Source: Kutzneria sp. 744 | Lineage (GTDB): Bacteria; Actinomycetota; Actinomycetes; Mycobacteriales; Pseudonocardiaceae | Assembly: GCF_000568255.1 (NCBI RefSeq) | Contig: NZ_KK037166.1 | Coordinates: forward strand, 9,269,372-9,333,371 | Direction of reading: 5' to 3' | Length of the DNA: 64,000 bases | Shown: positions 1 to 64,000 of the stretch, one piece after another | Layout of the letters: every line of letters starts with the position of its first letter | Position numbering within the stretch: position 1 is the first letter of the stretch | The notes under the pieces: model-generated | What the model was told of the DNA's origin: nothing | Databases searched by the model: none | What the model saw: the letters and a program-made list of their open reading frames with translations, nothing else | Position numbers and translations under genes: made by a program

Positions 1-472
1 GAAGCTGGCTCATCTCCCCGGCACGCCGACGATCACGCTGGCGCCGGGGTCGCCGATGCCGCCGGTGATCGTCGGGGGCGCGGGACGGGTGGCGATCCGT
101 CGGACCCTGGAGTTCGGGGACGCCTGGTTCCCGTCGATGGTGACGCCGACGTCGGTCGCGGCCGTCCGGCAGATCCTGCACGACGGCGCGGACCAGCGCG
201 GACGCAAGCCGCCGACCATCACAACGGGCGTGGTCGCGTCGCTGGGCGACGGGGCCCCGAGCCGCCAGGCGCTGGTCTCCAGCCTGGCCAATGGCTTCAA
301 GATCCCTCTGGAGCAGGCCGAGTCGATCCCGATCACCGGGGTCGGCCGGGAGGCGGCGGACCGGATGGCCGGCCACTTCGCGGCCGGGGCCGAGGAGCTG
401 GTGGTGAGTTTCGCCGGCGGCGACTGGTTCAGGCAGGTGGAGCTGCTGGCGGAGGCCCGTCAGTCCTCGTAG
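1..472 (+). CDS. LLM-class (probably F420-dependent) oxidoreductase, C-terminal part
   Basis: The reading frame is open from base 2 and enters the window already in progress, so only about the last 156 residues are visible. The segment PPVIVGGAG followed by ALEFGDAWFP-like text (here TLEFGDAWFPS) is typical of the C-terminal half of luciferase-like monooxygenases that use coenzyme F420 or FMN. The part with the cofactor site is largely outside the window, so the substrate cannot be named. It converges on kshB and overlaps its 3' end by 13 bp, so it is not part of the steroid operon. F420 use is a family inference. Confidence 0.75.
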   Translation, partial: KLAHLPGTPTITLAPGSPMPPVIVGGAGRVAIRRTLEFGDAWFPSMVTPTSVAAVRQILHDGADQRGRKPPTITTGVVASLGDGAPSRQALVSSLANGFKIPLEQAESIPITGVGREAADRMAGHFAAGAEELVVSFAGGDWFRQVELLAEARQSS

Positions 473-1404
473 GTGACCTCGACCTCGTCGGTCACGGGAA
501 GGGCCTGGCAGGCCAGGGCATAGCCCTCGGCCAGATCGTCGTCGTCGAGAACCTCGTTGTGCAGCAGGCGGACCTCGCCCCGCACGATCCGGCACGCGCA
601 GGCGCTGCACTGGCCCTGCCGACACGAGTACGGGGCGTCCAAACCGCTGTCCAGCAACACATCCAGCAGCCGCTTGTGCGAGGGCCAGGCCAAACGCTTG
701 CGGACCCCGTCCAAGGACACGTCCACAGTGGACGAGTCTCCGGTCTCGGTGATCTCCTCCTGGAAGACGTCGAATCGCTCGACCCGGGCCGACGGCAGGA
801 CGGAGACCACGGCGTCCATGAACGGCCCGGGGCCGCAGACGAATGCCTCCCGCGCGTCGAAAGACGAAGCCCAAGCCTCCAGCTGGGCCCGAGAAGGAAT
901 GCCCTGGAGGCACTCCAGCCAGTGCGTCACCTGAAGGCGAGCAGGATGCTCGGCGGCCAACCGTCGCAGCTCGGCAGCGAAGATCACCGACGACGGATCA
1001 CGGTTGGCGTAGAACAGAACCATCCGACCGGACCCGGCCGCCAGCACGGACTTGATGATGGACATGACCGGAGTGATCCCGCTCCCGCCGGCGAACAGCA
1101 CCAGGTCCCGGTCCAAAGAGGACGGTGTGAAAACCCCGGCCGGGTCCCGAGCCTCCAGCACGGTCCCGGCGACGACGGAGGAGCAGATCCACGAAGAGCA
1201 GGCGCCGCCGGGCATGCGCTTGACGGTGACGGTCGGTTTCTCGCCGGTGTAAGGGGAACTGGACAGCGAGTAGCACCGCTCCAGCCCGTTCGGCAGCCGG
1301 AACGTCAGGAACTGCCCCGGCTCGTAGGAGAGCTCCGCGTCCAACACCAGGGACACGGCGTCGGAGGTCTCCGAGATCACCTCGGCCACCCGGACGTCAC
1401 TCAT
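460..1404 (-). CDS. kshB: 3-ketosteroid 9alpha-hydroxylase reductase subunit KshB
   Basis: This 314-residue reductase passes electrons from NAD(P)H through FAD and a plant-type [2Fe-2S] cluster to the Rieske oxygenase KshA. In order it has an FAD-binding barrel with RCYSLSS at 43-49, an NAD-binding domain starting GGSGITP at 106-112, and a C-terminal ferredoxin domain. The cluster ligands are C261, C266, C269 (C-x4-C-x2-C) and C299. Length and domain order match the KshB/HmpX-type family. The ATG overlaps the end of the upstream 75-residue gene, and kshA lies just before that, so the three are very probably co-transcribed from the KstR-boxed promoter. Related ring-hydroxylating reductases look similar; the neighbourhood decides the name. 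Confidence 0.9.
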   Translation of the reverse strand: MSDVRVAEVISETSDAVSLVLDAELSYEPGQFLTFRLPNGLERCYSLSSSPYTGEKPTVTVKRMPGGACSSWICSSVVAGTVLEARDPAGVFTPSSLDRDLVLFAGGSGITPVMSIIKSVLAAGSGRMVLFYANRDPSSVIFAAELRRLAAEHPARLQVTHWLECLQGIPSRAQLEAWASSFDAREAFVCGPGPFMDAVVSVLPSARVERFDVFQEEITETGDSSTVDVSLDGVRKRLAWPSHKRLLDVLLDSGLDAPYSCRQGQCSACACRIVRGEVRLLHNEVLDDDDLAEGYALACQALPVTDEVEVTYED

Positions 1405-1624
1405 CGGCCGGCACCTCGATCGAGCCCTCCCGCACGGCCCGGTCGATGCTGTCCCGCAGTGCGGGACAGCCGGCGACCTGCGGGCCCAGCCGCGAGCAGG
1501 TGGCGGACTGCCACTGCACGCTGGTGTGCTGCGGGCTGTTCTTCTTGACCAGCACGGTGGTTCCGCAGCCGTCGCACACGTGCGGCCGCAGACCCTCGGT
1601 CAGGTACCTGGCCGACTCGCGCAC
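1397..1624 (-). CDS. small cysteine-containing protein between kshA and kshB
   Basis: A 75-residue protein begins at a GTG 4 bp after the kshA stop and its end overlaps the kshB start. It contains the motif HVCDGCGTT near residue 14, two further cysteines (TCSRLG, GCPAL), and an acidic end EVPADE. The spacing of both neighbours and the high third-position GC show that it is a genuine gene. I do not recognise a named family. Cysteine pairs suggest a small metal-binding or redox accessory protein for the hydroxylase, but that is inference only. Longer readings in this frame upstream are only the shadow of kshA. Confidence 0.7.
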   Translation of the reverse strand: MRESARYLTEGLRPHVCDGCGTTVLVKKNSPQHTSVQWQSATCSRLGPQVAGCPALRDSIDRAVREGSIEVPADE

Positions 1625-1628
1625 GGGC

Positions 1629-2756
1629 TCAGCCGCCCCGCCGGGCCAGGTTCTCGGCGACCTCCCGCTGCCACACCTCGTTGGCCCGCGTGGTGTCCAC
1701 CTCGAACTCGAACCGCCGCACCATGTCGTCCTGGACGTCCTCCACGTCCACGTAGAACTGCTCGTACCAGCGCCGGAGCTGGTACACCGGGCCGTCCTCC
1801 TCGCACAGCAGCGGATTGTCCACACGGGACTTGTTGCGCCAGATCTCCACGTCCTGAAGGAAACCCACGCCGGTGTTCTTGGCGAACTTGCCGGCGATCT
1901 TGTTGGCCTGGTCGTCGTCCATGCCGGGGAACTTCTTCACGATCGCGCCCCACTGCAGCACGAAGGAGTTGGGCGTCACCGGGTAGTGGCAGTTGATCAG
2001 CACGGTCTCGACGGTGGCCCCGTGGAAGTCGTTCCACAGATAGTCGATCATGTAGGACGGTCCGTAGTAGGACGCCTCGGACCGGGTCGCCAGGTCGTTC
2101 TCGCCCGAGTAGGCAGTCTTGGCGTGCACGTCCGGCCGGGCCTTGGAGTTCAGGTACTGGCTGGCGGTGTGCCCCTCGAACACGTTCTTGAAGTACGTGG
2201 GGAAGGCGAAGTGCACGTAGAAGAAGTGCGCCATGTCGACCACGTTGTCGACGATCTCCCGGCAGTTGGCGCCCTCGATGAGCACCGAGTCCCAGGTCCA
2301 GTCGCTCCACTCGTCGGAGAAGGCGCCCTCGATGGCCGGGATGGCCAGCTCGGGCGGCGGCGGGTTGCCCTGCGGGTCGTGCCAGACGAACAGCTGCTTG
2401 TTCTGCTGGCACGTGGTCCACGCCCGGGTGCGCGCCCGCAGTGGCACCCGCTTGGCGTACGGGATCGACTTGCAGCGGCCGTCCCCGCCCCAGCGCCAGT
2501 CGTGGAACGGGCAGGCTACCTCGGTCCCCTTCACCGTGCCCTGGGTCAGGTCCCCGCCCATGTGCCGGCAGTAGGCGTCCAGTACGTTGAGCGAGCCGTC
2601 GGTGCCCTGGAACACCACCAGTTTGGTGCCAAAAGCCTGCACGGCGTGCGGCTGCCCGTCGGCGAACTGTGCGACCAGCCCCAGGCAGTGCCAGCCCCGA
2701 GCGAACCGGGACGGCGGCGCGCCGGCCTCGATCGTGCGGACGTCGGTACCCATCAC
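1629..2756 (-). CDS. kshA: 3-ketosteroid 9alpha-hydroxylase oxygenase subunit KshA
   Basis: This 375-residue Rieske non-haem iron oxygenase 9alpha-hydroxylates androst-1,4-diene-3,17-dione type 3-ketosteroids. That step opens ring B and creates the substrate for the hsa genes. Rieske cluster ligands are visible as C63-x-H65 and C82-x2-H85 (CRHMGG, CPFHDW). The mononuclear iron motif is the stretch DMAHFFYVHF with H177 and H182. Length is normal for KshA. The start ATG lies 19 bp from a perfect KstR-type box, and the gene heads the kshA-75aa-kshB operon, divergent from hsaADCB. In Mycobacterium tuberculosis the two ksh genes are separated; here they are together. Confidence 0.93.
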   Translation of the reverse strand: MMGTDVRTIEAGAPPSRFARGWHCLGLVAQFADGQPHAVQAFGTKLVVFQGTDGSLNVLDAYCRHMGGDLTQGTVKGTEVACPFHDWRWGGDGRCKSIPYAKRVPLRARTRAWTTCQQNKQLFVWHDPQGNPPPPELAIPAIEGAFSDEWSDWTWDSVLIEGANCREIVDNVVDMAHFFYVHFAFPTYFKNVFEGHTASQYLNSKARPDVHAKTAYSGENDLATRSEASYYGPSYMIDYLWNDFHGATVETVLINCHYPVTPNSFVLQWGAIVKKFPGMDDDQANKIAGKFAKNTGVGFLQDVEIWRNKSRVDNPLLCEEDGPVYQLRRWYEQFYVDVEDVQDDMVRRFEFEVDTTRANEVWQREVAENLARRGG

Positions 2757-2774
2757 ACCTCCAGAGGCGACTAC

Positions 2775-2788
2775 TGGAACAGGTTATA
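2775..2788. promoter_or_regulatory. KstR-type operator (full match)
   Basis: The bases TGGAACAGGTTATA fit the published KstR consensus TnnAACnnGTTnnA at every fixed position. The site lies 19 bp upstream of the kshA start in the ksh/hsa divergent promoter. KstR is the TetR repressor of cholesterol catabolism in mycobacteria and rhodococci. No kstR gene is in this window, so the regulator is inferred from the site and the target genes. Confidence 0.7.
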
Positions 2789-2831
2789 GTTTCGGAGCCT
2801 CGGATGGCTACCGTCAGCGGTCGACACGAAC

Positions 2832-2845
2832 GAGAACACGTTCTA
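2832..2845. promoter_or_regulatory. KstR-type operator (one mismatch)
   Basis: The bases GAGAACACGTTCTA match TnnAACnnGTTnnA except for the first T. The site ends 10 bp before the hsaA ATG, where a bound repressor would block transcription or its start. With the box at 2775 it forms a pair, one per divergent operon. Confidence 0.65.
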
Positions 2846-2855
2846 GTCTAGGTCC

Positions 2856-5756
<2,901 letters not shown>

Positions 5757-6284
5757 ATGGACCGCTTCCGCTCGGTTCTCGGCCACTTCTGCACGGGCGT
5801 CACCGTGGTCACGACCGTGGTGGACGGCGTGCCGGTGGGCTTCGCCTGCCAGTCGTTCGCGGCGCTGTCGCTGGACCCGCCGCTGGTGCTGTTCTGCCCG
5901 GACCGCCGGTCGGGCACCTGGCCGGCGATCCGGGACTCGGGCCTGTTCTGCGTGAACGTGCTGGCCCACGACCAGCAGCCGGTCTCCAAGCTGTTCGGCA
6001 CACGCGGCGCGGACCGGTTCAGCGGCACCGGCTGGCGGCCGTCGCCCAGCGGCTGCCCGGTGCTGGACGGGGTGCTGACCTGGATCGACTGCAAGGTCGA
6101 GGACGTGCATGACGCCGGCGACCACCACGTGGTCGTGGGAAGGGTCACCGAGCTGGGCGAATGCCGCGACGGGCAGCCGCTGCTGTTCTACCGCGGGGCC
6201 TACGCGGCCACGGACTCCCGGGAGGAGGTCGACGGAGAACTGGACAATCTTCTCACCTGGTCACGGAGTGCCGACTGGCTGTAG
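5757..6284 (+). CDS. hsaB: flavin reductase HsaB, partner of HsaA
   Basis: A 175-residue flavin reductase of the FMN-binding split-barrel family. It supplies reduced flavin to HsaA using NAD(P)H. The stretch GHFCTGVTVVTT near the N-terminus and FACQSFAALSLDPPLVLFCP are the usual flavin-binding signature of HpaC/HsaB-like reductases. The end SADWL and length fit the family. It starts directly after the hsaC stop and is the last gene of the operon; the next gene, a P450, has an 80-bp gap before it. Confidence 0.92.
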   Translation: MDRFRSVLGHFCTGVTVVTTVVDGVPVGFACQSFAALSLDPPLVLFCPDRRSGTWPAIRDSGLFCVNVLAHDQQPVSKLFGTRGADRFSGTGWRPSPSGCPVLDGVLTWIDCKVEDVHDAGDHHVVVGRVTELGECRDGQPLLFYRGAYAATDSREEVDGELDNLLTWSRSADWL

Positions 6285-6364
6285 CCAATATGTGGACGAT
6301 TTCCCTCCGCTTCGGGTACGTTGGTTGTAACAGGCAACTGTGACGACCCTGGGGAGCGCGTCCG

Positions 6365-7597
6365 ATGACCGAGATGCTCGAAACCGACCTTCCGTCGTTC
6401 CCGATGGCCCGCGAGTGCCCGATGCACCCGCCGGCCGAGTACCGGGAGATCCGCGCACAGGAGCCGGTCAGCCGGGTCCGCATGCCCGACGGTCAGCTCG
6501 CGTGGCTGGTCACCGGCCACGAGCTGAGCCGTCAGCTGCTGTCCGACCCGCGCGTGAGCTCCGACCGGCAGCACCCGAACTTCCCGCTGGCGCTGACCAC
6601 CGAACAGCGCAAGGCGTTCCAGCAGAACAGCCGGCTCAGCATCCGTCGATCCATGATCGGCCTGGACGCGCCCGAGCACGGCGCCCACCGCAAGATGCTG
6701 ATCAGCGAGTTCTCCGTGCGCCGCATCGCCGCGCTGCGCCCGCGTATCCAGGAGATCGTCGACCAGAGCATCGACGACCTGCTGGCCGCCGGCCAGGGCG
6801 CCGACCTGGTCGAGCACGTGTCGCTGGCGGTGCCGTCGCTGGTCATCTGCGAGCTGCTCGGCGTGCCCTACGAGCAGCGGCACGGCTTCCACGAGTGGAC
6901 CCGCAAGCTGATCAGCCGGACCACCGAGCCGCAGGAGCGGGCCGCCGCCGCCGATGCGCTCAACGACTTCCTGGAGGGGCTGGTCACCGCCAAGGAGGCC
7001 GGCGAGCCCACCGACGACGTGATCGGCCGGCTCATCGCCCGCAACCGCGAGAAGCAGGTGATGACCCACGACGAGATCGTCGGCACCGCCATCCTGCTGC
7101 TGATCGCCGGCCACGAGACCACGGCCAACATGATCTCGCTCGGCACGGTCGCGCTGCTGGAGAACCCGGAGCAGAAGGCCCAGGTCGTGGCCGACTCCTC
7201 GCTGCTGCCCTCGGCCATCGAGGAGATGCTGCGCTACTTCACCATCGTGGAGAGCGCGACCGCCCGCGTGGTCACCGACGACCTCGAACTCGGCGGCGTG
7301 ACCATCCGCAAGGACGAGGGCGTCATCGTGTCCGGCCTGGCCGCCGACTGGGACGGCGACGTGTTCGAGAACCCGGAGCAGCTGGACTTCCACCGCGGCG
7401 CCCGGCACCACGTGGCCTTCGGCTACGGCGTCCACCAGTGCCTCGGGCAGAACCTGGCCCGGCTGGAACTCGAGATCGTCTTCGAGACGTTGTTCCGTCG
7501 GGTGCCGAGTCTGTCGCTGGCCGTGCCGGCCGGCGAACTGCCGTACAAGGACGACGCCGGCATCTACGGTATCTACCGGGTTCCCGTGAATTTCTGA
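6365..7597 (+). CDS. cytochrome P450 monooxygenase
   Basis: A 410-residue soluble bacterial P450 of the CYP105/CYP107-like type. Visible features are the I-helix oxygen-binding motif AGHETT at 248-253, the K-helix E287-x2-R290, and the haem loop FGYGVHQCLG with cysteine ligand C359. A small ferredoxin gene follows 25 bp later and is the likely electron donor. The gene stands downstream of the steroid operon but with its own 80-bp leader. I see no KstR box in that leader, so a role in steroid use is possible but not shown. The nearby SARP regulator would also fit secondary metabolism. Confidence 0.93.
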   Translation: MTEMLETDLPSFPMARECPMHPPAEYREIRAQEPVSRVRMPDGQLAWLVTGHELSRQLLSDPRVSSDRQHPNFPLALTTEQRKAFQQNSRLSIRRSMIGLDAPEHGAHRKMLISEFSVRRIAALRPRIQEIVDQSIDDLLAAGQGADLVEHVSLAVPSLVICELLGVPYEQRHGFHEWTRKLISRTTEPQERAAAADALNDFLEGLVTAKEAGEPTDDVIGRLIARNREKQVMTHDEIVGTAILLLIAGHETTANMISLGTVALLENPEQKAQVVADSSLLPSAIEEMLRYFTIVESATARVVTDDLELGGVTIRKDEGVIVSGLAADWDGDVFENPEQLDFHRGARHHVAFGYGVHQCLGQNLARLELEIVFETLFRRVPSLSLAVPAGELPYKDDAGIYGIYRVPVNF

Positions 7598-7622
7598 CGC
7601 TCTCGCAGGAAGAGGCCACACC

Positions 7623-7817
7623 ATGCACATCACCGCGGACAGGGAGCGGTGCGTCGGCGCCGGCCAGTGCGTGCTGGCCGCGCCCGCCGTGTTCGACCAG
7701 GACGACGACGGCCTGGTGGCGCCGCTGACCATGGACCCGGAGACCGGCGAGCAGGACGCCGTCCGCCAGGCGGTCAACGTGTGCCCGTCGTCGGCCATCT
7801 GGATCGACAAGGAGTGA
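7623..7817 (+). CDS. [3Fe-4S] ferredoxin partner of the P450
   Basis: A 64-residue ferredoxin with cysteines at 10, 16 and 54. The motif is CVGAGQC, with alanine at 13 where a four-iron ferredoxin would have cysteine, so a [3Fe-4S] cluster is expected. The acidic body (DQDDDGLV) and the tail NVCPSSAIWIDKE are typical of P450-linked actinomycete ferredoxins. It is 25 bp behind the P450 and co-transcribed with it. A strong inverted repeat follows the stop codon. Confidence 0.92.
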   Translation: MHITADRERCVGAGQCVLAAPAVFDQDDDGLVAPLTMDPETGEQDAVRQAVNVCPSSAIWIDKE

Positions 7818-7823
7818 TCGCAG

Positions 7824-7884
7824 CCATCGGCCAACCGGGCTAAATCACCGAGACGTGTGGTGATGACACCCGGTTGGCCGATGG
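7824..7884. repeat. perfect 16-bp inverted repeat with inner 6-bp stem
   Basis: Bases 7824-7839 (CCATCGGCCAACCGGG) are the exact reverse complement of 7869-7884. Within the 29-nt loop, ATCACC at 7844-7849 pairs with GGTGAT at 7859-7864. It lies 6 bp after the ferredoxin stop and ends 33 bp before the SARP start. It could end transcription of the P450 operon, although no T-run follows, or it could be a large operator for the regulator. Confidence 0.75.
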
Positions 7885-7917
7885 AGTGCGTGCGTTGCGC
7901 TGTCGATCCGAGCACTC

Positions 7918-10698
7918 GTGTCCGACGACATCAGAGTCCGGGTGCTCGGCCCCGTCGAGATCGCCGGCCCGCAGGGGCCGGTGACGCTGCGGGGCAGGGG
8001 GCACCGAACCCTGCTGGCCCGGTTGGCCCTGCGGCCCGGTCAGCCCGTCGCCTCGTCCGCGCTGATCGACGCGCTGTGGGACCAGGCGCCGCCGACCGCG
8101 CCCAAAACACTGCGCAGCCACGTCGCGCACATGCGCCGCGACCTGCGGGCCGCCGACGTGCTGAACATGATCATCACTCGGGATCCCGGGTATCTGCTGC
8201 GCATCCCGCCGTTCTCGGTGGACGTCGTGCGCTTCGAGTCGCTGGCCCGGCGCGGGCATCAGGCCCTGTCGTCCGGTGATCACCGTGCCGCCGCCGACCA
8301 GCTGCAGGCCGCGTTGGCGTTGTGGCGTGGGGACGCGCTGGGCGACTGCCGGCAGGGCCAGTGGGCACGGCAGGAGGCCTCCCGGCTCGGGGATGCCCGG
8401 CTGGACGCGCACGAGGACCTGATCGGGGCCGAGCTGGCGTTGGGCCGGCACGGCGAGGTGCTGGGGGAGCTGGCCGGTCTCGTCGTGGCCCATCCGTTCC
8501 GGGAACGCTTGTGGGAGCAGCTGATGCTCGCCCTGTACCGGTCCGGGCGGCAGGCCGAGGCGCTGGCCACCTTCCGCCGCGCCCGGTCGACGCTGGTGGA
8601 GCAGCTGGGCGTGGAGCCGGGGACACGGCTGCGGAGCTTGGAGAGCGCCATCCTGGCCGACGAGCCGGTGCAGGAGCCGCCGGTGTCGTTGCAGGCCGTG
8701 GTTTCCGTCGGCCTGCCGGCGGAACTGACCAGCTTCGTCGGCCGCGAGGAGGAATTGGCCAAGCTGGGCGGCATGTTCGCCGGCGGCCGTCTGGTGACCT
8801 TGGCCGGCACCGGCGGGGTGGGCAAGAGCCGGCTGGCTCTGCGGTGCGCCGGGCAGTTGGCGGCGTCCGTGCAGGGCGGGGTTCGGCTGGTGGAGCTGGC
8901 CGGGCTGCGGGACCGGGCGTTGGTGCCCCATGCCGTGGCCGAGGCGTTGGGGGTTCGCGACCAGTCGGGACGGTCCCCTGTGGACGTTCTGGTCGATGTG
9001 CTGCGGGACCGGGATGTGTTGGTGGTGCTGGACAACTGCGAACACCTGCTGGAGGCCTGCGCCGATTTCGTGACGGCGCTGCTGCGAGGGTGCCCGCGGC
9101 TGTTGATGCTGGTGACCAGCCGGCAGCCGCTGGGCGTCGAGGGCGAGCAGGTGCTGATCGTGCCGCCGATGCCGGTCGAGCACGCGGCGATGCGGCTGTT
9201 CGCGGAGCGGGCCCGGGACGCCGTCCTCGATTTCGAGGTGACGGCCGACAATGTGCGGATCGTGGAGAACCTGTGCCGGCGGCTGGACGGGATCCCGCTG
9301 GCCATCGAGCTGGCCACCCTCGTGCTGCGCACGCTGTCGCCGTCCCAGCTGTTGTCCCGTTTGGACGATCGGTTCGCGCTGCTGAGCGGGGCCCGGCGGG
9401 GCGTGATGGCCCGGCACCAGACGATTCGGGCCGCGGTGGAGTGGAGCTTCGAGCTCTGCACGCCCGCGGAACGCCTGCTGTGGAGCCAGCTTTCGGTGTT
9501 CGCCGGCAGTTTCGACCTGGAGGCCGTCGAGCAGGTGTGCGGCGGCGACGACGTGTTGTCGCTGGTGGCCCGGCTGGTCGACAAGTCCGTGCTGTCCTCG
9601 CAGACCGTCGGCGGCGTGGTGCGGTACCGGCTGCTGGAGACGTTGCGGCAGTTCGGGGCCGAGCAGCTGCTGGCCGACGGCTTCACGGAGACGTTGCGGC
9701 GTCGGCATCTGGCCTGGTGCCAGCGGTTGGCGTCATGGGGTGAGAAGGAGTGGTTCGGGCCCAACCAGGCCGTGGTGTTCACGCGGATCCACCGTGATCG
9801 GGCGAATCTCCGTGCGGCGCTGGAGTTCGGCCTCGAATCGGATCCGGCCGCCGGTCTGCGGCTGGCCGGCACGCTGTGGTTCTACTGGATCGGGTGCGGG
9901 GTGTTCGCCGAGGGGCGCCGGTGGCTCGATGCCTTGCTGGGGCTGCCCTTTCGGGGCTACGAGCGGCACAAGGCGTTGTGGGTCAACGGCTATGTCGCCA
10001 CCTTGCAGGGCGACACGCCCGCGGCCATCGGCATGCTCGACGAGTGCCGGGCCCAGTCCGACGACCTCGTCGCGGTGGCGTACTCCATCTACGTCCGCGG
10101 CGCCGCGGCCATCTTCACCGACGACCTCGTGGCCGGCACGGCCCTGTTCGCCGAGGCCAACCAGCGGCTGACCGGCCTCGGCCAGCTCGACAGCAACGTC
10201 GTGATGACCAAGGTCGCGCTGGCCATGACCGTGGCCTTCACCGGCGACCTACCGACCACGGTCGCCCTGGCCCAGGACGCCCACGCCGTCGCCGAACAGC
10301 ACGGTGAGCAGTGGGCGTTGGCCTATGCGCACTACGTTTTGGGCTTCGCCGCGTGTCTGCAGGGCGCGTTGGGGCAGGCCGTCGCCCACGCCAAGAAGTG
10401 CCTGGCCATCAAGCAGACCTTCAACGACCTGCTGGGCATCGCGTTGTCGGTGGAGTTGTTGGCGTTGCTGGCCGCGATGGTCGGCGAGGCCGAGCGGGCG
10501 GCCCAGTTGCTGGGCGCGGTCGCCGGGATCTGGCCGCACGTGGGCGTTCCGCTGTTCGGCTCCCGCAACTTCGCCGCCCCGCACGAGCAGTGTGAGCAGC
10601 TGGCCCGGCAGGCGTTGGGCGATCGTGGGTACGAGCTGGCCTTCGCCGTCGGCAGTCGGCTGTCCATCGACGACGCCGTGGCGCTGGGCCTGGCTTAG
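7918..10698 (+). CDS. SARP/AfsR-like regulator with BTAD and NB-ARC domains
   Basis: A 926-residue transcriptional regulator. The N-terminus is an OmpR-like winged helix (VRVLGPVEIAG, then LRGRGHRTLLARLALRPGQPV), followed by a bacterial transcriptional activation domain to about residue 240. An NB-ARC type ATPase follows, with P-loop GTGGVGKS near 297-304 and VVLDNCEHLLEAC as Walker B. The C-terminal third is helical and TPR-like. This is the layout of large SARP regulators that switch on pathway genes in actinomycetes. The start is a GTG; no ATG lies in frame nearby. It follows the P450/ferredoxin pair in the same direction and may control it. The 3' end converges on the SDR gene. Confidence 0.9.
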   Translation: MSDDIRVRVLGPVEIAGPQGPVTLRGRGHRTLLARLALRPGQPVASSALIDALWDQAPPTAPKTLRSHVAHMRRDLRAADVLNMIITRDPGYLLRIPPFSVDVVRFESLARRGHQALSSGDHRAAADQLQAALALWRGDALGDCRQGQWARQEASRLGDARLDAHEDLIGAELALGRHGEVLGELAGLVVAHPFRERLWEQLMLALYRSGRQAEALATFRRARSTLVEQLGVEPGTRLRSLESAILADEPVQEPPVSLQAVVSVGLPAELTSFVGREEELAKLGGMFAGGRLVTLAGTGGVGKSRLALRCAGQLAASVQGGVRLVELAGLRDRALVPHAVAEALGVRDQSGRSPVDVLVDVLRDRDVLVVLDNCEHLLEACADFVTALLRGCPRLLMLVTSRQPLGVEGEQVLIVPPMPVEHAAMRLFAERARDAVLDFEVTADNVRIVENLCRRLDGIPLAIELATLVLRTLSPSQLLSRLDDRFALLSGARRGVMARHQTIRAAVEWSFELCTPAERLLWSQLSVFAGSFDLEAVEQVCGGDDVLSLVARLVDKSVLSSQTVGGVVRYRLLETLRQFGAEQLLADGFTETLRRRHLAWCQRLASWGEKEWFGPNQAVVFTRIHRDRANLRAALEFGLESDPAAGLRLAGTLWFYWIGCGVFAEGRRWLDALLGLPFRGYERHKALWVNGYVATLQGDTPAAIGMLDECRAQSDDLVAVAYSIYVRGAAAIFTDDLVAGTALFAEANQRLTGLGQLDSNVVMTKVALAMTVAFTGDLPTTVALAQDAHAVAEQHGEQWALAYAHYVLGFAACLQGALGQAVAHAKKCLAIKQTFNDLLGIALSVELLALLAAMVGEAERAAQLLGAVAGIWPHVGVPLFGSRNFAAPHEQCEQLARQALGDRGYELAFAVGSRLSIDDAVALGLA

Positions 10699-10699
10699 C

Positions 10700-11468
10700 T
10701 CACGCGTGCGCGCCGCCGTCGACGCGGATCTCGGTGCCGGTGATGTACCGGCCGTCGTCGGAGGCGACCATCGCCCACCCCCGCGACCCGGTCCGGCGGC
10801 ACCAGCGCGCCCTTGGTCAGCAGGGAGACGTTCCGGGCCAGCAGCATGATGTCCGCGCCCTCGGGCAGGGTCTCGCCGACCCGGGCCGGCATGCCGGTGT
10901 CGATGCCGGCCGGCTGGATGGTGACCGCCCGCAGACCCTGGTCGGCGTACTCGGCCGCGATGGCCCGGCTGAAGGCCTGCACTCCGCCCTTGGTCGCCGC
11001 GTAGGCCGACAGGAACGGGTGGGTGAACGAGCCTGCGGTCGAGCCGATGGTGACGACAACTCCGTTCCCGGTTGCGGTCAGCGCCGGCAAGGCCGCTCTC
11101 GTGACGAGGAACATCCCGGTCAGATTGACCGCGATCGTGCGATTCCACAGGTCCAGCGAGGTCTCGTGCGTGTGCGCCGCGTGCAGCACCGCGGCGTTGT
11201 TCATCAGCACGTCCAGGCCGCCCAGGTGATGCAGCGCCGTGGCCATGAAGTCCGCGACCGAGGATTCCTCGGCGACGTCGCCGGTCAGCGTGCACAGGCG
11301 CTCGTCGACGTCCTCGCCGGCCAGCTCCGCGGTCGCCTCCAATGCGTCCTCGGCGATGTCCACCGCCACCACGTGGGCGCCCTCCGCCAGCAGCCGCAGG
11401 GTCACCGCCTGGCCGATGCCGGCCCCACCGCCGGTCACGAGCACCCGGCGTCCGTCGAATCGCTGCAC
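10700..11468 (-). pseudogene. SDR-family oxidoreductase, frameshifted near the C-terminus
   Basis: Residues 1-220 read as a normal short-chain dehydrogenase: TGGGAGIGQ cofactor motif at the N-terminus, NNAAV, catalytic serine in IGSTAGS, then the Y-x3-K pair in SAYAATKGG. Near 10775, in a G-rich run on the coding strand, the frame changes. The expected C-terminus (VASDDGRYITGTEIRVDGG) continues in another frame and ends with TGA at 10700-10702. The unshifted frame instead runs into an arginine-rich tail and stops at 10695. One inserted base or two lost bases explain this. It may be a sequencing error in a homopolymer or real inactivation. The substrate is unknown. Confidence 0.75.
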
Positions 11469-11486
11469 TCGACCACGTGATCACGG

Positions 11487-11522
11487 CCCGTTGTCGGAGC
11501 GCAACCGCGCCGACACAACGGG
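11487..11522. promoter_or_regulatory. imperfect inverted repeat between SDR and isomerase genes
   Basis: CCCGTTGTCGG at 11487-11497 faces CCGACACAACGGG at 11510-11522; eight outer and three inner pairs match with two unpaired bases. It lies in the divergent promoter region 18 bp upstream of the SDR start. A repressor site or hairpin is possible. Confidence 0.35.
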
Positions 11523-11552
11523 CCACGGAAAGCGGACCCTCTGGCGTAGATT

Positions 11553-11568
11553 TCTACCAGGTGGTAGA
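11553..11568. promoter_or_regulatory. palindromic operator candidate before the isomerase operon
   Basis: TCTACCAGGTGGTAGA has 7-bp arms around a GG centre. It is 40 bp upstream of the isomerase ATG, where a repressor of a carbohydrate operon would bind. No regulator gene is adjacent, so the protein that uses it is unknown. Confidence 0.45.
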
Positions 11569-11607
11569 GATTTGGGTGATGGCGGTCACCGACCCCAAGG
11601 AGCTGGG

Positions 11608-12342
11608 ATGAGCGAGCTTTCCGTGCAGCTGTACTCGGTCCGCGACAGGTTCGCCGAGGACCCGGCCGCCGTGCTGGCGCGGCTGGCCGACATCGGCTTC
11701 AAGCATGTGGAGCCGTACGGCGTCCTGGAGAACGTCGCCACACTGCGCAGCGGGCTGCCGGCCAACGGCCTCACCGCGCCCACCGCGCACGCCCGCCTGA
11801 TCGGGGCCGACCAGGCCGCGGTCTTCGCCGCCGCGGCCGAGCTGGGCATCGACGTGGTGATCGACCCGTTCGTCGGCGCCGAGCACTGGCAGCAGGCCGG
11901 CGACATCGGCGCGACCGCCGACGCCCTGAACGCCGCCGCCAAGCTGGCCGCCGAGCACGGGGTGCGCGTCGGCTACCACAACCACTGGTGGGAGCTGCAG
12001 TCCCGGCTCGACGGCCGCAGCGCGTTCGAGGTGTTCGCCGACCAGCTCGACCCCGCCCTGGTGCTGGAGGTCGACACCTACTGGGCCACCGCCGGCGGCG
12101 AGGACGCCCCGGCGCTGCTGCGGCGGCTCGGGGACCGGGTGCGGGCCATCCACGTGAAGGACGGCGGCCTGAACACCGACGCCACCGGCCAGGTTCCGGC
12201 CGGCCAGGGCACCGTTCCCGTCGCCGAGGTCCTCGCCGCCGCCCCACAGGCGCTGCGTGTCGTGGAGTTCGACCAGTACGACGGCGACATCTACGAGGGC
12301 ATCGCCGCCAGCCGCGCCTTCGTCGTGGGGCTTGAGCCGTGA
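11608..12342 (+). CDS. sugar phosphate isomerase/epimerase family protein (TIM barrel)
   Basis: A 244-residue xylose-isomerase-like TIM-barrel protein, of the type found beside Gfo/Idh/MocA dehydrogenases in inositol and sugar-acid catabolism. The opening SVQLYSVRD and the metal-site segments GYHNHWWE, EVDTYWA and IHVKDG are characteristic. The ATG has AAGGAG just upstream; earlier in-frame codons belong to the spacer. Its stop overlaps the ATG/GTG start of the next gene, a Gfo/Idh oxidoreductase, so the two formed one operon. The substrate cannot be named. Confidence 0.87.
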   Translation: MSELSVQLYSVRDRFAEDPAAVLARLADIGFKHVEPYGVLENVATLRSGLPANGLTAPTAHARLIGADQAAVFAAAAELGIDVVIDPFVGAEHWQQAGDIGATADALNAAAKLAAEHGVRVGYHNHWWELQSRLDGRSAFEVFADQLDPALVLEVDTYWATAGGEDAPALLRRLGDRVRAIHVKDGGLNTDATGQVPAGQGTVPVAEVLAAAPQALRVVEFDQYDGDIYEGIAASRAFVVGLEP

Positions 12343-13441
12343 GCGGGCCCATGGGCGTCGGTGTGATCGGCGCCGGCGTCATCAGCGACACCTATCTGAC
12401 CAACCTGACCAGCTTCCCCGACCTGCGGGTGCTGTTCGTCGCCGATCTCGACACCGCCCGCGCCGCCGCCCAGGCCGCCAAGTTCGGCGTGCCTTCCTCC
12501 GGCACCGTGGCCGAGCTGTTGGCCACGCCGGACATTGAGCTCGTCGTCAACCTGACCGTGCCCAGCGCGCATGTCGACGTCGGCCTCGCGGCGCTGGAAT
12601 CCGGCAAGCACGTGTGGGCCGAGAAGCCGTTGGCCATGGACCGGCAGACCGGCCGCAAGCTGCTCGACCGTGCCCGCGAGCGCGGCCTTCGGGTCGCCAG
12701 CGCCCCCGACACCGTGCTCGGCGCCGGCCTTCAGACCGCGCGTCGGGCCGTCGACGCCGGCACCATCGGCACGCCGCTGTCGGCCCTGGCGCTGTTCCAG
12801 GTGCCCGGGCCCGAGATCTGGCATCCGTCGCCGGAGTTCTTGTACCAGCCCGGGGCCGGTCCGCTGCTGGACATGGGGCCGTACTACCTGACCACCTTGA
12901 TCCAGCTCTTCGGCCCCATCCGCCGGGTCACCGGCTCCGGGGCTCGGGCCCAGGACCGCCGGGTCATCGCCAGCGGGCCCAAGGCCGGCACCGAGTTCCC
13001 CGTCGACGTCCTCATGATTTTTTTTCGCCCTGCTGGAGTTCGAGCGCGGCGGCTCCGCCCAGGTCGTGTTCAGCTTCGACTCCAAGCTCGTGCGGCGGGG
13101 CCAGTTGGAGGTCACCGGTTTTCTTTCGGCACCGCCGTCCTGCCCGACCCCAACAAGTTTCGTCGGCAGCACCCTCCTGCATCTCGGGACGAGCCGGAGG
13201 AGCTTGCCGCGCAAGGACAATTCCGCCGAGCGCGGCCCGGCGCCCTCGAACTGGCCCGCTCCATCCGCGCCGGCGTGCCCGAGCGCGCCTCCGGCGAACT
13301 GGCTACCACGTCCTGGACGCCCTGCTCGCCGTGGAGGAGTCCATCGCCGCCGGCCATTCCGTAGAAGTGGCCAGCACCGTTGAGGTTCCGCCCGCCCTGC
13401 CGGTGGACTGGGATCCTTTCAGCGCTACTTTCGGCACCTGA
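12339..13441 (+). pseudogene. Gfo/Idh/MocA family oxidoreductase, several frameshifts in the C-terminal third
   Basis: The first 226 residues are a normal NAD(P)-dependent sugar dehydrogenase: GVGVIGAGVIS Rossmann start, then AEKPLAMD with the conserved EKP lysine. From an eight-T run at 13017-13024 the frame jumps. Family-like text then alternates: LLEFERGGSAQVVFSF in frame 1, FGTAVLPDPNKF and EELAAQGQFRRARPG in frame 3, and YHVLDALLAVEESIAAGHS in frame 2, ending at 13441. At least four indels are needed to restore one protein. Either the gene is dead or this stretch is badly sequenced. It starts with GTG within the isomerase stop. Confidence 0.8.
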
Positions 13442-13452
13442 CCGACCGGTTC

Positions 13453-13809
13453 TTGGCGGGTGGGGCCGGTCCCACCCGCCCTTTGCCGCGGATTCGGTAC
13501 CCGTTCGAGCTTTGTGGTCCGGTGTGGACGATCACGGCGGTTATGGTCGGTTATGACCTGGACTCTCTCGCCGCCGTCGATCCCGCCCGCATGATCGCCG
13601 CTGCCGGCGCGGTGCTCTCCCACTACCGCTCCGCTCCCGGCCTGCGCCAGCAGGTTCCCACCGTGTTCAGTCCTGTCATCGGCGGCGACACCTTGCCGAC
13701 CACGCCCCTGCGGGCCATCGCCGCCGGCTTCGCTCGTGACGTCGATTTGTTGTTGTGCCACACCGTCGACGAGTTCCGCTTGATGTTGGATGAGCCGGAG
13801 CGGGTGTAG
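13453..13809 (+). pseudogene. carboxylesterase (type B) C-terminal fragment
   Basis: The readable part from about 13545 contains FSPVIGGDTLPTTPLRAIAAG followed by DVDLLLCHTVDEFRLM. That is the hallmark of the C-terminal third of para-nitrobenzyl esterase-like carboxylesterases (a conserved 'gD-LP--P--ai--G' segment, then 'GtN-dE'). The GxSxG nucleophile region and N-terminal two thirds are absent, and no complete frame exists before it. I read this as a gene remnant. The TTG at 13453 is only the open-frame limit; an ATG lies at 13545. Confidence 0.55.
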
Positions 13810-13841
13810 TCGGTGAGTGGCCCGCGCCGAGATGTCAGGCC

Positions 13842-14081
13842 GTGCCGGCGCAGGTCCCTGTTCCCTCTAGGCCGTCGGAGAACGCCGGCCTGCGGTTGAG
13901 AGGTGTGAGGCCCACCGTGCGGATCAGATTCATCGGCGCCCAGGCCATCGCCGTGGCGGCGCTTCGCTCAGGTCACGAGGCGGTGCTGAGCAACAGCCGG
14001 GGTCCGGACACCAACAACTCGATCCAGGCTTCGGCTACGGGCGGCGTGCTGCCTGCCCTGAACCTCGTCAAGCTGGACTGA
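13842..14081 (+). pseudogene. remnant of an NAD(P)-binding oxidoreductase N-terminus
   Basis: The frame contains IRFIGAQAIAVAALRSGHEAVLSNSRGPDT. This resembles the N-terminus of F420H2:NADP+ oxidoreductase/NAD(P)-binding proteins, in which the dinucleotide loop leads to GHEV-SNSRGPE. The glycine loop itself is damaged, and the text soon ends in unrelated sequence at 14081. It is probably a decayed fragment. The spacer up to the TetR stop at 14276 holds a large palindrome and no gene I can support. Confidence 0.4.
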
Positions 14082-14195
14082 AGAGGTTGTCGACGGCCGC
14101 CGTCACCCTCGCCTTCGGCCCGCTCCAGGCGCTGACGCAGGGCGAGGATGCCGGCCTTGCGGTGCGCGCCGATCAGCACAGAACCAAACCCGCAA

Positions 14196-14273
14196 CCGCG
14201 AGTCCCGCTCTCGGGCAGCTATGTGTCGAGTTCCGGAACTCGACATTCAGTTGCCGGAGAGCGGGACTCGCGG
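14196..14273. repeat. compound palindrome, member of a dispersed GCGAGTC repeat family
   Basis: The outer arms 14196-14217 and 14252-14273 are inverted copies with one mismatch in 22 bp. The inner bases 14224-14245 form a perfect 22-bp palindrome, TGTCGAGTTCC and its complement. The arm core CCGCGAGTCCCGCTCTC recurs at 26137, 26186, 26256 and 49215. It sits 3 bp beyond the TetR stop, so it could also end transcription from both sides. Confidence 0.8.
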
Positions 14274-14275
14274 TG

Positions 14276-14875
14276 TCAGAGGGGGACTGTGAGCAGGGAT
14301 TGGAGGTAGAAGCGGAGGGAGGCGACGAGGTCGACGTCGTCGGGGGTGGTGAGCCACTGGACCTGGAGGCCGTCCATGAGGGCGATGAAGGTGACGGTGG
14401 CCTGCTCGGGGTCGATGCCGGGACGGAGGTCGCCGGAGTCGGCCAGCACGCGGAAGGAGTCCCGCACGCCGGCCCGGGCCTCGTCGTAGTGCCGACGGAA
14501 GTAGTCGTGGGCGGGGTGGTCGGCGGCGACGGCCTCGGCGGCCAGGCGGGAGTACAGATCCACGATGCCGGGGTGGCGGACGTTGTGGGAGGCCAGGGCC
14601 AGGTAGTGGCGCAGCACCTCCAGCCCGGGCGGCGAGGCGAGCTGCTCCCGCTCGGCGTCCTCGGCGTCGCGGCGCTCCAGGACGGCGGCGAGCAGGGCCT
14701 CCTTGGTGGGGAAGTAGTACAGCAGGCCGGCGTGGGACATGCCGACACGCTTGGCGATCTCCCGCAGCGACGCCCCGTGGTAGCCGACCTCGCCGTACAC
14801 GACTTCCGCCGCGGAGATGATGTCCTCCCGGCGGATCCGGCCCTTCAGGTAGCCCCCGGTGTCGACGGCGCGCAT
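14276..14875 (-). CDS. TetR/AcrR family transcriptional regulator
   Basis: A 199-residue TetR regulator. The helix-turn-helix is clear: REDIISAAEVVYGEVGYHG, then SLREIAKRVGMSHAGLLYYFPTKEALLAAVLERRD at about residues 15-65. The C-terminal ligand domain is helical and divergent. The start is the ATG of MRAVDTGGYL; the frame is open beyond it only by GC bias. It is divergent from the DeoR/MFS pair with 68 bp between, so it may control both sides. The ligand is unknown. Confidence 0.9.
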   Translation of the reverse strand: MRAVDTGGYLKGRIRREDIISAAEVVYGEVGYHGASLREIAKRVGMSHAGLLYYFPTKEALLAAVLERRDAEDAEREQLASPPGLEVLRHYLALASHNVRHPGIVDLYSRLAAEAVAADHPAHDYFRRHYDEARAGVRDSFRVLADSGDLRPGIDPEQATVTFIALMDGLQVQWLTTPDDVDLVASLRFYLQSLLTVPL

Positions 14876-14943
14876 GAAACCATCATGCCGCAGCGGCAAA
14901 GGAACAAGCCGGGTGATAGAACGAACAAACGGGTTGTGCGAAC

Positions 14944-15741
14944 ATGGTCCGGAATGGAAACATCCCACGGGTGAGGGGAGCGGAGCGGCAGCGGGTGATC
15001 GTCGAGCGGCTGAAGAGCACGGCTCAGGTGACGGTCGCGGAGCTCGCGGTGGAGATGGGCGCGTCGGAGATGACGGTGCGCCGTGACCTGGACGTCCTGG
15101 CCGCGCACGGCGTGCTGCGCCGGGTGCATGGGGGCGCGGTGCCGGCGACGCCGTCCGGAGTGGAGCCGCCGTTCGCGGCCCGGGCCGTGTCGGCGACGCA
15201 GGCCAAGCGGGCCATAGCCGAGGCTGCGGTCGACCTGATCCGTGACGGCGAGACGATCGTCCTGGACAGCGGCACGACCGCGCTGGAGGTGGCCCGCCGG
15301 CTGCGCGACCGCGCGGTGACGGTGCTGCCGTTGTCGCTGCACGCGGTGACGGAACTCCTTGACGCGCCAAGGGTTCGGCTGCTGATCCCGGGCGGTGAGC
15401 CGCGGCCGGGGGAGCTGGCCATGGTCGGCCCGCTGACCCTGAACTCCCTCCGACAGCTCAGATTCGACGTCGCGGTGCTGAGCCCCTGCGCGTTCAGCCT
15501 CGACGACGGGCTCACCGCCTTCGACCTGGACGACGCGGAGGTCAAGCAGCAGGCCCTCGCGATGTCGGCCCGGACCCTCGCGCTGATCGACGGCGCGAAG
15601 TGGGACCGCGCCGCGCTGGCCCACGTCTGCGCCGCCGACCGCCCCGACGTCGTCGTCACCGACCCGGCCGCACCCGAGGACCAGCGCCGGGCGCTGGCCG
15701 AACGTGGCGTGCTGGTGCACGTCACAGAGGAGACCGCATGA
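14944..15741 (+). CDS. DeoR/GlpR family transcriptional regulator
   Basis: A 265-residue DeoR-type repressor. An N-terminal winged helix (ERQRVIVERL, then VTVAELAVEMGASEMTVRRDLDVL) is followed by the sugar-phosphate sensor domain with VLDSGTTALEVA and the C-terminal LIDGAKWDR. Such proteins respond to phosphorylated sugars. Its TGA overlaps the ATG of the MFS gene (ATGA), so the two are translationally coupled and the transporter is the obvious target. A GTG at 14971 is an alternative start. The repeated GAACA words in the leader (near 14907, 14924 and 14938) could be operators. Confidence 0.9.
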   Translation: MVRNGNIPRVRGAERQRVIVERLKSTAQVTVAELAVEMGASEMTVRRDLDVLAAHGVLRRVHGGAVPATPSGVEPPFAARAVSATQAKRAIAEAAVDLIRDGETIVLDSGTTALEVARRLRDRAVTVLPLSLHAVTELLDAPRVRLLIPGGEPRPGELAMVGPLTLNSLRQLRFDVAVLSPCAFSLDDGLTAFDLDDAEVKQQALAMSARTLALIDGAKWDRAALAHVCAADRPDVVVTDPAAPEDQRRALAERGVLVHVTEETA

Positions 15742-16925
15742 CCTCGCCCCCACGGGCCGCCCGCTTCGCGACCTTCCTGACCTTCGGCCTGAACGGCTTC
15801 GGCCTCGGCATGTGGCTGGTGCACCTGCCGAACGTGGAGCGCGACGTCGACATCCCGCACAGCGTGCTCGGCCTGCTCCTGCTGGTGCTGGGCGGCTCGG
15901 CCCTGGTCGGCATGCAGGTGGTCGGCCCGCTGGTGGACAAGATCGGCCCCCGCCGGCTCGTGCCGGCCGCGGCGGCGGCCTTCGGGCTCTCGCTGACGGT
16001 GCCGGGCTGGCTGACCTCGTGGTGGGCGCTCGGCCTGATCATGATCGTGATGGGCTTCGCCAACGGCGCGCTGGACGTCGCCATGAACGCGCATGCCGTG
16101 GTGGTGGAAAGGGGCTACCCCCGGCCGATCATGGCGGCGTTCCACGCGGTGTGGTCGATCGGCGGCGCGTTCGCCGCGCTGATCGGCTCGGTGGTGCTCG
16201 GCTCAGGCGTGCCGACCGGGATCACGCTGACCGCCGTGGGCCTGTTCGTGGCCGCGCTTTCACTGGTGGCCGGCCGTTTCACGATCGACGCCGACCACCA
16301 CAAGGCCGAGGAAACCGTTGTCACGCCGGCCAAACCGGCGCCGAAGGGCCTGGTCTGGATCCTGGGCTTCCTCGCGCTGGCGCTGATGCTGTCCGAGGGC
16401 GTCGCCAACGACTGGGCGACGTTGGAGCTCAAGGGCATCCTCAACGCCTCGGCCGGCGAGGCCCCGCTCGGCTACGGGGCGTTCGCGGTGGCCATGACCG
16501 TCGGCCGCTTCGCCACCGACCGGGTCGCCGCCAGGATCGGGGCAACCCGAATCGTCCGCTACGGCGCGGCGATCGCCGCGATCGGGCTGACGGTCGTGGT
16601 GTTCTCGCCGTGGATCTGGTTGGCGCTGGTGGGATACGCGCTGTTCGGCATCGGGCTGGCCGGCGGCGTGCCGCAGTTGTTCACCGCCGCCGGCAACCTC
16701 GACCACCGCTCGGCCGGCGCCCTGATGGCCAGGGTCGTCGGCCTCGGCTACGTCGGCCTGCTGGCCGGGCCGGCCGTCATCGGCGGCCTGACCCGGTTCA
16801 TGCCCCTCAACGCGGCCTTCTTCGTGCCCATCGTCCTTTGTGTGCTGACCGTCGTGTTCGCGTCCGCGCTGAACCCGCGCAAGGACGACGAACTCGTCGA
16901 TCAGCGGCCGATGCGGAACGTGTAG
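15738..16925 (+). CDS. MFS transporter
   Basis: A 395-residue major facilitator with about 12 hydrophobic segments. The first half carries GMWLVHLPNVERDVDIPHSVLGLLL-type text and the loop VDKIGPRRLV between TM2 and TM3. This resembles the YbjJ/FucP-like group with the segment GFANGALDVAMNAHA. The ATG overlaps the DeoR stop. The C-terminus overlaps the convergent hydroxyquinol dioxygenase gene by 25 bp. The exported or imported compound is unknown; a sugar or sugar derivative fits the DeoR partner. Confidence 0.9.
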   Translation: MTSPPRAARFATFLTFGLNGFGLGMWLVHLPNVERDVDIPHSVLGLLLLVLGGSALVGMQVVGPLVDKIGPRRLVPAAAAAFGLSLTVPGWLTSWWALGLIMIVMGFANGALDVAMNAHAVVVERGYPRPIMAAFHAVWSIGGAFAALIGSVVLGSGVPTGITLTAVGLFVAALSLVAGRFTIDADHHKAEETVVTPAKPAPKGLVWILGFLALALMLSEGVANDWATLELKGILNASAGEAPLGYGAFAVAMTVGRFATDRVAARIGATRIVRYGAAIAAIGLTVVVFSPWIWLALVGYALFGIGLAGGVPQLFTAAGNLDHRSAGALMARVVGLGYVGLLAGPAVIGGLTRFMPLNAAFFVPIVLCVLTVVFASALNPRKDDELVDQRPMRNV

Positions 16926-18493
16926 TCCAGCCGGTGCCAGCCGTCCGCCCCCACCGCACGGCCGGCCGGCGGCTCGCCCTGCGCCTTCGGGAAGTCCACG
17001 ATCAGGCCGTTCTTGACGCCGAACACCGTGTCGGAGTCCATGTACGCGCCGCCCTTGACGAACAGCTGCGTGACCAGCTTGTGGTAGTTCGGGGCCACGA
17101 TCATGAAGTGCACGTGCGGGGCCCGGTACGGGTGCCGGTTGGTGCCCTGGAGCATCTGGCCCACCGGCCCGTCCTCCGGCACCGGGTACTCGCGCGGCAG
17201 GGTCGTCCAGAACGTCAGCCTGCCCTCGTCGTCGGCGACGAACCGGGCGCGCAGCACCGGGCCGTCCACCTCGGGCAGCTGCACGTCGTAGAAGCCATCC
17301 TTGTTGGCCTGCCACACGTCCACGACCGCGCCCGGCACCGCCTTGCCGTCCACGTCGACGATCTGCGTGGACACCCACAGCGGATCGCCGGCGAGGCCGC
17401 CGGAGATGTCCGCGCCGTGCTCCATGGCCGGCGGACCCTCCACATAGAACGGTCCGAGCACCGCCGACGGCGTGGTCAGCGGGCTGCGTGAGTTGGTCAG
17501 GGCGTCCACGACGCTGGACACGCCGAGCGTGTCGGACAGCAGCACGAACTCCTTGCGCTTGTCGTCGCTGATCTGGCCGGTGCGGGTGAGGAAGTCGATG
17601 GCGAACAGCCACTCGTCCTCGGTGACGTCGTTGTGCACGGCGAAGTGGTGCAGGTGCCGCACCAGGTCGGTGATCAGCTGCTTGAGCCGCGGGCTCGGGG
17701 TCTCGTCGAAGCTGGCGATGACCTGCGCGGTCAGCGCGCTCAGGTCCGGGGCGCCCTCGGGCCGGGTTCCCTCCCAGGCCGCGCGCAGCACCGACATCGG
17801 CTCGATGCCGTCCAAAGAGGACTCGGCAAGACCGAGCTCCCGCAACGAGCTCGGGCCGCCCAGCGAGTGCACGAGGTCGTACACGGCCGCCGCCGCGTCC
17901 GGCACGTCAAGCGCGTCGGCCACCTTCGCCAGCGCCTCCGGCGACTCCTTCTCCTTGTACGCCATGACGTGCGGCAGCATCACCGTGTGGGTCTCGGCGT
18001 GCGGCAGGTCGAACTGGCCGCCGAGCTGGTGACACAGCTTGTGGTGCAGGCCCATGCTCACCTGCGCCATGAGGCTGCCGGCCAGCCACGCCGACTCCAG
18101 CAGCTCAGCCCGGGCGTCCACATCGGACGGATCGGCCGTGACCAGGGGAAGCGAGTGCGTGATGCCACGGATCGCCTGTACGGCAACGGCATCGGTGGCT
18201 GGGTTGGCTTCCGGCGAGTACAACGCCTCCACGGCGTGAGCCAGGGCGTTGACCGCGCTGGTGACCGTCGTCGGAACCGGCAGTTCCACCGTCAGGTCCA
18301 CGTCGTAGATCACCGTCTCCGGCAGGATGTCCGGCGACCGGCGGGTGGTCTTCCGGCCGTTCTCGGTCTCGCCGAGCACCGGCGTCACCTCGGAGCCGGC
18401 GTACGTGGTGGGCAGGATCACCTGCGGCACACCGGTTCGCGCGGCCAGCGCCTTGGCCAGGCCGGTGGTGGAGCCGCCGCCGACCGCGACCAC
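16901..18493 (-). CDS. maleylacetate reductase-hydroxyquinol 1,2-dioxygenase fusion, 5'-truncated
   Basis: The N-terminal part is an iron-alcohol-dehydrogenase fold maleylacetate reductase (VAVGGGSTTGLAKALA, LPTTYAGSEVTP, and metal-site histidines in HHKLCHQLGG and PHAETH). The C-terminal half is an intradiol hydroxyquinol dioxygenase: GPFYVEGPP, VDVWQANKDGFYD, REYPVPEDGPVG and HPYRAPHVHF supply the Tyr/Tyr/His/His iron ligands. Together they would convert hydroxyquinol to maleylacetate and then 3-oxoadipate. The fusion type is known in actinomycetes. Here the frame is closed by a TGA at 18542-18544, and the first roughly 75-80 residues of the reductase are missing. Low-GC DNA begins at that point. 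The dioxygenase half looks intact; the reductase half is probably dead. The listed start is a GTG. Confidence 0.85.
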   Translation of the reverse strand: MVAVGGGSTTGLAKALAARTGVPQVILPTTYAGSEVTPVLGETENGRKTTRRSPDILPETVIYDVDLTVELPVPTTVTSAVNALAHAVEALYSPEANPATDAVAVQAIRGITHSLPLVTADPSDVDARAELLESAWLAGSLMAQVSMGLHHKLCHQLGGQFDLPHAETHTVMLPHVMAYKEKESPEALAKVADALDVPDAAAAVYDLVHSLGGPSSLRELGLAESSLDGIEPMSVLRAAWEGTRPEGAPDLSALTAQVIASFDETPSPRLKQLITDLVRHLHHFAVHNDVTEDEWLFAIDFLTRTGQISDDKRKEFVLLSDTLGVSSVVDALTNSRSPLTTPSAVLGPFYVEGPPAMEHGADISGGLAGDPLWVSTQIVDVDGKAVPGAVVDVWQANKDGFYDVQLPEVDGPVLRARFVADDEGRLTFWTTLPREYPVPEDGPVGQMLQGTNRHPYRAPHVHFMIVAPNYHKLVTQLFVKGGAYMDSDTVFGVKNGLIVDFPKAQGEPPAGRAVGADGWHRLDYTFRIGR

Positions 18494-18540
18494 GCAGTCC
18501 GCGGCGGCCGACTTCAGGACGTCCAGCGCCTGCGCGTGAC

Positions 18541-18924
18541 CTCACCGGGTAGTTAGCCAGTAGCCTAAAGCCCTGAGAAGAACAGGCGGATCGGAAGGGG
18601 AGTAACAATTATGGGTACGACACCTCGTCTTTCCATCATTACCGGACTTCGTATTTTGAGCCGCTTTCTGGGGAAGATAAATTATATCAGTTGTCCTCTC
18701 TCCATACATCATTGCCAACATTCATACCCCTGGAGGCTTTCCCCGATTACGGTCGCGACGGTTTGGGCGGCTGCCGTCCCCATCGGTTCGGTAAACAATG
18801 TACACTACTACTCCCTACACCCGGATCCAGCGGCTATATTGACGAAGGTGGGCGAGGGTCATTCCGATCGCTTCTGACGACCCGGGTGGGACTGGGGGAA
18901 TGCACGAAACCCGCGCGTCATGGC
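18541..18924. other. low-GC segment cutting into the reductase gene
   Basis: About 380 bp with clearly lower GC (near 50%) and many A/T words such as AAGATAAATTATATCAG, unlike everything around it. It starts exactly where the maleylacetate reductase gene loses its 5' end and stops at the end of the flavin reductase gene. I see no inverted ends, tRNA or integrase. It may be a scar of horizontal transfer, an IS remnant or a mis-assembled junction. Confidence 0.7.
18611..18877 (+). CDS. possible 88-residue protein in the low-GC segment
   Basis: The ATG is preceded by GGAAGGGGAG about 8 bases upstream, a good ribosome binding site. The product begins MGTTPRLSIITGLRILSR and has a cysteine-, histidine- and tyrosine-rich middle (YISCPLSIHHC). 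Codon use is mixed and not GC-biased, unlike the host genes. I recognise no family. It may be chance, a foreign small gene, or a peptide precursor. Confidence is low because only the RBS and open frame support it. Confidence 0.25.
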   Translation: MGTTPRLSIITGLRILSRFLGKINYISCPLSIHHCQHSYPWRLSPITVATVWAAAVPIGSVNNVHYYSLHPDPAAILTKVGEGHSDRF

Positions 18925-19479
18925 TCAGCCTCGGATCTGGTCGTGCAGCGCGGTCAGCAGCTCGCGCAGCAGGTTGATGGTCATCTCGTCGGTGATGTTG
19001 CCGCCGTCGTCGAACCGCTGGGCCGCGCCGAACAGCATCAGCTCGGGCTTGATCACCACGTGCGAGTGCGTCCACAGGAACACCTGCCGCAGGGCCAGCT
19101 GCGCCCGCACGGTGCCGAACTGGCTGGGCGAGGCGCCCATGATGGCGATGTGCTTGTGCCGCAGCACCGAGCTCGCGGCCGGCCGGGACGCCCAGTCCAG
19201 CAGGTTCTTCAGCCCGCCGGGGATCGAGTAGTTGTACTCGGGGGTGGCGATGAGCAGGCCGTCGGCGTCGGCGATGGCCAGCCGCAGCTGGGCCACCGAG
19301 GCCGGCAGGTTCTCGTCGTTGTCCAGATCCGCGTTGTAGTGCGGCAGGTCGCCGAGCCCCTCGTAGGTGGAGATGGTCATGCCGGCCGGCGCGTGTTTCT
19401 GGGCGTTGCGCACCAGTGCGGTGTTGAACGAGCCCGCGCGCAGGCTGCCGGAGATGGCCAGGATGTTCAGGTCGTTCAC
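18925..19479 (-). CDS. NADPH-dependent FMN reductase
   Basis: A 184-residue flavodoxin-fold reductase of the chromate/azo reductase-like family. It begins LNILAISGSLRAGSFNTALVR, carrying the phosphate-binding loop for FMN, and continues with TPEYNYSIPGGLKNLLDWASR, the conserved signature of this family. It reduces FMN or quinones with NADPH. The start chosen is the GTG at 19479 because GGAGAG lies about 6 bases upstream; the open frame before it (to 19620) does not resemble the family. A 180-bp leader precedes it. It is unrelated to the low-GC block downstream. Confidence 0.88.
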   Translation of the reverse strand: MNDLNILAISGSLRAGSFNTALVRNAQKHAPAGMTISTYEGLGDLPHYNADLDNDENLPASVAQLRLAIADADGLLIATPEYNYSIPGGLKNLLDWASRPAASSVLRHKHIAIMGASPSQFGTVRAQLALRQVFLWTHSHVVIKPELMLFGAAQRFDDGGNITDEMTINLLRELLTALHDQIRG

Positions 19480-19659
19480 AAACTCTCCTCGCTGGCGCTC
19501 GGAGCGTCTGCGACCGATGTCCCAGTGTTGAATGGTGCCCTCGCAAGCTCGGTCACGCGGCTCCTCAAGATTCGACAAGGTCCACTTAATCGCGAACCGA
19601 AGCCCTGTGCCAGCCCGCATCCTGAGGTGGACCCATTCGGAAAGTTTCGGTGTCCCAGA

Positions 19660-20304
19660 TCACCCCCGAACCGCGCGCACCACCCAGCACGGCAGCGCCG
19701 GCCGCTCGGTGGGCGGTTGGCCGACGGCATCGAAGAAGGCGACCATGGTCGCGCCGTTGGCCAGGAGGGTGCCCTCGTCGAAGTCGGTAATGATCCACCC
19801 GTTGTCGGACAACGGTTTGCGAACCTCCTGTTCGGACTGGGGGAAGGGCGAGGGCAGGCCGTCGCGCACCCGGTCGGAGAACGTCAGCAGGTGCAGGACC
19901 GCGCCCGGCCGGGTGACCCGGCGCAGCGCGTGCAGGTGGCGGATCCGGTCGGTGGCGTCCAGACAGTGAAAGAGAGCACAGCTCAGCACGGTGTCGAAAG
20001 AGGCAGCGTAACCGGCCAGGTCGATCGCGTCGGCCAGGACGAACTGGACGTCGCGGTCCGGAAAGCGTTTGCTGGCCTCGGCGATGGCGGTCGGGCTGCT
20101 GTCGACGGCCGTCACCGCATGGCCCTGGTTCGCGACGAACGCCGCGTTGTCGCCCAAACCGCAGCCGATGTCGAGCACGTCGCCGTGGAAGTCGAGACCG
20201 GCCAGCGCCGGCTGCGGCCGTCCGATGTCCCACGGGATGCCGTTGTGCTTCAGCCCGGGGGCGAGCGGTTCGCCCTGGTAGAAGGCGTCGAAGTCGTGGC
20301 TCAT
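19660..20304 (-). CDS. class I SAM-dependent methyltransferase
   Basis: A 214-residue methyltransferase. Motif I is VLDIGCGLGDN, followed by VTAVDSSPTAIAEA (motif post-I) and the segment DTVLSCALFHCLD (motif II). The opening text FDAFYQGEPLAPG and PWDIGRPQPAL resembles small thiopurine/tellurite-type methyltransferases. The start ATG lies in the gap divergent from the Lrp gene, 72 bp away. The substrate is unknown; the adjacent Lrp-type regulator may control it. Confidence 0.85.
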   Translation of the reverse strand: MSHDFDAFYQGEPLAPGLKHNGIPWDIGRPQPALAGLDFHGDVLDIGCGLGDNAAFVANQGHAVTAVDSSPTAIAEASKRFPDRDVQFVLADAIDLAGYAASFDTVLSCALFHCLDATDRIRHLHALRRVTRPGAVLHLLTFSDRVRDGLPSPFPQSEQEVRKPLSDNGWIITDFDEGTLLANGATMVAFFDAVGQPPTERPALPCWVVRAVRG

Positions 20305-20376
20305 GGGTCCAAGTCTGAGCCGTCGGCGGCGCGAGTACCTAGGGAGGTGGCGCATTCCGGCGCTAAGCTGCCCGAT

Positions 20377-21318
20377 ATGGCGGAATCTGTCGTTCTCGAC
20401 GGCTTGGATCGCGGACTCCTGCACGCCCTACAGCTCGACGGCCGGATTCCGTTCGCCCGGGTGGCCGAGGTGCTGGGCGTCTCGGAGACCACGGTCGCGC
20501 GGCGCTACAAACGGCTGCGGGCGATGGCCGGGCTGCGGGTGGTCGGCGCAGTCAACGGCGTGCTGTTCGGTCGGAGCGCCTGGACGCTGCGGCTGCGTTG
20601 CACGCCGGATGTCGCACTGCCGCTGGCCAAGGCATTGGCGAAACGTCCCGATGTGTCCTGGGTGCACGTGATGTCCGGCGGCGCCGAGATCTCCTGCCAC
20701 GCCCAGTTGCCGCCCGGCGAGGAGATCCTGCTGCTGGAGAAGTTGCCGCGATCCGGGCGGGTGTTGGGTGTCAGCGCGCATTCGGTGCTGAGCGCCTTCT
20801 CGCTGCCGTCGGACTGGTCGGGCCTGCGGTTTCTCGGCGAGGAACAAGTTTCGCGGCTGCGGCCACCAGAGTCGAGTGTTGCTCGGGTTGAGGTCGATGG
20901 CGCCGATCAGGCGTTGCTGGAGCTGCTGGCCGGCGACGGTCGCATGCCGTACGCGGAGCTCGCCGGCCGTACGAAGCTGGGGGAGTCGACCGTGCGCCGA
21001 CGGCTGGACATCTTGCGGCACAACGGGGTTGTTTCGTACCAAGTGGACATTCCGGCGGCCGTCCTCGGTTTCGGCACCCAGGCCCGGCTGTGGATGACCG
21101 TGCCGCCGCATGCTTTGACGGAGGTCGGGCGCCGGCTGGCCGAGCACGAGGAGACGTCGTTCGTGGCGGCGACCACCGGGCCGACGAATCTGGTGGCGGT
21201 GGTGGCGTGCCGGGACAGCGGTGAGTTCTACCGGTACCTGACGGAGCGGGTGGGGGCGCTGCGGAAGATCACGTCGCTGGAGACGGCGGTGCTGATGCGG
21301 ACCGTCAAGCAGGGGTAG
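20377..21318 (+). CDS. Lrp/AsnC family regulator with two HTH-RAM halves
   Basis: A 313-residue protein made of two Lrp-like units. The first HTH is LDRGLLHALQLDGRIPFARV, then VSETTVARRYKRL; the second, near residue 170, is ALLELLAGDGRMPYAELA, then GESTVRRRLDILR. Each is followed by a RAM-like sensor region. Typical Lrp proteins are about 150 residues, so this is the tandem form common in actinomycetes. It diverges from the methyltransferase. Its 3' end overlaps the convergent TetR gene by 14 bp. The effector, perhaps an amino acid, is unknown. Confidence 0.88.
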   Translation: MAESVVLDGLDRGLLHALQLDGRIPFARVAEVLGVSETTVARRYKRLRAMAGLRVVGAVNGVLFGRSAWTLRLRCTPDVALPLAKALAKRPDVSWVHVMSGGAEISCHAQLPPGEEILLLEKLPRSGRVLGVSAHSVLSAFSLPSDWSGLRFLGEEQVSRLRPPESSVARVEVDGADQALLELLAGDGRMPYAELAGRTKLGESTVRRRLDILRHNGVVSYQVDIPAAVLGFGTQARLWMTVPPHALTEVGRRLAEHEETSFVAATTGPTNLVAVVACRDSGEFYRYLTERVGALRKITSLETAVLMRTVKQG

Positions 21319-21826
21319 CGAGCAGCGCCCGCGCCGCCCGTTTGGCCTGATGGGCCGGTTCGGGCGAGCCGCCGATGGCGGCCATGGTGATCGCTCCCTC
21401 GGCCAGCAGCGTGAGCTGGTCGCCGAGTTCGTCGTCGCCGGCCAGGTCGCGGATGAGCTGGCGGAATGCCTCTTTGTGGCGTCGGGCGATGGCGGCGACG
21501 GCCTCGGAGGTTCCGCCGAGTTCGCCGAAGGAGTTCACGAAGGCACAGCCGCGGAAGTCGGGCTCGGCGAACCACTCGGCCAGCCAGTCGAAGACGGTGA
21601 GCACGTCGCCGGCGGTGCGGGCGTGGGCGGCGACCGAGGCCAGCCAGCGCTCGTCGCGAGCGGTCAGGTAGCCGATGACCAGGTCGTCCTTGGAGGGAAA
21701 GAGCTGGTAGAGGCGCTTGAGGGAGACGCCCGCGGCGGCCCGCACCTGATCCATGCCGACCTGCTGCACGCCGCGCTCGTAGAACAGCGCCTCGGCCGCG
21801 GTCAGCACTTCGGCTTCCTGGATCAT
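21305..21826 (-). CDS. TetR/AcrR family transcriptional regulator
   Basis: A 173-residue TetR regulator. The N-terminal HTH reads VLTAAEALFYERGVQQVGMDQVRAAAGVSLKRLYQLFPSKDDLV. The C-terminal domain contains FRGCAFVNSFGELG, a signature of the QacR/TetR_C subgroup. The first residues are shorter than usual, and the ATG is the only good start. It is divergent from a DUF1348 gene, and two matching inverted repeats lie in between, so autoregulation and control of the neighbour are likely. Confidence 0.9.
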   Translation of the reverse strand: MIQEAEVLTAAEALFYERGVQQVGMDQVRAAAGVSLKRLYQLFPSKDDLVIGYLTARDERWLASVAAHARTAGDVLTVFDWLAEWFAEPDFRGCAFVNSFGELGGTSEAVAAIARRHKEAFRQLIRDLAGDDELGDQLTLLAEGAITMAAIGGSPEPAHQAKRAARALLATPA

Positions 21827-21842
21827 GTCCGACCCCTTGCCT

Positions 21843-21889
21843 GGAGAACCAACGTTCTCCTAGGGTAACGCGGAGAACGCTCGTTCTCT
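21843..21889. promoter_or_regulatory. two inverted repeats, probable TetR operators
   Basis: GGAGAAC-CAAC-GTTCTCC at 21843-21860 and GGAGAAC-GCTC-GTTCTCT at 21872-21889 share the same arms and 4-bp spacer. Their centres are 29 bp apart, near three helical turns. They fill the gap between the TetR gene and the DUF1348 gene, so they are very likely bound by this TetR protein. Confidence 0.75.
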
Positions 21890-21906
21890 AGCGATCGGAG
21901 CCGACC

Positions 21907-22326
21907 ATGGCCGACCAGCGCCCGCCGCTGCCGCCGTTCACCGAGGAGACCGCCCGCGCCAAGGTGCAGGCGGCCGAGGACGCCTGGAACAGCCGCGACC
22001 CGGAACGGGTGTCGCTGGCCTACACCGAGGACTCGGAGTGGCGCAACCGGGACACCTTCCTCAAGGGACGGGCCGAGATCCGCGAGTTCCTGACCCAGAA
22101 GTGGGCCCGGGAGCAGGACTACAAGCTGCGCAAGGAGCTGTGGGCATACACGGGCAACCGGATCGCGGTGCGCTTCGAGTACGAGTCGCGCGACGCCGAC
22201 GGCCAGTGGTGGCGCAGCTACGGCAACGAGCAGTGGGAGTTCGACGAGAACGGCCTGATGGCGCGGCGCTACGCCAGCATCAACGACCTCAAGATCACCG
22301 CCGAGGAGCGCAGGCTCGCTCTGTAG
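21907..22326 (+). CDS. DUF1348 (nuclear transport factor 2-like) protein
   Basis: A 139-residue SnoaL/NTF2-like protein. The text [27 protein letters not shown], then [30 protein letters not shown], is the well-conserved DUF1348 signature. The fold is a cone-shaped cavity protein; no reaction has been assigned to it. It is controlled in all likelihood by the divergent TetR gene through the two operators before it. The amidohydrolase starts 11 bp after the stop and may be co-transcribed. Confidence 0.9.
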
Positions 22327-22336
22327 TGTCGGGAGC

Positions 22337-23560
22337 ATGACCGCGGCACGCGAGCACGTGATGGCGGGCCTGGACGACGTCCGGGCCGGCCTCGAAGACC
22401 TCTACCGGGACCTGCACGCGCACCCGGAGCTGGCGTTCGAGGAGCATCGCACCGCGGCCGAGGTCGCGCGGCGGGCGCAGGCGGCCGGCTACGAGGTCAC
22501 CGCCGGCGTCGGCCGCACCGGCGTGGTTGCCGTGCTGCGCAACGGAGACGGCCCGACCGTGCTGCTGCGGGCCGACATGGACGCGTTGCCGGTGCAGGAG
22601 CAGACCGACCTGCCGTACGCCTCGATGGTCGACGGCGTGATGCACGCGTGCGGGCACGACATGCACACCGTCTGCCTGCTCGGGGCGCTGGACCTGCTGG
22701 CCCGCGGCCGTGACCAGTGGTCGGGCACCATCCTGGCCGTGTTCCAGCCGGCCGAGGAGCTGGCGGTCGGGGCTGAGGCTATGGTCGACGACGGCCTCTA
22801 CGAGCGGTTCGGCCAGCCCGACATCACGCTGGGCCAGCACCTCGCGCCCATCCCGGCCGGCTGGCTGGGCTGCCATGCCGGGCCTGCGTTCGCCGCCACC
22901 GACACACTCGACGTGCGGCTGTACGGCAAGGGCGGACACGGGTCACGACCCGAGACCACCGTCGACCCGGTGGTGATGGCGGCGTCGACCATCCTGCGCC
23001 TGCAGACCATCGTCTCCCGTGAGATCGCGGCCAAGGACTCCGCGGTCGTCACCGTCGGCATGGTGCACGGCGGGACCAAGGACAACATCATCCCCGACCA
23101 CGTCGACCTCGGCGTGAACGTGCGCACCTTCGACGACCAGGTCCGTGCGCGGGTGCTGGCCTCGATCGAACGCATCGTGCACGCCGAGGCCGCCGCCGCC
23201 GGCGCGCCCAAGGACCCGGAGATCACCCGGTCCAACGCGTTCCCCGTGCTGGTCAACGACGAGGCGGCGATGGCGCGCACCAAGGCGGCCTTCGACGAGG
23301 CGTTCCCGATGGTCGTCGACCCCGGGCCGGTGACCGGCAGCGAGGACTTCGGCCACTTCGGCGCCACGGCCGGCGTGCCCACCTGCTACTGGCTGTTCGG
23401 CGGCGAGGACCAGGAGCGCTTCGTGACCGCCTACAGCGGCGGCACGTTCGAGCGGGACATCCCGTCCAACCACTCGCCGCACTTCGCGCCCCTGCTCCAG
23501 CCCACCCTCGACGGCGGCGTCACGGCCCTGGTGACGGCGGCGCTGGCCTGGCTGGGGTAG
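22337..23560 (+). CDS. M20 family amidohydrolase (hippurate/N-acyl amino acid hydrolase type)
   Basis: A 407-residue metallopeptidase of the M20D group. Metal ligands are recognisable in MHACGHDMHT and in the stretch FQPAEELAVGA, with a further one in GSEDFGHF near residue 335. The dimerisation domain lies in the middle (GKGGHGSRPETTVDPV). Such enzymes release amino acids from N-acyl conjugates such as hippurate or auxin conjugates. The ATG is 11 bp after the DUF1348 stop. The true substrate is not determinable from sequence. Confidence 0.9.
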   Translation: MTAAREHVMAGLDDVRAGLEDLYRDLHAHPELAFEEHRTAAEVARRAQAAGYEVTAGVGRTGVVAVLRNGDGPTVLLRADMDALPVQEQTDLPYASMVDGVMHACGHDMHTVCLLGALDLLARGRDQWSGTILAVFQPAEELAVGAEAMVDDGLYERFGQPDITLGQHLAPIPAGWLGCHAGPAFAATDTLDVRLYGKGGHGSRPETTVDPVVMAASTILRLQTIVSREIAAKDSAVVTVGMVHGGTKDNIIPDHVDLGVNVRTFDDQVRARVLASIERIVHAEAAAAGAPKDPEITRSNAFPVLVNDEAAMARTKAAFDEAFPMVVDPGPVTGSEDFGHFGATAGVPTCYWLFGGEDQERFVTAYSGGTFERDIPSNHSPHFAPLLQPTLDGGVTALVTAALAWLG

Positions 23561-23567
23561 CGCTCAT

Positions 23568-23612
23568 CGGCCTGCCCGTCACCGGCCTGCCCGTCACCGG
23601 CCTGCCTGTCAT
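23568..23612. repeat. three tandem 15-bp units
   Basis: CGGCCTGCCCGTCAC occurs at 23568-23582 and 23583-23597, and with two changes at 23598-23612. The array fills the short gap between two convergent genes. Confidence 0.8.
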
Positions 23613-23767
23613 CGGGCCGGCGCCCGGTGGGCGGCGGCCTGGTCCGAGGCCTGCTCCTTGGGCCGTGGTTCGCCCAGGGCGACCTTGATCCGGCCGTCCG
23701 GCAGCATCACCCAGTGCAGGCCGCTGGCCTCGGCCAGCTGGTCGAAGATCGGAGTGCCTGGCGACAT
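23609..23767 (-). CDS. 52-residue hypothetical protein
   Basis: This short frame begins MSPGTPIFDQLAEASGLHW and has a central segment VMLPDGRIKVALGEPRP. Its ATG has GGGAGGGAG upstream with a spacing of about 9, and the codons carry the high GC at position three typical of host genes. The product is mostly polar and lacks a membrane segment or cysteines. I do not recognise a family. Its stop lies in the last unit of the tandem 15-bp repeat. Confidence 0.6.
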   Translation of the reverse strand: MSPGTPIFDQLAEASGLHWVMLPDGRIKVALGEPRPKEQASDQAAAHRAPAR

Positions 23768-23856
23768 CAGCGAAACTCCCTCCCCAGGTGCTGATGTCTG
23801 CCTACCAGGCTCCGAGCGTGCCCGAGGGGGAAACTACCCCGCCGGGGGTAACCCGA

Positions 23857-24156
23857 TCAGGCTCTTTCCACGCGCCAGTACTGCCGGGTGGCGGGGGAGG
23901 TCAGCGGCGCCGACTCCACGAACTCCTTGAAACGCAGCAGGATGCCGGCCGGTGTGGTGTCCGGGTCCGCGCGCAGGGTGAGTCTGGTGGTGTGGGTGTC
24001 GACGTACTGGAAGGTAACGCGGCCCCCGGGCCAGGCGATCAGCTCGTCCTGGCGTTGCGCGGTCACCGGGCGCGGCGAGGAGCTGTGGCTGGCCCATTGC
24101 TCGAAGGCGAAACGCAGCGGCACCGCGAGCTCGACCGTCTCCTCGAAGGTGTTCAT
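23857..24156 (-). CDS. SRPBCC/START-like small protein
   Basis: A 99-residue protein opening FEETVELAVPLRFAFEQWASH, which resembles the first strand and helix of SRPBCC (polyketide cyclase/dehydrase-like) domains. It then has GGRVTFQYVDTHTTRLTLRAD, the paired strands of that fold. It is shorter than the usual 140 residues, so it may be a compact or truncated form. The next gene upstream on the same strand is 21 bp away. The function is unknown. Confidence 0.65.
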   Translation of the reverse strand: MNTFEETVELAVPLRFAFEQWASHSSSPRPVTAQRQDELIAWPGGRVTFQYVDTHTTRLTLRADPDTTPAGILLRFKEFVESAPLTSPATRQYWRVERA

Positions 24157-24177
24157 GTGGGGTGCTTCCTTTTCGCT

Positions 24178-24663
24178 CTAGCCGGCCGAGGTGTCGGCCA
24201 GCCAGTCCGGCGCCCGGGCCCCGCCCTCGCGACAGGCCGTCAGCAGGTCGGTGGTCCACAGCAGCAGGTGCATGAGCGCGACGGTGTCCTCCTCCGGATC
24301 GTGGCGATCGAACACCAGCCCCAGTTGCAGGTCCGCGGACTGCTCGTCGGAGTTGACCAGCGCCATCACCGCGCGGAAGCTGGCCCGCAGCGGCGGGTCG
24401 ATGTCGTCGATGGGGATCTCGTTGCCCTCGGTGTCACCCAGCTGCATCTTGATCGGTGCACCGTCGCCGACCTGCACGCACAGGGACTTCAGCATGTCCG
24501 CCGAGGCATCGGCCAGCACGTCGGCGGCCTCTCTCGGGCTGTGGTCGGCGCCCTGGTACAGCGCCGTCAGCGCGTCGAGCGCGCCGTCCGGATCCTCGTC
24601 CTGCATACGGGTCACCGCGGTGCGCACCAGCAGCCGCACCATGCCGTCCTTGCGGTCGTTCAT
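24178..24663 (-). CDS. hypothetical protein, acidic, 161 residues
   Basis: The protein begins MNDRKDGMVRLLVRTAVTRM, is rich in Asp, Glu, Leu and Ala, and is predicted mainly helical with no signal or membrane segment. Strong host-like codon use and close spacing to the next gene (21 bp) support it. I recognise no domain. It shares an operon with the SRPBCC-like protein, which is the only clue to its role. Confidence 0.65.
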   Translation of the reverse strand: MNDRKDGMVRLLVRTAVTRMQDEDPDGALDALTALYQGADHSPREAADVLADASADMLKSLCVQVGDGAPIKMQLGDTEGNEIPIDDIDPPLRASFRAVMALVNSDEQSADLQLGLVFDRHDPEEDTVALMHLLLWTTDLLTACREGGARAPDWLADTSAG

Positions 24664-24732
24664 GTGTCCTCCCCTCCCATCAGGCCCAGGGATTACCCGA
24701 TCCGGTTGATCTCAATCCTCCGAACGTGCGAA

Positions 24733-26124
24733 CTAGGGATTCAGGCGGTGGTGAATGCCGTGCAGCGCTTGGTGGATCTCGACATAAACGTCATAGAGGT
24801 CGTTGGTTTTTGACGGCAGGACGGTCTTCGCGACCGCGACAGCGGCCTCAGCAGCGGTTTCGGCGTCCGGGTACAGGCCCGCGCCGACGGCTCCCAGCAG
24901 CGCCGCGCCCAGCACGCCGGCGTCGTGCACCCGGAGCCGGTGGATCGGCCGTTGCAGCACGTCGGCGAAGATCTGCGCCCAGAGGTCGCTGCGGGCCCCG
25001 CCGCCGCAGAAAGCAAGCGCTTTCATCGGCGCACCACAGGCCTCTTCGACGAATTCGAGCACGTGCCGGCCGGACATCGCGACGCCTTCGAGCACCGCCC
25101 GGGACAGGTCGGCGCGGGTGGTCGCCGAGCTCACGTTGAGGAAGCTGGACCGCAGCGTGGAGTCCCAGAGCGGGGCCCGTTCGCCGGACAGGTAGGGCGT
25201 GAAGATCACCTGCGAGGCGCCGTTCGCGGCGTCGTCGAAGACCTCGGGGATGGTCAGGCCCGTCGTCTCGCTCCACCAGCGCACCGCGTCGCCGGCGGCT
25301 TGGGTGGGGCCGGCGTGCACGTAGAGGCCGTCGCGGGGCGGGAAGGTGACGATCCCGGCCGTGGGGACGTTCCTTTCGGACGCGCCCGCCACGACCAGGG
25401 AGGTTCCGCAGGAGATCATGCCCCGGCCCGGTTTGGTCGTGGCCGCGCCGAAGACCGCCCCGAAGGCGTCCATCGTGCCCACGACCAGGCCTTTCCCGAG
25501 GACCGACTCCGGTTCGAGGATCTCCGGCAGCCGCTCCCACAGCCCTTCGGTCACGCCGGCGGCTACCGGGATGTAGCCGCCCGCGTTCGCGATGCGTACG
25601 CCGGAGAGGAGGTCCGTGGCCACGCGGCCGGTGAGCTTCGCGCCGATGAAGTCCTTCGGGCTCAGGATCCAGCGGGCCTTCCGCCATGCCTCCGGCTCAT
25701 TGCGGGCGAACCACTCCGCCCTCGCGCCGACGAACGAGGCGTCCAGCGTGATCGGGCCGCCCCAGATCCGGGCCTTGTCCTCGACGGTGAACCGCCCGTC
25801 GAGCTCCTTGGCGATCTCCGCACACCGCTGGTCCTGCCAGATGATGGCCGGCGTCAGCGGGTTCAGGTCGTGGTCGACGAGAAGATGCGTGTTGACCTGG
25901 CTGACGATCCCGGTCGCAGTGATTGCGTAGCGGCCGGCGATGGCCTGGAGGCCTTCCTGGACCGCGCGCCACCAGTCGTCGGCGTCCTGCTCGGCCCAGC
26001 CCGGCCGGGGGCGGTGGATCGGGTAGCCGACCTGATGGTTCGCCAGGGGCTCCCCGTCGAGGCCGAAGGCCGCGACCTTGACCGCGGTGGTGCCGACGTC
26101 GATCCCCACCATCGCTTCACGCAC
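24733..26124 (-). CDS. FGGY-family carbohydrate kinase (xylulokinase/gluconokinase type)
   Basis: A 463-residue sugar kinase. The N-terminus VGIDVGTTAVKVAAF is the first ATP phosphate motif; IIWQDQRC and later FTPYLSGERAPLWD mark the sugar side. The C-terminal ATP motif is LAFCGGGARSDLWAQIFADVLQRP. It phosphorylates a pentose, pentulose or sugar acid; the family cannot be resolved further by eye. The GTG start has GGAGGT 8 bases upstream, and this RBS abuts a copy of the dispersed repeat. An ATG at 26112 is an alternative start. It lies downstream of the lux-like genes but is separated from them by 150 bp of repeat-rich spacer. Confidence 0.87.
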   Translation of the reverse strand: MREAMVGIDVGTTAVKVAAFGLDGEPLANHQVGYPIHRPRPGWAEQDADDWWRAVQEGLQAIAGRYAITATGIVSQVNTHLLVDHDLNPLTPAIIWQDQRCAEIAKELDGRFTVEDKARIWGGPITLDASFVGARAEWFARNEPEAWRKARWILSPKDFIGAKLTGRVATDLLSGVRIANAGGYIPVAAGVTEGLWERLPEILEPESVLGKGLVVGTMDAFGAVFGAATTKPGRGMISCGTSLVVAGASERNVPTAGIVTFPPRDGLYVHAGPTQAAGDAVRWWSETTGLTIPEVFDDAANGASQVIFTPYLSGERAPLWDSTLRSSFLNVSSATTRADLSRAVLEGVAMSGRHVLEFVEEACGAPMKALAFCGGGARSDLWAQIFADVLQRPIHRLRVHDAGVLGAALLGAVGAGLYPDAETAAEAAVAVAKTVLPSKTNDLYDVYVEIHQALHGIHHRLNP

Positions 26125-26136
26125 GCCCTGCTACCT

Positions 26137-26272
26137 CCGCGAGTCACGCCCTCAGAACCACCGAATGTCAGGTTCGGGCAGTCTGCCGGAAACCGTGTTT
26201 CGGTGTGCCGGAGAGCGTGACTCGCGGGGGTTTCGAACCGGTTTCATGGGTGCCTGAGAGCGGGACTCGCGG
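26137..26272. repeat. cluster of three copies of the dispersed palindromic repeat
   Basis: Cores lie at 26137-26153 (CCGCGAGTCACGCCCTC), 26211-26227 (reverse orientation, GAGAGCGTGACTCGCGG) and 26256-26272 (reverse, GAGAGCGGGACTCGCGG). The 42-bp block 26186-26227 is the reverse complement of 49215-49256 with one mismatch. The cluster fills the 150-bp gap between the kinase and LuxC-like genes, which holds no gene. Confidence 0.8.
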
Positions 26273-26274
26273 TT

Positions 26275-27585
26275 TCAGGCGAGGGCTTTGGTGCGCATGA
26301 GGAAGTCGGTGAGGTAGCTGTCGTGGGGGAGGTGGGGGTGGAAGTAGTGGGTGGGGCGGTTGCCTAGGTAGAGGTTGGCGATGGTGGGTTCGGACAGGAG
26401 AGAGGCGATCAGGGGGTGGTCGTCGGTGATGGCCGTCAGGACGAGGGTGTTGCGAAGGGGAGCTATGCCGTCCGCGCGGGTCCACGGGGCGATCCAGGCG
26501 CAGGGGAAGGGGAGCTCGGCGCCGAGTTGGGGGGAAGCGGCCGAGGGCAGTAGGTGCAGGGCTGGCCGGAGGACGGCGGAGCCGTCGCCGAGGTCGTGGA
26601 TCAGCTGGTCGGCGCCGAGAAAGGGCTGGGCGCCGGCGGCACGTTGAGCGAGGTGGTCGCGGAGGGCGACGGCGGCGGCGAGAGGGTAGCGGGGGAGAAC
26701 GGCATCGGGCAGGGCACTCAGGCGGGCGGCCAAGGCGGCGGCGAGGGGCGCGGGGTCGCCCTCGACGAGGATGCCGGTGGCGTTGATGCAGCCGACGCCG
26801 CCGTGATGGGCGATGGACGACACGATGGTGTCGAGGAAAGGCGCCCAGTCCCCGGCGGTGACGAGGATCTTGGAGCGGCCGGGGCCCTGGGGCAGGACGC
26901 GGGGGTTCCCGGCGTACTTGGCGATGACCTCGTCGCCGCCGTAGGCCATGCCGAGGTCGGCGCAGCGGAGGATCTCGTCGGCGACGTCGTGCTCGCACGG
27001 CAGGAGAATCACGTGGTCGTCGGGGAAACCGGCGGCACGTAGGGCGGCGATGAGCCGGTGCGGGGTGAAGGGTTCCCGGCGGGAAGGCCGGACGGCGACG
27101 CGGTAGCCGAGGGCAAGGGCTTGCAGCCACAGGGAATGCACGGCCGGATGGTTGCCGGCGGCATGGACGGCGAAGACGTGGCCGCGGCGGGTCCACACGG
27201 CGCCTTCGGCCACCCGGTCATCCTCCACAGTGGACGCGCCGCGCGGGCGGCCCTGCTGGGCGGCCTCGAAAGCCGTGCAGCACGCCTCGGAGATGGCGTT
27301 GGTGGCGAAGCGGATGTCGTCCAGGGGCAGGCCGGAGACGCGAGCCACCAGGTCCACGTAGTCGTCGGAATCCTTGGCGAACAGGGAACCGGCGGTGGCC
27401 AAGGCTCGAAGCCGTTGCGCCAGAGGTAGTTCCGACGCCCGATGGAGAGCCGACATGGTGCGGGTGACGTAGAGCCGGGGCATGAGGCTGACCGACGCGA
27501 CCGGCACGCCGGTGACGTCGGTGACGGTGAGCTGCTTGCGGGAACGGTAAGGGCCGACCGGGCCCAGGGCGTCCACGGCGAGCAT
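26275..27585 (-). CDS. LuxC-like acyl-CoA/acyl reductase (aldehyde dehydrogenase fold)
   Basis: A 436-residue aldehyde-dehydrogenase-superfamily protein of the LuxC acyl reductase type, which reduces an activated acyl group to an aldehyde with NADPH. A cofactor loop appears in FAVHAAGNHPAVHSLW, and the probable nucleophile is C266 in HGGVGCINATGI. Other LuxC-like segments are GMAYGGDEVIAKY and GPGRSKILVT. The ATG is 2 bp after the stop of the LuxE/PaaK-like gene. Order and spacing (luciferase-like, LuxE-like, LuxC-like) support a shared acyl-to-aldehyde function. The final three bases touch the dispersed repeat. Confidence 0.78.
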   Translation of the reverse strand: MLAVDALGPVGPYRSRKQLTVTDVTGVPVASVSLMPRLYVTRTMSALHRASELPLAQRLRALATAGSLFAKDSDDYVDLVARVSGLPLDDIRFATNAISEACCTAFEAAQQGRPRGASTVEDDRVAEGAVWTRRGHVFAVHAAGNHPAVHSLWLQALALGYRVAVRPSRREPFTPHRLIAALRAAGFPDDHVILLPCEHDVADEILRCADLGMAYGGDEVIAKYAGNPRVLPQGPGRSKILVTAGDWAPFLDTIVSSIAHHGGVGCINATGILVEGDPAPLAAALAARLSALPDAVLPRYPLAAAVALRDHLAQRAAGAQPFLGADQLIHDLGDGSAVLRPALHLLPSAASPQLGAELPFPCAWIAPWTRADGIAPLRNTLVLTAITDDHPLIASLLSEPTIANLYLGNRPTHYFHPHLPHDSYLTDFLMRTKALA

Positions 27586-27587
27586 GG

Positions 27588-28688
27588 CTAGTACACGCCC
27601 TCGATGACGGTCTCGCTGCCGAACACCTGCACGGGCGCGAGATCGCCGAGGGAATCGCCGGGCTGGCCGGGCAGCGCGGGCACGCGGATGGCCGTGTCAC
27701 GGTCAAGGTTGTTGGGCAGCAACATGGAACGGCTGACATGGTTGGTGACGACCTGGCCCCGTGTGCCGTACGGGACGGGCTCCAGCGAGACCGGATCGAC
27801 CACGCGGAAGGTGATGTGCGGCCCGAAGCCGTCGAAGATCGGGTACTCGGTGTCGCCGAGGCGCTGGCTGGCGCCGCCCATGATCATGGTGCTCCCGTAC
27901 ACGCCGTGCAGGGGAATGCCGGGGAAGACCTCGTTGCGGAACAGGTCGTGCGTGTCGGCGTCCATGTGGGCGCCGCCCCACATGACGAGCCGGACGTTGC
28001 GGGTGATGGCGGCCAGGAGATCGTCCCGCCGGGCCAGGCGCTCCAGCATGGGCGGCGTGGTCATGAGGACGCCGACCTCCTGGCTGAGCAGGATATGCGA
28101 GGACTGCTCGACCAGGTGTTCGACATAGGCGTCGGCCTGGGCCGTCTGGCCGGAGGCGATGAGCTTGCGGACCCAGCGCGGATCCATGTCCACTGTGTAC
28201 ATCAGGCCGCGCCGGGCCCGCGCCGCCAGGCCGATGAAGTGGCCGACGGCGTGGGGCCCGGTGGGCAGGATGCCCAGCCAGTTCAGGCCGAGGGGAATGC
28301 CCAGGCGGTCCAACGGCTCCAGCATGTGGGTGATCATCCGCTGGAGCCAGTCGTCGAGGAACACCACCCGCTTGGGCGGCCCCGTGGTGCCGCCGCTGTC
28401 GTACACGCCGACGATGTCGGCGGCATCGCCGTAGCCGCGCGGGATCAGGTGCTCGGGACGCACATTCCGGAGCTGGTCGACCACAGTGGGGAACAGCCGG
28501 AGATCCTCGACCGACCGCACCGCCTCGCGCGGGTCGAAGCCGAGCGAGGCGGCCTGCGCCAGCCAGAACGGCGACCCCGTCTCGGGATCGAAGTGCCACC
28601 GCATGGCCGCGCGGACGTACCCGTCGGCGTCGTCACCGGAGAGTTCGGCCCCGGGGAGATCATCGTTGTCCCGCACGCATTCGAACAT
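27588..28688 (-). CDS. LuxE/PaaK-like acyl-activating enzyme
   Basis: A 366-residue member of the LuxE/phenylacetate-CoA ligase group, in which an acid is adenylated and passed on as a thioester. The phosphate-binding motif of adenylating enzymes is present as YDSGGTTGPPKR at 96-107, and a second motif as HGVYGSTMIMGG. The length equals that of LuxE (about 370) and is shorter than PaaK (about 430). The ATG chosen gives MFECVRDND; the frame upstream to 29120 is the shadow of the luciferase-like gene. It abuts the LuxC-like gene, the classic partner of LuxE. Confidence 0.78.
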   Translation of the reverse strand: MFECVRDNDDLPGAELSGDDADGYVRAAMRWHFDPETGSPFWLAQAASLGFDPREAVRSVEDLRLFPTVVDQLRNVRPEHLIPRGYGDAADIVGVYDSGGTTGPPKRVVFLDDWLQRMITHMLEPLDRLGIPLGLNWLGILPTGPHAVGHFIGLAARARRGLMYTVDMDPRWVRKLIASGQTAQADAYVEHLVEQSSHILLSQEVGVLMTTPPMLERLARRDDLLAAITRNVRLVMWGGAHMDADTHDLFRNEVFPGIPLHGVYGSTMIMGGASQRLGDTEYPIFDGFGPHITFRVVDPVSLEPVPYGTRGQVVTNHVSRSMLLPNNLDRDTAIRVPALPGQPGDSLGDLAPVQVFGSETVIEGVY

Positions 28689-28716
28689 AACCCGGCGCCA
28701 ACCCGCGCGGAGTACA

Positions 28717-29745
28717 TCATCCGGGTGTACCCCAGGCCTTGGCCAGCAGCTCGTACGAACGCACGCGCGCGGCGTGGTCATGGGTGATCGTGGTGACGAC
28801 GACCTCGTCCGCGCCGGCCTTGGCGCGCAACTCCTCAAGGTCGGCGGCCACTTCCTCCGGCGCGCCAACGAACTGCGAGCCGACCCGGTCGGCCACCGAG
28901 GCGCGCTGCCGTTCGGTCCAAGGGAATGCCGCCACCTCGGCCGGCGAGGGATAGGGCGGCGCGCCGGTGCTGGACCGCACGCCGAGCACCCACTGACCGT
29001 AGCCGCTGGCCAGTTCCCTTGCGGCGGAAGTGGTTTCGGCCACGACGATGTCCGCCGACACGGCGACGTACGGCTCGGCCAGCCGGGTCGACGGCACGAA
29101 TGCCGCGCGGTAGGCGGCAATCGTGTCGAAAGCGGTCTCCGGCGCGAAGTGGTAGGCCACGCCGAACGGCAGACCCAGCGCCCCGGCGGCCCGGGCGCTC
29201 TCGCCCGGCGTCGCGCCGTGGATCCACACCTGCAACCGCGCGTGCTCCGCGGCGACGGCGTGGTGCTCGCCGGTGCCGTCCAGGAACTCCAGGATCGACC
29301 GCACCTGGTTGAGGTACGGGCCGGCGTCCATGGGAATGAGGATCCGGTTCAGCTGCTCCCACACCGTCAGCTGCGCGTCCGGGACCTTGCCGACCACCTC
29401 GGCCAGCTTGGTCGTCCCGGACCGGCCCAGACCGAGGTCGACACGGTCGGGGTGCAGGTGCGCGAGGGTGCCGAACTGCTCGGCCGCGACCACGGGCGAG
29501 ACGTAGCCGAGCAGCACCGCCGCCGAGCCGACCCGAATGCGGGACGTGGCCTCGGCGATGACGGTGGCGAGCACGGACGGGGCCGCCGCGGCCACGCCCG
29601 GCGTGAGGTGGTGCTGGGCCACCCAGTAACGGTGGTAGCCCAGCTCCTCCGCCCGCCGGGCGAGGTCGACGCTGTTGCGCAGCGCCTCCGCCGCGCTGCC
29701 GCCGGAGACGATCGGCGACAGGTCCAATACGGACAGTGGGATCAT
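28717..29745 (-). CDS. luciferase-like (LLM class) flavin monooxygenase
   Basis: A 342-residue bacterial-luciferase-family TIM-barrel protein of the MsnO8-like single-chain group. Typical text is [48 protein letters not shown] and [10 protein letters not shown]. Such enzymes use reduced FMN and oxygen. It is the first of three genes in one direction: 28 bp before the LuxE-like gene, with the LuxC-like gene next. In true luminescent bacteria, LuxCE make the aldehyde that LuxAB oxidise. Light emission is not implied here, since there is no second luciferase subunit, LuxD or LuxG. Confidence 0.85.
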
Positions 29746-29749
29746 GCTT

Positions 29750-31126
29750 CTACGATACGGTGAAGAAGACGTCCGTGCGGTTGTCCGGCTGGCCGCTGTT
29801 GGTCTTGGCGAACACCGACACGAAGCACGTGCCGGCCGCGGCCATGCCGTGGTAGTCGCCGACGTAGTACGAGCCGTCGTTGACGACCGGCGCGGCCGTG
29901 ATGTCGAACGGACCGGACAACTTGGTGGTGTGCCACGAGGTTCCGGTGGCCGAGGTGGCCTGCCAGTACGACGTGCCAGTGCTGTCGAGCTGGTAGTACG
30001 TCACGCCGACGACCCCGTCGGAGTTGACCGCGACGGCCGGCATGAACTGCTTGGCCGGCGAGGAGCCGACCGGAACCGGCGCGGACCAGGTCGCCCCGGC
30101 GTCGGTGGAGGTGGCCATGACGGCGCCGTCGTGGTCGCCGGCGAACTGCGAACCCTGCCACACGGCACGGAGTTCGCCGTGCGGGCCGGCCGCGAGCTGC
30201 CCGAACACGTCGTGCCCGTCACGCACGTTCTTGCCGCCCGGCTCCTTGGTGCCGACCGACTTGGCCTGACCGGCGACGGCCGGCGCGGACCAGGTCTCGC
30301 CGAGGTCGGCCGAGGTGATCGACCGCCAGGACGTGGCGTAGTCGGCCGTGCCCGGAATCGGCTCGTAGTAGGCGAAGAAGGCGACCAGCTTGCCCTGCAC
30401 GGACGCCAGCCGGACGCCGGACGCGCCCTTGCCGACGCCGAAGTCCACGACCTTGCGGGGCTCGCCCCACGTCGTGCCGCCGTCGCCGCTGTGGGCCAGG
30501 TAGATCGGGCCGGTGCCGTCGTCCAGGTTGATCCGGTCCCACGCCACGTAGACGTCCTTGCCGGTGGTGTACACCGTCGGCAGGTCGTTCCAGATGTTGT
30601 CGGTGTCGCCCGTGCCCTCACGGGTGATCGTGGTCGGCGTGCCCCAGCTGCGGCCGCCGTCGCCCGACTTCACGACCAGCAGCGCGTGGTCGCCGTGCGG
30701 GGTGGTGGTGTTCATGCTCAGCGACGTCAGGAAGACCATGCCGTTGGGGGCGATGGACACCTGGGTGTCGGTGGCGCGGTCGAAAGCTCCGCCCGAGCAC
30801 GTCGAGACGGCCGGCGGCGTGGCGTAGGTCCAGGTGCGGCCGCCGTCGAAGGTGGCCGCGGTGATCAGGCCGTGGCCGCCGACGCCCTGCCAGCGGTCGG
30901 TCTGGAAGGCCGAGACCATGTGCGACGGGTTACGCGGGTCGACCGCGATGTCCGGCTGCACCTCGGCGTTCGGGTAATTGGTGCCGACCGGGTCCTTGTG
31001 GTCGCAGCCCGCCGGGAAGGGGCTGGGCGTCGAGATCTTGACCGCGGTGGGCGGGGTGTCCGCGTGAGCGATTGCCGGGGCCAGCGCCAGTAAGCCGGCG
31101 ACGGCAGTGACCAGGTACTTTTTCAT
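29750..31126 (-). CDS. secreted BNR-repeat (sialidase-fold) protein
   Basis: A 458-residue exported protein with a signal peptide ([21 protein letters not shown], cleaved after about residue 22). Asp-box/BNR motifs recur: [25 protein letters not shown] and TDAGATWS, each marking a blade of a sialidase-like beta-propeller. The arginine triad and Tyr/Glu pair of true sialidases are not evident to me, so binding or another hydrolase activity is equally possible. The start follows a purine-rich leader. The neighbours on the same strand are a membrane protein upstream and the luciferase-like gene 5 bp downstream. Confidence 0.78.
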
Positions 31127-31158
31127 GTAGTCCCCCCTGCTCGGTGGCGGTGGGGACC

Positions 31159-31824
31159 CTAACCCGGGGCGCGCTCGTCGAGGAAGAAAAGCGCCAATCC
31201 GGTCACGATCAGGAAATTCGCACCCCAGGCCGCCCTGTTGCCGACGAGCTCGGTGACCAGCGCGCCCACGCCCGCGCCGACGAGGAACGACAGCACCACC
31301 AGGCCGAAGGTCCGGGCCTGCCGGCCGGCGTCCTCGTCGCGGCGGAACACCGCCCGGTACGTGGCCCGGGCGGCGGTCCGCAGGTTGCCGGTGGTCATCG
31401 TCGTGTTCACCGACCACTCGCGGACCGTGCCGAAGGTGGCGTTCTGCAGCGCCGCCACGAACGCCACCGCCAGCACCACCGCGCTGCTCGCGAACCAGGT
31501 CGGGATCGCGCCCACGACCAACAGCACCACGATCTCGATCACCAGCGCCACCCGGATCGGCCGGCGCACGACCGGGGCGATGCGGGGGTGGGTGAGCGTC
31601 TCCGCCGCCGCCACGCCCAGCACGAACGCGATCAGCGGCGGCACGTGGGCCAGCGCCCCGCCCACGTCGCCGCGAGCCGCGTCCACGGCCAGCAGCACCA
31701 CGTTGCCGGTCTGGGCGTTGGCGAACACGCCGCCGTGGGCCACGAACGTGAACGCGTCCAGGTAGCCGCCCGCGACGCCGAGCAGCACGATCAGACGCAA
31801 GGTCTTGGCGGTGATGACCTCCAT
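31159..31824 (-). CDS. DUF1275 (YoaK-like) membrane protein
   Basis: A 221-residue integral membrane protein with six hydrophobic segments. The text GGYLDAFTFVAHGGVFANAQTGN and later NATFGTVREWSVNTTMTTGNLR are the conserved parts of the DUF1275 family. No reaction is known; members are probably transporters or channels. It reads into the BNR gene with 32 bp between and could be co-transcribed. A strong hairpin behind the serine hydrolase separates it from that gene upstream. Confidence 0.87.
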   Translation of the reverse strand: MEVITAKTLRLIVLLGVAGGYLDAFTFVAHGGVFANAQTGNVVLLAVDAARGDVGGALAHVPPLIAFVLGVAAAETLTHPRIAPVVRRPIRVALVIEIVVLLVVGAIPTWFASSAVVLAVAFVAALQNATFGTVREWSVNTTMTTGNLRTAARATYRAVFRRDEDAGRQARTFGLVVLSFLVGAGVGALVTELVGNRAAWGANFLIVTGLALFFLDERAPG

Positions 31825-31870
31825 AGCGGATCAGTTTGCCGTGCCGCCGGGCCCACCGCCGTTACGGCGC

Positions 31871-31925
31871 GAGGTCGCGCCGGTCTCTGGACCGCAAGGG
31901 AAGAGACCGGCTTTAGAGCGACCTC
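31871..31925 (-). terminator. nested hairpin after the serine hydrolase gene
   Basis: GCCGGTCTCT at 31879-31888 pairs with AGAGACCGGC at 31902-31911. GAGGTCGC at 31871-31878 pairs with GCGACCTC at 31918-31925. The stem overlaps the stop codon of the minus-strand hydrolase gene (31913-31915) and probably ends its transcript. Confidence 0.6.
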
Positions 31926-33271
31926 GCCCCGCGCGGGACGCGCGGCATGTCATTGAGAGCGCTTGCCCTCCCGCAGAAGTGGAGGTACGGGCTGCCGTCC
32001 GCCAGGCTGTAGAAGCTGACGGGGAGCCAGTGGTCGCTGCCGGTCAGGGGGACCAGGTAGACGTCCGGCTCCAGGGCCACCATGGGCAGCTCCTCGACGG
32101 GATCCGGGATGTACTCGGCCAGCTTGCCCAGGGTGGTCACCCGCAGGATGGGCTTCCCGCCTTCCAACAGCACCTCGATCCGCTGCCCGGCCCGCTCGTA
32201 CACGCCGACGTAGTCGGTGGGCAGCAACCCCAGGGGCGTGACGGGTGGCACGGGCTGGCGGGCCATCTCCACGCCGACCGAGGCGAAGATCTCCCGGTAG
32301 AGGTCCTCGTACAAGTGAGGGGTGCGCCGGTTGGTCAGCAGCGCCACGGCCAGCCCCTGTGACGGCAGCAGCACGAGATGCGACTGCTGCCCGATGGTCG
32401 AACCGTCGTGTCCGATCAGCGGCTGCCCGTCCCACACGAAACGCTGCCAGCCCAGGCCCCAGGTCTCGGCCAGCGAGTACTTGGCGTCCACCCGGACCTG
32501 CTCGGCCTGCATCTGCTCCAGTGACGACGTTGTCAGTAGCTCCCCGCCGCCGTCGAGGTGCAGGCGAGCGAACGTCAGCACGTCCGAGACCGTGGCGGCG
32601 ATGAGGCCGGCGGGGCCGATGGCGCGGGGAAGTTGCCACTGCCGCACGGGAATCGTCCTATCGTCCTCCACCATGTGGCCGACGGCGGCCGAACGCAGCA
32701 GCGCCTCCTCCGGAAGGGTGAGGGTGTCCCGCAATCCCAGCGGTTCGAACACCAGGTCCCGCATGGCGGCGTCCCACACCTGCCCGGTGACCTGCTCGAT
32801 GACCCGGCCGGCCAGGCTGAATCCCGAGTTGCAGTACGACCAGGTGGCGCCGAGCGGGGAGTTCTGGGCGACATCGGCCAACTGGGCGACATAGCGGGCC
32901 AGGCAGTCGTCACCCCGCCCGGTGTCGACGATGACGTCGCCGTCGATGCCACTCGTGTGGGTGAGCAGGTGACGAAGGCTCACCCGATCGGTGATCTCGC
33001 CCAGGTTCAGTTCCGGCAGCACGGCCGACACCGGTTTGTCGAGGTCCAGTCGGCCGTCCTGGACCAGCCGCTGCACCGCCGTGGTCACGAAGACCTTGGT
33101 GATGGACCCCAGGTGGAACACGGAATCCGGCCGCACGGGCGCGCCGGTTCTCACGTTCAGCACGCCGGTGGCGGCCACCCCGGTCATGCCGGGGGAGGAG
33201 ATCCCCAGTACGGCGCCCGGCACACCGTGCCGCCGGGCCAGTTCGTCGAGCCTGTTCTGCCAGTGCTCCAT
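31913..33271 (-). CDS. serine hydrolase of the class C beta-lactamase family
   Basis: A 452-residue beta-lactamase-fold hydrolase (esterase EstB or D-aminopeptidase type). The nucleophile motif S56-x-x-K59 lies in HLGSITKVFVTTA, the Y-x-N motif is Y146-C-N148 in SYCNSGF, and the third element is the HDGSTIG loop near residue 260. There is no signal peptide, so it acts inside the cell. A second domain of about 120 residues follows the catalytic part. The start MEHWQNRL was preferred because a terminator hairpin lies between it and the upstream ATG at 33292. The substrate is unknown. Confidence 0.85.
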   Translation of the reverse strand: MEHWQNRLDELARRHGVPGAVLGISSPGMTGVAATGVLNVRTGAPVRPDSVFHLGSITKVFVTTAVQRLVQDGRLDLDKPVSAVLPELNLGEITDRVSLRHLLTHTSGIDGDVIVDTGRGDDCLARYVAQLADVAQNSPLGATWSYCNSGFSLAGRVIEQVTGQVWDAAMRDLVFEPLGLRDTLTLPEEALLRSAAVGHMVEDDRTIPVRQWQLPRAIGPAGLIAATVSDVLTFARLHLDGGGELLTTSSLEQMQAEQVRVDAKYSLAETWGLGWQRFVWDGQPLIGHDGSTIGQQSHLVLLPSQGLAVALLTNRRTPHLYEDLYREIFASVGVEMARQPVPPVTPLGLLPTDYVGVYERAGQRIEVLLEGGKPILRVTTLGKLAEYIPDPVEELPMVALEPDVYLVPLTGSDHWLPVSFYSLADGSPYLHFCGRASALNDMPRVPRGARSL

Positions 33272-33294
33272 ACGCTGCACCGGAGGGAGCATAC

Positions 33295-33322
33295 GGACGG
33301 CGCGGGTCGCCCCGCGCCGTCC
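33295..33322 (-). terminator. 12-bp GC-rich hairpin after the glycanase operon
   Basis: GGACGGCGCGG at 33295-33305 pairs perfectly with CCGCGCCGTCC at 33312-33322, with one more G-C pair inside and a TCGC loop. It is 26 nt after the GH18 stop on the coding strand. There is no T-run, as is common in actinomycetes. Confidence 0.65.
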
Positions 33323-33347
33323 TGTCAGGTCACAATGTTCGGAGGCC

Positions 33348-34715
33348 TTAGCCCTTGTATTGCGCGAATGTACGAGTGAAGTCCCACGCGTTCTGTGCAA
33401 CACCCGAACACGTGTCGTCGTTGGGGTAGGCGCCGGGGCACGGCCGGTCCCGGTTGGCCGACCAGTAGGTGAACCGGCCCAGGTGGTGCTGGTTGGCGTA
33501 ACCGAGCATGGTCTGGGCGTTGGCAGGCGTCACCCGCTCGTTGTTGTCGGTGATGCCGTTCATGGAGGACAGGCCGCTGTGGCGGTAGGCAACGTCGTCG
33601 CTGTAGTGGTAGGCGTCGCGCACCGCCCGCTCCAGGCCGTCGGTGGCCTGCGCGGTGAGCCTGGCCATGTCCTGGCCGGCTCCGCCGAAGTCGAACGGCA
33701 TGATGGTCCACACGTCCACGGTCAGCCCGGAGTTGGCCGCCCGGGTGATCAGGTCGTTGCCCGGGCCGTCCTGGCCGCTGCCGATGGTGATGTAGATGGC
33801 GATCCCGGCGTTGTTCGACCGGATGATCTTCAGGGCGTCCACCATGCGCTGCTGGTAGGTGGCGTTGCCGTAGACGTCGCCCTCGAAGTCGAGGTCGATC
33901 GCCTTCAGGCCGTAGGTGTTGATCACCTTCTGGTACGCCCCGGCCAGCTCGCCCGGGGTGTTGCAGGAGGCCTCCAGCTTGTTGCCGTTGGCCCCGCCGA
34001 ACGACGGCACCACGTCACCGCCGGCCGAGCGGATGGTGTTGATGGTGTTCTGGTCCACGCCGCCGGTCAGCGGCCGGCCGCCGTCCCACATCGGGTTGCA
34101 GTACCCGTTGTTGAGCACGAACGCCATCGTGAACCACTTGACGCCGGTCGCGCTCATGATGGTGCGCGGGTCCGGCGGGTCGCCCCAGCCGTTGTAGTAG
34201 TACGGCGCGACGGCCATCGCCCCGTTCGGCGGGGGCGGGGGCGGCGGGGGAGTGGTGCCGCCGCCGGGGGCCGCCCAGGTCTGGTTGGCCGAGCCGGCGC
34301 AGTCCCAGATCTGGAGCAGGGTTCCGTTGGCGGAGCTGTTGTTGGTGGCGTCCAGGCATTTGCCCAGGGCCTGGAGCGAGCCGTTGCCGCCGACCGTCCA
34401 CTGCTGCGCGCCGGAGCCGTTGCAGTCCCACAGCTGCACCTTGGTGCCGTTGGCGGGATTCGCGCCGGCCACGTCCAGGCACTTGCCCAGCGCCTGGAGG
34501 CTGCCGTCGGAGCCGGTGGTCCACTGCTGGGCGGGGGTGCCGTTGCAGTCGTAGAGCTGCACGGCGGTGCCGTTGGCGCTGTTGGCCCCGGCCACGTCGA
34601 CGCACTTGCCGCCGAAGCCGGTGATCGCCCCGGTCGCCGCGGACGCGGTGCCCGGCAGCAGCACGGTCGTGATCGCGGCCGCGCCGGCGAGCAGCGCGAG
34701 GGATTTCCTGATCAT
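33348..34715 (-). CDS. secreted GH18 chitinase-like enzyme with N-terminal ricin-type CBM13
   Basis: A 455-residue exported protein. The signal peptide ends in TASA near residue 27. A beta-trefoil CBM13 follows, with repeats such as GKCLDVAG and QLYDCNGT...QQW, then a proline linker. The catalytic GH18 barrel is in the second half: the active-site motif D-x-D-x-E is visible in KAIDLDFEG, and strand 3 is SFGGANGN. It hydrolyses chitin or related beta-1,4-GlcNAc polymers. Its ATG overlaps the GH75 stop (ATGA), so it is the third gene of a coupled operon. The last 120 residues carry the barrel end and WSANRDRPCPG. Confidence 0.88.
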   Translation of the reverse strand: MIRKSLALLAGAAAITTVLLPGTASAATGAITGFGGKCVDVAGANSANGTAVQLYDCNGTPAQQWTTGSDGSLQALGKCLDVAGANPANGTKVQLWDCNGSGAQQWTVGGNGSLQALGKCLDATNNSSANGTLLQIWDCAGSANQTWAAPGGGTTPPPPPPPPNGAMAVAPYYYNGWGDPPDPRTIMSATGVKWFTMAFVLNNGYCNPMWDGGRPLTGGVDQNTINTIRSAGGDVVPSFGGANGNKLEASCNTPGELAGAYQKVINTYGLKAIDLDFEGDVYGNATYQQRMVDALKIIRSNNAGIAIYITIGSGQDGPGNDLITRAANSGLTVDVWTIMPFDFGGAGQDMARLTAQATDGLERAVRDAYHYSDDVAYRHSGLSSMNGITDNNERVTPANAQTMLGYANQHHLGRFTYWSANRDRPCPGAYPNDDTCSGVAQNAWDFTRTFAQYKG

Positions 34716-35782
34716 GCGACCGTCCACTTCTGGTTCGCGGAGCCGGCGCAGTCCCAGATCTGCAGCCGGGTTCCGTTGGCGGAGCTGTTGTTCGAGGCGT
34801 CGAGGCACTTGCCCAGCGCCCGCACCGAGCCGTCGTCCGGGCGGGACCAGTTCTGCGCGGCGCTGCCGTTGCAGTCCCACAGCTGGACCACGGTTCCGTT
34901 GGCCGAGTTCGCGCCGGAGACGTCGAGGCACTTGCCGAGGGCACGGATGGTGCCGTCGGAACCGGTGGTCCACTGCTGCGCGGCGCTGCCGTTGCAGTCG
35001 TAGAGCTGGACGGCGGTGCCATTGGTGTTGTTGGCCCCGGCCACATCCACGCACTTGCCGCCGATGCCGGTGATCGTGCCGCCGGTGGGCGGCGGCGGGT
35101 TGCCACCGCCACCGCCGACGAACGTGGTGGCCAGTTGCTGGCCCAGAGACACGGCGCTGCCGTGATTCTCGATCGGGTTCACCTGCGAGTGCGGGAACAC
35201 GATGTAGGTGACACCGCTGTCGGTGCCACCGTTGCGCGGATCGGGGTTGATGCCCAGCGACTGCGCGGTGGCGTACGAGGCCTCGCCGATGATCCCGGTC
35301 GGACCGGTGTCGCCGACGACCGCATAGGTCACCTGGTTGTTGTAGATCACCGCGACCACCGCGCCGCCCTCGATGCCGGCCGTCCGGTAGTCCCAGATGC
35401 CCGACGGGCTCGGCAGCACGATGTAGGGCAGCTGCGCCGCGTTCAGCGGCTGGTCGGTGGATGTGTGGAAAGCGGTGTCCGGGTAGAAGCAGCAGTCGGT
35501 CTGCTCGTTGCACTGCGAGGTGCGCACACCGTCGCAGTCGACGTCCATGTCGCCCTTGAAGAACACGGCGCCATTGGCCTGGCAGACGGGAATGCTGCCG
35601 CCCTGGCCTTCGTCGGTGGCGTAGGTGCCGTTGGAGATCTGCTGGCAGTTGGTCACCTTGGCCAGCAGCTGGCTGGCCGACGGGCCGCCCGGATCGGACG
35701 CCATGGCCGGTGCCGAGGTCACGCCGAACAGGGGCAGGGCCAACAGGAAACCGGCGAGCACGGTGAGAATTCGCCTGCGCAT
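34712..35782 (-). CDS. secreted GH75 chitosanase with C-terminal ricin-type CBM13
   Basis: A 356-residue exported enzyme. The signal peptide is followed by a GH75 fungal-type chitosanase domain to about residue 230: AVFFKGDMDVDCDG, DTAFHTS, VVAVIYNNQVTYAVVGDTGP and GEASYA carry the conserved acidic residues. A Gly/Pro linker (GGGGGNPPPPTGG) and a CBM13 ricin trefoil (about 248-356) end the protein. It cleaves chitosan, the deacetylated chitin of zygomycete and other fungal walls. Its start shares one base with the GH16 stop, and its stop overlaps the GH18 start, so all three are translated together. Confidence 0.9.
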   Translation of the reverse strand: MRRRILTVLAGFLLALPLFGVTSAPAMASDPGGPSASQLLAKVTNCQQISNGTYATDEGQGGSIPVCQANGAVFFKGDMDVDCDGVRTSQCNEQTDCCFYPDTAFHTSTDQPLNAAQLPYIVLPSPSGIWDYRTAGIEGGAVVAVIYNNQVTYAVVGDTGPTGIIGEASYATAQSLGINPDPRNGGTDSGVTYIVFPHSQVNPIENHGSAVSLGQQLATTFVGGGGGNPPPPTGGTITGIGGKCVDVAGANNTNGTAVQLYDCNGSAAQQWTTGSDGTIRALGKCLDVSGANSANGTVVQLWDCNGSAAQNWSRPDDGSVRALGKCLDASNNSSANGTRLQIWDCAGSANQKWTVA

Positions 35783-37017
35783 CAGCTGTTCACCGTCCAC
35801 TTCTGGTTGGCATTGCCGCCGCAGTCCCAGATCTGCAGCCGGGTTCCGTTGGCGGAGCTGTTGTTCGAGGCGTCGAGGCACTTGTTGGCCTGGACGTTGA
35901 CGATGTCGTTGGCCCCGCTGACCGCCCAGTTCTGCGCGCCGGACCCGTTGCAGTCGTAGAGCTGCACCGGAGTTCCGTTTGCGGTGCCGCCGCCGGAGAC
36001 GTCGAGGCACTTGCCCAGCGCCTGGATCTGGCCGTTGGCGACCTTCCACTGCTGCGCGGCGGTGCCGTTGCAGTCGTAGAGCTGCACGGGGGTGCCGTTG
36101 GCGCTGTCGGCACCGGCCACGTCGACGCATTTGCCGCCGAGGCCGGTGATCGAGCCGCCGCCACCCGGCGGAGGCCCGGTGTCGCCCGTGGTCACGTGCA
36201 CGTAGTCCACGGTGAGCTTGCCCGGGAACGGCGTGCCGCCGTCGGGATTGCCCGGCCAGTAGCCGCCGACAGCCAGGTTCATGATGATGAAGAAGCCGTG
36301 GTCGAACACCCACCGGTTGCCGTTGATGTCGGCCGGAGTCCTTGTCTCGTAGGCGTTTCCGTCCACGGACCAGGTGATGCGGTTGGGCGACCAGTCGATC
36401 GCGAAGGTGTGGAAGCCGTCGGCGAAGGACTGCCCGCCGGGCAGCGAGTAGCCGGCGCCGACGCCGGCAGAGCCGGAGTAGCCGGGGCCATGGATGGTGC
36501 CGTGCACGGTGCCGGGCTCGAAGCCGACGTTCTCCATGACGTCGATCTCGCCGCTGTTGGGCCAGCCGACGTTCGGGTCGCCGATGTTGTCGCCGAGCAT
36601 CCAGAACGCCGGCCACATGCCCTGGCCGCGCGGGATCTGCATGCGGGCCTCGAAGTGGCCGTAGGCCTGGGTGAAGTGCTGCGCGGTGTTGAGGCGGGCC
36701 GAGGTGTACTGGCACGGGCCGTACCAGCAGGTGTGGCCGCCCTCCTGCTTGGCCGTGATCACGAGGTGGCCCTGGCCGTCCAGCGCGGCGTTGGAGCTGC
36801 CGGCGGTGTACCACTCCAGCTCGTGGTTGTTGACGTTGTCGCCCGTCTCGTACTGCCACTTGCTGCCGTCGGCGGCGGCGCCGGCCGGACCGTCGAAGTC
36901 GTCGGTGAAGCTGGCGGCCGCCGGTGCGGCGGGCGCGGCCGAAGCCGTCAGTCCCAAGGGGACGATGGTGGTGGCCGCGAGCACCGCGGCCAGCAGGAGG
37001 TGTCTGGGTCTGCGCAT
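35782..37017 (-). CDS. secreted GH16 endo-beta-1,3-glucanase with C-terminal ricin-type CBM13
   Basis: A 411-residue exported enzyme: a signal peptide ending near residue 28, a GH16 jelly-roll domain and a CBM13 trefoil from about residue 285 behind a GPPPGGGG linker. The catalytic motif is GEIDVMEN with E157 and E162 as nucleophile and acid/base. The bulged-strand form E-x-D-x-x-E is that of laminarinases (beta-1,3-glucanases). It is the first gene of the GH16-GH75-GH18 operon; an upstream gap of 314 bp probably holds the promoter. A second, closely similar GH16 gene follows that gap. Confidence 0.92.
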   Translation of the reverse strand: MRRPRHLLLAAVLAATTIVPLGLTASAAPAAPAAASFTDDFDGPAGAAADGSKWQYETGDNVNNHELEWYTAGSSNAALDGQGHLVITAKQEGGHTCWYGPCQYTSARLNTAQHFTQAYGHFEARMQIPRGQGMWPAFWMLGDNIGDPNVGWPNSGEIDVMENVGFEPGTVHGTIHGPGYSGSAGVGAGYSLPGGQSFADGFHTFAIDWSPNRITWSVDGNAYETRTPADINGNRWVFDHGFFIIMNLAVGGYWPGNPDGGTPFPGKLTVDYVHVTTGDTGPPPGGGGSITGLGGKCVDVAGADSANGTPVQLYDCNGTAAQQWKVANGQIQALGKCLDVSGGGTANGTPVQLYDCNGSGAQNWAVSGANDIVNVQANKCLDASNNSSANGTRLQIWDCGGNANQKWTVNS

Positions 37018-37231
37018 GATGGGTCTCGCCTCTCGGGGAACGTCAGTTCGCACCGCAGGAGGCACCGGCCGAGGGCGGATCTCGGCTGTGTGCGGCGGTT
37101 TTCTTGCAGGGGCGCGAAATCGGTCTGTGGCAGGGGGTGAAATCCAGCGGGCACAGGGGTTTGCCCGTCGGTGCGACGAGTATCCGAGGGTTGGACCGGA
37201 TTTGGCAATGCTTTGGCGGCCAGTTCGTCCA

Positions 37232-37259
37232 GGACTAGGAACAAGTCTCGCGACGTCAA
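37232..37259 (-). promoter_or_regulatory. weak promoter candidate for the glycanase operon
   Basis: On the minus strand TTGACG (37254-37259) and TAGTCC (37232-37237) are 16 bp apart, in the 314-bp gap before the GH16-GH75-GH18 operon. The rest of that gap holds no gene or clear operator that I can see. Confidence 0.3.
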
Positions 37260-37331
37260 GATCAACTAGGGCGCGCGGCGTTCCCGCCCGGCGTCGTGCG
37301 TCCGGGCGGGAACGTCGGAAACGCTTATATG

Positions 37332-38162
37332 TCAGCCGGTTGTGACATGAACATAGTCGACGGTGAGCTTGGCCGGGAACGGCGTGCTGCCGTTGGGGTC
37401 GCCCGGCCAGTAGCCGCCGACCGCGAGGTTGAGAATGATGAAGAAGCCGTGGTTGAACGCCCAGCTCTTGCCGCCGAGATCGGCCGGCGTGCGGGTCTGG
37501 TAGGCGTGGCCGTCCACCGACCACACGATCTTGTTGGGCGACCAGTCCACCGCGTAGGTGTGGAAGGTGTCGGCGAAGACCGGGCCGCTGTAGCCGGCGC
37601 CGATGCCGCCGGAGCCGGAGTAGCCGGGGCCGTGAATGGTGCCGTGCACGGTGTTCGGCTCGAACCCGACGTTCTCCATGATGTCGATCTCGCCGCAGTT
37701 GGGCCAGCCCGCGCTGCCGATGTTGCTGCCCAGCAGCCAGAACGCCGGCCACATGCCCTGGCCGCGCGGGATCTGCATGCGCGCCTCGACGTGGCCGTAC
37801 TGCGCGGTGAACTTGCCGGAGGTGTTCAGGCGGGCCGAGGTGTACTGGCACGGGCCGTACCAGCAGGTGTGGCCGCCCTGCTTCTTGGCGGTGATCACGA
37901 GGTGGCCGTTGCCGTCCAGCGCGGCGTTGGCCGCCCCGGACGTGTACCACTCACGCTCGTGGTTGTTGACGTTGTCGCCGGTCTCGTAGTTCCAGCGGCT
38001 GCTGTTGGCCGGGCTGCCGGCCGCGCCGTTGAAGTCCTCGGTGAAGGTGGCGGTCAGCTGCGGCTGCGCGTTCGCCGTTGTCGGGCTCACGCAGGCAAAC
38101 ACCGCCGCGGCTGCGGCCGCGACGGCGACCGCGGCCCGACGGGATCGGGCAAGTGACGTCAT
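37332..38162 (-). CDS. secreted GH16 endo-beta-1,3-glucanase, catalytic domain only
   Basis: A 276-residue exported glucanase. An Ala-rich signal peptide ends near residue 32 (TTANA), and the rest is one GH16 domain with catalytic motif GEIDIMEN (E158, E163). It is nearly line-for-line alignable with the GH16 domain of the next gene (shared [17 protein letters not shown] and [16 protein letters not shown]), but has no carbohydrate-binding module. The pair looks like a tandem duplication in which one copy carries a ricin module. Secretion, fold and the absence of the CBM suggest soluble glucan as target. Confidence 0.92.
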
Positions 38163-38316
38163 TGTCGCCTCCAGGTCGAACCAACGACGCGTCGCGGGAG
38201 GCGGCGGCGCTCACCGTATGTGAGCGGCCCACGACGAGTCGTGCAGGGAGGTCTACGGTAGCAACGGACATACTTCACGGCTAGATGTAAGGCGCGACAT
38301 ATCCCCACCCCCACGA

Positions 38317-39243
38317 CTACTGCTCGGACTTGACCAATGGCACGTCCTGGCTGAACCAGCGGAAGCCGACGCTGTAGTACAGGTCGCGGGCCTTGGGCGG
38401 CTGCACCCCGCCGAGGCAGGCGACCGTCATCTGACCGGCCCCGGCCTCCCGCGCCAGCCGCATTCCGTGCAGTAACAACGCCCGGCCCAGCCCCTGCCGT
38501 CGGCACGCCGGGCTGGTGCCGACCGGCTCGAACTCGGCGGTCTTGTTGACCTCGTCCAGCCACATCACCGCCGAGGCGACCGCGGTCCCGTCCGGCGCCT
38601 CGACCAACACGTGCAGGTCGCCGCGATACGGCGCCGCCGCCCGGACATCGCGATAGGCGTCGACCGTGTAGGAGGAGAACGGCCAGGCGTCCACATGGGC
38701 CCGGACCACGGCCGCCGCGTCGGCCTCATCGGCGTCGCTGAACCGGAATCCGGCCGGCAGCACCGGCTGTTCGATGTCGTCGAGCTCCCGCACGTTGAGC
38801 TGGGTCCAGGAGCTTGAGTCCGCCTCGGGCACGTAACCGTGCGCCGCCCAGCGTTCCAGCCCGAACTCGTCGGCGGCCTGGGCGATCACCGAACGTTCAA
38901 GGCCGGGCGTCACACCGTCGAACCAGTCGATGACCTCGTCCACCAACGGTGCGTGGTCGGGGTGCACCTGATACGCCAGATAGGCGCCGGTGACGTCCTT
39001 GACCGACCCGTCCCACCGCCGCACGCGGTGCGGCAGCTGCGCCCAGGCCCACGCGACCAGGTCGTCGCCCGCGAACCACAGCCGGCGCAACCAGGTGTCG
39101 CCGTTGGCGGCATGGGCCCTGCCCCAGTTCCAGGCCAGCTCCCCGTACGAGGCGCCGCTGTTCACCAGATCGAGGCGCGTGCCGGCGATCCGCTGCGCCA
39201 GAACCTGCATGAGCCGGACGTCCGCGGCGGTGAGGAGATCCAT
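38317..39243 (-). CDS. GNAT-family N-acetyltransferase
   Basis: A 308-residue GNAT protein. The acetyl-CoA pyrophosphate-binding motif is CRRQGLGRALLLHGM near residue 265, preceded by ASAVMWLDEVNKTAEFEPVGTSPA. The N-terminal half looks like a second, degenerate GNAT unit, which is common in actinomycete double-GNAT proteins. The substrate is unknown. An IS element lies 50 bp upstream of its start and may separate it from its natural promoter. Confidence 0.85.
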   Translation of the reverse strand: MDLLTAADVRLMQVLAQRIAGTRLDLVNSGASYGELAWNWGRAHAANGDTWLRRLWFAGDDLVAWAWAQLPHRVRRWDGSVKDVTGAYLAYQVHPDHAPLVDEVIDWFDGVTPGLERSVIAQAADEFGLERWAAHGYVPEADSSSWTQLNVRELDDIEQPVLPAGFRFSDADEADAAAVVRAHVDAWPFSSYTVDAYRDVRAAAPYRGDLHVLVEAPDGTAVASAVMWLDEVNKTAEFEPVGTSPACRRQGLGRALLLHGMRLAREAGAGQMTVACLGGVQPPKARDLYYSVGFRWFSQDVPLVKSEQ

Positions 39244-39309
39244 GGCCGCACTGTGCCAGCGTCCCGTGCCACCGTCGAACCAATATGGACCTAGGGCCTG
39301 TTTCAGATG

Positions 39310-39750
39310 TCAGAGCCACTCGTTGATCGCCGCGATAACGACCGTGGCCTCATACCGGACAGCGAGCTTGTCGTACCGAGTGGCCACGGCCCGGTTCCGC
39401 TTGAGTCGGTTGATGCCGCACTCCACAGCATGCCGCCGCTTGTAGATCTCCTTGTCGAACGCCGGCCGACGACCACCACGCGCACCACGGTTCTTGCGAT
39501 GGAGGATCTGGTCCGCCTTCTCCGGAATCGTGCACCGAACACCCCGCCGCCGCAGGTAGCAGCGATTGGCGCGGGAGCCGTACGCCTTGTCCCCCAAGAC
39601 CCGATCCGGGCGCGTCCGCGCCCGCCCCCGACCCAGACGGGGCACCCTGATTCGCTCCAACACCGTCTGGAACTGCGGCGAGTCACCCCGCTGCCCGGCC
39701 GTGACCACGACCGACAACGGCTTCAGCCCCTGCTCGGTCGCCAGGTGCAC
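39310..39750 (-). CDS. IS5-family transposase, C-terminal frame (orfB)
   Basis: The frame carries the second half of the DDE domain: [14 protein letters not shown] precedes it in the same frame, then VLGDKAYGS with the second Asp, and [16 protein letters not shown] with the Glu. It is expressed as a fusion with orfA after a -1 slip at a run of five A and four G on the coding strand (39837-39845). The coding strand is the minus strand. By itself this frame lacks the first catalytic Asp, so it needs the fusion to act. Confidence 0.85.
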
Positions 39751-39758
39751 CTTCGTGG

Positions 39759-40184
39759 TCAGCCCGCCCCGGGACCGGCCGATCCCATGGTCATCCGGCT
39801 CGGTGTCGACTCCACCCGGAGATTCACGCTGGTCAGCCCCTTTTTACGCGCGCCAGCGGCATGCTGGTGCGCGCGAGCCACAGTGGAGTCGACGCTCACA
39901 TCCCAGGTGATCAGCCCGGCCGCGTCAGCCTCGGCCTGCAACCGGGTCAGGATCTGTTTCCAAGTCCCGTCGCGCTGCCAGCGTCGGAACAGGCCATACA
40001 CGGTCTGCCACGGCCCGTACCGGTCCGGCAGGTCTCGCCACTGCACACCCGTCCGCACCCGGAACCGGATCCCGTTGATGAGTTGCCGTTTCGGGTGTTT
40101 GGGCGGGCGTCCAGACTTCTTGCCCTTGGGTAGCAAGGGTTCCAGCTTTGCCCACTGCTCGTTCGTCAGATCACCACGACCCAC
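39759..40184 (-). CDS. IS5-family transposase, N-terminal frame (orfA)
   Basis: The frame begins [14 protein letters not shown] and continues [45 protein letters not shown], and [18 protein letters not shown], which supplies the first Asp of the DDE triad. This is the usual N-terminal half of IS5/IS427-like transposases. It ends in an out-of-frame tail. A -1 slip at 39837-39845 joins it to orfB and yields one protein of about 290 residues. Both frames look free of other damage, so the element may be active. Confidence 0.87.
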
Positions 40185-40226
40185 CCGAAGATCATCTCAA
40201 ACCGAGATCAACTTCTGAAACAGGCC

Positions 40227-41453
40227 CTAGGCCACGCTGCGCGAACTCTCCCGCGGGTCGCCGCCGGCCTCCAACAGCGCCGCCACCGGGAGAGTGGCCG
40301 CGCCGACGGCGACGGCGTCCGGACCCAGCTGGCACAGCTCGATCGAGGTTTGCTCATACGCATGCCGCAACGCGTGCTCGGCGGTGGACTTCTTCACCAC
40401 GTCAAGCCATTGCCCGCCCATGGCCAGCGCGGCCCAGCCGCCGATCACGATGCGCTCGGGGTTGAACAGGTTGACCAGGTTGGCGATGCCGGCCCCGACG
40501 TAGCCGGCGGTGTCGTCCAGCACCTTGGCCGCGATCTTGGAGCTGTCGGCCGCGGCGACCAGCGCGGCCAGCGCCGCCTGCTCGTCGGTGTCGACCGCGC
40601 CCCGCCCGCCGCGCGCCTTGCGGTACCGGTCGAGGATGCCCTCCGCGCCGACGTACGCCTCCAGGCAGCCCCGCGCGCCGCAGCGGCACTGCCGGCCACC
40701 GTAGACGATGGTGGTGTGTCCCCACTCGCCGGCGCTGCTGCTGTATCCGGCGTACGTCTGGCCGTCGGTGATCACCGCCGCGCCCACCCCGGAGCCGACG
40801 AGCACGATCACCGCGTGCCGGGCGCCCCGGCCGGCGCCGAACCACATCTCGGCCTGGCCCTGCGTCTTGGCCCCGTTGTCCAGGAACAGCGGCAGCCGGA
40901 TCCCCTGGTCGCGCAGCATGGACGGCAGCGGCACCGCGTCCCAGCCGATGGTCTGGGCGTGCACCAGGGTGCGGGTGCCCTTCTCGACGGTGCCGGGCAC
41001 GCCGATGCCCACGCCGAGCACGCTGCTCTCGGTCACGTCGGCGGTCTCGATGACCTGGCGCAGCCCCTCGGCGGTGCGGGCCACCACCTCGGCCGGGTCC
41101 GGCTCGATCGAGTTGAGCTGGAGGTCGGCCGCGGCCAGCCGGGTCATGGACAGGTCGAACAGCTCCACCTTCACGCCGGTCTCGCCGACGTCGATGCCGA
41201 CCACGTGGGCGTACTTGGGGTCGACGCGCAGCAGCACCCGGGGCCGTCCGCCGTCGGACTCCACCAGGCCCGCTTCCACGATCAGGCGATCTTCGACCAG
41301 CTCGGCCGTGACGTTGCTGACCGTGGCCGCGGACAGGCCGGTGAGCTGGCTGAGCTCATGCCGGCTCAGCGGCCCGTCGAAGAACAGCTTCGACAGCAGC
41401 GTTGACCTGTTGTGGCGGCGAAGATCGCGAACCGTGGTGCGCTTTGGTTCCAT
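40227..41453 (-). CDS. ROK-family transcriptional repressor (XylR/NagC type)
   Basis: A 408-residue ROK protein. The N-terminal winged helix is RRHNRSTLLSKLFFDGPLSRHELSQ, then LSAATVSNVTAELVE. The sugar-kinase-like ROK domain follows, with ATP-like VVGIDVGETGVKVELFD and the zinc site C-x-C-x4-C in QCRCGARGCLEAYVG. The ATG follows a 488-bp divergent spacer shared with the ABC importer and beta-glucosidase operon, its natural target. The stop codon TAG coincides with the IS terminus and target duplication, so the original 3' end could have been altered by the insertion. Confidence 0.9.
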   Translation of the reverse strand: MEPKRTTVRDLRRHNRSTLLSKLFFDGPLSRHELSQLTGLSAATVSNVTAELVEDRLIVEAGLVESDGGRPRVLLRVDPKYAHVVGIDVGETGVKVELFDLSMTRLAAADLQLNSIEPDPAEVVARTAEGLRQVIETADVTESSVLGVGIGVPGTVEKGTRTLVHAQTIGWDAVPLPSMLRDQGIRLPLFLDNGAKTQGQAEMWFGAGRGARHAVIVLVGSGVGAAVITDGQTYAGYSSSAGEWGHTTIVYGGRQCRCGARGCLEAYVGAEGILDRYRKARGGRGAVDTDEQAALAALVAAADSSKIAAKVLDDTAGYVGAGIANLVNLFNPERIVIGGWAALAMGGQWLDVVKKSTAEHALRHAYEQTSIELCQLGPDAVAVGAATLPVAALLEAGGDPRESSRSVA

Positions 41454-41504
41454 GGGGTGCCCATCGACGGTGGGGACGTCTGCGTGACAGGATGCCGGAC
41501 CGAC

Positions 41505-41526
41505 TAAGTTAGCGCCATAATTTAAC
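41505..41526. promoter_or_regulatory. AT-rich operator candidate near the ROK gene
   Basis: The reverse strand reads GTTAAATTATGGCGCTAACTTA, similar to the site at 41808 (TTAAATT-A-GG-TAA-TT). It is 52 bp upstream of the ROK start and stands out in GC-rich surroundings. ROK repressors bind AT-rich inverted repeats of this size, so autoregulation is likely. Confidence 0.45.
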
Positions 41527-41807
41527 ACCGTAAGAAACCTGGCCGGCCCATCCTGCCGGCACGGATCACCCTCGCGTGTCCGGATCCCCGAGGCTAGTCG
41601 ACGGTTCACAACCATAGACGTTCGGATCCGACCGATCCGGCCGTTTACCCCGTTCGCCGCCCCGGGCTCGCCTGTTCACGTGTCCGAACGGACCTCGAAG
41701 TCGACACTCTGGGTGTCTACACCATCGCGCTCGGTGGGACTAGGCTGCCGGTTGTCCACGCAACGTTCGTGTGCGGCGGCGGTCCTAGCCTGGCGTTTTG
41801 TTCAAGG

Positions 41808-41829
41808 CTTAAATTTAGGGTTAATTTTG
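41808..41829. promoter_or_regulatory. AT-rich operator candidate before the importer operon
   Basis: CTTAAATTTAGGGTTAATTTTG lies 113 bp upstream of the binding-protein ATG. It matches the candidate at 41505 and is the most AT-rich stretch in this region. The rest of the 488-bp spacer (41454-41941) contains no gene that I can support. Confidence 0.45.
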
Positions 41830-41941
41830 TGACCGCTCCGTTATTGACGTGAGCTGTGACACGCAGGTTGACTCTGCCGCAACACGCGCCGCGCGGGCGG
41901 CGCACACGGTCCACCCTCCTCGCAAACGACAAGGAGGACCC

Positions 41942-43612
41942 ATGCGCGTCAGTCGCAGAGTGGTCTTCGCCGTAGCCGGCAGCATCATCGCGGCCACCGC
42001 CCTCACCGCGTGCGGTGGCGGCGGTACCACCGCGAAGAGCAACGCGAACGGCGTGCTCAACGTCGGTATGCCCAACGGGCCCCAGACGGACAACAACAAC
42101 CCGTACCTGTCCAGCTCGGCGTCCAACTCGCTCGGCTACAAGAACGTGATCTTCGAGCCGCTGGCCCTGTTCAACAAGGTCAAGCCGACCGACCCGGCCA
42201 AGCCGTGGCTGTCCACCAAGTGGGACTGGTCGAACAACTACCAGACCCTGACGATGTCGATCCGCGACAACGTCAAGTGGTCCGACGGCCAGGCGTTCTC
42301 CGCCGACGACGTCAAGTTCACCTTCGACCTGCTCAAGGCGACGGCGGGCCTGAACCACAACGCGATCCCGTTCGGCGACACCACGGTGTCGGGCAACACG
42401 GTGACCGCCACGTTCACCAGCCCGCAGTTCGTCAACGAGTACAAGATCCTCACCGACACGCCGATCGTGCCGAAGCACCAGTGGTCCACCTTCAAGGACC
42501 CGGCCACCGACCCGGTCAAGGACCCGGTGGGCACCGGCCCGTACAAGCTGAAGACCTTCACGCCGCAGACCGTCACGCTGGACGTGCGCGACGACTACTG
42601 GCAGGACAAGCCCCAGGTCAAGGAGCTGCGCTACACCTCCTACACCGACAACAACTCCCAGGCCACGGCGCTGACCACCGGCGCCTGCGAGTGGGCCTTC
42701 GCGTTCATCCCGAACGCCAAGCAGGTCTTCGTCAGCAAGGACCCGGCGCACAACCAGCTGTTCTTCCCGCCGGACCTGGCCGGGCACGGCCTGTGGTTCA
42801 ACACCCAGAAGGCGCCGTTCAACGACCCGGCGCTGCGCCAGGCGATCAACATGGTGGTCAACCGCGAGGACATCTTCAACCAGGGTGAGTCCGGCTACTT
42901 CTACCCGCCGGTCACCAACATCACCGGCATCCCGACCCCGGCCGGCGACTCGTTCCTCGCCGCCGACTACAAGGGCAAGGACGTCAAGGTCGACGTGGAC
43001 GGGGCCAAGGCCAAGCTGACCCAGGCCGGCTACACCTTCGACGGCAACACGCTGAAGGACAAGACCGGCGCGCCGGTCAAGCTGACCCTGACCGACCCGG
43101 CCGGCTGGAGCGACTACCAGACCGACCTGGAGATCATCAAGGACAACGTCTCCAAGATCGGCATCACCGCCACGGTCGACAAGGCCAACCAGGACACCTG
43201 GACCAAGGACATCGACACCGGCAACTTCGACGCCGCGATGCACTGGACCGACGGCGGCGCGACCCCGTACCAGCTGTACAAGTCGATCATGGACGGCGAC
43301 CTGTACAAGCCGATCGGCACCCCGGGCGTGAACGGCAACTACGGCCGCTTCCAGAGCTCGGAGGCCACCGCGGCGCTCAAGGCGTACGCCAACGCCGCCG
43401 ACGACGCGGGCCGCACCGCGGCGCTGAACACGCTGCAGAAGATCTTCGTGGACAACATGCCGGTCATCGTGACCAGCGCGTCCAACCTGGGCGGCGAGTA
43501 CAGCACCAAGAACTGGACGGGCTGGCCGTCGACGAGCGACCCGTACGCCGACGCGCACCCCACCCTGCCCGGAGCCCTTGACGTCATCCTGCACCTGAGG
43601 CCGGCCGCCTGA
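41942..43612 (+). CDS. ABC transporter substrate-binding lipoprotein, family 5
   Basis: A 556-residue exported lipoprotein with lipobox LTAC (C24) behind a basic N-terminus. The fold is that of family-5 peptide/oligosaccharide-binding proteins (SBP_bac_5): FEPLALFNK near the N-terminus, [21 protein letters not shown] and [11 protein letters not shown] are the conserved segments. The RBS AAGGAGG is 5 bases before the ATG. Family-5 proteins bind peptides, but several bind cellobiose or xylo-oligosaccharides. The ROK repressor upstream and the GH1 beta-glucosidase at the end of the operon suggest a beta-gluco-oligosaccharide here. Confidence 0.9.
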
Positions 43613-43613
43613 C

Positions 43614-44654
43614 ATGACTGACAAGACCGGCGAGGTCGTCCTGGAAGTAGACGGTCTCAGCAAGCACTTCCCGGTGCGAAGGAAAGGCCGGGAGCTACTG
43701 ACCCGCAAGGCACGCAGCGTGCACGCGGTCGACGATGTCAGTTTCACGCTGACCCGCGGCCATGTGGTGGCGATGGTGGGCGAGTCCGGTTCGGGCAAGT
43801 CCACCGTGGCCAGACTGCTGGCCCAGCTGCACCATCCCACCTCGGGCGAGATCCGCTTGCACGGCAAGAAGGTCAACGTCAGAGGCGGGCGCCGGTTCCG
43901 GGCCTACGTCCGGCAGGTGCAGATGATCTTCCAGGACCCCTTCGGCTCCCTGAACCCCGTGCACACGGTGCGCTACCACCTGACCAGGTCGCTGCGCATC
44001 CACGGCAATGCCAACGGGAACATCGAGGAGGCCCTGCGTGAGCTGCTGACCCGGGTGCAGCTCACGCCGCCGGAGCGCTACATCGACAAGTTCCCGCACG
44101 AGCTGTCCGGCGGGCAGCGCCAGCGCGTGGCCATCGCCCGCGCGCTCGGCGCCAACCCGGAGGCGCTGCTGGCCGACGAGCCGGTGTCCATGTTGGACGT
44201 CTCCATCCGGCTCGGCGTGCTGAACCTGTTGCGGGACCTGAAGGAACGCCTCAACCTGGCGATCCTGTACATCACGCACGACATCGCGTCGGCCCGCTAC
44301 TTCGCCGACACGACGCTGGTCATGTACGCGGGCCGGGTGGTGGAGGGCGGCGACAGCGAGACCGTCACCCAGAACCCGGCCCACCCGTACACCCAGCTGC
44401 TGATCGAGTCCGCTCCCGACCCCGACCGGCCCGCACAGGCCGACGAGGTCGGGGGCGAACCGCCCAGCCTCATCCGCCCGCCGCAGGGCTGCCGGTTCAA
44501 CCCGCGCTGCCCGCACGTGATGGAGCGGTGCAGGACGGAGCAGCCGCCGCGGCTGGAGATCGGCGACGTTCCCGGCCACTGGGCCGCGTGCTGGCTCTAC
44601 GCCGACGGTGTGACCAAGCCCGCGACCGTCGCCGGCGGGGAGGTCGCCGGATGA
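43614..44654 (+). CDS. ABC transporter ATP-binding protein (DppF/OppF type)
   Basis: A 346-residue ATPase of the peptide/oligosaccharide importer class. Walker A is GESGSGKST, the signature is [15 protein letters not shown], and Walker B is [12 protein letters not shown]. The C-terminal oligopeptide-type extension ends in the cysteine motif [14 protein letters not shown], as in OppF/DppF. It begins 2 bases after the binding-protein stop, and its TGA overlaps the DppB ATG. Confidence 0.92.
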
Positions 44655-45631
44655 GCTATCTCCTGCGGCGCATCGTGTTCTACGTCTTCACGGCGTGGGC
44701 CGCGATCACCATCAACTTCTTCCTGCCGCGGCTGATGCCCGGCGACCCGGTGCAGGCCCTGATCGCCAAGGAGCAGGGCCAGCTGTCCACCGACGCCGTG
44801 CACTCGCTGTACGTCCTGTTCGGACTGGACAAGCAGCAGCCCCTGTGGCAGCAGTACGTCGACTACTGGGGCCAGCTGCTGCACGGCGACCTCGGCCTGT
44901 CGTTCACCTTCTTCCCGACGCCGGTCTCCGAGGTGATCAGCTCCAGCCTGCCGTGGACGCTCATCCTGGTCGGCGTCACCACCGTGTGCAGCTTCATGCT
45001 CGGCACCGGCCTCGGCGTGCTGGCCGGCTGGCGGCGCGGCAGCTGGGTCGACCTGGTGCTGCCGGTGACGACCTTCATCTCCTCGGTGCCGTACTTCTGG
45101 TTCGGCCTGATCATGATCGAGCTGCTGGCCGGCCCGAACAGCTTCTTCCCGTCCTCGGGCGGCTACGACCCCGGTGTCGTGCCCGGCTGGGACATCGACT
45201 TCATCGGCAGCGCGGTGCAGCACAGCCTGCTGCCGGCGTTGACCATCCTCATCTCGTCGATGAGCGGCTGGATCCTGAGCATGCGCAACATGATGGTGAC
45301 GGTGTCCTCGGAGGACTACATCACCGTCGCGCACGCCAAGGGCCTGTCCGACCGACGAGTGATGCTCAGTTACGCGGCGCGCAACGCGCTGCTGCCCAAC
45401 GTGTCCGGTTTCGCGCTGTCGCTCGGCCTGATCGTCGGCGGCACGCTGCTGGTGGAGATCGTGTTCTCCTTCCCGGGCGTGGGCTTCCAGCTGTTCCAGG
45501 CGGTCGGGGCCAAGGACTACCCGCTGATGCAGGGCATCTTCCTGATCATCACGCTGTCCGTGCTGGCCGCCAACTTCATCGCCGACCTGGCCTACCTGGT
45601 GCTCGATCCGCGCACCCGCAAGGAGGGCTGA
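44651..45631 (+). CDS. ABC transporter permease (DppB type)
   Basis: A 326-residue permease. The N-terminus [33 protein letters not shown] is the classic DppB first membrane helix and motif. There are about six membrane segments, and the coupling loop carries [27 protein letters not shown], the EAA-type motif that docks to the ATPases. The frame upstream of the ATG is a shadow of dppF. It forms the pore with the next gene. Confidence 0.93.
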
Positions 45632-45634
45632 GCC

Positions 45635-46605
45635 GTGGCCATCTCCACCGTCGACCTGCAGGCCGCCGCCGGGGCGGCCGCGCCGACCCCCAAGCCGGCC
45701 AGGCGGCAGAAGTTCCGCTTCATCACCAACACCAAGACGCTGATCGGCCTGATCATCCTCGGCTTCTACGTGCTGCTGGCCATCTTCGGGCCGATGATCG
45801 CGCCGTACGACCCGGACGCCCGCGGCGACGTGCTGCAGTCGCCGCCCACCAGCGCGCACTGGTTCGGCACCACGCACCTCGGCCAGGACATCTTCAGCCA
45901 GGTGCTGGCCGGCGCCCGCGGCGTGGTCTACGTCGGCCTGCTGGCCGGCCTGGTCGCCACCGCGCTGGCCGTGATCATCGGCGTCAGCTCGGGCTACCTG
46001 GCCAACACCGGCGGCGAGGCGTTGTCCGCGCTGTCCAACGTGTTCCTGGTGATCCCGGCCCTGCCGCTGATCATCATCGTGGCCTCGATCCTGCCCACGG
46101 TCAGCAACACGATCATCGGCCTGGTCATCGGGCTGACCTCGTGGGCCTGGGGTGCGCGGGTGCTGCGAGCACAGACATTGTCGTTGCGCGGCCGGGATTA
46201 TGTCGACGCGGCCAAGGCGACCGGCGAGTCCACCTGGCGGATCATCTTCTTCGAGCTGCTGCCCAACCTGACCGCGGTCATCGCCTCCGGCTTCGTCGGC
46301 ACGGTGATCTTCGCGGTGCTCTCGGAGATCACGCTGGCCTTCATCGGCGTCGCCGACCCGACCGTCTGGAACTGGGGCACCATCCTGTTCTGGGCGCAGA
46401 GCCAGCAGGCGCTGGCCCAGGGTGCGTGGTGGTGGTTCGTGCCGGCCGGCCTGGCCATCGCGGTGCTGGGCACGGCGCTGTCCCTGATCAACTTCGGCAT
46501 CGACGAGATCGTCAACCCCCGACTGCGCAACGCGGGCCGGATCAAGGGCAAGTCGGTGCGCATGCGGATCGGCTTCACGCCGGTTCTGGGCAAGGAGAAC
46601 CGCTG

Positions 46606-46606
<1 letters not shown>
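45635..46606 (+). CDS. ABC transporter permease (DppC type)
   Basis: A 323-residue permease starting with GTG three bases after the dppB stop. An N-terminal cytoplasmic arm leads to the first helix, TLIGLIILGFYVLLAIFGPMIAPYDPDA, and WFGTTHLGQDIFSQVLAGARG is the DppC signature. The EAA loop is LRGRDYVDAAKATGESTWRIIFFELLPN. The last residues overlap the dppD start (TGATG). Confidence 0.93.
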
Positions 46607-47713
<1,107 letters not shown>

Positions 47714-47741
47714 CCCGCGTATCGACACTGGAGGAGATTCG

Positions 47742-49142
<1,401 letters not shown>

Positions 49143-49152
49143 CCCGGAGGGG

Positions 49153-49184
49153 CCGGGTGCGGTGGTGGCGGCCGCCGCACCCGG
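49153..49184 (+). terminator. GC-rich hairpin after the beta-glucosidase gene
   Basis: CCGGGTGCGG (49153-49162) pairs with CCGCACCCGG (49175-49184) around a 12-base loop, 10 bp after the stop codon. It probably ends the importer operon transcript. Confidence 0.65.
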
Positions 49185-49214
49185 GCTACCCCCCCGGAGC
49201 ACCGGGGACACCCC

Positions 49215-49256
49215 CCGCGAGTCACGCTCTCCGGCACACCGAAATACGGTTTCCGG
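49215..49256. repeat. dispersed repeat copy, 42 bp, inverse of 26186-26227
   Basis: The block starts CCGCGAGTCACGCTCTCCGG and equals the reverse complement of 26186-26227 except for one base (T at 49245 in place of C). It lies in the 247-bp gene-free gap 49143-49389, between the terminator and the DUF3089 gene. Confidence 0.85.
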
Positions 49257-49389
49257 CACCCCGGCGCTGTCACGTGCGCTTCCCGTTTGCGTCCTGTTGC
49301 CACATGGGAAGCGCATGTGAAAAACCCGTGTACCTCGAACGGGTGACAAGCGGGGGGAGCGGGCGGGTACCCCCTGGTTCACTTCACTC

Positions 49390-50559
49390 ATGATCTGGGG
49401 AACCCTGGCCGCCGCGGCGGCACTGACCGCGAGCCTGGCCGTGCCGAACGCACTGCCGGCGCCGGTGTGGATGTGCCACGGCGCGTGCGGGCCGGTGACG
49501 GCTACGTACCCGGCGAGCCACGACCAAGTACCCCTCGACACCACGGACGTCACGGGCGGAAGCCCGCAGGGCACGCCGATACCGGCCGGCACGGACTGCT
49601 TCTATGTGTACCCGACGGTGGACGGCCTGCCGAACGTGGTGCCGGCGCCGTCGGATGACGAGTTCGCGCAGTCGATCGCCCAGATGGGGATGCTGGGCTG
49701 CCGGATGTTCGCCCCGACGTACCGGCAGAAGACGCTGCTGGACCTGGCGCTGTCGCTGATCACGAAGACCCCGCCGGACTACTCGGTCGCCATCGGGGAC
49801 GTGGAGCAGGCCTTCCAGTACTACTGGGACCACGACAACACGGACCCGAGCACCGGCAAGCGCCGGGGAGTGGTGCTGCTGGGCCACTCGCAGGGCGCGT
49901 CGGCGCTGGCGGCGCTGCTCCAGGACAAGTTCGACAACAACCCGGACATGCACAAATACCTTGTCTCGGCGGTGCTGCTCGGCGGCCACATCGTGGTGCC
50001 GACGGGCCAGCCGGACGGCGGCGGCACCGACCCGAAGGCGACGTTCCAACACATCCCGGCCTGCCAGCACCCGACGGACACGGGGTGCGTGGTGGCCTAC
50101 TCCAGCTACAAGCCGGGCGCGCAGGTCCCGAGCGCGGACGCCGACCTGGTCCGGGTGGTCAACGACCCGCAGCACCAGGTCCTCTGCGTGAACCCGGCGG
50201 CCGTGCTGGCCGGCAACAACGACCGGAATCCGCTGGACACGATCCTGTACACGCGAAAGCTGGTCGGCGGCAACGACTTCAACCCGTACGGCCGGATCAG
50301 CTCCCTCGGCCAGTCGCTGACGGTGCCGAACTACCCCACCGGCTTCGCCCGCTACCGCGGCACGCTGACCGGCCAGTGCAAGCAGGCGCTGGACGGCCAG
50401 AGCACGGTCTCCTGGCTGGACATCCAGGGCGGCGACAACCTGATCGGCCCGACGCAGGCCAACTTCTACGGCCTGCACGCGCTGGACTTCAACCTCACGG
50501 CGGGCGACCTGAAGGAGCTCGTCGCACGCCAGGCCACGGCCTGGACAGCGGGTACGTAA
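49390..50559 (+). CDS. exported DUF3089 alpha/beta-hydrolase
   Basis: A 389-residue protein with a short signal peptide (MIWGTLAAAAALTASLAVPNALP). The DUF3089 family has an alpha/beta hydrolase fold: the segment DCFYVYPTVDGLPN and the nucleophile elbow VVLLGHSQGASAL (GHSQG) are clear, and the acid and histidine lie in the C-terminal third. Members are lysophospholipase-like or esterase-like but poorly characterised. It has at least seven cysteines, fitting an extracellular protein. It is followed after 64 bp by a small gene and a methyltransferase. Confidence 0.85.
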   Translation: MIWGTLAAAAALTASLAVPNALPAPVWMCHGACGPVTATYPASHDQVPLDTTDVTGGSPQGTPIPAGTDCFYVYPTVDGLPNVVPAPSDDEFAQSIAQMGMLGCRMFAPTYRQKTLLDLALSLITKTPPDYSVAIGDVEQAFQYYWDHDNTDPSTGKRRGVVLLGHSQGASALAALLQDKFDNNPDMHKYLVSAVLLGGHIVVPTGQPDGGGTDPKATFQHIPACQHPTDTGCVVAYSSYKPGAQVPSADADLVRVVNDPQHQVLCVNPAAVLAGNNDRNPLDTILYTRKLVGGNDFNPYGRISSLGQSLTVPNYPTGFARYRGTLTGQCKQALDGQSTVSWLDIQGGDNLIGPTQANFYGLHALDFNLTAGDLKELVARQATAWTAGT

Positions 50560-50623
50560 CTTCACCGCGCGAAGCCGATTACGTACCGGAGAGCGTTGTC
50601 CGCCGCGGACGGCCACGGCCAGC

Positions 50624-50899
50624 ATGAGTGGCATGGACGTGATTGCACGGGCGGAGAGCTGCTGGGGCATTCCGCACGGCGAATGCCGCGAGGACGACCC
50701 CGTCACGATCACCGAGCAGGCGGTGGCGGCGCTGAAGGAGCGCGCGGCCGAGGAGCCGGACAACGCCGACCACGCGCAGAAGCTGTCGTGGGCGCTGATC
50801 AACCTGGCCCAGCTGCTGTCGGCCCGCCGCGAGCACACCAGGGCCGACCAGGTGGCGCTGGAGAGCGTGGCGATCATGCGCAGGATGCTGGCCCGATGA
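50624..50899 (+). CDS. small helical (TPR-like) protein, 91 residues
   Basis: The N-terminus has the compact motif ESCWGIPHGEC, then two amphipathic helices (VAALKERAAEEPDNADHAQKL and ALINLAQLLSARREHTRADQ) that look like one tetratricopeptide unit. The gene is coupled to the methyltransferase by an ATGA overlap. I recognise no family. The proximity of a YcaO gene 3.4 kb away makes its N-terminal cysteine pair noteworthy but proves nothing. Confidence 0.6.
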   Translation: MSGMDVIARAESCWGIPHGECREDDPVTITEQAVAALKERAAEEPDNADHAQKLSWALINLAQLLSARREHTRADQVALESVAIMRRMLAR

Positions 50900-51774
50900 C
50901 GGCGGCCCGGAACGCGACGGCCCTGCTGGGTCTGCACCGCGCGGCCGCGACTCTGTCGGCGTACTCGGCGGCAGTGCAGCTGGGCCTGATCGACCAGATC
51001 GACCGCACGCCGGCGACGATCGAGGACCTGGCGATGACCTGCGGCGCAAGCGTTCGCGGGGTCCGAGTGGTGCTCGCGACGCTGGCCGACAGCGGACTGG
51101 TGCAGCTGCGCGCCGACGGCCGCTACGAGCCGGCCACGGCCGGCCTGGCCGGGGTGCACTCGCTGCTGCCCTGGCGCGACCAGGTCACCGACTCGGTCCG
51201 GACGGGCCTGCCCGCCCGTGAGGCCGAACGTGACGTGATCACGACCCTCCTGCACGGCATGCGGGCGGACGTCGTCACCGAACTTCCCGCCGCCAGGCGC
51301 ATCCTGGACGTCAGCGTGGACGGGGCGCCCTGCGGCGCGACGCTGGCCGCCAGAGACCCGCAGACCAGGGTGAGCGTGCTGGACGTGCCGGCCAACCGCC
51401 GCGCCAACCGGTGCCGGCAGTTCGACTTCCTGCCGGGCGGGCTGTTCGACGCGCGGCCCAACGCCGGCGAGTACGACCTGGTGGTGCTGCCCGGCGTCTG
51501 CCATCTGCTGGACGCCGACTGCGCGGCCGAGCTGATCCACCGCTTCGTGCCGGCGCTGCGCAAGGGTGGCGCGCTGGCGGTGATCGACACCCTGGCCGGC
51601 TCGCAAGGCGCGGCGACGCACGAGCTGTCCCTGCTGCTGCGCACCCGCAGCGGCACGATCCACGACCCGGCGGACTACCGCCGCTGGCTGGCCGACGCCG
51701 GCCTGACGGCCCTTCGCCGGGTGGATGTGGGCCGACAGCCGGCGCTGACGGTGCTGACCGGCGTCAAACCCTAG
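50896..51774 (+). CDS. O-methyltransferase-like SAM protein
   Basis: A 292-residue protein of the winged-helix plus Rossmann methyltransferase type. The N-terminal part (GLHRAAATLSAYSAAVQLGLID, then TIEDLAMTCGASVRGVRVVLATLADSGLV) is the dimerisation/HTH-like domain of plant- and polyketide-type O-methyltransferases. The SAM domain follows, but its glycine motif is unusual (ILDVSVDGAPCGATLA, where a DxGxGxG would be expected). It may be a degenerate or non-methylating member. The start ATG overlaps the stop of the 91-residue gene. Confidence 0.75.
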   Translation: MTAARNATALLGLHRAAATLSAYSAAVQLGLIDQIDRTPATIEDLAMTCGASVRGVRVVLATLADSGLVQLRADGRYEPATAGLAGVHSLLPWRDQVTDSVRTGLPAREAERDVITTLLHGMRADVVTELPAARRILDVSVDGAPCGATLAARDPQTRVSVLDVPANRRANRCRQFDFLPGGLFDARPNAGEYDLVVLPGVCHLLDADCAAELIHRFVPALRKGGALAVIDTLAGSQGAATHELSLLLRTRSGTIHDPADYRRWLADAGLTALRRVDVGRQPALTVLTGVKP

Positions 51775-51798
51775 GCCGATTGGTGCATACTCTGGCCC

Positions 51799-54399
51799 GT
51801 GGAGTCGAGGCTGGTCGGCCGGGATCGCGAGCTGGGGATCATCGACGGGGCGATCACCGCGGTCGCCGCGGGGCGCGGTCGCATCCTGCTGGTCTCGGGC
51901 CAGGCGGGCATCGGCAAGTCGCGGCTGGCGGTCAGTTCGCTGCGCCTGGCCAAGGAACGCAACTTCACGGTGCTGATGGGCTCCTCCAGCCCATTGCAGG
52001 CCGGCCTGGCCTACGCCCCGGTGGTGGAGGCGCTGCGCCGTCACCTGGGCGCGCTGCCCGAGGCGGAGTCGGCCCGGCTGCTGGACGGCCTGCACGACAT
52101 CGCCGGCCTGATCGCCGATCGGCGCCTGTCGCCGGCCCCGCCGACCGGGGACCCGGAGCTGGAACGCACCCGCATGTTCGAGGCCGTGCTGCGTCTGGTC
52201 GAGCGGATCACCGCGACCAGGCCGGCGTTGTTCATCGTGGACGACCTGCACTGGGCCGACCGCGGCACGATCGAACTGCTGCATTACCTGGGGCACAACA
52301 GCAAACGCCGCCGCCTGCTGCTGTGGTGCGGCTACCGCAGCGCCGAGCCGGGCGGCCCGCTGGCGGCGCTGGCCATGACCGTGCGCCGCGAGGACGGCAT
52401 CGAGCTCGCGCTGGAACCGTTGTCGGATAGAGCAGTCGGCGAGCTCGTCGGTGACCTGATGCAACACCCGCCGCGCGAAGACGTGCTGAGCAAGGTCACC
52501 GCGCGAGCCCAGGGGGTGCCGCTGTTCGTCACGGCGCTGGTCGGCGGCGGCGAGATTCCGGCCGGCCTGCCGGTGATCATCCGTGACGTGGTGCTGGATC
52601 GCTTGCAGCGCTTGGACGATCGGGCCCGGCGATTGCTGGAGCTGATCGCCGTGGTCGGCGCGGGATCGCCGCAGCTGCTCCGTGCGGTGTGGACGGACGA
52701 CGGCTTCGACACCGTGCTGCGCCAACTGTTCCAGCAGGGCCTGGTCGAGGAGCTCGTCGACGGGCCGACGCTGACGTACCGCGTGTCGCACCCCCTCTAC
52801 GCCGAGGTCGCCTACGCGGAACTCACTGTGGGGCAACGACGTTCACTGCATGCCACGATCGCCGCAGCCCTGGACCGCACCGACGTCCTCAAGGCGGCCC
52901 CGCACTACCGCGACGCCGGCGATCTGGCGGATCCCAAGCGGGCCTGCGAAGTCCTTGGCGCGGCCGGACAACGAGCGTTGGACGTGCACGACGCGCAGGA
53001 GGCCGTGAACTACCTCAGTGTCGCCCTGCACCACGCCCGGTCGATCGAGCACGCCGACGTGATCCCGGAGCTGATGGACGGCCTGGCCCGCGCATTGCAG
53101 GCCAGCGGGCGGCTGGACGACGCGGCATCGATCTGGGACCACGCCGAGGCGATGGCCCAGAGCCAGGGGGATTCGCTGCGGCAGCGGATCCTCGGTTATT
53201 ACCGGTCGATGCTGGAGGCCGAGCGCGGCAACGTGCACACGCCGATGTTGCCCGTCCAGTTCGAGTCCCAGGACCCGCCGATCGGGCTGATGGTGCACTG
53301 GCTGCTTGCCGTGCGTGCCAACGACCTGGCCCGGTCGCGTTAGATGGTGGAGTAGCCGTCGGCCAGATCGATCTCCAGGACGGTCCAGAGGCCCAGGCGG
53401 TCGCGCACTTCGGGGCCAGCGTCGCGGCCCGGGTCGGCGGCGACGTACGCGGCTGCCCACACGCAGAACCAGATCGCCATCGAGGCGGCCCGGCCGATCG
53501 CCGCCGATTCCCGGGAACACTATGCCTACGGCGCGAAACTCCAGCAGCCCGGGCTTCTGGTGCTGCGCGGCGACGTGCCGGCGGCGCTGCGGGCGACCGG
53601 CAATCCCGGCGCCGCCGAGGTGCAGTTCTACCTGCCGGGCGCGGTGCACTACGTGACGCAGATCCGCGGCTGGGTCCGTTACATCGCCGGTGATCTGCCC
53701 GCGGCGCTGGAGATCGTCGGTGAGAGCCTGGCCGAGGCCGAGCGGACGGGCCAGGACCGGCTGGTCGGCCGGGCCCGCGCAGCGCGGGCGTTCCTGTTGG
53801 CGGAGAACGGGAATCTCGCCGGCGCCGAGCAGGATCTCCAGGTGGTGCGGGAATGCTACGACGCCACGCACGACGACCTGGTCATGGTGACGGACCTGGC
53901 CGAGACGGCGTATGCGCTGCGGACCGGGGCCAAGGTCGACGACACGGCGTTCAGGCCGCCGCGCCCGCTCGGCGACCTCCTGGTCGACACGCTGCGGGTG
54001 GCCTACGCCGGCTACCTGGCCGTTGCGCGTAAAGATCACGCTGTGGCGCAACGGATTCTGGGTCATCTGCGGTCCGGCGGCCGGACCTCGCCGTTCCTCG
54101 ACGCCCTGGCCCTGCGGCAGGAGGACCTGATGGCCGGCGCGGAGGACCGGGCCACCGCCAGGCTGGCGGCGATGGGCGCCCTGCTGACCGTGCCGGACAA
54201 CGGAACCCAGCCGTTGAGCCGGCGTGAACGGGAGATCGTGCGGCTGGTCGGCGAGGGCCTGACCAACGGGCAGATCGCCGAGCGGCTGTTCCTCAGCGAG
54301 CGCACCATCGAGACGCACCTGCACAACAGCTACAAGAAGCTGCGGCTGACCACCCGTCCGGCGCTCATCCGGTGGGCGCTTGAGCACGCCGACGGCTGA
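51799..54399 (+). pseudogene. LuxR-family LAL regulator interrupted near its middle
   Basis: The N-terminal AAA-type ATPase domain has Walker A SGQAGIGKS at residue 33-41 and Walker B LFIVDDLHWADRG. Helical repeats follow until NDLARSR, then a TAG at 53341. The other half resumes in the same frame near 53459 (HTQNQIAIEAARPI) and ends with the LuxR HTH LSRREREIVRLVGEGLTNGQIAERLFLSERTIETHL. A segment of about 110 bp with stops lies between. Without it the protein would be about 830 residues. The GTG start is taken from the open frame. The C-terminus overlaps the convergent YcaO gene. Confidence 0.82.
53341..53450 (-). other. antisense gene-3'-end fragment inside the LuxR gene
   Basis: Read on the minus strand, this piece gives a continuous frame with extremely high third-position GC. 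It includes VAADPGRDAGPEVRDRLG and WTVLEIDLADGYSTI, then TAA at 53340-53342. That looks like the true C-terminus of another gene inserted in reverse. I cannot name the protein. Confidence 0.45.
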
Positions 54400-55708
54400 C
54401 CCGCAGCCGCCGGCAGTCGGTCGACCGGTCCAGCCCCGGCACGAACACGTTGACCACGGCCAGGTTCCGCGTCGAGTACTGCTCCCGCGCGTAAGGCGTG
54501 AAACCCTTGCCGTGCAACATCTCCACCAGCACGTCGAGGTGTTGGCGCGGAGTGGCGGGCGCGCAGGTCTGGACGAAGCCGACCTCGGCGGCGTCCGGCA
54601 ACCGGCAGGCGAGGTTCGGCAGCTGGCGGTCGACCACCGTGGTCTGGAACTGGATCAGCTCGGTCAGGGCCCGGCCCGCCGCGACCCGGCTGGACAGCGC
54701 CGCCGCGCTGCCGGCCGCTGCCGGCCGTCCGCCGGGCTCGGGCGCCTGGAACGCGTAGTAGGCGGGAATGTCCAGGTCGGAGGTCATATCAATCAGATGC
54801 ACCGAGCGCCCGCAGCGATCGGCGGCGGTGATCAACAGGTCGGCGAGGTCGTCCGGCAGCGTCGCCGGGTCGACCACCCGCAACGCCCGTGAGCGGTCGC
54901 CGACGACCTGATCGGCGATCAGCTGGGCCACCGCGTCCCGTTCGACCGACTCGTTGACCGCGTGCACCAGGGCCTCGGCCGCGTAGGAGCCGGCCGCCCA
55001 GCCCGCCGCCTCCACGCACGAGCCGGCGGCCGAGTAGTCGTAGAAGTCCTCGATGGTCAGCCGGGCCGACTCGCCCTGCTCGCCCCGGTACTCCGGGATC
55101 GTCAGGAACACCGGCACGTCGACGTCGGCGCTGCCGTCCAGCGCCTGGTAGCGCACGCAGCCCAGCTCGCGGGCCGGGCCCTCGGCCAGCTTGGCGATCA
55201 ATGGATCCGAGGCCAGCGGTCCATTAGCCACCGCGTGCGCGTCGCGCAGCCGGACCTGCCGGTTGCGCAGGCCGTCCAGGCCGCTCAGGTAGTGCTCCAG
55301 CGCCTCGAACAGCGCGCCGACGCGGGCCGTCTCCCGGTCGCCGCGGCCAAGGCCGCTGGCGGCGGGCGAGTGGACGCCGGTGCAGCTCAGCGTGCACTGC
55401 CAACTGCCGGGATTCGCGTCCAGCAGTGGCGTGAACCGCGGCGTGAGGCCGAGCTCTCCAGCCGCTGCCAGGCCGCGCGCGAGCGCGGAGTCGAGGGGGA
55501 GGCCCCTCTCAGCCGGTACCGGCATCACGTGCAACGTCAACTCCGTCCTGCTGGACGCGGACCACGGGTCTACGGACTTGCAGGAGGTCTCCGCGGCCGC
55601 TCCAGATACGACAACGCTGACATCAGTGCCGACTTTTACCAAGTGATGTAGTAAGCCCTGCTCAGCTTTCGGGGCGAACGGGAAGGGGAAAGTGGTCCAC
55701 GCGGACAT
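54365..55708 (-). CDS. YcaO-like protein
   Basis: A 447-residue YcaO-domain protein. ATP-binding elements are seen in order: SGLGRGDRETARVGALFEALEH (about 118-139; its glutamates bind Mg-ATP), the helix ALVHAVNESVERDA (about 246-259), and SSRVAAGRALTELIQ further on. YcaO enzymes phosphorylate backbone amides to make azolines, thioamides or amidines in peptides. The usual C-terminal PxPxP is absent (it ends RRRAQAPTG), and no precursor peptide, E1-like or TfuA gene is adjacent. It may act on a protein, or be an orphan. GGAGGT lies directly before this ATG with no spacer; a TTG at 55726 is the other possible start. Confidence 0.8.
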   Translation of the reverse strand: MSAWTTFPFPFAPKAEQGLLHHLVKVGTDVSVVVSGAAAETSCKSVDPWSASSRTELTLHVMPVPAERGLPLDSALARGLAAAGELGLTPRFTPLLDANPGSWQCTLSCTGVHSPAASGLGRGDRETARVGALFEALEHYLSGLDGLRNRQVRLRDAHAVANGPLASDPLIAKLAEGPARELGCVRYQALDGSADVDVPVFLTIPEYRGEQGESARLTIEDFYDYSAAGSCVEAAGWAAGSYAAEALVHAVNESVERDAVAQLIADQVVGDRSRALRVVDPATLPDDLADLLITAADRCGRSVHLIDMTSDLDIPAYYAFQAPEPGGRPAAAGSAAALSSRVAAGRALTELIQFQTTVVDRQLPNLACRLPDAAEVGFVQTCAPATPRQHLDVLVEMLHGKGFTPYAREQYSTRNLAVVNVFVPGLDRSTDCRRLRVSRRRAQAPTG

Positions 55709-55719
55709 ACCTCCGATGT

Positions 55720-55737
55720 TGACCAACTGGTTGGTCA
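55720..55737. promoter_or_regulatory. perfect-arm palindrome upstream of the YcaO gene
   Basis: TGACCAACTGGTTGGTCA has 7-bp arms around CTGG and sits 11 bp before the ATG. The size and symmetry fit a TetR-family operator. No TetR gene adjoins it. Confidence 0.6.
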
Positions 55738-55904
55738 GACGGTGAGATCGTGTCGCACTTCACCAGGTCAGCGCCCTGGCCAGTGGTTGATACACCGGAT
55801 ATCAACTTCGCCGTTCGCTGCGTACGCCACGCGCCGAACCATGCGTGAACGAACTGTTGCTCCCTGCACGTCCGATTCGCCACTGAGTGCCACATGCGCC
55901 GAAT

Positions 55905-56555
55905 TCAGGTGGTGAGCGGTGTGAGCCGGATCTGCTGCGCCAGCGCATGGGCGGCGAGTCGGTCGTCCTCGTCCGCGGCGAACACGCGTCCGATGAGGAG
56001 GGCGGCCCGATGCGGCACGTCGATCCGGGTCATCCCGGTCGGCACAGCGCCGTTCCAGCCGGGTTCGCAGAGCAGGAAGTCGCCGGCGGCGGTCCCGGTG
56101 GTGCGCTTGCCGACGTAGGCGAAGTTGGCGCCGCTGGTGGGATCGGTGAACTGCACGCTGTAGTAGCGACCGTCCATCTCGGGCGCGTGCAGAACTTGTG
56201 GTCCGGCGTGCACATCGAGCCAGCCGGCGACGTAGAGCAGGTCATCGGTGCCGGTGCCCATCACGCTGCCGGTCGATGCGGAGGAGCGGTCGAGCGCGGC
56301 GTGCAGCGTGTTCACGGGGATCGGGCCGTCGCCGAATCCACGCCTGAGGATGGCCCGCCTGAGCCCGCCGACGGTGATCCGCGGCCAGTAGTAGACGAAC
56401 GCGAGCGTGCCCAGCACCCACACCACGATCGCCGCCACCGCGAGCGGGATGATCGTGTCCACGCCGCCGGCCACCCGCCGGTAGACGACCCAGGCGAAGA
56501 TCAGCAGGATGGCGGCGGTGATGGGGTAGCTGTACTTCAGGATGAAGCGGTTCAT
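55905..56555 (-). CDS. DUF1254-domain membrane-anchored protein
   Basis: A 216-residue protein with two N-terminal hydrophobic segments (YPITAAILLIFAWVVY and IIPLAVAAIVVWVLGTLAFV), followed by a DUF1254-like domain: DLLYVAGWLDVHAGPQVLHAPEMDGRYYSVQFTDPTSGANFAYVGKRTTG. In most bacteria DUF1254 and DUF1214 are parts of one exported protein; here they are two genes one base apart. No reaction is established. Its upstream partner is the DUF1214 gene. The 178-bp gap to the YcaO promoter holds no gene I can support. Confidence 0.85.
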   Translation of the reverse strand: MNRFILKYSYPITAAILLIFAWVVYRRVAGGVDTIIPLAVAAIVVWVLGTLAFVYYWPRITVGGLRRAILRRGFGDGPIPVNTLHAALDRSSASTGSVMGTGTDDLLYVAGWLDVHAGPQVLHAPEMDGRYYSVQFTDPTSGANFAYVGKRTTGTAAGDFLLCEPGWNGAVPTGMTRIDVPHRAALLIGRVFAADEDDRLAAHALAQQIRLTPLTT

Positions 56556-56556
56556 G

Positions 56557-57159
56557 TCACACGACCTCGACGATCGGCGGCACTTCGTAGCTGCCGTCCA
56601 CGATGGCGGCGCCCGGCAGGTACGCACGCAGCATCAGCTTGAACCGACCGGCCGGTGTCGGCACCCAGTTCTGCGCCGGTCCGCTCGGCGCCTGCGGCTG
56701 GAGCAGGATGTCGACCGACCCGTCGGCATTCGTCACGAGACCGGAGTGGTCGTCCACGCTCGACCGGCCGGCCGGGTTGCTCACCATGTAGCCGACGGTG
56801 TCCGTCGCGGTGAGCGACCAGAAGGCGTCGTTCGGGGGCAGCTGCCCGGGCGGGAAGTGGAGTCGGTAGGCGTGCTCGCCACTGAGCCTCTTCCCCGCGC
56901 CGTCCACGGTGGCCAGCCAGTAGGCGGCCTCCTCGAACACGTTGACGGCCGGCAGCGCCTTCTGCGACGCGGCCCGCATCAACAGCCCGTTGCCGGGCCG
57001 ACCGGCCGGCCGGAACGAGCTCCAGCCGTTGACGGTGCTCGTCGCGGCCCGAGCGACCGCGTCCAGCACGAGAACCGTCGTCAGGAACGCGAACGTGCCG
57101 CCGATGATCACACCCTGCACGACACCCGAATTCGCCAGCCACGCGAGGAAGCCGCTCAT
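56557..57159 (-). CDS. DUF1214-domain protein
   Basis: A 200-residue protein with one N-terminal membrane segment (VVQGVIIGGTFAFLTTVLVL) and a DUF1214 domain: KRLSGEHAYRLHFPPGQLPPNDAFWSLTATD, then NWVPTPAGRFKLMLRAYLPG, which is the conserved C-terminal motif. It is the first gene of the pair with the DUF1254 protein (stop and next start are one base apart). The two proteins probably act together outside the membrane. Confidence 0.87.
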   Translation of the reverse strand: MSGFLAWLANSGVVQGVIIGGTFAFLTTVLVLDAVARAATSTVNGWSSFRPAGRPGNGLLMRAASQKALPAVNVFEEAAYWLATVDGAGKRLSGEHAYRLHFPPGQLPPNDAFWSLTATDTVGYMVSNPAGRSSVDDHSGLVTNADGSVDILLQPQAPSGPAQNWVPTPAGRFKLMLRAYLPGAAIVDGSYEVPPIVEVV

Positions 57160-57200
57160 GGTTGCCCATCGTGCCCCATCCCGGCGGTTCCGGCCGGAAA

Positions 57201-58097
57201 CTAGGGGCGGGCGCGGAGGCGGCGGAGCATGCGGGCGTCCTCGAAGCCGACTGTGTTGGCGGCGGTTTCCACGGTCGCGCCCTGCCCGATGAGGTGCTCG
57301 GCCCGTTCGACGCGCAGGAGTTGCTGGTAGCGCAGGGGAGTGAGGCCGGTGGCCCGGGCGAACAGGCGCGTGACGGTCCGCTCGCTGCATCCGACGGCCC
57401 GCGCCAGGTCGGCCAGGGGGAGCCGGGCGGTGTAGTGGCTGTCGATGTGGTCCTGCAGCCGGTGCACGGTGTCGTTGACGTGCGAACGGTGCCGCAGCAT
57501 GGCGCTGGCCTGCCGATCGTCGCCGTTGCGGCGGGCGTAGACGACCATCTCACGGGCGATGCGGGCGGCGATGGCCGGACCGTGGGCGGTGGCCACGAGG
57601 TGCAGCGCGAGGTCGATGCCCGACGCGATGCCGGCCGAGGTGACGATCCGGCCGTCGATCACGTACAGCACGTCGTGCACGACCTGGGCGGTCGGATAGC
57701 GCTCGGCCAGCTCGTCCTGGTGCTCGTGGTGGGTGGTGCAGCGCCGGCCGTCCAGCAACCCGGCCCGCCCGAGCTGCTCGGCGCCGGAGCAGACGCTGGC
57801 GACGGTGCCGGGGAACTCCCGCAGCAGGGTCATCAGTGCCGCCCCGAGCCGCGCGGTCCTGGTCAGCCGCTGCCCGGCGCAGCCCGGCACGACGATCAGG
57901 TCGTCGGGGCCCAGCGCCGGGATCTCGGTCGTCGCCTGCACCGTGAGCCCCTGCGCGGTGGTGACGGTCTCGGTGTCGGCGAGGTAGCGCAGCCGGTAGT
58001 CGAGACCGTGCTTGGCCGCCGCGGAGAACACCTGCGCCGGCCCGGCCAGGTCGAGCAGGTGCAGGTTGCGCGTGAGCAGGAAGGCGACGGTCGGCAT
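57201..58097 (-). CDS. GlxA-family regulator (DJ-1/PfpI plus AraC HTH)
   Basis: A 298-residue transcription factor: an N-terminal class I amidotransferase-like sensor (VAFLLTRNLHLLDLAGPAQVF, then ASVCSGAEQLGRAGLLDGRRCTTH with the nucleophile-elbow-like cysteine) and a C-terminal AraC HTH (LADLARAVGCSERTVTRLFARATGLTPLRYQQ). These regulators respond to small metabolites such as nicotinate or arginine derivatives. It is 7 bp from the isochorismatase-like gene and co-transcribed with it. Confidence 0.9.
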   Translation of the reverse strand: MPTVAFLLTRNLHLLDLAGPAQVFSAAAKHGLDYRLRYLADTETVTTAQGLTVQATTEIPALGPDDLIVVPGCAGQRLTRTARLGAALMTLLREFPGTVASVCSGAEQLGRAGLLDGRRCTTHHEHQDELAERYPTAQVVHDVLYVIDGRIVTSAGIASGIDLALHLVATAHGPAIAARIAREMVVYARRNGDDRQASAMLRHRSHVNDTVHRLQDHIDSHYTARLPLADLARAVGCSERTVTRLFARATGLTPLRYQQLLRVERAEHLIGQGATVETAANTVGFEDARMLRRLRARP

Positions 58098-58104
58098 GAT
58101 CCGG

Positions 58105-58653
58105 TCAGCCTACGGCCAGCTCCGCGATCGTGCTGATGGTCGCGAAACGGCCCGACAGCGCGTATTCGGTGCGCTCGATGATGTCCTCGACGCCGAGCTC
58201 GCCGACGCCGCTGCGGTGCGCGATCGGGAAGGTGGCGGTCGCCTCGGTCACGTAGGTGACGTCGAAGCCGAGGTCGGCGGCGACGCGGGCGGTGGTCTCG
58301 CAGCACTGCTCGGTCTGGATGCCGCAGACCACCAGCTCCCGAATCCCCTTCTCGGTCAGGATCTGCTGGAGGTTGGTGGTGGTGAAGGCGTTGCGGGAGG
58401 TCTTGGCCAGCACCGGCTCGCCGGCCGCCGGCACGAGCCCGTCCATCAGCCGCACGTGGCCGCTCGCCGGGTCGAACGGGTTGCCGGTGCCGGGCTCGGT
58501 GTGCAGCACCCACACCACCAGGTCGCCGGCCGCGCGGGCGATGTCGACCAGCCGGGCGCCGCGGGCGGCGATGTCCGGTGTGGACACTCGGGCCCAGTTC
58601 TCCCGCTGCCGGAACGATTCCTGGATGTCGATGACGATCAGTGCCTTGGTCAC
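58105..58653 (-). CDS. isochorismatase-family cysteine hydrolase
   Basis: A 182-residue hydrolase. The catalytic triad of the family is present: Asp in LIVIDIQESF, Lys in LAKTSRNAFTTT, and Cys in VVCGIQTEQCCETTA (the G-x-x-T-E-x-C signature). Members split N-carbamoyl compounds, nicotinamide or ureido acids. It is the first gene of a pair with the GlxA-type regulator, which presumably senses the same compound. The ATG is 69 bp from the CopCD stop. Confidence 0.92.
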   Translation of the reverse strand: MTKALIVIDIQESFRQRENWARVSTPDIAARGARLVDIARAAGDLVVWVLHTEPGTGNPFDPASGHVRLMDGLVPAAGEPVLAKTSRNAFTTTNLQQILTEKGIRELVVCGIQTEQCCETTARVAADLGFDVTYVTEATATFPIAHRSGVGELGVEDIIERTEYALSGRFATISTIAELAVG

Positions 58654-58722
58654 GACACCGATCGTGCCCGCCCGTGCGGCCGGGGGACAGGCACGGTCTC
58701 GTCGTCATGCGGAACGATCCGG

Positions 58723-60354
58723 TCAGGACACCTGCCACATGCCGGCGGCGGTGGTCTCGTCGATGTCGGAGGTGCGCACGGTCACCGCGACCTGCCACGC
58801 GCCGGCCAGCGGGATCTGGGCCTCGGCGGCACGGTAGCGGCCCTTGCCGACGTGCTGCATGTCGATCTTCAACGGCCCGATGCCGCGCTCCTTCAACGTC
58901 AGCTCGACGGTCACCTCGGGCACGTCGTGGGCCGTGCCGCCCCGGTCCTCGACGGTGACGTCGAGCAGGTTGGGGCCGACGTGCGCGGGCGTGATGTAGA
59001 TCTTCAGGTTGCCCTTGCCGCCCGGCCCGCCGGTGTCGAACGGCAGGGTCTGGCCGTCGGGCGTGGCCTGCACGATTGGTGTCGTGGCGGCTTCGGCCGT
59101 ACGGGCGGGTTCGGCATTGACCAGGGCCGCGGTGAGCCCGAGCACGATCACCGCGCCGGCAGTCTCGATCATGATGGGCCGCCGCAGCTTGCCCACGTGC
59201 GAACGGACCCACTTGCGGGAGAAGTAGGCGGCGGCCAGGACGACCAGCACGCCGGCGATCTTCAGCAGCAGCAGGCGGCCGTACTCGGTGTCGAAGAAGC
59301 CGGCCCAGCTGCCGAGCTGCCGCCAGCTCTGGTACGTCCCGGTCGCCACCAGCACGCCGACACACACCACGGCGAGCTGCGAGAACCGTTGCACCGCCTC
59401 CTGCGGCGGCCTTGCGCGCCACAGCACGACGAGCCCGCCGAGCCAGATGCCCATGGCGTCCAGGTGCAGCACGTCCACCGGCAGCGCGAGATCGGCCTGG
59501 AAGCCGGCGGCCGCGTGCCCGGACATCGACCACGTCCAGGCGAGGGCGTTGAGCAGCACCACGCCGATGCCGCCGAACACCGAACGCCGGTTGGGCGTCC
59601 ACTCCTGCGTGGCAAGGATTTCACTGATGTATGGGGCGGCGAAGGCCAGCAGCACGATCCGCACGATGACGCCCGTGCCGAGCGCGATGTCCAATGTGGA
59701 CGAGAACAGGGTGCCGTCGAACAGGCGGTCCAGCCCGGCCCCGGCGCCGTAAGGTCCTTGCAGCAGCGCGCCGGCGACGGTGGCGAGCAGCAACGTCAGC
59801 CACGAGCCGCCGATCAGCCGCCTCACGCGGCGATGCACGGCGCCGGCCGGCCAGCACCAGAACACGAAGGCCACGGCCCCGACGAGCAGCGCGAACGACG
59901 CGTATTCGAGGCCGCGGGCCGTCCAGTACACAATGGACACCGCGAGGCTGCCGGAGGCGGGCGCGGCCACCGGGGCGGCGGCCGAGGCGTGGCCGACGGA
60001 GAAGGTGAAGGCGCCGGAGATCGGGTGCGAGTCGGCGGAAACCACGTGCCAGGACACGGTGTACGTGCCTTCGGCCGTCGAGGTCATCGGCACGCCGACG
60101 GTGCTGCCCTGGCCGTCGATGTGGTCGGCCTTGCCGTTGTCGGCTGTCGAGCCGTCGGGGGCGATCACGTGCACGCCGTCCGGCGTGATCTGCACGGCCT
60201 CCCCGAACGTCAATATGACCCGCGTGGGCGCGGACTGGACCAGGGATCCGTTGGAGGGAGTGGAGGATTCCAGCACGGCGTGCGCAGACGCCAGGCCGGC
60301 GGTCGCGGCCATCGCCGCGAACACGCCGGCCAGCACCAGTAAGAAAGCCCTCAT
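58723..60354 (-). CDS. copper resistance protein CopC-CopD fusion
   Basis: A 543-residue protein. The signal peptide ends in ASA before HAVLESSTPSNGSL, so the mature protein begins with the copper-binding His of a CopC domain; VSADSHPISGAFTFSVG carries more ligands. About eight membrane helices of the CopD domain follow, containing WSMSGHAAA and HLDAMGIWLGGL. A further C-terminal domain of about 100 residues (TPIVQATPDG to AGMWQVS) resembles a YtkA/CopC-like strand sandwich. It handles copper at the cell surface. Its start overlaps the stop of the YcnI gene by 4 bp. Confidence 0.9.
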   Translation of the reverse strand: MRAFLLVLAGVFAAMAATAGLASAHAVLESSTPSNGSLVQSAPTRVILTFGEAVQITPDGVHVIAPDGSTADNGKADHIDGQGSTVGVPMTSTAEGTYTVSWHVVSADSHPISGAFTFSVGHASAAAPVAAPASGSLAVSIVYWTARGLEYASFALLVGAVAFVFWCWPAGAVHRRVRRLIGGSWLTLLLATVAGALLQGPYGAGAGLDRLFDGTLFSSTLDIALGTGVIVRIVLLAFAAPYISEILATQEWTPNRRSVFGGIGVVLLNALAWTWSMSGHAAAGFQADLALPVDVLHLDAMGIWLGGLVVLWRARPPQEAVQRFSQLAVVCVGVLVATGTYQSWRQLGSWAGFFDTEYGRLLLLKIAGVLVVLAAAYFSRKWVRSHVGKLRRPIMIETAGAVIVLGLTAALVNAEPARTAEAATTPIVQATPDGQTLPFDTGGPGGKGNLKIYITPAHVGPNLLDVTVEDRGGTAHDVPEVTVELTLKERGIGPLKIDMQHVGKGRYRAAEAQIPLAGAWQVAVTVRTSDIDETTAAGMWQVS

Positions 60355-61688
60355 TCGGTGGCACGCCCGCGGCGCAGCGCCACCATCGCCAGCGCACCGG
60401 CGGCGAGGCCGATGATGATGCCGGCGATGCCGAAGACCAACGGCAGCGTGGTGTCCGAAGTGGAGCTTGTCGCCGCCGCCGCCGGCGTGACAGCGGCGGT
60501 CGTGGCGGCCTTGGGGGTCAACTTCACCGTCGGGGCCGGGTGTTCGGCCCCCGCCGTGGTGTCGATCCACCGGACCACGTCACCGTTGTCGTAGGTCTGC
60601 ACGGCCTTGAACACCAGGCTGTCCGTGTCCGTGGGCAGCGGGCCGAGCGAGACCTCGAACTCCTCGAAGGTGTCCGGCGTGACCTTGCCGCCGGTCCAGG
60701 TGATCTTGGAGACCACCTCGGCCACGTCGCCGTCGTCCGACTTCACCGGCTTGGCCGGCTTGGCCTTGTCCACCTGGACCGTCCAGCCCGGCACCGCCTT
60801 GGTCTCCACCGAGGCGATCGGATGGTCGGTCGGGAAGGTGACCTCCAGCTTGGTCGTGGCGGCGTTGTCCTCCTCGTCGGGCACCCGAAACGCGATCTTC
60901 GAGTAGCTGCCCTGCGCAGCGGTGGTCGGCTGCGCCGTCACGTGCGCGGTCGCGCTGCCCGTCACCGCGAGCAGGCCGCCCACCACGATCGTGCCCAGCA
61001 CGCCGAGCCGCTTCGCTGTCCTCATCGGGAACCTCCATGTCTTGCGGGCCGTCGCTGTACCGGTCGTTCCCGGGCCTGGATTGGTTCCCAGCAGTGCCAC
61101 CAGAATCAGGCCGATCGCCAGGGGGATGTGCGTCAGCAGCCGGCTCCAGCCCACCGCGTGCGCGCCGAGGTCGAAGGTCGACACCAGCACCAGCACGGTC
61201 ACGACGCTGCCCAGCAACGGCAGCTGCGCCTTGGCCCGCTTCGGATCCACGGCCACGACCGCCAGCACCACCCCCAGCGCGAAGTTGAAGGCGGAGGTCT
61301 CGTGGTCCATGTGCCCGGCCATCATCATCGGGTCGTCCCGGCCGAGCAGTTCGACCACGGAGACCGCGGCCTGCGCGAACGCGGCGAGCACAAGGCCGAT
61401 GCGGATGAGCGCGTAAGGAAGGGAGAAACGAGCCGGCTCTGGTTCGGAGAAGGCCGCCTGAGCGGTTAAATCCTCGTCCAGCAGAGGCAGTACCGCCTCC
61501 GTCAAGTCCCGCTCCTCGCCCGCGGGCGACAGCACGGTCAGCCGGTTGATCCGGGCCGCCAGATCCTGCCAGCTCGCGCAGGCCCGACAGCCCTGCACGT
61601 GCCGGTCCACGTCCGTCATGGCCACGCCGGGGACAGCCTCCCCGTCCATGGCCGCCGAGAGCGCCTCACGCGCGATGCCGCAGTCCAC
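60351..61688 (-). CDS. zinc-finger anti-sigma membrane protein in frame with a YcnI copper-binding domain
   Basis: One open frame covers two usual genes. The N-terminal part (from GTG 61688, about 220 residues) has the anti-sigma zinc motif H-x3-C-x2-C (HVQGCRAC) and four membrane helices. Without a stop, the frame then enters MRTAKRLGVLGTIVVGGLLAVTGSATAHV: a signal peptide, a YcnI/DUF1775 domain (KIAFRVPDEEDNAATTKLEV, ETKAVPGWTV) and a C-terminal anchor. An RBS (GGAGGT) before ATG 61025 would allow separate translation of YcnI (60351-61025). YcnI binds copper through the mature N-terminal His. The ECF sigma gene is divergent. Whether the product is one protein or two is open. Confidence 0.75.
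   Translation of the reverse strand: MDCGIAREALSAAMDGEAVPGVAMTDVDRHVQGCRACASWQDLAARINRLTVLSPAGEERDLTEAVLPLLDEDLTAQAAFSEPEPARFSLPYALIRIGLVLAAFAQAAVSVVELLGRDDPMMMAGHMDHETSAFNFALGVVLAVVAVDPKRAKAQLPLLGSVVTVLVLVSTFDLGAHAVGWSRLLTHIPLAIGLILVALLGTNPGPGTTGTATARKTWRFPMRTAKRLGVLGTIVVGGLLAVTGSATAHVTAQPTTAAQGSYSKIAFRVPDEEDNAATTKLEVTFPTDHPIASVETKAVPGWTVQVDKAKPAKPVKSDDGDVAEVVSKITWTGGKVTPDTFEEFEVSLGPLPTDTDSLVFKAVQTYDNGDVVRWIDTTAGAEHPAPTVKLTPKAATTAAVTPAAAATSSTSDTTLPLVFGIAGIIIGLAAGALAMVALRRGRATE
61031..61036 (-). promoter_or_regulatory. internal ribosome binding site before YcnI
   Basis: GGAGGT on the minus strand is 5 bases before ATG 61025, inside the long frame. It suggests that YcnI can be made as its own 224-residue protein. 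Confidence 0.6.
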
Positions 61689-61697
61689 GTGGAGCCA

Positions 61698-61754
61698 GGT
61701 CGTCGGGGCGTCCGGGAAAGTTCCCGTGAACCTGCCAGTAACCACTGCCGTATC
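61698..61754. promoter_or_regulatory. back-to-back ECF-type promoter candidates
   Basis: On the plus strand GAACC (61728-61732) and CGTATC (61749-61754) are 16 bp apart and point at GTG 61762. On the minus strand GGAAC (61724-61720) and ACGACC (61703-61698) are also 16 bp apart and point at GTG 61688. Both resemble ECF -35/-10 boxes and would give nearly leaderless mRNAs. Confidence 0.4.
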
Positions 61755-61761
61755 TCTGGAC

Positions 61762-62289
61762 GTGGACGCCGAGATCACCCAGTTCGCCCTGGCCGCGCAG
61801 CGCGGCGACCGGGCGGCTGCCGCCGAGTTCGTCCGTTCGACGCAGCGGCAGCTGCGCCGGCTGATGGTCTACCTGGGCGACCCGGGCCAGGCCGACGACC
61901 TCGCGCAGGAGACGTATCTCCGGGCGTTCGCGGCGCTGCCCCGCTACGAGGGGCGCTCCCCGGCCCGGATGTGGCTGCTGGCCATCGCCCGCCGCGTCGC
62001 CGCCGACCACGTCCGCACGGCGCAGCGCTCGCCCCGCACCACCAGCGCCGAGACCTGGATGGACACCGAGGTCGCCGGCCCGGAGGGCCTGATCGCGCTG
62101 CGCGCCGCCATCGACGCCCTGGACCCGGAGCGCCGGGAGGCGTTCGTGCTGACCAGGGTGGTCGGCCTGTCCTACGTCGAGGCGGCCGAGGTCTGCGACT
62201 GCCCGGTCGGCACGATCCGCTCCCGCGTGTTCCGGGCCCGCGCCGAACTGGTCGACGCGCTCGACACCCGGCTGGAGATCGCCCGCTGA
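61762..62289 (+). CDS. ECF-family RNA polymerase sigma factor
   Basis: A sigma-70-family ECF factor of about 175 residues. Region 2 is FVRSTQRQLRRLMVYLGDPGQADDLAQETYLRAFAALPRYEGRSPARMWLLAIARRVA, and region 4 is LDPERREAFVLTRVVGLSYVEAAEVCDCPVGTIRSRVFRARAELV. The zinc-finger anti-sigma gene is divergent, with YcnI and CopCD behind it, so it probably directs a copper or envelope-stress response. The start is uncertain: GTG 61762 fits the promoter candidate; GTG 61726 is 12 codons earlier. The open frame further upstream overlaps the anti-sigma gene and is not real. Confidence 0.88.
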   Translation: MDAEITQFALAAQRGDRAAAAEFVRSTQRQLRRLMVYLGDPGQADDLAQETYLRAFAALPRYEGRSPARMWLLAIARRVAADHVRTAQRSPRTTSAETWMDTEVAGPEGLIALRAAIDALDPERREAFVLTRVVGLSYVEAAEVCDCPVGTIRSRVFRARAELVDALDTRLEIAR

Positions 62290-62369
62290 ATTCGGACGAT
62301 TGAGGCAACCTGGACGGCCCCTGGCGTGTGAGCGTGGTGTTGGCATCGCCGGTTCAGGGGGACCAGCCA

Positions 62370-62814
62370 TGCCGAAACCCCGTGTCGCGGCCGCATCGGT
62401 CGCGCTGTTATGCCTGGTCGGGTCCCTCTGCTGCCGACAGCGGCCGCCGAGGCGGCGCAGACGCCGGGGCACCGCGTTCTCCTGGCCGGCGCCCTGACCG
62501 ACGGCCCGGTCTACCGCTACCACGCGCAGGCGCGGGACGCCCTGGACCCAGGACCGTCCACATCGGACTGCTACTTCACCGTCGACTCCGTGCGCCCGCA
62601 CACGCCGACTGTGTCCTCGACCGACTTCCCGCCCGAGGGCGAGCCGGCGATCATGGCCCGCACCACCGGCACGGTCACGGTGCGGCTGGCCGGCGGCGAC
62701 ACCGACGTGGACACCTTCCTGTGGGGCATGCAGCAGGACGCCCTGGTGAACCGGATCGCTGTCGGCGACGGCCGCACGGATCTGGTGTACGCGGCCAGGG
62801 ATGCCACTGCACGT
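62370..62814 (+). pseudogene. frameshifted secreted protein remnant
   Basis: An ATG opens a signal peptide, MPKPRVAAASVALLCLVGSL. The frame then fails near 62430 and the natural continuation is one frame away: LPTAAAEAAQTPGHRVLLAG, then YFTVDSVRPHTPTVSSTDFPP and FLWGMQQDALVNRIAVG. The latter resembles the surface-exposed, Ig-like/LamG-type repeats of large exported actinomycete proteins. Sequence similarity fades by 62814. It is a decayed fragment lacking its main domains. I cannot name the family. Confidence 0.5.
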
Positions 62815-62849
62815 CGGGACGTGAGCGCGACACGCCCCGGGCAAGATCG

Positions 62850-62893
62850 ACGGGATGGGGCCGGAGAGCCGTTAGACTCCGGCCCCATCCCGT
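62850..62893 (+). promoter_or_regulatory. 17-bp hairpin with a -10 box in its loop, before ppm1
   Basis: ACGGGATGGGGCCGGAG (62850-62866) is the exact reverse complement of 62877-62893. The loop and first right-arm bases read TTAGACT (62872-62878), a good actinomycete -10 box, 37 bp before the ATG. The palindrome may be an operator, a cruciform promoter or a terminator for upstream read-through. Confidence 0.55.
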
Positions 62894-62915
62894 CACCACG
62901 CCGCAGAGGATCACC

Positions 62916-63623
62916 ATGAAGGTTGTTGTTGTCGTGCCGACGTACAACGAGCGCGAGAACCTGCCCGTGCTGGTGGCCAAGCTGCGCGAGCTGGGGATGC
63001 CCGAGCTGCACGTGCTCGTGGTCGACGACAACTCGCCCGACGGCACCGGCGACGTGGCCGACGGCCTGGCCGGCGACGACCTGGGCGTGCTGCACCGCAC
63101 CGAGAAGGACGGCCTCGGCCGCGCCTACCTGGCCGGCATCGGCCGCGCCCTGGACGAGGGCGCGGACGTGGTGATCCAGATGGACGCCGACCTCTCGCAC
63201 CCGGTCGACCGGATCCCGGCCATGCTGGAGAAGCTGGAGAGCACCGACGCCGGCGTGGTGCTGGGCTCGCGCTATGTGCCGGGCGGGCAAACCGCGTCGG
63301 AGTGGCCGTGGCACCGCAAGGCGTTGTCCGCGTGGGCCAACTTCTACGTCAACGCCATCCTGCACCTCAAGGTCAAGGACGCCACCGCCGGCTTCAAGGC
63401 CTGGCGGGCCGCCACGCTGCGGGCCATCGACCTGCCCACGATCCGCAGCAACGGGTACTCGTTCCAGGTGGAGATGAACTACCGGACCGTGAAGCGGGGC
63501 CTGCGCATCCTGGAGGTGCCGATCGTGTTCGAGGAGCGGGCCGAGGGCGCCTCCAAGATGACCCTGGGCGTGCAGCTGGAGTCGGCGATCACGCCCTGGA
63601 AGCTGCTGTTCGGGCGGATGTAG
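62916..63623 (+). CDS. ppm1: polyprenol monophosphomannose synthase (GT2)
   Basis: A 235-residue GT-A fold glycosyltransferase 2. It moves mannose from GDP-mannose to polyprenyl phosphate at the membrane, feeding lipoglycan synthesis and protein O-mannosylation. The nucleotide-binding start is VVPTYNERENLP; the D-x-D is in VIQMDADLSHPVD; ATAGFKAWR and FEERAEGASKM are conserved acceptor-side segments. There is no membrane anchor or N-acyltransferase fusion, as in the actinomycete split form. The ATG has AGAGGA upstream and an unusual hairpin promoter. Its 3' end overlaps the convergent membrane-protein gene. Confidence 0.92.
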   Translation: MKVVVVVPTYNERENLPVLVAKLRELGMPELHVLVVDDNSPDGTGDVADGLAGDDLGVLHRTEKDGLGRAYLAGIGRALDEGADVVIQMDADLSHPVDRIPAMLEKLESTDAGVVLGSRYVPGGQTASEWPWHRKALSAWANFYVNAILHLKVKDATAGFKAWRAATLRAIDLPTIRSNGYSFQVEMNYRTVKRGLRILEVPIVFEERAEGASKMTLGVQLESAITPWKLLFGRM

Positions 63624-64000
63624 CCCACACCGTCGCCACCGCGGCGACCACACCCGCCACCGCGCAGCCGATTCCGTACAGCAGCGCCGGTTCGTGCGCG
63701 GCCAGCACCGCCACCAGCAGCCAGCCGGCGGCGCCGAACAGCGCGCCCAGCGGCACGGCCGCCACGTACTTGCCGGCGCCCTTCCGTCCACGTCGGACGG
63801 TCCGCAGGGTGGATTCCAGGTAGGCCAGGGCGAACAGGCAGGCCAGCAGGCTGCCCGCGCCCATCGCGCTGGCCAGCGGGAACTGCTGGGGGATGGCCGG
63901 GAACTCCTGCGTCCCGGCCGGTGACTGGATCTTGCCGGTGACCGCCCCGCCCACCAGCCAGCGCGTGATCGCCGGGAACGCCACCGAGTCGTGTCCCGAC
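63589..64000 (-). CDS. membrane protein, 5' end outside the window
   Basis: The visible 136 residues enter from the right edge in frame (the text before VAFPAITRWLVGG continues as SGHDS) and stop at 63589. Three hydrophobic segments are seen: SAMGAGSLLACLFALAYL, YVAAVPLGALFGAAGWLLVAVLA and LLYGIGCAVAGVVAAVATVWA, with a basic loop RTVRRGRKGAGK between the first two. I do not recognise the family. It overlaps the end of ppm1 by 35 bp in the opposite direction. Confidence 0.65.
   Translation of the reverse strand, partial: SGHDSVAFPAITRWLVGGAVTGKIQSPAGTQEFPAIPQQFPLASAMGAGSLLACLFALAYLESTLRTVRRGRKGAGKYVAAVPLGALFGAAGWLLVAVLAAHEPALLYGIGCAVAGVVAAVATVWATSARTAASRA

Follow-up and report, generated by a model that had tools for sequence, protein, structure and literature searches.

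Gene organization of the locus

The analyzed window, a 64,000-nucleotide stretch of the Kutzneria sp. 744 genome, contains three adjacent minus-strand genes and two flanking context genes that are considered here:

24733-26112, minus strand: FGGY carbohydrate kinase, context gene (Pfam FGGY_N/FGGY_C on the open reading frame to 26124; synteny)
26275-27585, minus strand: RED, predicted EhpG-type aryl-acyl reductase with an aldehyde dehydrogenase fold and Cys266, 436 residues, ATG start
27588-28688, minus strand: ADE, predicted EhpF-type adenylating enzyme of the ANL superfamily, 366 residues (phmmer match to EhpF, P-loop GGT, dN/dS)
28717-29745, minus strand: LLM (P0003), MsnO8-family FMN-dependent luciferase-like monooxygenase, 342 residues, ATG start (TIGR03558, PDB 4us5)
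29750-31126, minus strand: BNR-repeat (sialidase-like) protein, context gene (Pfam BNR_2, 8e-14, on the longer open reading frame; synteny)

The layout described in an earlier note on this DNA, with gaps of 28 bp (LLM to adenylase) and 2 bp (adenylase to reductase) and products of 342 and 366 residues, was confirmed by the coordinates, and Cys266 is present in the reductase. The adenylase start giving the 366-residue length is an in-frame codon inside a longer open reading frame, and the BNR gene start at 31126 was obtained by gene calling performed in this analysis. The BNR gene ends at 29750 on the same strand, 4 bp upstream of LLM and therefore closer to it than LLM is to the adenylase gene; this spacing was absent from the earlier note. 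The FGGY kinase gene lies downstream of the reductase gene after a gap of ~160 bp. Synteny comparison identified the BNR gene as a kept neighbor within Kutzneria, and the FGGY kinase was not detected at one genus relative (L040). A functional tie of the adenylase-reductase pair to the FGGY kinase, an M20 peptidase or the BNR gene was considered and found to be unsupported, the stretch being plain genus synteny.

Homology of the pair to EhpF and EhpG

Pfam assigned the adenylase and the reductase to the generic families AMP-binding (1e-10) and Aldedh (3e-12), and LLM to Bac_luciferase (7e-41). A more specific match was obtained by phmmer, in which adenylase residues 19-366 aligned with residues 18-366 of the EhpF chain (PDB 3hgu/3l2k, E 9e-78). 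The P-loop GGT of the adenylase family is intact in all 146 aligned rows, and adenylase dN/dS values of 0.15-0.27 across five genus genomes indicate purifying selection. The adjacent reductase, a homologue of EhpG, has a complete aldehyde dehydrogenase fold with an invariant catalytic Cys266; its model was compared structurally using VIA-align. EhpF and EhpG are encoded in the D-alanylgriseoluteic acid (phenazine) operon of Pantoea/Enterobacter agglomerans. Both Kutzneria proteins are homologous to them over nearly their full length, the genes are adjacent in identical order, and the adenylase shares with EhpF both its length of 366 residues and a C-terminal VIEGVY. The identities are, however, only 38% and 33%, and the Kutzneria pair, unlike the EhpF/EhpG operon, has no phenazine markers alongside.

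Together with the gene pairing described below, the homology, fold, conserved residues and purifying selection indicate that 27588-28688 and 26275-27585 very probably encode the two components of an aryl carboxylic acid reductase that uses ATP and NAD(P)H and is of the EhpF/EhpG type, resembling GriC/GriD. Based on the EhpF homology and the intact P-loop, the adenylase would convert an aromatic carboxylic acid and ATP to an aryl-adenylate. The reductase would then take up the acyl group on its invariant Cys266 as a thioester, and NAD(P)H would reduce this thioester to release the free aldehyde. According to PMC10179220, GriC/GriD of the grixazone pathway in Streptomyces griseus carries out such a two-part acid-to-aldehyde reduction through an acyl-AMP, with 3,4-AHBA as the substrate. 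The pair family adjoins GriI/GriH-type genes at three loci (L045, L085 and L086), although the kinship is indirect. No GriI/GriH-type genes lie beside the pair in the window, and the likeness to GriC/GriD is drawn from function and gene context, not from sequence.

The generic Pfam assignments would also suit an aryl-CoA or aryl-carrier ligase coupled with an ordinary aldehyde dehydrogenase, an arrangement serving acid salvage instead of aldehyde formation. This is highly improbable given that the close kin are EhpF and EhpG of an antibiotic pathway and that the pairing is steady across Actinomycetota and Chloroflexota. In addition, the Glu general base used in aldehyde dehydrogenase hydrolysis is replaced: a full count of 133 rows gave a non-Glu residue at aligned position 233, a position set by a weak alignment to 1uxn. 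This replacement fits reduction over aldehyde oxidation.

Distribution of the pair across genomes

Two partly overlapping locus sets (sharing some genomes, e.g. L041 and L110) were used to follow the pair. From 587 confirmed loci, the best 80 formed the named set, which therefore covers only the closest relatives. The family set was drawn from 70 places, with 60 of the 69 outside the Kutzneria sp. 744 genome analyzed; seven of the nine left out were at 34-36% identity. Adenylase and reductase were both present at all 80 named loci, and a reductase was found beside the adenylase homologue at 48 of the 60 family loci, with none nearby at the other 12. The pair spans Actinomycetota and Chloroflexota, reaching Ktedonobacteria. 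Some pair loci are situated in phenazine or 3,4-AHBA clusters and many are orphans; the tested precursor genes were absent beside 44/60 family loci and 58/80 named loci (the best 80 of 587).

An adenylase tree built by a quick method, from which L084 was excluded as too short, placed the Kutzneria clade on its own deep branch, outside the clade holding most phenazine-cluster copies. The substrate class may therefore differ from that of the phenazine-cluster copies. The pairs at L045, L085 and L086 were likewise not the closest relatives of the Kutzneria pair in this tree. An aromatic lyase beside the pairs at L068, L070, L071 and L078 was considered as a hint of a cinnamate substrate; this hint was weakened when the L068 copy, the only one scanned, was identified by NCBIfam as a tyrosine 2,3-aminomutase.

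Relationship to bacterial luminescence genes and fate of the luciferase-like gene

In bacterial luminescence, LuxE and LuxC operate by adenylation followed by reduction on a Cys of an aldehyde dehydrogenase-like protein, and LuxE carries an acyl-accepting Cys near its C terminus. The same chemical logic is proposed for the Kutzneria pair. The acid activation and reduction to an aldehyde put forward in the earlier note are very probable. Membership of the LuxE and LuxC families did not hold. Neither Pfam LuxC nor Pfam LuxE matched the respective protein at E<=0.01; the single PF05893 match in the genome (E<=0.001) lies elsewhere, and the adenylase has no C-terminal Cys, its sole Cys being C4. 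The adjacent monooxygenase also differs from LuxA/LuxB, with 33 bits for the NCBIfam luciferase alpha model (cut-off 600) and 19.7 bits for the beta model (cut-off 500). No light is expected from this locus, in agreement with the earlier assessment.

LLM exceeded the threshold of the MsnO8 family model TIGR03558 (302 bits, cut-off 166.95), and its single PDB match at E<=1e-10 was MsnO8 itself (4us5, E 3e-44). MsnO8 is an epoxide-forming luciferase-like monooxygenase of mensacarcin biosynthesis located in a polyketide cluster, whereas the Kutzneria LLM adjoins an aryl acid reductase pair. Among the five Kutzneria pair loci, LLM is intact in the window and in G222 (90% LLM identity). The other three carry collinear LLM fragments in the spacer next to an intact pair under purifying selection. 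Since fragments are present in the LLM-less relatives, a recent insertion of LLM was dropped as an explanation; the relics indicate that LLM is ancestral at the locus and dispensable. LLM dN/dS between its two intact holders is 0.21, and this purifying selection indicates that the protein does something there.

The possibility that LLM oxidizes the aldehyde made by the pair, so that the three genes form one dedicated non-luminous pathway, is very unlikely. The genes do share a strand with short gaps, G222 as well as the window carries all three, and the relics mark the three-gene arrangement as ancestral to the five genus loci. However, a P0003-like LLM was found at 0/80 named loci (best 80 of 587; flanks of at most 8 kb, less where a contig ended) and near 1/60 family loci (L039). 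Within the genus it decayed at three of five loci while the pair stayed intact, and in the window LLM has the BNR gene as its closer neighbor, at 4 bp against 28 bp for the pair. Its membership of the MsnO8 family instead of LuxA/LuxB also argues against such a pathway. Wide co-occurrence holds for adenylase and reductase, and LLM as a functional third member is not supported. LLM is a separate FMN monooxygenase that was present in the ancestor of the five genus genomes and is dispensable to the pair. No publication on such a gene pair with an LLM was found among the matches listed in the open-licence literature.

Candidate substrates of the pair

A phenazine pathway in the Kutzneria sp. 744 genome was rejected. 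PF03284 (PhzA/B) and PhzD gave no matches in the genome, with G222 serving as the positive control, and none of PhzB/D/F/G occurs in the 40 kb around the single PhzE homologue, which lies at 3.40 Mb. A PhzE-type match occurs in 7/7 genus genomes, and its neighborhood recurs in all six of those compared, which suggests that this homologue is a conventional fused anthranilate synthase. As PhzA/B and PhzD were not found, the pair probably acts on a different aryl acid, either imported or produced elsewhere in the cell.

One source of such acids could be a cma/ava-type (p-coumaric/avenalumic acid) cluster at 3.05 Mb of the same genome. Its gene order, with 3,4-AHBA synthases, the diazotase A6, A7 and a nitrosuccinate lyase, resembles that of the Kutzneria albida cma cluster as given in Table 1 of PMC10777205. 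The cluster scored 370 bits for PF01959, 1065.6 for the AvaA6 equivalog (cut-off 975) and 470.6 for AvaA7 (cut-off 400); its nitrosuccinate lyase, at 591 bits, was under the cut-off of 650. The only adenylase homologue in the genome is located at 9.3 Mb. The pair might act in trans, reducing 3,4-AHBA, 3-aminocoumaric acid or p-coumaric acid from this pathway to the aldehyde. In favor of this reading are the presence of the cluster itself, the use of 3,4-AHBA by GriC/GriD (PMC10179220), and the GriI/GriH-type genes beside pairs at L045, L085 and L086. PF01959 was also more common in genomes with an adenylase homologue (24/59) than in others (64/331; Fisher p 6e-4, from hand counts that ignore kinship and include genomes in which the adenylase homologue lacks a reductase partner).

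Tailoring in trans is nevertheless unlikely. Besides the limits of the PF01959 test, the pairs at the three GriI/GriH-type loci are not the closest relatives of the Kutzneria pair. The cma-type genes occur in 7/7 genus genomes, including two without the pair, and none of the seven stretches compared around these genes, nor that around the Kutzneria sp. 744 cluster, contained the pair. The cmaA1 gene (acyl-ACP ligase) is also split over two frames in this genome and forms one open frame in all six relatives compared, possibly owing to an assembly error. The interruption of cmaA1 may prevent p-coumaric acid production in this strain but would leave 3,4-AHBA unaffected. In an extended form of this reading, a chromosomally fixed orphan reductase acts in trans on a cma-type acid, and an MsnO8-type monooxygenase formerly acted on the product at the ancestral locus, a step now being lost across the genus. 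This form is quite improbable; if true, it would constitute a so far undescribed metabolite branch divided between two distant loci.

Implications

In place of the Lux-based label, the locus is here assigned a two-component aryl carboxylic acid reductase, most likely of a kind with known examples in antibiotic pathways. The suggestion that its role was undescribed is consequently wrong for the pair, which has EhpF/EhpG relatives and a predicted GriC/GriD-like function, and holds only for the substrate of the orphan copy. The LLM relics provide an example of an apparent operon member that has been lost in several relatives. The cassette is common in actinomycetes and extends to Ktedonobacteria, and at most loci none of the tested precursor genes adjoins it. 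Two-gene reductases of this type offer compact tools for aromatic aldehyde production, and their orphan copies direct attention to unlinked pathways overlooked by cluster-based genome mining.

Gene arrangement and active-site residues

Three open reading frames lie on one strand of the window, separated by 28 bp (LLM-adenylase) and 2 bp (adenylase-reductase) according to their ORF coordinates:

28717-29745, minus strand, luciferase-like monooxygenase (LLM), 342 aa, Pfam Bac_luciferase
27588-28688, minus strand, adenylase, 366 aa, Pfam AMP-binding
26275-27585, minus strand, reductase, 436 aa, Pfam Aldedh

The positions, sizes, common strand and gaps agree with the earlier note. In place of its Lux-like reading of the trio, an EhpF/EhpG-type aryl carboxylic acid reductase with two components is predicted here, accompanied by an LLM neighbour that was lost in several relatives. 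Cys266 of the reductase, also named in that note, was found in all 133 aligned rows. Position 233, matched to the ALDH Glu through a weak HMMER alignment to 1uxn, is Q in 94 rows, N in 16, L in 8, R in 6, F in 5, H in 3, Y in 1 and Glu in none of the 133. The SGGTTGxPK motif of the adenylase retains GGT in 146/146 rows, with Lys replaced by Cys in 8/146. LuxE uses a C-terminal Cys; because the sole Cys of the adenylase is at position 4, a LuxE-type C-terminal Cys is impossible. Elsewhere in the window (33348-35761, minus strand), two adjoining secreted-looking proteins carry repeated LWDCNGSxxQxW motifs and are ricin-B-like by eye.

Distribution of the adenylase-reductase pair

An adenylase homologue (E ≤ 1e-20) was detected in 59 of 390 genomes of the family-level set. 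The reductase adjoins the adenylase in 80/80 named loci (best 80 of 587 confirmed) and is present in 48/60 fetched family loci, being absent from the ~35%-identity group L090-L097 among the latter. Of 147 loci in all (the window plus plasmid, family-level and named loci, with some genomes counted twice), 134 have both genes; the two share a strand in 132, and the reductase comes straight after the adenylase in 123 of these. In grixazone biosynthesis, GriC and GriD adenylate 3,4-AHBA and then reduce it to the aldehyde, as described in PMC10179220.

At least three of PhzB/D/E/F/G were found at 5/60 family, 14/80 named (best 80 of 587) and 3/6 plasmid loci, and GriH-type and GriI-type genes occur together at L045, L085 and L086. 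Within the fetched stretches, 44/60 family and 58/80 named loci (best 80 of 587) contained no tested precursor marker. These counts point to a cassette that serves several aryl-acid pathways and, as far as the examined stretches reach, mostly stands as an orphan. Searches of the Kutzneria sp. 744 genome (11.65 Mb, one contig) gave no PhzA/B (PF03284) or PhzD, with the relative G222 as positive control for both, and its single PhzE homologue has no further phenazine genes around it.

Several variant loci were observed. In L090-L097, the diverged adenylases without reductase are directly preceded by a common protein in 7/8 loci; the L090 copy, the only one scanned, has an acyltransferase domain. 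Gene order is inverted (reductase, then adenylase) in the Streptomyces loci L111-L114 and L175. L068, L070, L071 and L078 have a gene of the aromatic amino acid lyase type immediately next to the adenylase; NCBIfam identifies the L068 copy as a tyrosine 2,3-aminomutase. In L044, L050, L052-L054 and L057, the reductase is followed by a protein of 470-570 aa; the only copy scanned (L044) combines a C-terminal O-methyltransferase domain with an N-terminal portion that has no family assignment. Opposite-strand genes beside the pair appear TetR-type-like (L116, L133, L148, L175) or LysR-type-like (L158, L170) by eye, one member of each having been read. The pair also occurs in Chloroflexota (Ktedonobacteraceae; L118, L119, L121, L122, L151), where its clustering with actinomycete sequences in the tree suggests transfer.

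In the adenylase tree (quick method), the Kutzneria pairs (six rows from five genomes) group on a separate branch with full support, a long stem and no clear sister group. The window adenylase is the only one of its kind in its genome. Besides its syntenic pair, G222 has a second one that belongs to a phenazine cluster (L046); this pair is only 52-54% similar to that of the window, and a KS-ACP protein is found ~6 kb from it.

Loss of the luciferase-like gene

LLM belongs to the MsnO8 family (TIGR03558, 302 bits versus a cut-off of 166.95); PMC8093152 describes MsnO8 as an epoxide-forming, FMN-dependent enzyme. A similar LLM was found at 0/80 named loci (best 80 of 587) and 1/60 family loci. 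Close homologues (E ≤ 1e-80) occur in 11/390 family genomes and adjoin the pair only in the window's genome and G222.

The pair lies in one syntenic stretch across five genus genomes. LLM is whole in the window and in the G222 locus L039 (90% identical) and absent from L038, L040 and L041, whose short spacers between the adenylase and the upstream BNR-repeat (sialidase-like) gene hold collinear LLM fragments in the original orientation, for example 62 bp at 80.6% (L038), 42 bp at 85.7% (L041) and a weaker 25 bp at 92% (L040). Base-shuffled spacer regions gave a match at E ≤ 0.05 in 0, 0 and 1 of 200 controls. These remnants argue that LLM was present in the common ancestor and later deleted, leaving the pair intact. 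Adenylase (dN/dS 0.15-0.27) and reductase (0.17-0.36) are intact in the genus loci, and the pair is predicted to be independent of LLM. The constraint on LLM between its two holders (dN/dS 0.21) points to a functional gene in both lineages.

Candidate substrate

A 3,4-AHBA-type synthase (PF01959) lies at 3.05 Mb of the same genome within a p-coumaric/avenalumic acid (cma/ava) type cluster, with AvaA6 and AvaA7 matches above cut-off:

G000:C1:3044861-3061403 (L191, L192), cma/ava-type cluster with 3,4-AHBA synthases, diazotase and nitrosuccinate lyase

Its gene order is that of the Kutzneria albida p-coumaric acid cluster cma, as published in PMC10777205. All 14 sought parts were found in five genus relatives; G225 has 11/14, with E and D at or beyond the contig end and F not found. 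The acyl-ACP ligase gene A1 is split over two frames in the window's genome, both pieces forming one open frame in 6/6 relatives, so this pathway may end with 3,4-AHBA, barring an assembly error. For that reason 3,4-AHBA would be the better candidate substrate. The link of the pair to the cluster is offered as a hypothesis because in 2/7 genus genomes the cluster is present but the pair absent. PF01959 occurs in 24/59 genomes with an adenylase homologue versus 64/331 others (counted by hand; p 6e-4, a statistic that ignores kinship). PMC11064420 describes vanillin formation in a C. glutamicum host by a single-chain aryl carboxylic acid reductase from K. albida.

Taken together, the pair is a predicted orphan reductase of two components, with LLM as a dispensed-with neighbour in several relatives. 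The new element is no more than a lineage-specific orphan copy of such a pair.
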